In this document: in pieces, positions 1-23,106 of the stretch
How the letters are laid out: the number at the start of each line of letters is the position of its first letter
How positions within the stretch are numbered: the first letter of the stretch is position 1
Source: a virus
Reading direction: 5' to 3' (one strand)
Virus record (IMG/VR): IMGVR_UViG_3300030107_000680
Location: 1-23,106 of that record
DNA length: 23,106 nucleotides
Made by a program: the position numbers and the translations under genes
Notes under the pieces: model-generated
Told to the model about the DNA's origin: nothing
What the model saw: only the letters and a program-made list of their open reading frames with translations
Database searches by the model: none

Positions 1-462
1 GCTAACTTAAACAACAGACAGCAAGCACAAGCACAACAAGCACAGGCGTTCCTGCAGATGGACATGGCTAACTTAGACAACGAACAACAAGCTGTTATGT
101 TTGAAGCACAATCATTAGTACAAAGTGTGTTCTCTGATCAAGCTGCAGAAAATGCACAGCTACAGTTTAACGCTGAGAGTATCAACCAAGTTAACCAGTT
201 CTTTGATAGTTTGTCTACACAAGTTAATCAGTTTAATATAGCACAAAGCAACGCTATGGAGCAGTTTAATGCAGGTGAAGAAAACTCTATGGCTAAGTTT
301 CAAGCTGAACTAGACAATCAGCGTGATTTATTTAACTCACAGAACGAACTGGTAATAGCACAGGCTAACACAGCGTGGAGACAATCTATAGCTACAGCTA
401 ATACGGCTGCACTAAACGAAGCTAACATGGCAGAGGTCATGGCTGCTAACGGCATGTCTATG
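1..462 (+). repeat. Fourteen tandem 33-base (11-codon) degenerate repeats
   Basis: Cutting the frame-1 translation every 11 residues gives fourteen aligned units without a gap. Position 1 is F or A in eleven of fourteen units, position 2 is mostly N, and the last position is mostly Q or M. Bases 1-27 and 67-93 also still resemble each other at DNA level, with a 66-base spacing (two units). Elsewhere the repeat survives mainly at protein level, so it is old or constrained by helix geometry. Confidence 0.75.
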
Positions 463-708
463 CAAGGCTTGGCTGAGTTGTGGCAACAAGAGCGTGACTT
501 AATGAACTTTGCGTGGACTACTGCAGAGAACGCTATGACTAGAGATCAAGAGTTAGTTATAGCTAAATTAAAAGAGGATGGTGACGCCGACACTGCTTTT
601 ATGTCTTCAGCAGGTAATTTCTTGTCAGCAGTAGTAGGTGCTTTTGCTCCTACATTTGGAAGAACAACTACCACTACAACAATAGCAGCAGCAACAGGTG
701 CAGAATAA
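1..708 (+). CDS. Virion protein with tandem 11-residue repeats (5' end outside window)
   Basis: The reading frame is open from base 1, so the gene is 5'-truncated and the ATG at 58 is probably internal. The visible 235 residues are rich in Gln, Asn and Ala. The first 154 split cleanly into fourteen 11-residue units, usually beginning FN or AN (FNIAQSNAMEQ, FNAGEENSMAK, ANTAWRQSIAT). This spacing is typical of long amphipathic helices or hendecad coiled coils. A Gly/Ala-rich hydrophobic stretch (SSAGNFLSAVVGAFAP) and a Thr/Ala tail close the protein. Similar Q/N/A-rich helical proteins, ending in an ELWQQERD-like segment, occur next to tail and internal core genes of marine podoviruses. A role as a structural or injected virion protein is inferred from that and from the downstream genes. 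The exact function is not recognised. Confidence 0.75.
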   Translation, partial: ANLNNRQQAQAQQAQAFLQMDMANLDNEQQAVMFEAQSLVQSVFSDQAAENAQLQFNAESINQVNQFFDSLSTQVNQFNIAQSNAMEQFNAGEENSMAKFQAELDNQRDLFNSQNELVIAQANTAWRQSIATANTAALNEANMAEVMAANGMSMQGLAELWQQERDLMNFAWTTAENAMTRDQELVIAKLKEDGDADTAFMSSAGNFLSAVVGAFAPTFGRTTTTTTIAAATGAE

Positions 709-723
709 CTAAGGGAATAGCTT

Positions 724-2904
724 ATGGCTAACTCACTAGATCAAATAATTCGAAACTTTTTTAATCGCATAACTGGCGGTGATGACGAAGAAACCGTTGC
801 AGAAACAAGGGCAGATCAAGGAGGTCTTATGGCTCCTCGTGTTGTGCGTCCAAGAGTAAGACCAGAAGATGTAGAACCTATAGGTGGTGCAATCACAGGT
901 GCAGCTAGTACAGGAAATATAGCTTTAAAAAGATTTGTAGATGGACTAAACGAAGCTACAAAGATAGATGTTTCCCTGCGTCCACGAGCACGTCCTTTAG
1001 AAAATACTTTAATAGATGCAAACTTATCAGCAGATACATTACAGCTTAAACACAATATGCCTTTGTATAAGTTTCAACAAGAAAACGAAACAGGGTCTGA
1101 CGATGGTTCAACAATAAAACTGTTTTCTGCGCCTACATCAGATGCGGCTATAGATGAGATTGAAGCAAAAACTTCTACAATCTTTAACAAAATAAAAGAA
1201 AAAGTTAAGGCTGATAGAAGAGGAATAGAAGCTTTAGACCCAGCTACTTCAGCTATGGCTTTAGGAGTAATACCTGTAAAAGGTAAAAGTTATACACCCA
1301 CCATAAAAGATGCTCAAATTATGTTAGATTCTGCAGGATATAATGTAGGTAAGATAGATGGTATTGATGGACCGTTGACTCAAGCTGCTGTAAAAGCGTT
1401 TCAAAAAGATGCAGGTTTTACAGGAAGAGATGTTGATGGTAAGTTTGGCCCCAAAACACTTGCAGCATTTATACAAAAAAATCCACAAATAACTAAAGAA
1501 GAGTTACCTAGTAAACCTTTATCTGAGCCTCTTGTAAAAAGACAAGAAACAGACACTATTAAAGTAACTAAAGCAATTACGAGGTTTCCTTATTTAAATA
1601 AAATAATTGATAATAAATATATAGATTTGGCAACATCTACGCCAGCTAAACTATTAATGAAAAATATAATGGGCTTAGACAGAAATATGTTAATGGGTAA
1701 CACGCCTATACCCATAACGGAAACATCTTTTAAAGAAGACGAGTTGCAACACTTTAGAAATATGTGGAATAAATATGGTGCAGGATTAATAACAAAAGGA
1801 CAGCAAATAGATAGCGTAAATGACGCTATGAATATAATAACAGGTAAAGATAAAGCACCATATGGTTTACCTGCAGATATTAGAGCGTATTATTCTGTAG
1901 GAGATACAAATTTATATCAAGATGAAAATGGAGATGTAATATTAAAAGATATATATGACTATAATCTGTACACTGATTACACTGCAGACCCAATAATAAA
2001 TCCAGACACAGGTGAAAAAGAATATCCTAGATTAAAAACAGAAGAGTTTGAAGCACCAGAGTTAGGATTTTCTACAGCTAAAGGTATAAAAGATACACTA
2101 CAAGCATTTACTAGTGGCAAGATAGGTTTTCTATCAGCCGCACACAATCTAGGTTTTTTATTGGGTAGTAGAGATTATCAAGATCCTGAGAAAGATCAAG
2201 GAACACCTATGTTAATTAATCTTGGTAATCCTGAAACATGGGATGAAGAGGGAAAACCAAAAGCTTCAGAAGATATAGATATTATGGGGCTTCCTAAAGG
2301 AGAGGGTTTAATGACAAAGCCCAAATCTAGGCCAGAAGATTTAGAACCTATAGAACCTGAAGATAGTGTAAAAATAGGAAATCTAGAAATATTGATGAAA
2401 GATAGAACGCAAATACCTGCAGAAGGCAAATTAAAAATTTCTCTTGATTTTAATTCTTTTGCTGGTGGAAAAGGTGTTGAAATAATAATTCCAGATGATG
2501 CTTCCTCAGAAGTAATAGCTGCTGCTAAAAAATATGTTGCAGGAGTAAAAGATTTTTTTGATGCAAATGGTTATGGTAATTATAAAATAAGAGATGGTGG
2601 TAAGTATGGTTCAGGTATTTATACTACATCTGAAAATAAAAAAAGACGTGACAGTAATTTAGGAGGAGTATCAAATACTATTCATACAGAACCTTTCTTT
2701 CATCAAGACGCTAAAGCAGAGAAAATCGTAGATGAAAACTTTGAAAGTTTTGCTAAGTTGCATTTAGATGCATTTGGTGATTTATCTGCAAGGATGATTA
2801 TACCTCACGGCGCAAAAGGTAATCCTGTGGGTGCTTCCTCTAAAACTTTTGGAAATGAATATGAGTACGGTAAACGTATGATAGATACTCTAATGAGGTC
2901 TTAA
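724..2904 (+). CDS. Peptidoglycan-binding-domain virion protein, possible cell-wall hydrolase
   Basis: This 726-residue protein starts at an ATG preceded by AAGGGA. A PG_binding_1-like domain spans about residues 192-254, with the usual DAQIMLDSAGY, IDGIDGPLTQAAVKAFQ and DGKFGPKTLAA pattern; this family binds peptidoglycan in hydrolases and virion proteins. The C-terminal 180 residues look like a compact separate domain with GVSNTIHTEPFF (His654, Glu656); it resembles phage cell-wall hydrolase domains, but I cannot assign it to a family. Low-complexity Pro/Arg segments occur at 33-52 (GGLMAPR to RPEDVEP), 82-92 and 528-545 (GLMTKPKSRPEDLEP). The middle and C-terminal parts are far more AT-rich than the first 100 bases of the gene. 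In-frame ATGs at 829 and 2311 each have a good ribosome-binding sequence, so shorter products are possible. It sits 3 bases before the holin-like gene. Binding role likely; catalysis uncertain. Confidence 0.65.
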   Translation: MANSLDQIIRNFFNRITGGDDEETVAETRADQGGLMAPRVVRPRVRPEDVEPIGGAITGAASTGNIALKRFVDGLNEATKIDVSLRPRARPLENTLIDANLSADTLQLKHNMPLYKFQQENETGSDDGSTIKLFSAPTSDAAIDEIEAKTSTIFNKIKEKVKADRRGIEALDPATSAMALGVIPVKGKSYTPTIKDAQIMLDSAGYNVGKIDGIDGPLTQAAVKAFQKDAGFTGRDVDGKFGPKTLAAFIQKNPQITKEELPSKPLSEPLVKRQETDTIKVTKAITRFPYLNKIIDNKYIDLATSTPAKLLMKNIMGLDRNMLMGNTPIPITETSFKEDELQHFRNMWNKYGAGLITKGQQIDSVNDAMNIITGKDKAPYGLPADIRAYYSVGDTNLYQDENGDVILKDIYDYNLYTDYTADPIINPDTGEKEYPRLKTEEFEAPELGFSTAKGIKDTLQAFTSGKIGFLSAAHNLGFLLGSRDYQDPEKDQGTPMLINLGNPETWDEEGKPKASEDIDIMGLPKGEGLMTKPKSRPEDLEPIEPEDSVKIGNLEILMKDRTQIPAEGKLKISLDFNSFAGGKGVEIIIPDDASSEVIAAAKKYVAGVKDFFDANGYGNYKIRDGGKYGSGIYTTSENKKRRDSNLGGVSNTIHTEPFFHQDAKAEKIVDENFESFAKLHLDAFGDLSARMIIPHGAKGNPVGASSKTFGNEYEYGKRMIDTLMRS
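819..831 (+). promoter_or_regulatory. Internal Shine-Dalgarno and in-frame ATG (codon 36)
   Basis: AAGGAGGT followed by CTT and ATG lies in frame inside the 726-residue gene and is a stronger ribosome-binding sequence than the one before the annotated start. The same bases encode the Gly-Gly-Leu-Met motif, so the resemblance may be a by-product of the codons. Use as a second start is only possible, not shown. Confidence 0.3.
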
Positions 2905-2907
2905 CTA

Positions 2908-3351
2908 ATGCTAGGCTTACCACTAGAACTTATAACTATGCTCTTCTCTACCTTGCTAGGTGGAGTGATGTCTATCTGGGGTCAAAGCATGAAGAACCGC
3001 CAAGAGCAAAACAAGATGATGCTTCAGACTGCACAGTTTAGAGCAGATCAAGTTAACACAGCAAGAGAGGCAGGTAAGAACGACAGTCACTTTGCTTGGA
3101 CACGTAGGCTTATAGCTTTGGCTGCTGTGTTTAGCATCATAGTACTACCAAAGTTAGTAGCTGTGTTCTATCCTGAAGTAGGCGTATATGTAGGATACAC
3201 AGAGGCAACAGGTGGAGTTTGGAACTGGTTGTTTGGACCAGACGAAGCAATTAAGTGGAAGATGGCACAAGGCTTTGTGATAACGCCACTAGACACACAT
3301 ATAGTATCAGCGATTGTAGGGCTGTACTTTGGTGCAGGATTTACTAAGTAG
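2908..3351 (+). CDS. Three-helix membrane protein, holin candidate
   Basis: This 147-residue protein has three hydrophobic segments: about 5-24, 67-88 and 129-145. Between the first two is a charged, Gln-rich stretch (KNRQEQNKMM to AREAGKNDSHF), which could be a helical hairpin outside the membrane. Size, three helices and a position between a peptidoglycan-binding protein and further virion genes fit the 3-TM holin type known from alphaproteobacterial phages and gene transfer agents. Holins form lesions in the inner membrane that time lysis. No sequence motif is diagnostic for holins, so the call rests on topology and context. The start overlaps no other gene and follows the previous stop by three bases, with GAGGT upstream inside the preceding gene. 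It could instead be another membrane-inserted virion or injection protein. Confidence 0.5.
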   Translation: MLGLPLELITMLFSTLLGGVMSIWGQSMKNRQEQNKMMLQTAQFRADQVNTAREAGKNDSHFAWTRRLIALAAVFSIIVLPKLVAVFYPEVGVYVGYTEATGGVWNWLFGPDEAIKWKMAQGFVITPLDTHIVSAIVGLYFGAGFTK

Positions 3352-3360
3352 GAAAATGAA

Positions 3361-4041
3361 ATGGCAGCATCTGTATTTAATGGTTCACTACCTGGAAACT
3401 CTTTAACGACACACGCTACAGGTGATCGTCCTTGGGAACGTCCACCACAACTTAATAGTGTTGAGGAGTCTCTAGGTTTTTATATGACACAGCTTTCAGA
3501 TCAAGACACACTAGATGACCTACTAGTTGCTATACAGTCAGGTGTTCCTATTAAACCTTTAGTAGAGGCTCTTTATACATCCAGTGTTATGAAGGGTGTG
3601 CATAGTTTAGACGTAGGTTTACTGATTGCTCCAGCGCTCATGGAATACTTTGCTGCTGTAGCAGATAGCTACGATATAGAGTATAAGTTTTCTAATCGTG
3701 ATCCTAAGAAAGAGATGCTACAAAAAGAACGTGCAAGAGTTACCATGCTACTTGATGCAGCTATAAACAGAGCAGAAGAGCAAGACACGGTAGACGAAGG
3801 CACAGAGTTACTTAGAGACATGGCAGAGTACACTAGAAGTGATATGTCTAGAGCAGAGGCAGCAGATGTTGCACCTGAAGAAAATATAGAAGAAACTGAA
3901 CCAGAAGCAGATGTGCCTATGGATGAACCTGTAGAAGTAGAGCAAAATCCAGATATGGATCAAGCACCACAACCACAACAAGAAGAAGAAGTACCACCAA
4001 AGCAGCCAATGCAAGGTGGTGGTCTAATGGCAAGAGGATAA
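3361..4041 (+). CDS. Conserved acidic hypothetical protein with C-terminal GGGLMARG
   Basis: This 226-residue protein has a folded N-terminal part (about 1-150) and a disordered, strongly acidic, Pro/Gln-rich tail that ends PMQGGGLMARG. The N-terminus (FNGSLPGNSLT followed by DRPWERPPQ) is a pattern I recognise from uncharacterised proteins in many marine podo- and myoviruses, where it lies with virion genes. No enzyme motif is visible. The acidic tail could be an assembly or packing region that binds basic partners, by analogy only. The final bases AAGAGGATAA provide the ribosome-binding sequence for the next gene, 6 bases on. The terminal GGLM motif recurs in both large neighbours. Function unknown; the gene itself is secure because of its length, start signal (TAGGAAA before the ATG) and tight packing. 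Confidence 0.8.
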   Translation: MAASVFNGSLPGNSLTTHATGDRPWERPPQLNSVEESLGFYMTQLSDQDTLDDLLVAIQSGVPIKPLVEALYTSSVMKGVHSLDVGLLIAPALMEYFAAVADSYDIEYKFSNRDPKKEMLQKERARVTMLLDAAINRAEEQDTVDEGTELLRDMAEYTRSDMSRAEAADVAPEENIEETEPEADVPMDEPVEVEQNPDMDQAPQPQQEEEVPPKQPMQGGGLMARG

Positions 4042-4047
4042 ACTACT

Positions 4048-5526
4048 ATGGCTAATTGGAAAGCTTTTGCTGCAGGGTTTTTGTCTGACCAAGCAAGTCA
4101 AATTAACGAGCGTGTTGCACGAGCACAAGAATACGAAGATAAACAGAGAGAAGAGTTTGAGCGTAGTAAAGCTACCTTTAAAAAAAGGCTAGGCGTAGTT
4201 AACAACACTCTCATGCCTACTGTTAGTAATTTAAAAAGACTAGGTGCTACAGATATGCAAATTAGGGCTGCAGTAGCTAATGGACCAGAGACTATAATGG
4301 AGTTTTACGACACATTGGACACTGCAGCTAAAGGTATGAATAAAGACAGGTTGACTGTATCAGAGATAGATGCACTTGTTGATATGCCAGAAACTTTTGT
4401 AGGCAGAGATGATTTATCGTTACACGAATTTATTGCACAGACATATGGTTTAACTAAGCCTGACATAGGAAGCACTAAAGACCCTAACAGAAGTTTCTTA
4501 TCTAGAGCACTAGGTTTAAACTTACAAGATCAGGTACGTGCTAACTTAGATAGAGAGGCTCGTTACAATGGTTACTCTATAATGGACTTAAACGAGTTAG
4601 CTGCAGAAGATGCTTACAATAGTCTAGTGCCTAACACATATTTTAGACTTACGCCAGGTAAAACTTATAGTGCGCCTGACGTGCTTGATGATTTTAATAG
4701 AGCTATTGCAGTAACAAGAAGACAAGTGCAGGATGATGAAGCGTATAAAGATTTAAAGATAAAAGACGCTGATGCAGCAGCAAATATGATGGAAAACTCT
4801 TTATATCCTATTATAGAGGCATACACTAGAGATTACGGCATAAACTTTTTAAACGATAAAAAGTTATACGGTTTAGAAACCCTTCTTCCAAACAGATTTA
4901 AAGAGCTAAGAACTGTACTACCTGACGTAGAAACTGCAAACGCGATAATAACTGAGTCACTAGGAGATGGTGGTGCAACTGCATCAGCCCCTTACGTAGG
5001 TGAAGATGGAAAAACCAAACTTGCTACTTTTACTATGGATATAGATGGTAATGTTGTGTCAGGTAAAATAGGAAATCAATCTTTGATGCCTGAAGACGCA
5101 GATAAAGTATTTAGAGATTTAGTGGCTGGCGGTTATATAAAAGATGTTAGTTTTTCTAAAGGTGTAGAGGGTTCTTTAGTAACTGAAGACGATGTGTTTC
5201 CTGATACTAGAACAGTAGATAGTGCGTTTATACAAGCAGACGAAGGTGGGTTACTTAAACCTAGAATAGACGCTCCACCAAGACCAGAAAAAGACCCTCC
5301 CTTTTTTAGAAGACTTAATGTAGGAGGTAAAGAGGCAGAGGATATTCTTAAAGGTGCATACACTACTGCTCAATTAGCTAAATCATTAACACAAAAAGCT
5401 TGGGATGATTTATTTGGAGACACGCATAATCCAGATGGATCACTAAAAGACCCTGATGCAGCTTCTAGGATAGGTGATATAAACATAACAAAAGTTCCTG
5501 AAAGAGATGAAGATGATAGCCGTTGA
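4048..5526 (+). CDS. Likely virion structural protein of unknown function (492 aa)
   Basis: This mostly helical, charged protein begins MANWKAFAAGFLSDQ and continues with a Glu/Arg-rich, coiled-coil-prone stretch to about residue 50. No catalytic motif is visible. Near residue 400 a flexible Pro-rich segment begins with GGLLKPR and continues APPRPEKDPP, matching the linear motif in the 726-residue protein and the end of the 226-residue protein. The last 80 residues are hydrophilic. Position in the virion cluster and the shared motif suggest a core, tail or ejected protein. I do not recognise a family with a known role. The start has AGAGGA upstream at suitable spacing, supplied by the end of the previous gene. 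Confidence 0.7.
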   Translation: MANWKAFAAGFLSDQASQINERVARAQEYEDKQREEFERSKATFKKRLGVVNNTLMPTVSNLKRLGATDMQIRAAVANGPETIMEFYDTLDTAAKGMNKDRLTVSEIDALVDMPETFVGRDDLSLHEFIAQTYGLTKPDIGSTKDPNRSFLSRALGLNLQDQVRANLDREARYNGYSIMDLNELAAEDAYNSLVPNTYFRLTPGKTYSAPDVLDDFNRAIAVTRRQVQDDEAYKDLKIKDADAAANMMENSLYPIIEAYTRDYGINFLNDKKLYGLETLLPNRFKELRTVLPDVETANAIITESLGDGGATASAPYVGEDGKTKLATFTMDIDGNVVSGKIGNQSLMPEDADKVFRDLVAGGYIKDVSFSKGVEGSLVTEDDVFPDTRTVDSAFIQADEGGLLKPRIDAPPRPEKDPPFFRRLNVGGKEAEDILKGAYTTAQLAKSLTQKAWDDLFGDTHNPDGSLKDPDAASRIGDINITKVPERDEDDSR

Positions 5527-5545
5527 TTACTATTTACAAAACTAG

Positions 5546-5574
5546 TTGACAAAATTATAAAAATAGTGTAAGGT
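5546..5574 (+). promoter_or_regulatory. Putative sigma70-like promoter before the glucosaminidase gene
   Basis: A perfect -35 box TTGACA (5546-5551) is followed by a 17-base AT-rich spacer and a weak -10, TAAGGT (5569-5574). It lies in the only sizeable gap (about 70 bases) of the plus-strand cluster and points at the glucosaminidase and the 1200-residue gene. The -10 matches the consensus poorly, so this is moderate evidence. A TATAAT at 5588 has no good -35 and sits too close to the start codon. Confidence 0.45.
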
Positions 5575-5595
5575 CAATAAGAGCGAGTATAATAA

Positions 5596-6195
5596 ATGGT
5601 AAGACACATAATGGCGTATTCTTTAGTATTTGGTATAGGTTTGCTTACAGGAACTGGACTTATGATGGACGTAAGTCATAAAGATTATGCACCTGTAATA
5701 GAGGCACACGGCACATATCAAATAGAACAACCAAAACATAGTGGTTCTTTTAAAACTAAAGAAGAGTTTGTTTCTACTTTAAAACCACTAGCAGAAAAAC
5801 TATCTAAAGAGATAGGTATAGACGAGCGTATTATAATAGCACAGAGTGCCATCGAAACAGGTTGGGGTGCTAAAGTAAAAGGTAATAGCTTTTTTGGTAT
5901 AAAGGCACACGGCAAACCAGGTATATCTTTTATTACTCACGAAGTTATAAATGGTAAAAGAATTAAAATGTGGGATAGCTTTAGGGCTTATAGCAGTTTA
6001 GAAGAAAGCGTACAAGATTACGGTAAGTTTTTACAAACTAATCCTAGATATAGATATTTTTTAGCAGCTAAAACAGTTGACGAACAAATAAAAGCTTTGG
6101 GTAAATCAGGATACGCAACAGACCCTAATTATGCTAAGAAGATTAAACGTATTGTCAAAGGACCGACGCTTAAAAGACTAGGTGGATATACATGA
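5596..6195 (+). CDS. Membrane-anchored or secreted endo-beta-N-acetylglucosaminidase (GH73-like)
   Basis: This 199-residue enzyme would cut the glycan strands of peptidoglycan. Residues 51-190 match the glucosaminidase fold (FlgJ C-terminal/GH73): AQSAIETGWG with the likely catalytic Glu87, NSFFGIK at 97-103, WDSFRAYSSLEES at 126-138, and GYATDPNYAKKI at 172-183. Residues 6-24 form one hydrophobic, Gly-rich segment after a short basic start, either an uncleaved signal-anchor of the signal-arrest-release type or a normal signal peptide. ATG codons 1 and 6 are both possible starts. A promoter-like site lies upstream. The stop overlaps the ATG of the 1200-residue internal protein by four bases (ATGA), so the two products are probably made together. 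It may be the lysis endolysin or a virion enzyme for DNA entry. Confidence 0.85.
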   Translation: MVRHIMAYSLVFGIGLLTGTGLMMDVSHKDYAPVIEAHGTYQIEQPKHSGSFKTKEEFVSTLKPLAEKLSKEIGIDERIIIAQSAIETGWGAKVKGNSFFGIKAHGKPGISFITHEVINGKRIKMWDSFRAYSSLEESVQDYGKFLQTNPRYRYFLAAKTVDEQIKALGKSGYATDPNYAKKIKRIVKGPTLKRLGGYT

Positions 6196-9100
6196 CAGAC
6201 ACTATTTCATACGAAGAGTTTAAAAAACTTTACAACGCAGGACGTTTTAGCGGTGGTAAAAAACCAAAGAACGCAACGACTATAACTATTAGTGAAGATA
6301 ATTTTGAAAGCGATATACCTGAAGGTGATAAATTAAAAAAGAAAGATCTGTATAGTTATAAGAATCTTAACACTATAAGAAACTACATGTCTAGAAGTAA
6401 GGGTGTAGATTACAAAACTGCTGATCCTGAAAAAGTTGTAGAGGATTTTGTAGATCACATGCGTTATTTTAATAGTAACTCTATATCTACTGCAGGAGAA
6501 GTAATGTTTGTTTCTCGTGGATCTGACGAGGACAAGTATGCAGCTAAAGAAGCGTATAAGTTATATGATAGTTTAGGTAACGTGTTTGTTAATGACGGTT
6601 TTTATGGTGCTGTAGATGGTGTATTTGATTATGTTTACTCTGCAGTTACAGACCCTACAAATTACTTGGGTGCGTTCACTGCTGGATACGGTAAAGCTGC
6701 AGCCGTTGGCATCAATCAATCTAGTCGAGCATTAGTTAAAAAAGCCGCATCAAATGCTATGTTAAAAGCCGCACGATCTGGTGCTACTAAAGAGATTGCA
6801 CAAAAAGCAGCAAAAGAAGCTGGTGAAGCTATGTCTCAAAAGATGATAGCTAACAGTGCTAAGAAAGAGGCTATAGCAAAACAGTCAGAACAAGCTGCAA
6901 AAGAAGCATACAGAATTGCCGTATCAAAAGCTGCATCTAAAGGTGCAGACGATTTTATAAAAGGGGAGTTTAAGAAACGAGGCAAAAGAGCCGTAGCTTA
7001 TACCACTGCTTATGATGCTTTGTTTGCAGGTGTACAAGCAGATGCAATACAAAATGTATATCTTGATGTAGGAGCACAAGATAAATACAACCATCTTGAA
7101 ACTGCTTTTTCTACTTTACTAGGTGGTGTAGGCGGTGGGTTGCACTATGCCTTTGGAAAGTTTGAGAGTAAGTCAGGGTTAGGTGCTGGTATGCAAGAGC
7201 TTAATGCTGCATCTCGTGCAAAGGAACAACCACTTAAGGTAATAAGTAACCTGCAAGATCAATTAAAAAAACTTAAAAATGATAAAGCTCCAAAGGAAAA
7301 GATAAAAATTATAGAAGCTAGAATTAGAGATCTTAAAAAGAAAACTATTGGTCCTAAGATTTTGAGTGACTCTGCACAAAAACAAGCAGAAAAGGTTATG
7401 AAAGAAAACCTAGATTCTTGGGCTTCTAAAGTAGAGCGTGGTACATACAAGCTAGGTAACGATGCAATGCCAGAGGGTATGCTGCACGAAATACTGTTTG
7501 GTGCTGACGGTAAAGGTGGGCTGCAAAAAATATTTATTGACAACGGTATAAAACTAAAACGTAACACAACCGTGTCAGACATGGCAACTAATATCATAAG
7601 ACACATGGATGATGACTATTTACAGGATCTATCAGAAACCATGTACGATGTGTCTAACATACACTTAGGTGATTTAGATGGTCTAGCTGTTGACATAGGA
7701 GATGTTATGGCTAGAGAGATCAGCAGAGCAGGTGGTACACTTTCTGTTATGTCTCAGTTTAGACGTGCCATAGATGGTGGTGTCGTGTCTGGTAACGAGA
7801 TACTTACGGACTCTCTAAATAATAAAGCTGTTAGAGATACTTTAGAAAGTGAGTTTAAGTTAGCTAAAAAAGCAAAGCCATTTACGTATGGACAAAGTCT
7901 TTGGAAACGTTTACTTGTGTCTTCACCTGCAACTACTGCAGCAAACGTTATGGGCTTTGGTCAGTTTTATGTAGGTCAAACAGTATCAGATATTTTAAGT
8001 GGTGGTATGTTAGCTGTTAGCGCTACGCTATTACACGGTGGAAAAAGAACAAAAGAAGGTAGAGAGCTTATAAGACAAGCAGGTGTATATAAGCAAATAC
8101 AAGCACAAAAAATGCTAAATTTATTAGATCCTTTTACTACACACAATGCGTACATGGACTTTTTAAATAAACATAAAGATGTAAAAGGTTTACTGCACGA
8201 AACTATTGGTGCTGCTGTTGAGCGTAGTTCTAAGCGTTATGGTATAGATGAAAACAACACCATAATCTACGGCAAGTATGGTGTAGAAAACTTTGCTAAA
8301 GCTGCTATGAATATTACTGGTGTTCGCATACAAGATAGTTTTACAAAATCTACTATGTTTATGACAGAGATGGATAAATATTTAAGATTAAAGTACGAGG
8401 GAAGAACGCTAACTGATGTTTTAAAAAAGGGAGACTTAGAGGTAATAGATGATGATGTCATAGGTGGTGCATTAGATACTACTATGCGTTCTGTATTTTC
8501 AAAAGATTACACTACAGATGATCAGGCACTTGCAATTGTAGCTAAAAGAGTAGAGCAGTTTTCAAACACACCAGGTTTAGGAACTATATTACCTTTTGGT
8601 AGATTTTTTAATAACGTAGTGGCTACAGCTTATCAATGGTCGCCTCTTAGTTTTTTACCTGCTGCTTCAAGGATTGCAAAAGGAGAGGGTATTAAAGCTA
8701 AAGAGGCACTATCACGTTCTATGGTAGGCACAGCAGCGTTGGGTATGGCTATGCTGCACTCAGAAAAACAGGAGCAAAAGGGATTAGCCTACAATGAAGT
8801 TGAAGTAGGTGGTGGTACAGTAGTAGATGTGCGTAATATATTTCCGTACTCTTTGTTTCTAGCTGTTGGTAGGGCTGCAAACTTAGCTAGAAAAGGTGAG
8901 AGAGTAGGTCAAGAAAACATAGAGGATGTAACTCAACAGCTTGCAGTAGGACAGTTTGCAAGAGATGCACAGTTTGGTAACGATCTTTACAACGTATTTG
9001 ATGTAATACTTAATGCTGATAGAAGTACAGAAGCTGGTGTATCTGCTATGTTAGATGCTATATACAAATCAAGTGGGGGTATAATAGCTGGATTTGCTAG

Positions 9101-9794
9101 ACCTTTAGATGCAGCTAATCGTGCTGTAGGTTTTATGTTTGAGACAGATACAATTAAAGACCCAAGACAGGCTCGTGGTGGCGCTGTATTTACTCAGCAA
9201 GCTACTAAGTATTTTGATAACATACTTGAGGCTTTTATTGACGAAACGGATAACATTACTGGAGAAAAATTAAGAGTAGCAACTCGTGCAGGAGACTTAT
9301 ATGATGCTAATCCATTAGCTCGTATCTTTGGTTTGACTGTGAAAAGAGGCAAGACTGCAGCAGAGCAAGTATACTCTATGGCAGAAATGAAGACATGGAC
9401 TGCAGATAGCAGGACTAAAATGACACAGTATGACAGAGTATTTAACTCAGCTATAGCACCTATACTAGAGGTCAAGATGCAGAAGCTAGTTGAAAGTGAA
9501 AGATTTAAAAAGGCTGATGTAGGTCAACGCAGAGGTATGGTAAAAGATGTAATGGGAAGTGTCCGTAATACTGTAAGAGAACATCTTGATGCTACGTCAG
9601 GCACAGATTTTTTACAAAGACAGAGATACAAGGCATCTACAAAAGGCACAAAAGATCAACAGTTTAAAGCTAAAAAATACATGAAAGATAAGTTTGGAGT
9701 AACAGCTAAATTAGAAAACTTCAGCTATAAAGAATTGCAAATATATAATTCTTACATAGATCACTTAAAATACCTAGACGAAACTAATTTTTAA
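6192..9794 (+). CDS. Large internal virion (injection core) protein, 1200 aa
   Basis: The length, mixed helical composition and last position in the virion cluster fit the huge internal core proteins that podoviruses eject into the cell with DNA (T7 gp16 is 1318 residues). Visible are an Ala/Lys-rich helical region at about 170-260, a Gly-rich hydrophobic stretch near 305-322, a Lys-rich coiled coil at about 348-388, and hydrophobic patches around 580-617 and 843-856 that could contact membrane. No transglycosylase motif was seen inside it. Instead, a separate glucosaminidase gene overlaps its start by four bases (ATGA). A hairpin terminator follows within 10 bases. Assignment is by size, order and composition, not by a recognised domain. 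Confidence 0.65.
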   Translation: MTDTISYEEFKKLYNAGRFSGGKKPKNATTITISEDNFESDIPEGDKLKKKDLYSYKNLNTIRNYMSRSKGVDYKTADPEKVVEDFVDHMRYFNSNSISTAGEVMFVSRGSDEDKYAAKEAYKLYDSLGNVFVNDGFYGAVDGVFDYVYSAVTDPTNYLGAFTAGYGKAAAVGINQSSRALVKKAASNAMLKAARSGATKEIAQKAAKEAGEAMSQKMIANSAKKEAIAKQSEQAAKEAYRIAVSKAASKGADDFIKGEFKKRGKRAVAYTTAYDALFAGVQADAIQNVYLDVGAQDKYNHLETAFSTLLGGVGGGLHYAFGKFESKSGLGAGMQELNAASRAKEQPLKVISNLQDQLKKLKNDKAPKEKIKIIEARIRDLKKKTIGPKILSDSAQKQAEKVMKENLDSWASKVERGTYKLGNDAMPEGMLHEILFGADGKGGLQKIFIDNGIKLKRNTTVSDMATNIIRHMDDDYLQDLSETMYDVSNIHLGDLDGLAVDIGDVMAREISRAGGTLSVMSQFRRAIDGGVVSGNEILTDSLNNKAVRDTLESEFKLAKKAKPFTYGQSLWKRLLVSSPATTAANVMGFGQFYVGQTVSDILSGGMLAVSATLLHGGKRTKEGRELIRQAGVYKQIQAQKMLNLLDPFTTHNAYMDFLNKHKDVKGLLHETIGAAVERSSKRYGIDENNTIIYGKYGVENFAKAAMNITGVRIQDSFTKSTMFMTEMDKYLRLKYEGRTLTDVLKKGDLEVIDDDVIGGALDTTMRSVFSKDYTTDDQALAIVAKRVEQFSNTPGLGTILPFGRFFNNVVATAYQWSPLSFLPAASRIAKGEGIKAKEALSRSMVGTAALGMAMLHSEKQEQKGLAYNEVEVGGGTVVDVRNIFPYSLFLAVGRAANLARKGERVGQENIEDVTQQLAVGQFARDAQFGNDLYNVFDVILNADRSTEAGVSAMLDAIYKSSGGIIAGFARPLDAANRAVGFMFETDTIKDPRQARGGAVFTQQATKYFDNILEAFIDETDNITGEKLRVATRAGDLYDANPLARIFGLTVKRGKTAAEQVYSMAEMKTWTADSRTKMTQYDRVFNSAIAPILEVKMQKLVESERFKKADVGQRRGMVKDVMGSVRNTVREHLDATSGTDFLQRQRYKASTKGTKDQQFKAKKYMKDKFGVTAKLENFSYKELQIYNSYIDHLKYLDETNF

Positions 9795-9802
9795 AAGTAA
9801 AG

Positions 9803-9828
9803 AGGGGCTTCATAGCCCCTTCTTTTTT
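9803..9828. terminator. Intrinsic terminator between convergent gene clusters
   Basis: GGGGCT (9804-9809) pairs with AGCCCC (9814-9819) around a TCAT loop. An added A-T pair lies at the base, and a T-rich run (TTCTTTTTT) follows for plus-strand transcripts. The opposite flank is A-rich on the plus strand, so minus-strand transcripts also end in U-rich sequence, and the hairpin may work both ways. It overlaps the last codons of the 46-residue minus-strand gene. Confidence 0.85.
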
Positions 9829-9950
9829 AGTTCACTTATGAAACGTTCTAGCATAACTATTAGCTCTTTACGCAACTCCTCTGGTTCAGCTTCTTTCTTT
9901 CGTAGATTAAGAAACTTCTTTGCCTCCTCCTCTAAGTTTGCCTCAGACAT
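9810..9950 (-). CDS. Small charged helical protein (46 aa)
   Basis: Reading the minus strand from the ATG at 9950 gives 46 residues, beginning MSEANLEEEAKKF and ending LKKKGL, rich in Glu and Lys and predicted by eye to be one amphipathic helix. It starts 2 bases after the stop of the 42-residue gene, so re-initiation by the same ribosome is likely. Its stop codon lies inside the loop of the convergent terminator. No family recognised. Short length leaves some doubt, but the tight spacing and protein-like composition favour a real gene. Confidence 0.55.
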   Translation of the reverse strand: MSEANLEEEAKKFLNLRKKEAEPEELRKELIVMLERFISELKKKGL

Positions 9951-9952
9951 CT

Positions 9953-10081
9953 TTACGGTAGCATAGACTTAAAGTACTCCACTACATGCTCTGATACCAT
10001 CTGCTTTCCAGTTTCATAAGTGGGTTCAACTACATTCTCTATAACACCTACACCTATTATAAATGCAAAAACTTCTATCAT
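9953..10081 (-). CDS. Small hypothetical protein (42 aa)
   Basis: The ATG at 10081 is preceded by TAAAGGAGTAAGTCT, a strong ribosome-binding sequence that overlaps the stop codon of the reductase gene. The product starts MIEVFAFIIGVGVIE, a short hydrophobic segment, followed by a polar part ending VEYFKSMLP. The hydrophobic part (about 14 residues) is short for a membrane helix. Function unknown. The excellent start signal and a 12-base gap to the upstream stop support expression as the penultimate gene of the operon. Confidence 0.6.
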   Translation of the reverse strand: MIEVFAFIIGVGVIENVVEPTYETGKQMVSEHVVEYFKSMLP

Positions 10082-10093
10082 AGACTTACTCCT

Positions 10094-11992
10094 TTATGTT
10101 ATGTCTACTACTTCACACACATCACCAGAGCAAGCCATAGTTTGCATTGCTAAAGTGTTGTCTTCTTGCTCATACTCAGATAGCTTAGACCAATCTATTC
10201 TCTCTGGCATGAGTGACTTTAATGTTTCATAATCTTGTTGACTACAATCTTGATAAGGCGCTTGTTGATATATATGATCTGAGTGAGGCAAGAAAGACAC
10301 TCCTGACATTTCATCAAAGTATTTGTACACAAATGCACCTACCTCCATCCACTCTTCATCTTGTACTGTGATAGTTACACTAGGCTTGTGCTCACAAAAA
10401 TGACGCTGGTATATTAACCACATTTCTAGTTGCTCTATAGCTGTCATATCATTCCTAGTTATTGCACCGTTAGGTGACTTAATAGGAAAGCTAAACACGG
10501 TGGTAGTATCACCTTTCATAACGCAAGGTTCGTTAGGTATACCTTGATCTATCATAAACTTGGTGAGGGGATCTTTGTTATCACCACGTACAGTACGGAC
10601 ATAATATGGAGAGTGACGAGCATGTATGCCACTTGCAGAGTCAACCAGTTGGGAGACTGTTCCAGACGGTTTGACGCAGCTAATTGCAGCAGAGGGCGGT
10701 ATGTTAAGACGACTAGCAAGTTCAGTGTTAGTAGAAATGGCGACATTCTTTAGGTGCTCCAGTGTTTTATCTAAGCCTTTATTCTTAGGTGTCATTAAAC
10801 GATTGTCCATTATGCCTGTCAGTGACACACCAAGCAATCGTTCTTCTTCTGTATTGTTTTGCCACACCTTACGCAGGTAGGGGAACTTAGTGTAGGCTGA
10901 CTGTATTGTTCCAAGAATAGTTGCAATGCGGACTTTTCGTTCAAGATCATCAACAGTGTCTGTGGCACGTACCACAACTTCCGTAAGATTGCAAAACTGA
11001 TACGGCCTAAGTATAATTTCACTGCAAGGATTAGTGCCAAAGTCATAGTTAGGATCACGCCTGTCTGCTTTAGCAGCTTGTTTCTTAGATGCTTCACGAT
11101 TAAATACTCCTCTCTCTCCTGACTTACTTTCAACTAACGCAAGCCACTCACGCATAAACGTTTCCATATCAGGCTTTTCTGTGTAGCATACAGAGTTATT
11201 AGCTAACGCACGATGCGCTGCTGAAGCCCACCATTTCCCTGACTTAGCGTGTCGCATACGATCATCACTTAGGTTGGACAAAGATATCATTGCACTACGC
11301 CTGACACCACCTACAACTACGATCTGCCCTATAAAGCACATAAGATCGTGGCACTCTATACTGGATAGCTTACGCCCTTGTGCGTTCTTGAATGTCTGCA
11401 CAGCAAAGTTAAACAGTTCTACTAAAGGCGCTGGGCCTGACGCTCTACCGCCAAACGTTTTAAGTCTTGCACCTGCAGGACGAACTTTAGTTACATCCCA
11501 TTTAGCAATCTCACCAGCCCAAAGGAGTGCCAACAATTGCCTAAACGACTTAGCCCATCCCTCCTTGCTGTCCTTTACAACGATAGTGGTATCGCTCTCG
11601 AAGAGAGTAGGGATTTCAGGGAGCTTACTGATGTATTGCCTCTCGACACTGAAACCGACACCAGTACCACAGAGCAAGATAAACATAGCCTCATCAAAGG
11701 ACTTAGGGTCATCTACGGTTAGATAACTACAGTTATACCCTGCAGTATTGTCACGCTCTAACGCTGGGCCAGCAGTCATCATGGCTCTCATGGATGGCAT
11801 GACTTCTAAGTTAAGTATAGCATCACGTATGTTGTTTACATAGGTGTCGTTGCCTAGCTTTGGACGTATTACGTTGTCCATGTATCGCTCTACTGTATCA
11901 CTCCAAGACTCACGCCCCTTACCGTCAAAGTACTTAGCGTATCGTGACTTATGTATAAAGGACTGATAGTCTGTAGGTAAATAGTTATCCAT
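10094..11992 (-). CDS. nrdJ: Adenosylcobalamin-dependent (class II) ribonucleotide reductase
   Basis: This 632-residue enzyme reduces ribonucleotides to deoxyribonucleotides for phage DNA synthesis, using a vitamin B12-derived radical. It resembles the monomeric Lactobacillus leichmannii type (739 residues), though shorter. The key residues are in place: Cys88 in GYNCSYL and Cys334 in FCNLTEVV (redox pair), Cys323 and Glu325 in NPCSEIIL (radical Cys and catalytic Glu), and a C-terminal pair, Cys621 and Cys626 in ACSGDVCEV, that would recharge the active site. ARHSPYYVRTVRG and KPSGTVSQLV are further family signatures. The gene overlaps the MazG-like gene by one base (TAATG). A class II enzyme needs no oxygen and no small subunit, but needs B12 or a precursor from the host. 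Internal minus-strand frames in this stretch are shadows. Confidence 0.92.
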   Translation of the reverse strand: MDNYLPTDYQSFIHKSRYAKYFDGKGRESWSDTVERYMDNVIRPKLGNDTYVNNIRDAILNLEVMPSMRAMMTAGPALERDNTAGYNCSYLTVDDPKSFDEAMFILLCGTGVGFSVERQYISKLPEIPTLFESDTTIVVKDSKEGWAKSFRQLLALLWAGEIAKWDVTKVRPAGARLKTFGGRASGPAPLVELFNFAVQTFKNAQGRKLSSIECHDLMCFIGQIVVVGGVRRSAMISLSNLSDDRMRHAKSGKWWASAAHRALANNSVCYTEKPDMETFMREWLALVESKSGERGVFNREASKKQAAKADRRDPNYDFGTNPCSEIILRPYQFCNLTEVVVRATDTVDDLERKVRIATILGTIQSAYTKFPYLRKVWQNNTEEERLLGVSLTGIMDNRLMTPKNKGLDKTLEHLKNVAISTNTELASRLNIPPSAAISCVKPSGTVSQLVDSASGIHARHSPYYVRTVRGDNKDPLTKFMIDQGIPNEPCVMKGDTTTVFSFPIKSPNGAITRNDMTAIEQLEMWLIYQRHFCEHKPSVTITVQDEEWMEVGAFVYKYFDEMSGVSFLPHSDHIYQQAPYQDCSQQDYETLKSLMPERIDWSKLSEYEQEDNTLAMQTMACSGDVCEVVDIT

Positions 11993-12354
11993 TATCGTTT
12001 GTCTCCGCTACCTTTTAGTGTGCCTCTTTCTTGTCTATCTTTTAACTTAGCTAAATTATTCTTAGCTACGTCAGACAAGTCTACACTTAGGTCACGGCAT
12101 AGTGCAGCTATGTACCACATACAATCGCCTATCTCGTCAGCTATAGCGTCACGATCAAACTTACCATCCCTCATAATTTTTTTTACTTTATTAGCTACCT
12201 CCCCTGCTTCTGCAGCTAAACCCAGCGCAGGATATATTACTTGGTGTTCATGTTTATATATAGCTGTAGATGCAGCCATCTCTTGATATTCGTTAAGTAG
12301 ATAATCTACATCGTTAAATCTCTTGAACGCATCAATGTCCTCTTTAGTAATCAT
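11992..12354 (-). CDS. MazG-like nucleoside triphosphate pyrophosphohydrolase
   Basis: This 120-residue single-domain protein has the all-alpha NTP pyrophosphohydrolase signature: GLAAEAGEVANKVKK supplies the first metal-binding acidic residues, and DEIGDCMWYIAAL the second ExxD pair. It ends with KGSGDKR, common in phage homologues. Such enzymes hydrolyse (d)NTPs to monophosphates and pyrophosphate. In phages a role in dNTP balance or in lowering alarmone levels has been proposed but is not settled. The start has GGAGAGGTGG upstream, formed by the end of the 57-residue gene one base away, and its stop overlaps the reductase start (TAATG). Pairing with nrdJ supports nucleotide metabolism. Confidence 0.85.
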   Translation of the reverse strand: MITKEDIDAFKRFNDVDYLLNEYQEMAASTAIYKHEHQVIYPALGLAAEAGEVANKVKKIMRDGKFDRDAIADEIGDCMWYIAALCRDLSVDLSDVAKNNLAKLKDRQERGTLKGSGDKR

Positions 12355-12355
12355 G

Positions 12356-12529
12356 TCACCACCTCTCCTTTACATTTAAGTTGTCCAGTTCCACATCGTC
12401 AATATCGTGGAAAGTATTGTGTATTAAGTCGTACACATCATCCTCGTGCGCTTCCTCTACAGAAGAAAATATATTGTTACTATCTTCTACCTTTAATACA
12501 AACGTAACGCTAAACTTTTTCTTAATCAT
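12356..12529 (-). CDS. Small acidic hypothetical protein (57 aa)
   Basis: The frame starts at an ATG that overlaps the stop of the DUF3310 gene (ATGA) and ends one base before the MazG-like start. The product begins MIKKKFSVTFVLKVEDS, with a beta-strand-like pattern, and continues with an acidic stretch (EEAHEDDVYDLI to DIDDVELDN) and VKERW. I have seen similar short DDVxDL/DIDDV proteins in other marine phages, without function. Codon use and both junctions argue for a real gene despite its size. Confidence 0.7.
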   Translation of the reverse strand: MIKKKFSVTFVLKVEDSNNIFSSVEEAHEDDVYDLIHNTFHDIDDVELDNLNVKERW

Positions 12530-12753
12530 TTATGAAACTCCATCCAACGCTTTTCCATTCTTTCTAAGTACCATTTAGCTTTCCTTATATCTTCTAAACC
12601 ATTCTTGTATTCACAACGCCACATATATTTTAATACGTTAGCTGCTTGAGGTGCTATATATCCTGACATGTTTTCTGTCATAGCTTCTATTGCATCTATG
12701 CACTCTATGCCAGCTTGATTATAATGTATAGGTTTGTTTACTGGATCAGTCAT
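12526..12753 (-). CDS. DUF3310 protein (T7 gp1.7-like)
   Basis: This 75-residue protein matches the DUF3310 pattern: KPIHYNQAGIECIDAIEAM near the N-terminus, then NVLKYMWRCEYKNGLEDI and KAKWYLERM. The family includes T7 gp1.7, which was shown to act as a nucleotide kinase for thymidylate and dGMP. Whether this short homologue has the activity is unknown; many marine phage members are just this domain. It overlaps its upstream neighbour by four bases (ATGA) and the next gene likewise, in the nucleotide-metabolism end of the operon, which fits a role in dNTP supply. Confidence 0.85.
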   Translation of the reverse strand: MTDPVNKPIHYNQAGIECIDAIEAMTENMSGYIAPQAANVLKYMWRCEYKNGLEDIRKAKWYLERMEKRWMEFHK

Positions 12754-13094
12754 GCGTTACCTTCTGTTTTAGTCCACCTAGTAAGTCTAAGAACTTTACC
12801 GTCAGTTCCTTCTACCTTTTCATATAGTGGTTTATCTTGTCTTTCAAGGCTTACCAAGTAATCTCTTCTGTCTGCTACAGCTTCATACAGACCTTCATCA
12901 TCTTGAGCCATTGACAAAAACGTACCCATCAATGTAGCTAGATGAACTAAATAAGACATAGTTTCTACGTCTGTTTTATTCATAGCCCCACAAGCCAAGC
13001 CTGTTTCTAATTCACCTGTCCACTCCCCTTTTTCATCGAAGCTTGCAGGTCTTAGAATCATTGCTACTTCATCGTCCTTTACTACGTAAGGCAT
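12750..13094 (-). CDS. Hypothetical protein (114 aa)
   Basis: The product begins MPYVVKDDEVAMILRP and contains a helical middle (ETMSYLVHLATLMGTFLSMA) and a charged C-terminal half ending RLTRWTKTEGNA. No motif or family with a known role is recognised. Similar proteins without function are common in marine podoviruses near endonuclease I and DUF3310 genes. The stop overlaps the DUF3310 start (ATGA), and the start adjoins the endonuclease I stop (TAATG-type one-base overlap), so it is part of the coupled chain. Confidence 0.75.
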   Translation of the reverse strand: MPYVVKDDEVAMILRPASFDEKGEWTGELETGLACGAMNKTDVETMSYLVHLATLMGTFLSMAQDDEGLYEAVADRRDYLVSLERQDKPLYEKVEGTDGKVLRLTRWTKTEGNA

Positions 13095-13537
13095 TACGTT
13101 TTCCTTTTACTACCTTTAAATGCTATAAATTTTTTTCTTGTTGGTCTTCCCTTTTCTTTTAACCAGGCTTCAGGGATAACACGATGCGCCCAAAGAAACT
13201 CATTCTTATCACACCAGTTGTAATACCTTGACTTAGCACCTTTGTACAGCTTTGCCATAGAGTTACTAAACACAAATCGTATGTCCAGTTCAGGGTGTTG
13301 CTTGCGTATTTCCATGTGCTTTCTTCTGTCCTCACTATCAAAGATACCTTTCGTTTCTATTATTATACCGTTGTCCAAAATAAAGTCAGGTGTGTAAGTT
13401 CTGTATCGTAGGTCTTCCCACTCTATCTTTAGAACCTCATACCTGACTCTAGTTTGATTATCTTTTAGGAACGCAGCTACTGTTTTTTCTAGCCCACTGC
13501 GATACCTTCTGGAGTTATGCCGCCTCTTCTGTGACAT
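13094..13537 (-). CDS. Endonuclease I, T7 gp3-type Holliday junction resolvase
   Basis: This 147-residue protein (T7 gp3 has 149) shows the phage endonuclease I pattern: basic N-terminus, RSGLEKTVAAFL with Glu17, YTPDFIL with Asp51, and IIIETKGIFDSEDR with Glu61 and Lys63. These correspond to the metal-binding Glu, Asp, Glu and Lys of T7 gp3, which cuts branched DNA and helps degrade host DNA and clear replication intermediates before packaging. The basic C-terminus (PTRKKFIAFKGSKRK) could bind DNA. The start overlaps the end of the 70-residue gene by 23 bases, and its ribosome-binding sequence is poor, so expression may depend on coupling. Confidence 0.9.
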   Translation of the reverse strand: MSQKRRHNSRRYRSGLEKTVAAFLKDNQTRVRYEVLKIEWEDLRYRTYTPDFILDNGIIIETKGIFDSEDRRKHMEIRKQHPELDIRFVFSNSMAKLYKGAKSRYYNWCDKNEFLWAHRVIPEAWLKEKGRPTRKKFIAFKGSKRKT

Positions 13538-13727
13538 CCTCGTTCTCTGTTAAGGACTTCTTTAAACGAGAAGCCAAGGCATCCCCTACTGCTTTAAGGG
13601 TACTAAGTTCATATGTACGCTGACGCTGTACGTTGGAGTTGTATTGCAACTCAGCTACCATATTGTTTTGATCCTCTGTGAAGTTAGAGGTATCGTATTC
13701 TTTGTCGTCAATAGTTACCATTGTCAT
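13515..13727 (-). CDS. Small hypothetical protein (70 aa)
   Basis: The product begins MTMVTIDDKEYDTSNF and is followed by a polar helical region with an acidic end (ENEDVTEEAA). The MVTIDGKEYD-like start is common to short uncharacterised proteins of marine phages, apparently a beta-hairpin plus a helix. ATGs at 13727 and 13721 are both possible; the first overlaps the upstream stop (ATGA) and has AAGGAG nine bases before it. Function unknown. Confidence 0.75.
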   Translation of the reverse strand: MTMVTIDDKEYDTSNFTEDQNNMVAELQYNSNVQRQRTYELSTLKAVGDALASRLKKSLTENEDVTEEAA

Positions 13728-14584
13728 AAGTGATCACTCCTTAATAAGACATATTCTACTGTTGGTGGTGTTAGCTTTCCACTGTAGACCTTTGAAGGTA
13801 AAGCTCTAAGTGAAGGCCAGCATTTCTTTTTGTGTGAGCAGAAGCTACACGTTTTATTTAACTTGTGATTGCCACTTGTTTTGCCACGATACGTTTCTGG
13901 CACAGGCTCAAAGCAACGCTCAAAGGGTTCATCTTTATCTAAGTAATCATAGGTATCCTCTATCTTTCTTAACACTTCTCTTTTGTCTACCTCAGAAGCT
14001 GACACGTACTTGAAGTCACCGTTGCCTTTGTTGACTACCCACCAGCCACCTACATCTTTACCTGCAGCAGTAGCGTACCCTACAAGCTGTGACACGTAAC
14101 CAAACGAGTCACCTTTGTTTAAGCTGTGGAAGTCTTCAAACTTATTTTGAAATGACCAAGGTGATGCAGACTTTACATCATCTATTTTACCATCAAGTAT
14201 CATGTCGTACTCACCAGATATCTCTGCTTTGTTTGACAGCTTGAGTGTCACGTTATCGTTGTCTTCAAACTCTGTGCCTGATGCTCTGAGCAATCCTTTA
14301 AACACAGCCTCAACTATATCACCTATGATCATGTTAATCTTAAATGATGCAGGTAAAGGTTCTGCGTTCTCAGGTTTGTTCTTATCAAACCATAGCTGAC
14401 ACTTAGGACGCCCTACATTTGACATCCTAACTTTGAACTTTCGTTTTTCAGAGTTAAACTGTTTATGTAAGGCTTCTTTAATATCGTCAGCTACCTTGTC
14501 AATAACCTCCTGTGACATCCCTGCCTTACCATCAATAGATTTTCTCAGGTAAGAATGTACAGACAGTTCAGCAGGGTGTTGCAT
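13724..14584 (-). CDS. Cas4/RecB-like PD-(D/E)XK nuclease with Fe-S cysteines
   Basis: This 286-residue protein has the RecB/Cas4 nuclease layout. GEYDMILDGKIDDVKSA supplies Asp127, Asp136 and Lys138 (the D...DxK core), and QLVGY supplies Gln165 and Tyr169 (QxxxY motif). Four cysteines flank this core: Cys62 in RPKCQLWF, and Cys246, Cys249 and Cys255 in CSFCSHKKKCW. That one-plus-three arrangement is the 4Fe-4S signature of Cas4 and AddB-type nucleases. The likely role is a DNA exonuclease in recombination, end processing or host DNA degradation, standing where T7 has its own exonuclease. There is no CRISPR array or other cas gene here, so a CRISPR role is not implied. It overlaps its neighbours by 1 and 4 bases. 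Confidence 0.85.
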   Translation of the reverse strand: MQHPAELSVHSYLRKSIDGKAGMSQEVIDKVADDIKEALHKQFNSEKRKFKVRMSNVGRPKCQLWFDKNKPENAEPLPASFKINMIIGDIVEAVFKGLLRASGTEFEDNDNVTLKLSNKAEISGEYDMILDGKIDDVKSASPWSFQNKFEDFHSLNKGDSFGYVSQLVGYATAAGKDVGGWWVVNKGNGDFKYVSASEVDKREVLRKIEDTYDYLDKDEPFERCFEPVPETYRGKTSGNHKLNKTCSFCSHKKKCWPSLRALPSKVYSGKLTPPTVEYVLLRSDHL

Positions 14585-15426
14585 TATTCAAAGTCCTCCA
14601 AGTCTACGATATTAGACACGATCTTGGATGACTCCTTGTCAAGCTTTTCTACGTGTGTTTCATCCCATTTGTTTAAGATGTAATCGTTTTGATTCTCAAC
14701 GTAAGAAACAAAGTCTTTTAGCGCATCGTTATCTGCTTCTGTGATAGTAACCATCTCACCTAGTGATGCTTGGATAACTGCATACTTATTGCCGTTAGGC
14801 ATAGCTCTAACGTCACCTCTAAGTTTTATAAGATGTTCTACTGGAAGTATACGTTTAGTTTGTAGCTTCTTTATTATATCGTCAATAGACTTTAAGCTTT
14901 CACGATTTTTTATATCAGCTACAAAAGGAACTTCACTTTCGTATCCTACTACTGGCTCACCACCCTCAACAAAAGGATCAGAGAAATAAGCCATACCCAT
15001 GTAGACTTTAACACGATTAACGCTACGTATAATATCTTTTGTAGCATCAGGTAGACCGTTGAAATCTTTGATGTAGCCTGTAGGTCTACCTAAGTTAAAC
15101 GTACCTAAAGTATCTTTCAAGTCTGCATTTAAATTAGTTGACATTACAGTTTTGTGAAACATGCTGTTTTCACTATCCCACTTCTGCCAGCGTTGTCTTT
15201 GTGTAAAGATACGCAACTCTATTTCACGAGAGTAAAATACCTCTTCATCTTTCTTAATCTTAAATACTGGTGAGTTTGTTACTTTACCGTCAACAGCTTC
15301 TTGAATGACAGTCGATGTAATCCTGTGTAAATTAGAACTACCTCCACTACCTTCTGCAGTGCTGCCAAAACCCATAGCGTCAGCTAGGTTCATGTTGTCT
15401 ACACTAAGTGCAACTTCCATACTCAT
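14584..15426 (-). CDS. Possible single-stranded DNA-binding protein (280 aa)
   Basis: I start the gene at the ATG at 15426, because GAAAGGAAAAAACAAT lies just upstream. The longer frame from 15489 would have to begin inside the polymerase gene without a ribosome-binding sequence. No known fold was recognised with certainty. Visible are Gly/Ser-rich GSTAEGSGGSSN early on, a central part rich in aromatic and basic residues (YSREIELRIFTQRQRWQKW, GRPTGYIKDF), and an acidic C-terminus ending NIVDLEDFE. An acidic aromatic-containing tail and a place between polymerase and exonuclease are typical of phage ssDNA-binding proteins such as T7 gp2.5. This is an inference from position and tail. It could also be a recombination mediator or another replication accessory protein. 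Confidence 0.5.
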   Translation of the reverse strand: MSMEVALSVDNMNLADAMGFGSTAEGSGGSSNLHRITSTVIQEAVDGKVTNSPVFKIKKDEEVFYSREIELRIFTQRQRWQKWDSENSMFHKTVMSTNLNADLKDTLGTFNLGRPTGYIKDFNGLPDATKDIIRSVNRVKVYMGMAYFSDPFVEGGEPVVGYESEVPFVADIKNRESLKSIDDIIKKLQTKRILPVEHLIKLRGDVRAMPNGNKYAVIQASLGEMVTITEADNDALKDFVSYVENQNDYILNKWDETHVEKLDKESSKIVSNIVDLEDFE

Positions 15427-15469
15427 ATTGTTTTTTCCTTTCAACATTAAAAGAGTCTTAGTTATACCA

Positions 15470-17512
15470 CTAAACGTCCTTGATGTCAAGCCAATTCTTA
15501 CCTATTTTGGCTTCTAATAATAAAGGCACGTTCATTTTTATATCGTATGCCTCTTCCACTAATTTATTAAGATCATCATTCAATGTGTCTATCGTTGCAA
15601 GTACGTACTCCTTTTCGTTTGGGTGAACATCTACTACCACAGAATCATGCACACTGTTAACTATGCCTGACTGCATCTTTTCTAACCTGGCATCTAACTC
15701 AATCAAGACAAGTGGAACTACATCACCTGTAGCGAAGCCTTGTACAGGATAGTTTTTTATCATAGTGAAGTGCGTCACACTGCCATTCTCTCTACGTGTG
15801 ACATCAGGGAAAGCGTACTGCCTACCACTTACGTTAGTTATCTTTTGAAAGCGTAGTGCCTCGTTACCTAAGTCAGTGTGCCACCTAGCTATACCTTTGT
15901 ATTTATCTACGAAGTGCCTGTAATACTCTGCCTCTGCGTTGCTTCTACCGTATCCTGTGGCTCCAAAAAGAGGCGCAAAGGTGTGAGCTTTGGCTTCTTG
16001 CCTAGTTGTAGGTTGCCCTGCATCAGAAATAACTTGGGCTGTGTAGCTGTGTACATCAAACCCTGTCTCTATTTCTTGCATGGCTGTCTCGTCTTGCGAT
16101 AGAAACGCTGCGGCTCTAAACTCAAGCTGGGCAAAGTCAGCTTCCAGTATGTGACCGTCAGTCCAGCGAGAGATAAACACACGTTTTACAGGGAAGGTTC
16201 CTCCTCTTGGCATGTTTTGCATGTTGGGCTTTCGTCCAGAAAATCTACCTGTACTGGTGATATGCTGGGTAAGACCGACATGGAGGAGTCCATCTTGTTT
16301 AGTGTAGGTGGAAATACCATCCACAAAACTACTGAGATAACTGCTAACAGCAGACAACCTTTTAACACCTGTAATGAACTCTTCTGCATTTTTTAGTTCT
16401 CCTTTCTTTGCAACGTGATTGATCATATCTAATCTGTCTTTACTTGTACTAAAACCATTAGCACTAATCCAAGACTTGTTAGGTGCTCTAAACTGTAGTC
16501 CTGCAGCGTGAGATAGTTCTCGTAAGTGATAGCCTTTACCGTCACACTCCTTACATTTAGTAGGCTTGGCGTACTTTGTGCCATCCTTCCTTACTTTAAA
16601 CACTTTCCCTTTACCTGTGCAGCTAGAACATATAACAGCGTATGTCTTGAGTATCATGTCACTGTTTTTTTCTACGGTGTTTTTAAACTCTTCTGGTGTA
16701 TTTACGTGTTCAAACAAGTCAGCCCACTCTTTTTTATTATGTACTCTTCTACCAAATATTACTTGCGACAGTTGTTCTGGAGAGTTTAAATTTATGGGCG
16801 TGTCACCCATTAGTTCTCGCACCTTTTTTTGCAACCTGTCTTCGATTTCGTTACGCTCTTGTTGGAACTCATTACGGACATGTTCGAGGGCGGTAGTATC
16901 CACCCTGAATCCACGCATGTACATTCTTGCAAGGGATTTGCAGGTACGGAAGGTAATGTCTCTGACGTTATGTAAGGAAGTTGAGGCAGGGTCTTGATAG
17001 TCTGCTTCGATCGCTTTGTACAACTCGCCAGTACTATGCAGATCGCAAGACAAATAATGGCTAAGTTCACCCAAGGGAATCTCATTTGTGTTGTATCCTT
17101 TCTTGTAGTATGTCTTGAGAGTGTCATCCTTTTGATATTCTAACTGTCTGCGCTGGGCGCATTGCTCTAAACTTAGTGGTTCTTTCTGTCCACGTTGAAG
17201 TAAATACTCAGCAAGCATCGTGTCGTAGATATCACCATCGTAAGTAAAACCACTAGCCCACAGCCATGACAAATCGTATTGTAAGTTGTGTCCTATCAAT
17301 AACGTTGTAGAGTCAAGCCACCTCTGTAGTTTGCACTTATTGTTTTGCGTGTCATTCCTTTCTTGATGGTCAAAGCAAAGCAGAGACTTCTGTTGGGTGT
17401 CTAGGCACAGCACACCCACCTGTGTGAGAGTATTGCTAGGCTCAAATGGATCGTTGTGTATCTTGCCATCACGTAAAGTGATAGAGTTTTCTACATCAAG
17501 AACTCTTTTCAT
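15470..17512 (-). CDS. Family A DNA polymerase with DnaJ-like zinc module
   Basis: This 680-residue replicative polymerase has intact proofreading motifs: Asp6/Glu8 (LDVENS), Asp80 (GHNLQYD) and Asp157 (YLSCD). The polymerase motifs are TGRFSG at 421-426, motif A with Asp459 (EADFAQLEFR), motif B from Arg504 (RQEAKAHTFAPLFG, with Lys508) and motif C with His622-Asp623 (VHDS). Phe512 corresponds to E. coli Phe762. Phe516 stands where E. coli has Tyr766. Between the exonuclease and polymerase parts, Cys295, Cys298, Cys320 and Cys323 form two CxxCxGxG repeats like the central domain of DnaJ. This feature was reported for phage HMO-2011 and is the best taxonomic marker here. The start overlaps the helicase stop (ATGA). 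Confidence 0.95.
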   Translation of the reverse strand: MKRVLDVENSITLRDGKIHNDPFEPSNTLTQVGVLCLDTQQKSLLCFDHQERNDTQNNKCKLQRWLDSTTLLIGHNLQYDLSWLWASGFTYDGDIYDTMLAEYLLQRGQKEPLSLEQCAQRRQLEYQKDDTLKTYYKKGYNTNEIPLGELSHYLSCDLHSTGELYKAIEADYQDPASTSLHNVRDITFRTCKSLARMYMRGFRVDTTALEHVRNEFQQERNEIEDRLQKKVRELMGDTPINLNSPEQLSQVIFGRRVHNKKEWADLFEHVNTPEEFKNTVEKNSDMILKTYAVICSSCTGKGKVFKVRKDGTKYAKPTKCKECDGKGYHLRELSHAAGLQFRAPNKSWISANGFSTSKDRLDMINHVAKKGELKNAEEFITGVKRLSAVSSYLSSFVDGISTYTKQDGLLHVGLTQHITSTGRFSGRKPNMQNMPRGGTFPVKRVFISRWTDGHILEADFAQLEFRAAAFLSQDETAMQEIETGFDVHSYTAQVISDAGQPTTRQEAKAHTFAPLFGATGYGRSNAEAEYYRHFVDKYKGIARWHTDLGNEALRFQKITNVSGRQYAFPDVTRRENGSVTHFTMIKNYPVQGFATGDVVPLVLIELDARLEKMQSGIVNSVHDSVVVDVHPNEKEYVLATIDTLNDDLNKLVEEAYDIKMNVPLLLEAKIGKNWLDIKDV

Positions 17513-18729
17513 ACCGTGTACCTTGATCTGTCACCGTCTAACTCACAATGTATAACACCATGCCATCCACCACGTAGTTTGTTTTTAGCTATGTTTAAGT
17601 GTCGCTGTGGATCTTGTTCATCTTGACCCTCCACTTGTGGGTTCTTAGAAATCAACACCATCAAGTCACACTCTGCAGCCTTACCTGTCTTGCTACCCTC
17701 CATCATAGATTGATCTACGTAGACTTTACCTTCAGCATCAGCAGACAGTTGTGACATCCATATGATAGCACAGTCGTACTGCTTCGCTATGTTACGTGCG
17801 TGTATCGCTGCGTCCTTGAGGTACACATGAGAGTCAGCACTGCCTTTACTGGCAAACTTATCACCCATGTCTAGCACTAAGATGTCAGGCTGGTATGCTT
17901 TTACTACAGCCTCAACCCAACGCATATCTTTACCTGTGCTATCTTTAATCTTGATATTATCGTGTACAGGTTTGTACCTAGTTGCAGCTAGTGCGTAGTT
18001 ACCTTTGACTTCATCCATAGACATATTGGATGCTGCACTTAGATACCTAGCACCTACACGATCATAGGATTCCTCGTTGCACAAAACTATACAGTTCGCA
18101 CCCTGCCTAGCAAACCCACCTTCTGAGGCTATAATAGAAGCGTGGAAAGATGTTTTGCCTGTATTTGGCCTTGCACCCACCAAAACTAAATGACCACCTG
18201 ACACACCTTCTATGCGCCTTTGCAGTGTTGGTATGTTAAACTTCCACTTAGCTTGGATGTCAGCCTTTTCTAGTAAAGTATCAATAGATATATCTCCCCA
18301 ATCAATCTTGAGGTTAGGCATAAAATCATCTTGATAGTCTTCGATTATCTTACGCACAGGCTCCAAGGTATTCTCTGCACCGTTGACGTACTTAACACCT
18401 AAGTTAGCTATCTCCTCTCCTACTAACTTCTGAAACATATTACCCATAACTTCCTGTGCAATGTCAGGCGACATAGGTTCTGCTTTGTTTATCCTCTTGA
18501 ACAACTCTCTGTACGAATCCTTGTTAGCTGTAGTCAAGACGTTGTGCGTAAAGAACAATCCTTCTAGTTCTGCTGGTGTTATACTCCTTTCGTAAGTATC
18601 CATAGCGTAGTCTAAGGTTCTCTTGATACCACGCAAGTCTTTACTGAATAGGTTGTCAGGCGTCCTGATCCCTTTGTTGTTCTCGTAGAACTCCTTGTCC
18701 ATCAGTGTTCTTATCAGTGCTAACTCCAT
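17509..18729 (-). CDS. DnaB-type replicative helicase
   Basis: I choose the ATG at 18729 (406 residues) with GAGAGGA just upstream; an in-frame GTG at 18741 would add four residues. Numbering from that GTG, the C-terminal RecA-like domain has Walker A GARPNTGKTS at 189-198, a Walker B-like DILVLDMGD ending at Asp291, WMSQLS with Gln331, and KNKLRGG near 387-392, which may supply the arginine finger. The N-terminal about 160 residues are helical and lack the zinc-binding and TOPRIM parts of T7 gp4, so the primase is encoded separately (20770-21585). It should unwind the replication fork as a ring. The last codon overlaps the polymerase start (ATGA). The start lies inside a 46-residue ORF in another frame. 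Confidence 0.9.
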   Translation of the reverse strand: MELALIRTLMDKEFYENNKGIRTPDNLFSKDLRGIKRTLDYAMDTYERSITPAELEGLFFTHNVLTTANKDSYRELFKRINKAEPMSPDIAQEVMGNMFQKLVGEEIANLGVKYVNGAENTLEPVRKIIEDYQDDFMPNLKIDWGDISIDTLLEKADIQAKWKFNIPTLQRRIEGVSGGHLVLVGARPNTGKTSFHASIIASEGGFARQGANCIVLCNEESYDRVGARYLSAASNMSMDEVKGNYALAATRYKPVHDNIKIKDSTGKDMRWVEAVVKAYQPDILVLDMGDKFASKGSADSHVYLKDAAIHARNIAKQYDCAIIWMSQLSADAEGKVYVDQSMMEGSKTGKAAECDLMVLISKNPQVEGQDEQDPQRHLNIAKNKLRGGWHGVIHCELDGDRSRYTV

Positions 18730-18796
18730 TGTTCCTCTCACTCTTCTCTATCGCTCTTTGTCTTTCTTCATCCGTCATAGGTCTAATTTTTTTCAT
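18656..18796 (-). CDS. Small ORF overlapping the helicase start (46 aa)
   Basis: The ATG overlaps the ThyX stop in the ATGA arrangement seen at most junctions of this operon. The frame then runs 74 bases into the helicase gene in a different frame. The product begins MKKIRPMTDEERQRAIEK and is entirely polar, ending with a Gln/Asp-rich tail. If not translated, about 60 bases between ThyX and helicase would be noncoding, unusual here. A short leader-like ORF that couples ThyX and helicase translation is the alternative view. No homologue recognised. Confidence 0.5.
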   Translation of the reverse strand: MKKIRPMTDEERQRAIEKSERNNGVSTDKNTDGQGVLREQQRDQDA

Positions 18797-19431
18797 CTGC
18801 GATACGCCTTTGCTAGTGCAACCCAAGACACAGGAAACTGTTTATGCATTATTACGCTAATTTTCTTGGCAACTTCTTGTGTCTCTACTTGTGTATCAGA
18901 AGCACATCTCAGTTTACACATATCTGACCAAGCATCAAGGCTACCTGACCAGTACCACTCAGTCATAGTGTTTTGTGGCAACACCATACGTGCTTGTTCT
19001 GGACATACGTTTTGATGTAAAAGGTATTCGTATTTATGCTTTGCACTTACCATATTTCTTTCAAATCGAATACGTAAGTTTTCAGAGTTTATGACTCCTC
19101 CTGATCCTTGTTTTTTATTTTTAACTGCTTTGCGAAACTCAGGTATATAAAACTCAGGCTCACTATCCACATATCTACGACTAATTTCATTCCAACGTAG
19201 GAACTTATGCTTGACTAGCTGTCTAGCTACAAAGATAGGAGCCTTGACGTGGAAGGTAGCGAAACAGTGACCAAAGGGTGACATGTGATTGTTATCTGCT
19301 AGATAATATATAAGTTTAATATCTTTATCTCGCAATTCTACTCCTGGAACGTGTTTACCAAAAGATACTCTGGCTGCATTTACTACAGTTATATCATCTC
19401 CCATATCATCTATTAACTCTACTGTTATCAC
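18793..19431 (-). CDS. thyX: FAD-dependent thymidylate synthase ThyX
   Basis: This 212-residue enzyme makes dTMP from dUMP with methylene-tetrahydrofolate, NADPH and FAD, as a homotetramer. The ThyX signature is at 74-86 as KHKFLRWNEISRR. The canonical form is RHRxxSxNExSxR, so the first and third Arg are Lys and the Ser is Arg. Such variants with a WNE(V/I)SRRY ending occur in other phage and bacterial ThyX proteins. HMSPFGHCFATFHVKAP (49-65) and ARMVLPQNTMTEW (146-158) are further family blocks. The start codon is GTG, overlapping the previous TAG (TAGTG), with TAGGAG eight bases upstream. With the B12 reductase it supplies thymidine precursors. Confidence 0.93.
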   Translation of the reverse strand: MITVELIDDMGDDITVVNAARVSFGKHVPGVELRDKDIKLIYYLADNNHMSPFGHCFATFHVKAPIFVARQLVKHKFLRWNEISRRYVDSEPEFYIPEFRKAVKNKKQGSGGVINSENLRIRFERNMVSAKHKYEYLLHQNVCPEQARMVLPQNTMTEWYWSGSLDAWSDMCKLRCASDTQVETQEVAKKISVIMHKQFPVSWVALAKAYRR

Positions 19432-19616
19432 TAATAATCTCCTACATTCATTGGAGCATATACTTCTCCGTTATACCTTGTTGGTGTATCGTAATCACTA
19501 AACAAAGCTATAAATACAAGCACCAGTATGCAAACTATAAAAACTTTCTTAGTTTTATCTATGAATATTGCATACGTTTTTTCTGCTTCTACTTGTGCTT
19601 CCTCTCTAGGTGTCAA
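19431..19616 (-). CDS. Small single-helix membrane protein (61 aa), TTG start
   Basis: The frame has no ATG or GTG near its beginning. A TTG at 19616 follows AGAGGAGG by six bases, an excellent signal, so I use it. Residues 1-23 are charged, 24-40 form one membrane helix (KVFIVCILVLVFIALF), and about 20 polar residues follow with Tyr and Pro. The topology is probably N-in. Its stop overlaps the ThyX GTG start by one base. Function unknown. It could modify the host envelope or act in lysis, but nothing in the sequence says so. Confidence 0.65.
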   Translation of the reverse strand: MTPREEAQVEAEKTYAIFIDKTKKVFIVCILVLVFIALFSDYDTPTRYNGEVYAPMNVGDY

Positions 19617-19878
19617 CCTTTCCCTCCTCTAATTTTTTTAGTTGCATTAACTTATCAAACTGATTTTGATCTATGCAATTAACCATTTCTACTGCACCAG
19701 GAAGCATACCGTTGTAGGCATCCATCAATCCCATAATGTACATAGCTATTTCATCTCTGTCTGTCAGCGTAGCTCTACAACTAGCTTCATCATCATACGT
19801 AGGTGTAGTAAATACAAACGTATCCCTTGTGCCATCTGCATTGTAAGACAGAAAGAACACCATCACAAACCACTTCAT
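19606..19878 (-). CDS. Small hypothetical protein (90 aa)
   Basis: The ATG at 19878 is preferred over a TTG fifteen bases upstream, because it overlaps the stop of the 44-residue gene (ATGA) and has GGAG at suitable spacing. The product begins MKWFVMVFFLSYNADG, a very short hydrophobic start, too short for a standard signal peptide. It contains Cys34 and Cys68, which could pair if exported. The C-terminus is charged (LKKLEEGKVDT). The pattern NADGTRDTFVF followed by DDEASC resembles small periplasmic or lipoprotein-like ORFs of phages, but this is a weak impression. No known function. The end overlaps the next gene by 11 bases. Confidence 0.65.
   Translation of the reverse strand: MKWFVMVFFLSYNADGTRDTFVFTTPTYDDEASCRATLTDRDEIAMYIMGLMDAYNGMLPGAVEMVNCIDQNQFDKLMQLKKLEEGKVDT
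19623..19630 (-). promoter_or_regulatory. Shine-Dalgarno supporting a TTG start
   Basis: On the minus strand AGAGGAGG lies six bases before the TTG at 19616. It is one of the strongest ribosome-binding sequences in the window and is the reason for accepting a TTG start. Confidence 0.6.
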
Positions 19879-20009
19879 TTTAGTACACTCCAAACTCCTA
19901 TATCAGGCCAAAAGAAAAGATTAATTATTATTGGTACACCTATTATCATAAAGGCACACACTAGGAAGGCATAGAACCAACCCTTAATATGATAAGGTTT
20001 ATTATTCAT
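19875..20009 (-). CDS. Small membrane protein (44 aa)
   Basis: The ATG at 20009 has GGAGGTGAG eight bases upstream and overlaps the end of the 54-residue gene by eight bases. The product begins MNNKPYHIKGWFYAF and contains one long hydrophobic segment at about 11-34 (FLVCAFMIIGVPIIINLFF), then a short tail. One membrane helix with a positively charged N-terminus is expected. The stop overlaps the next ATG (ATGA). Function unknown; two such small membrane proteins occur within 600 bases here. Confidence 0.7.
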   Translation of the reverse strand: MNNKPYHIKGWFYAFLVCAFMIIGVPIIINLFFWPDIGVWSVLK

Positions 20010-20166
20010 ACAACTCACCTCCATCACCGTCATACCAAATATCTCTAGGTTCTTCTTTAGGTTCTGACATTTTTAGTTTATGTATTTTATACTTAGCTTC
20101 TCTGATCTTCTCTTGATGAAACCTTACATCAGCCTCTAAGTTTTCTATTTCACCGCATACACTCAT
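20002..20166 (-). CDS. Small coiled-coil-like protein (54 aa)
   Basis: The ATG at 20166 follows GGAGG by five bases, a strong signal formed by the last codons of the upstream gene. The product MSVCGEIENLEADVRF... has a charged helix with heptad-like leucines and isoleucines up to about residue 32 and a polar, acidic end (RDIWYDGDGGELYE). No family recognised. Overlaps with both neighbours are minimal and its start signal is clear, so it is likely translated. Confidence 0.65.
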   Translation of the reverse strand: MSVCGEIENLEADVRFHQEKIREAKYKIHKLKMSEPKEEPRDIWYDGDGGELYE

Positions 20167-20167
20167 G

Positions 20168-20659
20168 TTATCCTCCATTTATATTTAAGTCTGCTTCTGC
20201 TAATACCAGTATGGCTTGCTCTCTGGTTATCTTGAACCACTCACCTTGTCGCTCACCGTAACGCTCTGCTACCTTGTGTGCTTTACGCTCTGCTTCTAGT
20301 CTATCTTTAAAGTAGATGTCGTACACTAGAACGTAATCACGCATAGGTGAGCTAGTTTGATAACCATTTAATCTATCTTGTGCATCTATAGCCATGCCTA
20401 TCTTGATCCACTCAGGCCAAGCAGGGTTGCAGATAGCGTAGACGTATCCTTCTTTTACTTGTTCATCCTTTTGTAGTGCAGTAAAAGCTGCGTCACCAAA
20501 AGATTTATACTTTCCTGGTTTATGTAAAGGGTGATGTATAGAAATGTAGTTACCGTTAACATGCATCCTCTTTGTATTATTATATTCGCGTTTTGTCTCA
20601 GGGTTGTCCTTGTAGTAACGCTTTTTACCTGTCTTTGGATTTATTTGTTCAGCCATCAT
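20168..20659 (-). CDS. T5orf172 / GIY-YIG-like domain protein (putative nuclease)
   Basis: Residues 71-142 fit the T5orf172/MUG113 branch of the GIY-YIG superfamily: GYVYAICNPAWPEWIKIGMA for the first strands, then Arg96 (AQDRLNGYQTSSP), acidic residues in DRLEAERKAH (Glu122, Glu124) and GEWFKI (Glu140 to Phe142). GIY-YIG enzymes cut DNA, but many members of this branch have no tested activity. Residues 1-60 are basic and could bind DNA (GKKRYYKDNPETKREYNNTKR is typical). Its position among replication genes suggests DNA processing, host takeover or a former homing element. GC content looks like its neighbours. AAAGGAAATAAGG precedes two successive ATGs; I use the first. Confidence 0.75.
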   Translation of the reverse strand: MMAEQINPKTGKKRYYKDNPETKREYNNTKRMHVNGNYISIHHPLHKPGKYKSFGDAAFTALQKDEQVKEGYVYAICNPAWPEWIKIGMAIDAQDRLNGYQTSSPMRDYVLVYDIYFKDRLEAERKAHKVAERYGERQGEWFKITREQAILVLAEADLNINGG

Positions 20660-20786
20660 CCTTATTTCCTTTATGTTTTTGTTTTCGTACTGGTTTAGGT
20701 TTTTTCTTATCAGGTATAACTCGCTGCTTATACTTAGGTTGCCGCAAGTCTTTAGCCATAGGGTTCTGTTTATTCAATCGCTCCAT
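20649..20786 (-). CDS. Small very basic protein (45 aa)
   Basis: The frame starts inside the last codons of the primase gene (17-base overlap) and ends 11 bases into the next gene. The product, beginning MERLNKQNPMAKDLRQPKY and followed by KQRVIPDKKKPK, is extremely Lys/Arg-rich without acidic clusters. Small proteins with an AKDLRxPKYxQRV pattern recur beside replication genes of marine podoviruses, which makes this a believable gene. Binding to nucleic acid is likely from charge alone. Function unknown. Confidence 0.65.
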   Translation of the reverse strand: MERLNKQNPMAKDLRQPKYKQRVIPDKKKPKPVRKQKHKGNKDDG

Positions 20787-21585
20787 CTATCAGAATCCTT
20801 AAATTAGTTATATCTTTCTCACGTTCATACTTGATGTCATCCTCAACGTGTAACACCCAAGCAGGTAAGTCAGTCCAAAGTTGTATCTTCTTACTGAACT
20901 CCATACTTTTACTTAGTGCGTCAGGATCAAGTGCAACTAAACAGCTTGACGCATTGTCACTTATATCAGCTAAGTGATCATCTGTCAAGCTAGTACCAAG
21001 TATAGCGAAGCCTGTTGTTCCAGGCATACGTTTAGCTACAGTGATAGCGCTGATAACGTCCTCGACTATTACGTATACACCATTGGGTTTACCTATACAT
21101 CTTTTGTAGTAGCTTGCTACTCCACTGTATCTATACCACTTAGGTATAGCTCCATCTAGCGCACGGCCTATAGCGTCTATCAATCTGCTATCCTTATAGA
21201 TAGGAAAGACTGCACGTTTACTCTTGATGTCATACATTAAGTTCTCATGGTTAAGTATAGGCCAACGCATGATAAATCGCCTTAGATGTCCATTCTGTGC
21301 GGAAGCACCATCAACTACGTGTTCTGGATAAACAAAGGTAGTTAACTCTTTGTTATCATTATATGTTTCTACTAGAGGCTTTCTAAAGTAGGACTCCATC
21401 TCTTCCATAGTCATAGCTGTGGACACCATGCCCTTGAGATCACACGATAATTTGTAACAGTTGTAGATAATCCTACCGTCAACCTTACGTGCAGTGAAGG
21501 TGTTCTTGCTACCACACTTAGGACAAGCCTTGCGTATCGACTCACCCTCAGTTAAGTCCAGTGTTTCTTCTATGTGGTTGTTCAT
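20770..21585 (-). CDS. DNA primase (zinc-binding plus TOPRIM, stand-alone)
   Basis: This 271-residue protein resembles the primase half of T7 gp4. The N-terminus has a zinc-binding set: Cys21 and Cys24 (CPKCGSKNTF), then Cys43 and Cys48 (NCYKLSCDL), used to read the template and hold the primer. A TOPRIM-like core follows, with YVIVEDVISAITVAK (Glu175) and ALDPDA (Asp220, Asp222), which bind metal for RNA primer synthesis. Unlike T7, the helicase is a separate gene 2 kb further on. The start has GTAGGAAAAAAAA upstream. It follows the HNH gene by nine bases. The mature primer recognition site cannot be predicted. Confidence 0.88.
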   Translation of the reverse strand: MNNHIEETLDLTEGESIRKACPKCGSKNTFTARKVDGRIIYNCYKLSCDLKGMVSTAMTMEEMESYFRKPLVETYNDNKELTTFVYPEHVVDGASAQNGHLRRFIMRWPILNHENLMYDIKSKRAVFPIYKDSRLIDAIGRALDGAIPKWYRYSGVASYYKRCIGKPNGVYVIVEDVISAITVAKRMPGTTGFAILGTSLTDDHLADISDNASSCLVALDPDALSKSMEFSKKIQLWTDLPAWVLHVEDDIKYEREKDITNLRILIDGAIE

Positions 21586-21594
21586 TTTTTTTTC

Positions 21595-22122
21595 CTACAA
21601 AAAGTTTTCACTAGAGTAATATTTAAATCCTTTATTCTTATTACTAGCTGTGTTTTTTACAGATTTCATATTATCAGATACAGAAACCCATCGTAAATTA
21701 TACACTGAGTAATCTAATTTATCTTCATTTATATGATCTACATTATAGTTATCTAAAGGTAATGGATTATGAACATACGCCATACCAAATATTCTATGTG
21801 CATACACACGGACACCTTTATCTCCATTACTTATTGTATAACAAGGATAAACAGCCCGACTACAATTAGGTACTATTATATTATTTGTACTGTTATTGAA
21901 TATGTAAGGAAAATCTATCCTATCTTTATACATAGGCAGTGGATGCGCCCCTCCTGTAGGGTAAATAGTATACTTTCCTTTAGGTACAGAGTTTAAAAAG
22001 GATGAGGTTCTATTTAAATCAATCCTTCTTTGACCTTTATCACCAAAAAATATAGATATAGAACTAATATCTAAACAATCTTTAGCTTTTATTTCGTCTT
22101 TAAGAAACAAATCATACTGCAT
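21595..22122 (-). CDS. HNH (HNH_3-type) homing-like endonuclease
   Basis: The 175-residue product carries an HNH_3-like motif at 109-151: YAHRIFGMAYVHNP, then YNVDHINEDKLDYSVYNLRWVSVSDN (Asp129-His130, Asn142, Trp145, Asn151 are the key positions). These small nucleases make site-specific cuts and often spread as free-standing homing genes. The gene is strikingly AT-rich: two 60-base lines (21661-21780) hold about 27 percent GC by hand count, while sample lines of the flanking primase and integrase hold about 47-53 percent. This points to recent transfer. It is inserted cleanly, overlapping the integrase stop by one base (TAATG) and leaving nine bases before primase. Confidence 0.85.
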   Translation of the reverse strand: MQYDLFLKDEIKAKDCLDISSISIFFGDKGQRRIDLNRTSSFLNSVPKGKYTIYPTGGAHPLPMYKDRIDFPYIFNNSTNNIIVPNCSRAVYPCYTISNGDKGVRVYAHRIFGMAYVHNPLPLDNYNVDHINEDKLDYSVYNLRWVSVSDNMKSVKNTASNKNKGFKYYSSENFL

Positions 22123-23045
22123 TACTCTCTATCCTTGTATGCATTGCGCTGGGCTAATGCTTCTGATGCTCCAGTATACGTATGTTTGATGTAAGGAGTC
22201 AAGCTATTTATGTTAGTGTGACCACTAACTTGTTTGATCTGTGTTATATCTACACCAGCTTCAACCATTTCAGTAATAGCTGTACGCCTCATATCCATAG
22301 CTGTCAGGTGGCTTGGCAGTCCAGCTTCCTTGAGTATTGCATTGACGTGTACGTGAAGACCTTCTTTTGAGTAAGGCTTGTACGCTCCATCGCTAGGCTG
22401 TATCTGTGGAGCTACCAAGACTTGAAAGCTAAACGTTTCGTGTTGCTGTCTCAGTACGTGCATCAAGCCATCACTGATAGGTAAGTGTACTGCTTCACCT
22501 CGTTTGCTTTGCTCAAAGTCACAGCGTCCTTTGTCTAAGTCTATAGCGTTCCACAACAGCATACGCATATCACCTACACGCTGACCCCACTCGTAAGCCA
22601 TGTGTACAATTAGTCCTACTGATCGCCACTTCCACTCACTGTACGCTGTATTCAAGAACAGCTTGACCTGGCTTGGCTCCCACGTAACTTTACGAGATGG
22701 GTTAGGTGTCTTGTCTATGTACGGCATAGGGTTGAAGACACGTAAGTTATTCTTCGTAGCCCAATTAATAAGTATAGACATGATCGCAGCTATCTTGTTT
22801 GCACGATGCACTCCACGTATAAGCCAAGCGTTGTAGTGTCTCTGTATGATAGGCACAGTCAAACGTTTAAGACTGAGATGACCTAATCCATTCTCTATTA
22901 TACTTAAGCAGTCATAGTAGTCTTTTTGTGAAGCGTGACCTAGCTTGCGAAACGCATCTGACTTTAAATATGCGTACACTAGTTGACGTACTGTCTTAGC
23001 TTTTACTGCTACCATTTCCTGCGTGTCTTCCAGTAAACCCAACAT
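22122..23045 (-). CDS. int: Tyrosine recombinase / phage integrase
   Basis: I use the ATG at 23045 (307 residues); an in-frame TTG at 23087 would add 14 residues but lacks a ribosome-binding sequence. An upstream in-frame stop lies within the window, so the gene is complete. Counting from the TTG, a SAM-like core-binding domain covers about 30-120. The catalytic set is Arg170 (EWGQRVGDM), Lys195 (QSKRGEAVHLP), Arg267 (MDMRRT), His290 (VSGHTNINS) and nucleophile Tyr299 (TPYIKHT). The His normally found three residues before Arg267 is Met264. The enzyme would insert or excise the genome at an attachment site, which I could not find. It is the first gene of the minus-strand operon in view. Its presence suggests a temperate ancestor or life style. 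Confidence 0.88.
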   Translation of the reverse strand: MLGLLEDTQEMVAVKAKTVRQLVYAYLKSDAFRKLGHASQKDYYDCLSIIENGLGHLSLKRLTVPIIQRHYNAWLIRGVHRANKIAAIMSILINWATKNNLRVFNPMPYIDKTPNPSRKVTWEPSQVKLFLNTAYSEWKWRSVGLIVHMAYEWGQRVGDMRMLLWNAIDLDKGRCDFEQSKRGEAVHLPISDGLMHVLRQQHETFSFQVLVAPQIQPSDGAYKPYSKEGLHVHVNAILKEAGLPSHLTAMDMRRTAITEMVEAGVDITQIKQVSGHTNINSLTPYIKHTYTGASEALAQRNAYKDRE

Positions 23046-23106
23046 TCTGAACAGTGTCCTTTCCCTACTACGAGATCTATTAGCCAAACCAAGTTAGGCT
23101 TATGAT

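What the first reader, a model, noticed from the sequence alone, without database searches (positions are those of the whole stretch)
1..462. Fourteen gapless 11-residue repeats in a virion protein
The translation from base 1 divides into fourteen units of exactly 11 residues with F/A at position 1 and N at position 2. An unbroken hendecad register suggests a long straight rod or an amphipathic membrane-active helix, as in other 11-residue repeat proteins. It may extend left of the window. For a podovirus injection protein this would fit a tube or sheath crossing the periplasm.
Basis: seen in the sequence. Interest (0 to 1): 0.6.

Follow-up and report, generated by a model that had tools for sequence, protein, structure and literature searches.

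The report
Phage protein with 11-residue helical repeats
The window starts inside a gene of a marine short-tailed phage for a virion-module protein, probably one injected into the host at infection, that carries a long helical array whose length changes between related phages almost only in whole steps of 11 amino acids.

Summary
The 11-residue register is real: its lag-11 peak is matched by 0 of 5000 shuffles. The contig begins inside the gene, so bases 1-708 are only the C-terminal 235 residues. In a 91% identical relative the protein has 1366 residues and the register runs about 30 units further left.

Units 1-4 end a 22-residue repeat; residues 45-154 are true 11-residue units.

Main new result: in 78 relatives with both anchors, array length takes 12 values, 9 of them in one residue class modulo 11, while the N- and C-terminal parts vary freely.

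AlphaFold2 models one 167-residue helix, not a globule. The gene opens a conserved cluster whose 1200-aa member matches an internal virion protein D family. Many relatives end in a Peptidase_S74 domain whose best matches include podophage ejection proteins.

I judge it an enlarged ejection-type protein that works most like the hendecad DNA-pilot tube of phiX174. Neither ejection nor a tube is shown; profile tests for homology to T7 gp14 or P22 gp7 failed, and amphipathicity was not supported.

The parts
1..132 (+). Zone A, C-terminal end: last two units of a 22-residue repeat (N-L-x-N-x-Q-Q core), continuing the register of the upstream array that lies off the contig
   Evidence: the relatives' arrays continue left
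133..462 (+). Zone B: ten gapless 11-residue units; column 1 mostly F (A in the last three units), N at columns 2 and 7, Q at columns 8 and 11; 28% Asn+Gln
145..645 (+). Single predicted alpha-helix, residues 49-215 (167 residues; about 25 nm at 0.15 nm per residue)
   Evidence: AlphaFold2, 54 sequences, mean pLDDT 67.3, pTM 0.26
463..708 (+). Conserved C-terminal segment (W161, R181 nearly invariant) and a short Gly/Ala-containing end; the place where many relatives carry Peptidase_S74
724..2904 (+). ORF of 726 aa with a PG_binding_1 domain (accessory gene; homologs in 26 of the 93 loci examined)
2908..3351 (+). 147-aa ORF of phrog_38283, unknown function
3361..4041 (+). 226-aa conserved partner gene (family A2), found downstream of the repeat gene in 124 of 124 loci with more than 3 kb of downstream sequence
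4048..5526 (+). 492-aa ORF (family A3); position and size as a gp15/gp20-type ejection protein, but no sequence match
5596..6195 (+). 199-aa glucosaminidase-domain ORF (accessory; homologs in 6 of the 93 loci)
6192..9794 (+). 1200-aa ORF (family A4) with a profile match to the internal virion protein D family of pelagiphage HTVC011P (T7 gp16 class)

Best explanation
Bases 1-708 encode the C-terminal end of the first protein of the ejection-protein cluster of an HMO-2011-type podophage. The repeat part is a long array of alpha-helical 11- and 22-residue units. My most likely mechanism: the protein is packaged in the head, leaves through the short tail ahead of the DNA, and its FN-type helices pack side by side (hydrophobic seam of columns 1, 5 and 9; amide-rich remaining surface) into a sleeve or channel that prolongs the tail through the host envelope, next to peptidoglycan-active partners. 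Because each 11 residues is three helix turns, units can only be gained or lost whole without breaking the packing, so the array grows in 11-residue steps. Shown: the register, its extension, the quantised lengths, the helix model, the gene order, the S74 and LysM fusions in relatives. Inferred: presence in the virion, ejection, oligomerisation, the channel.
For: Periodicity. Array lengths between two conserved anchors: 12 distinct values in 78 proteins, 9 of 12 in one class modulo 11 (P <= 8e-7), against 54 N-terminal and 18 C-terminal lengths spread over all classes. One 167-residue helix in the model. Gene order: an A2-family gene downstream in 124 of 124 loci with room, the A4 family in 61 of 70. 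A4 matches the internal virion protein D family: score 44.7, best of 40 column-permuted controls 26.7. Peptidase_S74 at the C-end in 2 of 9 and 9 of 10 relatives scanned. That tail's two best PHROG matches are a virion structural protein and a 'DNA ejection protein'. In other podophages S74 proteins precede genes annotated as injection or ejection proteins; one locus gives phrog_4287 'DNA ejection protein' then a P22 gp20-type PHROG. One relative has a LysM domain at its N-end. SU10 gp20-24 are in the virion and absent after genome release (PMC9509320).
Against: No significant profile match of the repeat protein to T7 gp14 or P22 gp7 type proteins. S74 is also common on tail fibres and the window protein itself lacks it. 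Families A2 and A3 match no known ejection protein. No virion proteomics of any HMO-2011-type phage was seen. Amides do not form one face (resultant 0.11; 4152 of 5000 column permutations reach it). The upstream zone is modelled as broken helices.
Confidence: 0.5

Rival explanations
1. It is an external trimeric rod: a fibre or needle-like appendage, folded with a C-terminal intramolecular S74 chaperone in many relatives.
For: Peptidase_S74 is common on tail fibres; hendecads suit long coiled coils; the gene lies just downstream of fibre and lysozyme genes in several records.
Against: The best PHROG matches of the S74 tail are virion-structural and DNA-ejection families rather than fibres; the gene opens the block with the internal virion protein D relative; Pfam found no fibre domain other than S74 in 44 relatives.
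Confidence: 0.17
2. It is an internal head protein that lines or compacts DNA or scaffolds the core, with a long helical array but no channel.
For: Very rich in Asn and Gln (28% in zone B against 8.4% on average in four neighbouring ORFs); long disordered-looking N-terminal halves; T7 shows that such small proteins bridge core and portal (PMC11784390, passages).
Against: Does not by itself explain LysM and S74 fusions or the whole-unit length steps.
Confidence: 0.23
3. Ordinary low-complexity drift: repeats expand and shrink by slippage without structural meaning.
For: Composition is biased to A, N and Q; at least one record is misannotated as huntingtin.
Against: F at unit position 1 and N at position 7 are conserved across relatives down to about 31% identity; codons of residues repeated at lag 110 match no more than background (0.46 against 0.44), so the units are old, not recent slippage; exact register holds over 13 to 40 units.
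Confidence: 0.05

Closest known systems
Uncharacterised gp25 of Puniceispirillum phage HMO-2011 and its homologs in CRP-, HTVC-, phiM6-, CHOED- and MQM1-type podophages
   Same: Same family: 27 of 50,697 phage records match; same C-terminal array and same downstream gene block
   Different: Array length differs in 11-residue steps; in the table the homologs are annotated hypothetical protein, except one misnamed huntingtin and one without a feature
phiX174 DNA pilot protein H (H-tube)
   Same: Works like: 121-residue helix with three 11-residue units rich in Gln, delivers DNA across the envelope (PMC7354561, passages and introduction)
   Different: No sequence match in PDB searches; H has hendecads and heptads, decameric, ssDNA phage; here no heptads and amides are not on one face
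P22 gp7 / T7 gp14 class ejection proteins
   Same: First gene of an ejection block; S74-bearing proteins occupy the P22 gp7 slot in other podophages; Gly/Ala-rich C-terminal end
   Different: Mostly much longer; lag-11 repeats absent from T7 gp14 and P22 gp7 (z 0.7 and 0.8); no profile similarity
phrog_4287 'DNA ejection protein' (Salmonella phage 7-11 gp20 type)
   Same: C-terminal S74 tail shared with relatives CRP-738 and CRP-212
   Different: No hendecad array in 7-11 gp20 (lag-11 z -0.1); the upstream parts do not align
Internal virion protein D (T7 gp16 class), pelagiphage HTVC011P gp34
   Same: Profile match of the 1200-aa neighbour, not of the repeat protein
   Different: Applies to window 6192-9794 only

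Membership tests
HMO-2011 gp25 family | Sequence homology over the C-terminal array | tested here: met
   H5: 54.8% identity over window residues 1-199, E 3e-45
HMO-2011 gp25 family | Same gene order: repeat gene, A2, A3, A4, then opposite-strand replication genes | tested here: met
   for HMO-2011 gp23 (A3 position) no A3-family hit was listed, so that step rests on position
P22 gp7 / T7 gp14 ejection proteins | Position at the head of the ejection gene block | tested here: met
   A4 matches internal virion protein D; A2 and A3 unassigned
P22 gp7 / T7 gp14 ejection proteins | Profile similarity to the family | tested here: not met
   (18 of 100 permuted controls reach the real score); no PHROG ejection hit for whole relatives
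P22 gp7 / T7 gp14 ejection proteins | In the virion and ejected into the host | not testable with these tools
   no proteomics seen for this group; Kang et al. 2013 is not held
P22 gp7 / T7 gp14 ejection proteins | Predicted transmembrane helices | not tested
   no predictor run; the C-end merely looks hydrophobic
Peptidase_S74 proteins | S74 domain above Pfam cut-off | tested here: not met
   window ORF: no Pfam hit; met in 2 of 9, 9 of 10 and 9 of 44 relatives, the three sets overlapping
Hendecad coiled coil | 11-residue periodicity without heptads | tested here: met
Hendecad coiled coil | Hydrophobic seam at 3-4-4 spacing | tested here: inconclusive
   columns 1, 5, 9 hydrophobic 0.92, 0.38, 0.67; resultant 0.48, 494 of 5000 permutations reach it
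phiX174 H-type DNA tube | Amide residues on one lumen-facing side | tested here: not met
   resultant 0.11; 4152 of 5000 permutations reach it
phiX174 H-type DNA tube | Oligomeric alpha-helical barrel | not testable with these tools
   only single chains can be modelled

The most novel reading that the evidence does not exclude
A dsDNA podophage has a modular-length DNA conduit: an ejected protein whose helical array is built of interchangeable 11-residue units, 13 to about 60 in different phages, so that evolution sets the length of the envelope-crossing channel in discrete steps. It would be an independent counterpart of the phiX174 H-tube and a kind of ruler in a phage class that has no tape-measure protein.
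Probability: 0.2. Interest if true: 0.8.

Novelty: new variant of a known kind. Interest (0 to 1): 0.5.

Why it matters
HMO-2011-type phages are described as among the most abundant marine phage groups (PMC9038755, passages), yet how they cross the envelope with a tail of about 9 nm (measured on the related MQM1, PMC10410586) is, as far as I found, not described. If the array forms the conduit, its length is written in the genome as a unit count, which makes structure, envelope thickness and host directly comparable across phages. Even without that, the family gives a clean natural data set on how long helical repeats evolve under a strict register.

Tried and rejected
Considered and rejected: a heptad coiled coil (lag 7 z 0.6); an amphipathic membrane helix (moment not above shuffles); homology to T7 gp14, P22 gp7 or six S74-bearing ejection-type proteins by profile; homology to any solved structure by sequence (repeat protein; neighbours). 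A PDB fold search with the window model gave one meaningless hit (E 7.8). The viral fold library gave four matches at E <= 0.001: three look like relatives by length and identity, A0A218MLQ0 (23% identity) was not checked; tape-measure proteins come only below that threshold. T7 gp14-16 and P22 gp7, gp20, gp16 have no lag-11 peak (z -0.6 to 1.3); the ORFs of 120 residues or more in the fetched parts of pelagiphages HTVC011P and HTVC010P gave none passing the threshold, and roseophage SIO1 one minus-strand ORF with a weak peak (z 3.3, no lag-22 peak), not pursued. The Pseudoalteromonas H6/1 S74 protein has weak lag-11 and lag-22 peaks (z 2.9 and 3.9), not pursued. The anchor scans missed many members by regex: one search scored 58 of 93 loci; one search scored 88 of 159, some mis-anchored; one search scored 78 of 159. 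The other 81 lack an anchor by my pattern and are not in the quantisation count. Exceptions: 230 (4 proteins), 318 (1), 667 (1, L018, which lacks two residues in one unit).

Full report
What is there. The window is a whole virus contig of 23,106 bases and its first base lies inside a gene. Frame 1 from base 1 is open to the stop at 708: 235 residues, open at the 5' end. In 14 consecutive 11-mers the identity autocorrelation peaks at lags 11, 22 and 33 (z 5.6, 4.6, 3.6; 0, 0 and 4 of 5000 shuffles), with nothing at lag 7. F or A opens 12 of 14 units and N is second in 8 of 14; the joint count of 8 is reached by 0 of 10000 shuffles.

The rest of the gene. A scan of viral contigs found 483 relatives, of which the best 80 were kept; 27 of 50,697 phage records match. 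L003, 91% identical, encodes 1366 residues, with the register running from about residue 772 to 1311. The array has two zones. Upstream is a 22-residue repeat with the core N-L-x-N-x-Q-Q (lag 22 z 11.0 and lag 44 z 11.5 in L003; lag 11 only 2.8) and, in L018, a 110-residue super-repeat (z 21.6). Downstream is the FN-type 11-residue repeat. The first four units of the finding are the end of the 22-residue zone.

Whole-unit lengths. Between a motif before the array (LPIAQxD type) and the WR motif near its end, 78 of 159 family members carried both anchors by my patterns. Their distances are 152, 163, 174, 185, 218, 229, 317, 339 and 449 (all 9 modulo 11; 72 proteins), with exceptions at 230 (4 proteins), 318 (1) and 667 (1). 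Counting each distinct length once, 9 of 12 fall in one class, P <= 8e-7. In the same proteins the N-terminal part has 54 distinct lengths and the C-terminal part 18, spread over all classes. An earlier anchor pair gave 55 of 58. At residue level F and N are the conserved ladder: among the eight invariant columns of 54 aligned relatives are F56, F67 and F111 (unit position 1) and N51 and N62 (position 7). Codons of residues repeated at lag 110 agree no more than background, so the units are old.

Structure. AlphaFold2 on the window protein with 54 relatives gives a helix at residues 4-22 and then one helix from 49 to 215; mean pLDDT 67.3, blocks of 79-90 between residues 100 and 190, pTM 0.26. 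A model of residues 759-1366 of L003 with 30 relatives has mean pLDDT 51: helix-turn units in the 22-residue zone (block pLDDT about 56-75) and a 114-residue helix over the FN zone at low confidence. The hydrophobic moment of residues 45-154 is not above shuffles. Over 306 distinct units, columns 1, 5 and 9 form a hydrophobic seam (494 of 5000 column permutations reach its resultant), while Asn and Gln at columns 2, 7, 8 and 11 lie on both polar sides (4152 of 5000). No convincing PDB match by sequence or fold.

Surroundings. Downstream on the same strand lie a PG_binding_1 ORF, a 147-aa ORF, the A2 family gene, the A3 gene, a glucosaminidase ORF and the 1200-aa A4 gene; the opposite strand carries a ribonucleotide reductase and a family A DNA polymerase. 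An A2-family gene follows in 124 of 124 loci with more than 3 kb of downstream sequence, and A4 in 61 of 70 with more than 7.5 kb (the A2 and A4 profiles were built from the window and some of these loci). Among 27 reference proteins A4 stood out only with HTVC011P gp34, internal virion protein D (score 50.4, next 25.4). Against a profile of 15 gp34 relatives it scored 44.7, with none of 40 column-permuted controls above 26.7.

The S74 link. Relatives CRP-738 and CRP-212 end in Peptidase_S74 (E 1.7e-10 and 6.9e-7, 2 of 9 scanned), as do 9 of 10 further relatives, one of which (L277) also begins with LysM, and 9 of 44 in a wider scan that shares members with these. The CRP-738 tail matches best phrog_6121 (virion structural) and phrog_4287 (DNA ejection protein), then many tail fibres. 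In the phage collection it hits annotated ejection or injection proteins and fibres alike. In Vibrio phage 199E37-1, Pseudoalteromonas H6/1 and Pseudomonas AH02 the S74 protein stands just before genes annotated as injection, ejection or injection translocase. In L295 the S74 protein matches phrog_4287 (E 1.9e-27) and the next ORF matches a family 'released from the phage upon host infection'. So the domain is compatible with an ejection protein but does not prove it.

What failed. Profiles of the head motif and of the C-terminal array do not significantly match T7 gp14, P22 gp7, SU10 gp21/22 or six S74-bearing proteins; the best weak score of the array was with SU10 gp22, a DNA injection protein (Prob 6.8). 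Membership in the gp7/gp14 family is therefore not claimed.

Reading. The best-supported account is a virion protein at the head of the ejection block, enlarged by a helical array whose length is quantised. The closest working analogue is the phiX174 pilot protein H, whose 121-residue helices start with three Gln-rich hendecads and form a 170 A DNA tube (PMC7354561, passages and introduction). The step from array to tube is inference.

Literature. No paper describing this repeat was found in five searches of the open library; 'HMO-2011' with 'ejection protein' returned none. Passages only were read of PMC9038755, PMC8954989, PMC11784390, PMC10386132, PMC6918029, PMC6256558, PMC10410586, PMC4281155 and PMC9509320. 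Kang et al. 2013 on HMO-2011 is recalled and not held.

Noticed in passing
L277:4001-6355: A relative of the repeat protein carries an N-terminal LysM domain (E 6e-14) and a C-terminal Peptidase_S74, joining a peptidoglycan-binding domain to the array.
   Followed up: no
window 724-2904 and 5596-6195: Two peptidoglycan-related ORFs (PG_binding_1; glucosaminidase) are inserted in the ejection block; homologs are found in only 26 and 6 of the 93 loci examined.
   Followed up: partly
window 820-831, 4018-4029 and 5245-5256: The short motif GGL(M/L) followed by P-R or A-R recurs once in each of three neighbouring proteins (residue 33 of the 726-aa, 220 of the 226-aa, 400 of the 492-aa ORF); G-L-M near the C-end is at least 90% conserved in family A2. 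Possibly a shared processing or packaging signal.
   Followed up: partly
L092:6084-8675 (MW202701.1): The homolog is annotated 'huntingtin', evidently a misannotation caused by Gln/Asn-rich repeats.
   Followed up: no
L018 residues about 560-1150: Longest array in the set: about 20 more units than L003, with a strong 110-residue super-repeat, and one unit that lacks two residues.
   Followed up: partly
window 15470-17512 (-): Family A DNA polymerase with a weak DnaJ CXXCXGXG zinc-finger-like match inside (E 1e-4), as also annotated in HMO-2011.
   Followed up: no
L292:4001-6088: A close relative of the S74-bearing group that lacks the S74 domain, so the tail domain is modular within the family.
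   Followed up: no

Follow-up and report, generated by a model that had tools for sequence, protein, structure and literature searches.

Introduction

What is a DnaJ-like cysteine module doing in a phage DNA polymerase, and in which part of the enzyme does it sit? In HMO-2011-type polymerases the module has been published as a 'partial DnaJ domain' between the exonuclease and polymerase domains (PMC9038755, PMC6918029), and a first, sequence-only reading of the DNA analysed here took its occurrence there as known. It has so far been a marker of this dominant marine phage group, and its DnaJ label has carried no role beyond a chaperone hint. The papers found for this polymerase family contain neither an experimental structure nor an assay of zinc or processivity, and none of them assigns the HMO-2011 module to the thumb.

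The window, which is the whole stretch of viral DNA that was analysed (23,106 nucleotides), contributes one more member to the published group. Added here are the placement of the module in the polymerase thumb, its separation from the thioredoxin-binding insertion of T7 gp5, a set of relatives with a zinc-less hairpin, the conservation of basic residues, and the hypothesis that the hairpin grips DNA. Presence, conservation, thumb placement, the difference from T7's site and basic character are computational results.

The polymerase gene and its neighbours

The window derives from a podophage of the HMO-2011 type. Its polymerase (Table 1) belongs to family A: it matches PF00476 and carries Asp459 in motif A and His622-Asp623 in motif C, the three residues being invariant in alignment A1. 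The positions given earlier for four aspartates (6, 80, 157 and 459) are correct in the translation. The protein shares 55% identity with its counterpart in Puniceispirillum phage HMO-2011 and 57–68% with those of several Roseobacter CRP phages; the enzymes of HMO-2011, CRP-1, CRP-2, CRP-207, CRP-345 and CRP-603 (55–68% identity) have the same two CXXCXGXG motifs. In a structure search with the modelled polymerase, the closest fold was the large fragment of Bst DNA polymerase I (Z 33.8, 540 residues); T7 gp5 was absent among the best 50 matches listed, other family-A polymerases ranking higher.

Table 1. Polymerase gene and thumb features in the window (nucleotide positions; residues numbered along the polymerase)
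Feature	Position	Strand	Basis
Family-A DNA polymerase with 3'-5' exonuclease, HMO-2011 type, 680 residues	15473..17512	minus	Pfam DNA_pol_A 172 bits, DNA_pol_A_exo1 24.9 bits; stop codon 15470-15472
Thumb helix H1 (residues 245-253, within motif INLNSPEQLSQVIF)	16754..16780	minus	AlphaFold2 secondary structure
Complete hairpin with putative zinc tip: incoming strand 284-294, tip 295-327, outgoing strand 328-336	16505..16663	minus	AlphaFold2, block pLDDT 84-91
Putative zinc tip: Cys295/298/320/323 in two CxxCxGxG units, joined by the basic 21-residue linker TGKGKVFKVRKDGTKYAKPTK (net +7)	16532..16630	minus	Four Cys in 280/280 relatives
Thumb helix H2 (residues 358-370), which bounds the insertion downstream	16403..16441	minus	AlphaFold2 secondary structure

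Other genes in the window encode a helicase (17509–18741) and, on the minus strand, a B12-dependent ribonucleotide reductase (10094–11992), a MazG-like pyrophosphohydrolase (11992–12354) and a ThyX thymidylate synthase (18793–19431). A T5orf172-domain gene (20168–20659), an HNH endonuclease (21595–22122) and a tyrosine integrase (22122–23087), all on the minus strand, lie near a primase gene; the integrase suggests that the phage is possibly temperate. A 61-residue reading frame at 19431–19616 (minus) matches COX4_pro_2 with 22.2 bits against a cut-off of 22.0, probably by chance through a membrane helix.

The cysteine module and its DnaJ label

The translation contains the two CxxCxGxG units that had been picked out from the sequence, CSSCTGKG and CKECDGKG, with Cys295 at nt 16630, Cys298 at 16621, Cys320 at 16555 and Cys323 at 16546; these are the sole C-x2-C motifs among ten cysteines. 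All four cysteines are kept in each of 280 HMO-2011-group relatives, collected by viral contig scans with several polymerase queries and from annotated phages and counted when their reading frame reached 550 residues; four of the contributing viral scans used no peptide of the module, while 23 loci from a scan with a CRP-212 query that included the module peptide AMCCKECE are not independent for cysteine conservation. Such retention argues that the module is not a chance occurrence, and the loss of cysteines in relatives, named earlier as an observation that would speak against the idea, was seen in none of the 280 long copies.

The spacing is C-x2-C-x21-C-x2-C in 269 of these relatives, and in the remaining 11 the central stretch is x33. 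Some CRP-738-like polymerases (L084, L184, L185) have this 33-residue linker between the pairs, with an extra TRQKNGKKYK. In alignment A1 the cysteines belong to those positions of the insert that do not vary. The first glycine of the second motif, on the other hand, is missing in 82 of 280 relatives (29%), and this looser conservation indicates that the putative zinc ligands are conserved, rather than the DnaJ signature as such. Pattern and conservation together are consistent with a Cys4 site for one zinc ion, although the AlphaFold2 model contains no zinc.

The likeness to DnaJ is partial. Residues 293–330 match Pfam PF00684 with E = 1.1e-4 and 22.8 bits, short of the curated cut-off of 32.7, and a search with a profile of the module recovers E. 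coli DnaJ at its zinc-II hairpin (1exk) with E = 2.7e-5. The match covers the middle part, that is the second and third motifs, which is half of the DnaJ zinc domain, and a Pfam scan of the window polymerase gave no match to a J domain.

Position of the module in the thumb

An AlphaFold2 model of the polymerase, built from a 61-sequence alignment, has a mean pLDDT of 91.5, with 84–91 across the module and slightly lower values, 84–89, at the tip. The letters H, H1, H2 and I follow the usual naming of Pol I helices. In the model, helix H (residues 206–235) is followed by H1, two short extra helices, the strand leading into the hairpin, the cysteine tip, the outgoing strand, H2 and helix I (374–403; Table 1). 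The module is thus modelled as an insertion in the H1–H2 loop and as a part of the polymerase thumb, which corrects its earlier placement between exonuclease and polymerase. The models hold neither zinc nor DNA, and the distance of the hairpin to DNA is judged from thumb topology.

Helix H1 provides the landmark for this placement: its motif INLNSPEQLSQVIF aligns with NINSPKQL of Bst and FNLSSTKQL of E. coli, and it lies after T7's insertion and before the module of the window. Helices H and H1 are continuous between the window protein and E. coli Pol I (z 9.5, small gaps only), and the module follows about 40 residues past H1. Downstream of the module the pairwise signal against E. coli Pol I is weak (z -0.5), so that the assignment of H2 depends on the AlphaFold2 model and the multiple alignment.

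In T7 gp5, which was placed by pairwise landmark alignment since a MAFFT alignment misplaces its FNPSS segment, the insertion (residues 258–333) ends right before FNPSS at 334. From this point T7 aligns with the thumb of E. coli Pol I, starting there at FNLSS (z 12.3); about the first 47 columns contain one gap, of a single residue. The residues preceding the insertion align with E. coli helix H (z 7.9). T7's insertion therefore separates H from H1. The positional equivalence proposed by the sequence-only reading is thus rejected, the landmark alignment and the model putting the two elements in different loops. Homology gave no signal either: the insert has no sequence similarity to T7 gp5 258–333, with an alignment score equalled by 51% of shuffles. 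What survives of the proposal is the thumb location, found in the model; both elements being thumb insertions, the earlier guess was probably close in space, but wrong in topology.

Zinc-less relatives and a possible origin

Outside the HMO-2011 group, Vibrio phages ICP2 and VP41s3 and the marine contigs L195–L224 have polymerases without the CxxC pairs, yet with an insert of about 40 to about 140 residues in the same slot after H1. These inserts carry basic tips such as YKSGKKEGQIKTRKEK, with a net charge of +4 to +6. A model of one of them (L213, pLDDT 89.5) has helix H at 205–230, H1 at 245–253, H2 at 317–329 and I at 335–360, and between H1 and H2 a plain beta-hairpin with strands at 255–264 and 286–295. 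The shared slot and basic character make the zinc unit look like a zinc-stapled form of an existing thumb hairpin. In a polymerase tree built without the insert columns, in which the deep branches are long and unsure and the root is unsure, one branch (SH-aLRT 95) separates the zinc from the zinc-less forms. Most likely, the zinc unit has a single origin in the ancestor of the HMO-2011-type polymerases, where it would have developed from an older, plain basic hairpin. A possible alternative is that the zinc hairpin and the plain hairpin were inserted into the same slot independently.

Two further observations concern zinc-less polymerases. Stenotrophomonas phage StenR_269 has a zinc-less polymerase whose H1–H2 loop is short, and a thioredoxin-domain gene (L086:918-1184) lies two genes ahead of it. 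ICP2-type polymerases (L087:947-3040, L088:1447-3777) are split into two genes right past a QN(I/L)SN motif; VP41s3 has a small gene between the halves, and in some relatives the gene there is annotated as an HNH endonuclease.

A basic hairpin and what it may contact

The linker between the cysteine pairs is strongly basic, with a net charge of +3 to +10 (mean +5.7; n = 280 relatives). Within the same protein, other 21-residue stretches are equally basic in a median share of 0.3% and at most 7.8% (subset of 172 relatives). In alignment A1, positions 289 and 308 hold lysine or arginine in 52 of 52 zinc-type rows, and positions 306, 309 and 319 in 90–96% of these rows; hydrophobic positions of the hairpin vary more than the conserved basic ones. 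Basic residues conserved on a presumably stiffened hairpin of the thumb suggest that it touches the DNA backbone behind the primer end. We give about an even chance to the reading that the module is an intrinsic, DNA-gripping thumb hairpin stapled by zinc, and not a dock for a host partner. In this mechanism a single zinc ion on the four cysteines would most likely stiffen the tip, as the Cys4 pattern and the likeness to DnaJ zinc-II suggest. The lysine and arginine cluster would then, most likely, hold the duplex by its phosphate backbone immediately behind the primer end, and the grip may raise DNA affinity and processivity without bound thioredoxin, or with less need of it. There are precedents for this proposal: truncation of the thumb tip of E. 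coli Pol I lowers processivity, according to work cited in PMC10061031, a lysine-rich thumb insertion of plant organellar polymerases has been modelled at duplex DNA (PMC7699545), and basic residues of T7's insertion touch DNA in molecular dynamics (PMC5984650).

A basic hairpin might bind protein instead. As the main rival reading it is possible, if rather unlikely, that it docks a replication protein of the phage, such as the acidic tail of its own single-stranded DNA-binding protein (SSB) or helicase, as basic thumb insertions can do: the C-terminal tail of T7 SSB binds the T7 thioredoxin-binding domain (PMC7699545), and for the PolA of a mobile element, binding of its SSB at the tip of the thumb has been predicted (PMC10061031). 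Immediately downstream of the polymerase, the gene at 14584–15426 (minus) encodes a candidate single-strand binding protein that ends in the acidic ...IVDLEDFE, and many near relatives have a similar tail; this product, however, has no convincing Pfam or PHROG match, which makes its identity as an SSB a guess, and in the HTVC033P and CRP-235 subgroups the tail differs while the hairpin is still basic. The partner originally suggested, a host processivity factor or chaperone such as thioredoxin or DnaK, is an unlikely ligand. In its favour, T7 binds thioredoxin at the thumb, the module matches motifs two and three of DnaJ, which form the zinc-II hairpin (1exk), and phages that infect SAR116, Rhodobacteraceae and SAR11 have kept it. 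To our knowledge, these hosts all have thioredoxin and DnaK. Against such docking stand the different loop and the lack of similarity to T7's insertion, a PF00684 match that stays below its cut-off over half a DnaJ zinc domain, and the glycine lost in 82 of 280 relatives. The conserved residues of the module, moreover, are basic and not hydrophobic, which fits DNA contact better; basic residues are nevertheless compatible with a partner, since T7's own basic insertion touches DNA with thioredoxin bound (PMC5984650).

Cys4 sites often serve to hold structural zinc, and the invariance of the cysteines would suit a staple that folds a large thumb insertion and makes no special contact; we consider this quite improbable, because a staple alone leaves the conserved lysines of the linker and the basic hairpin of the zinc-less relatives unexplained. 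Cys4 zinc sites can also be redox-sensitive, so that oxidation or loss of zinc might unfold the hairpin and alter processivity. Such a switch seems very improbable, and in those genes of the window that were scanned neither a thioredoxin nor a glutaredoxin turned up.

Comparison with known systems

The namesake of the module is the cysteine-rich central domain of DnaJ (1exk; PF00684), with which it shares a hairpin pair of C-x2-C-x-G-x-G motifs; DnaJ, however, has four such motifs and two zinc ions, whereas the window polymerase has two motifs only. The likeness could reflect descent of the tip or convergence on a small Cys4 hairpin. The lambda Q antiterminator and anti-TRAP have the same small pair of Cys4 motifs, but are different proteins from the polymerase, and their profile matches (E 0.02–0.26) are too weak for a claim of descent. 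The insertion of plant organellar DNA polymerases differs from the module in being linked to lesion bypass, and the relevant section of PMC7699545 mentions no zinc motif for it.

Like the module, the thioredoxin-binding domain of T7 gp5 is a thumb insertion, of 76 residues against about 84, with a net charge of +6 against +5; unlike it, T7's insertion lies in the H–H1 loop and is not a Cys4 zinc hairpin. It is basic, has been described as an intrinsic clamp that contacts DNA once thioredoxin is bound, and in molecular dynamics its residues K281, K285 and R288 touch DNA (PMC5984650). Thumb placement, separation from T7's site and the link to zinc-less hairpins turn the module into a testable question on the processivity of phage polymerases, and suggest that its DnaJ label is misleading as to function. 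We tentatively suggest, with clearly less than even confidence, that a widespread marine phage group has built a partner-free DNA clamp into the polymerase thumb by stapling a basic hairpin with zinc. If true, this would be a solution to processivity parallel to T7's thioredoxin clamp, one loop away.
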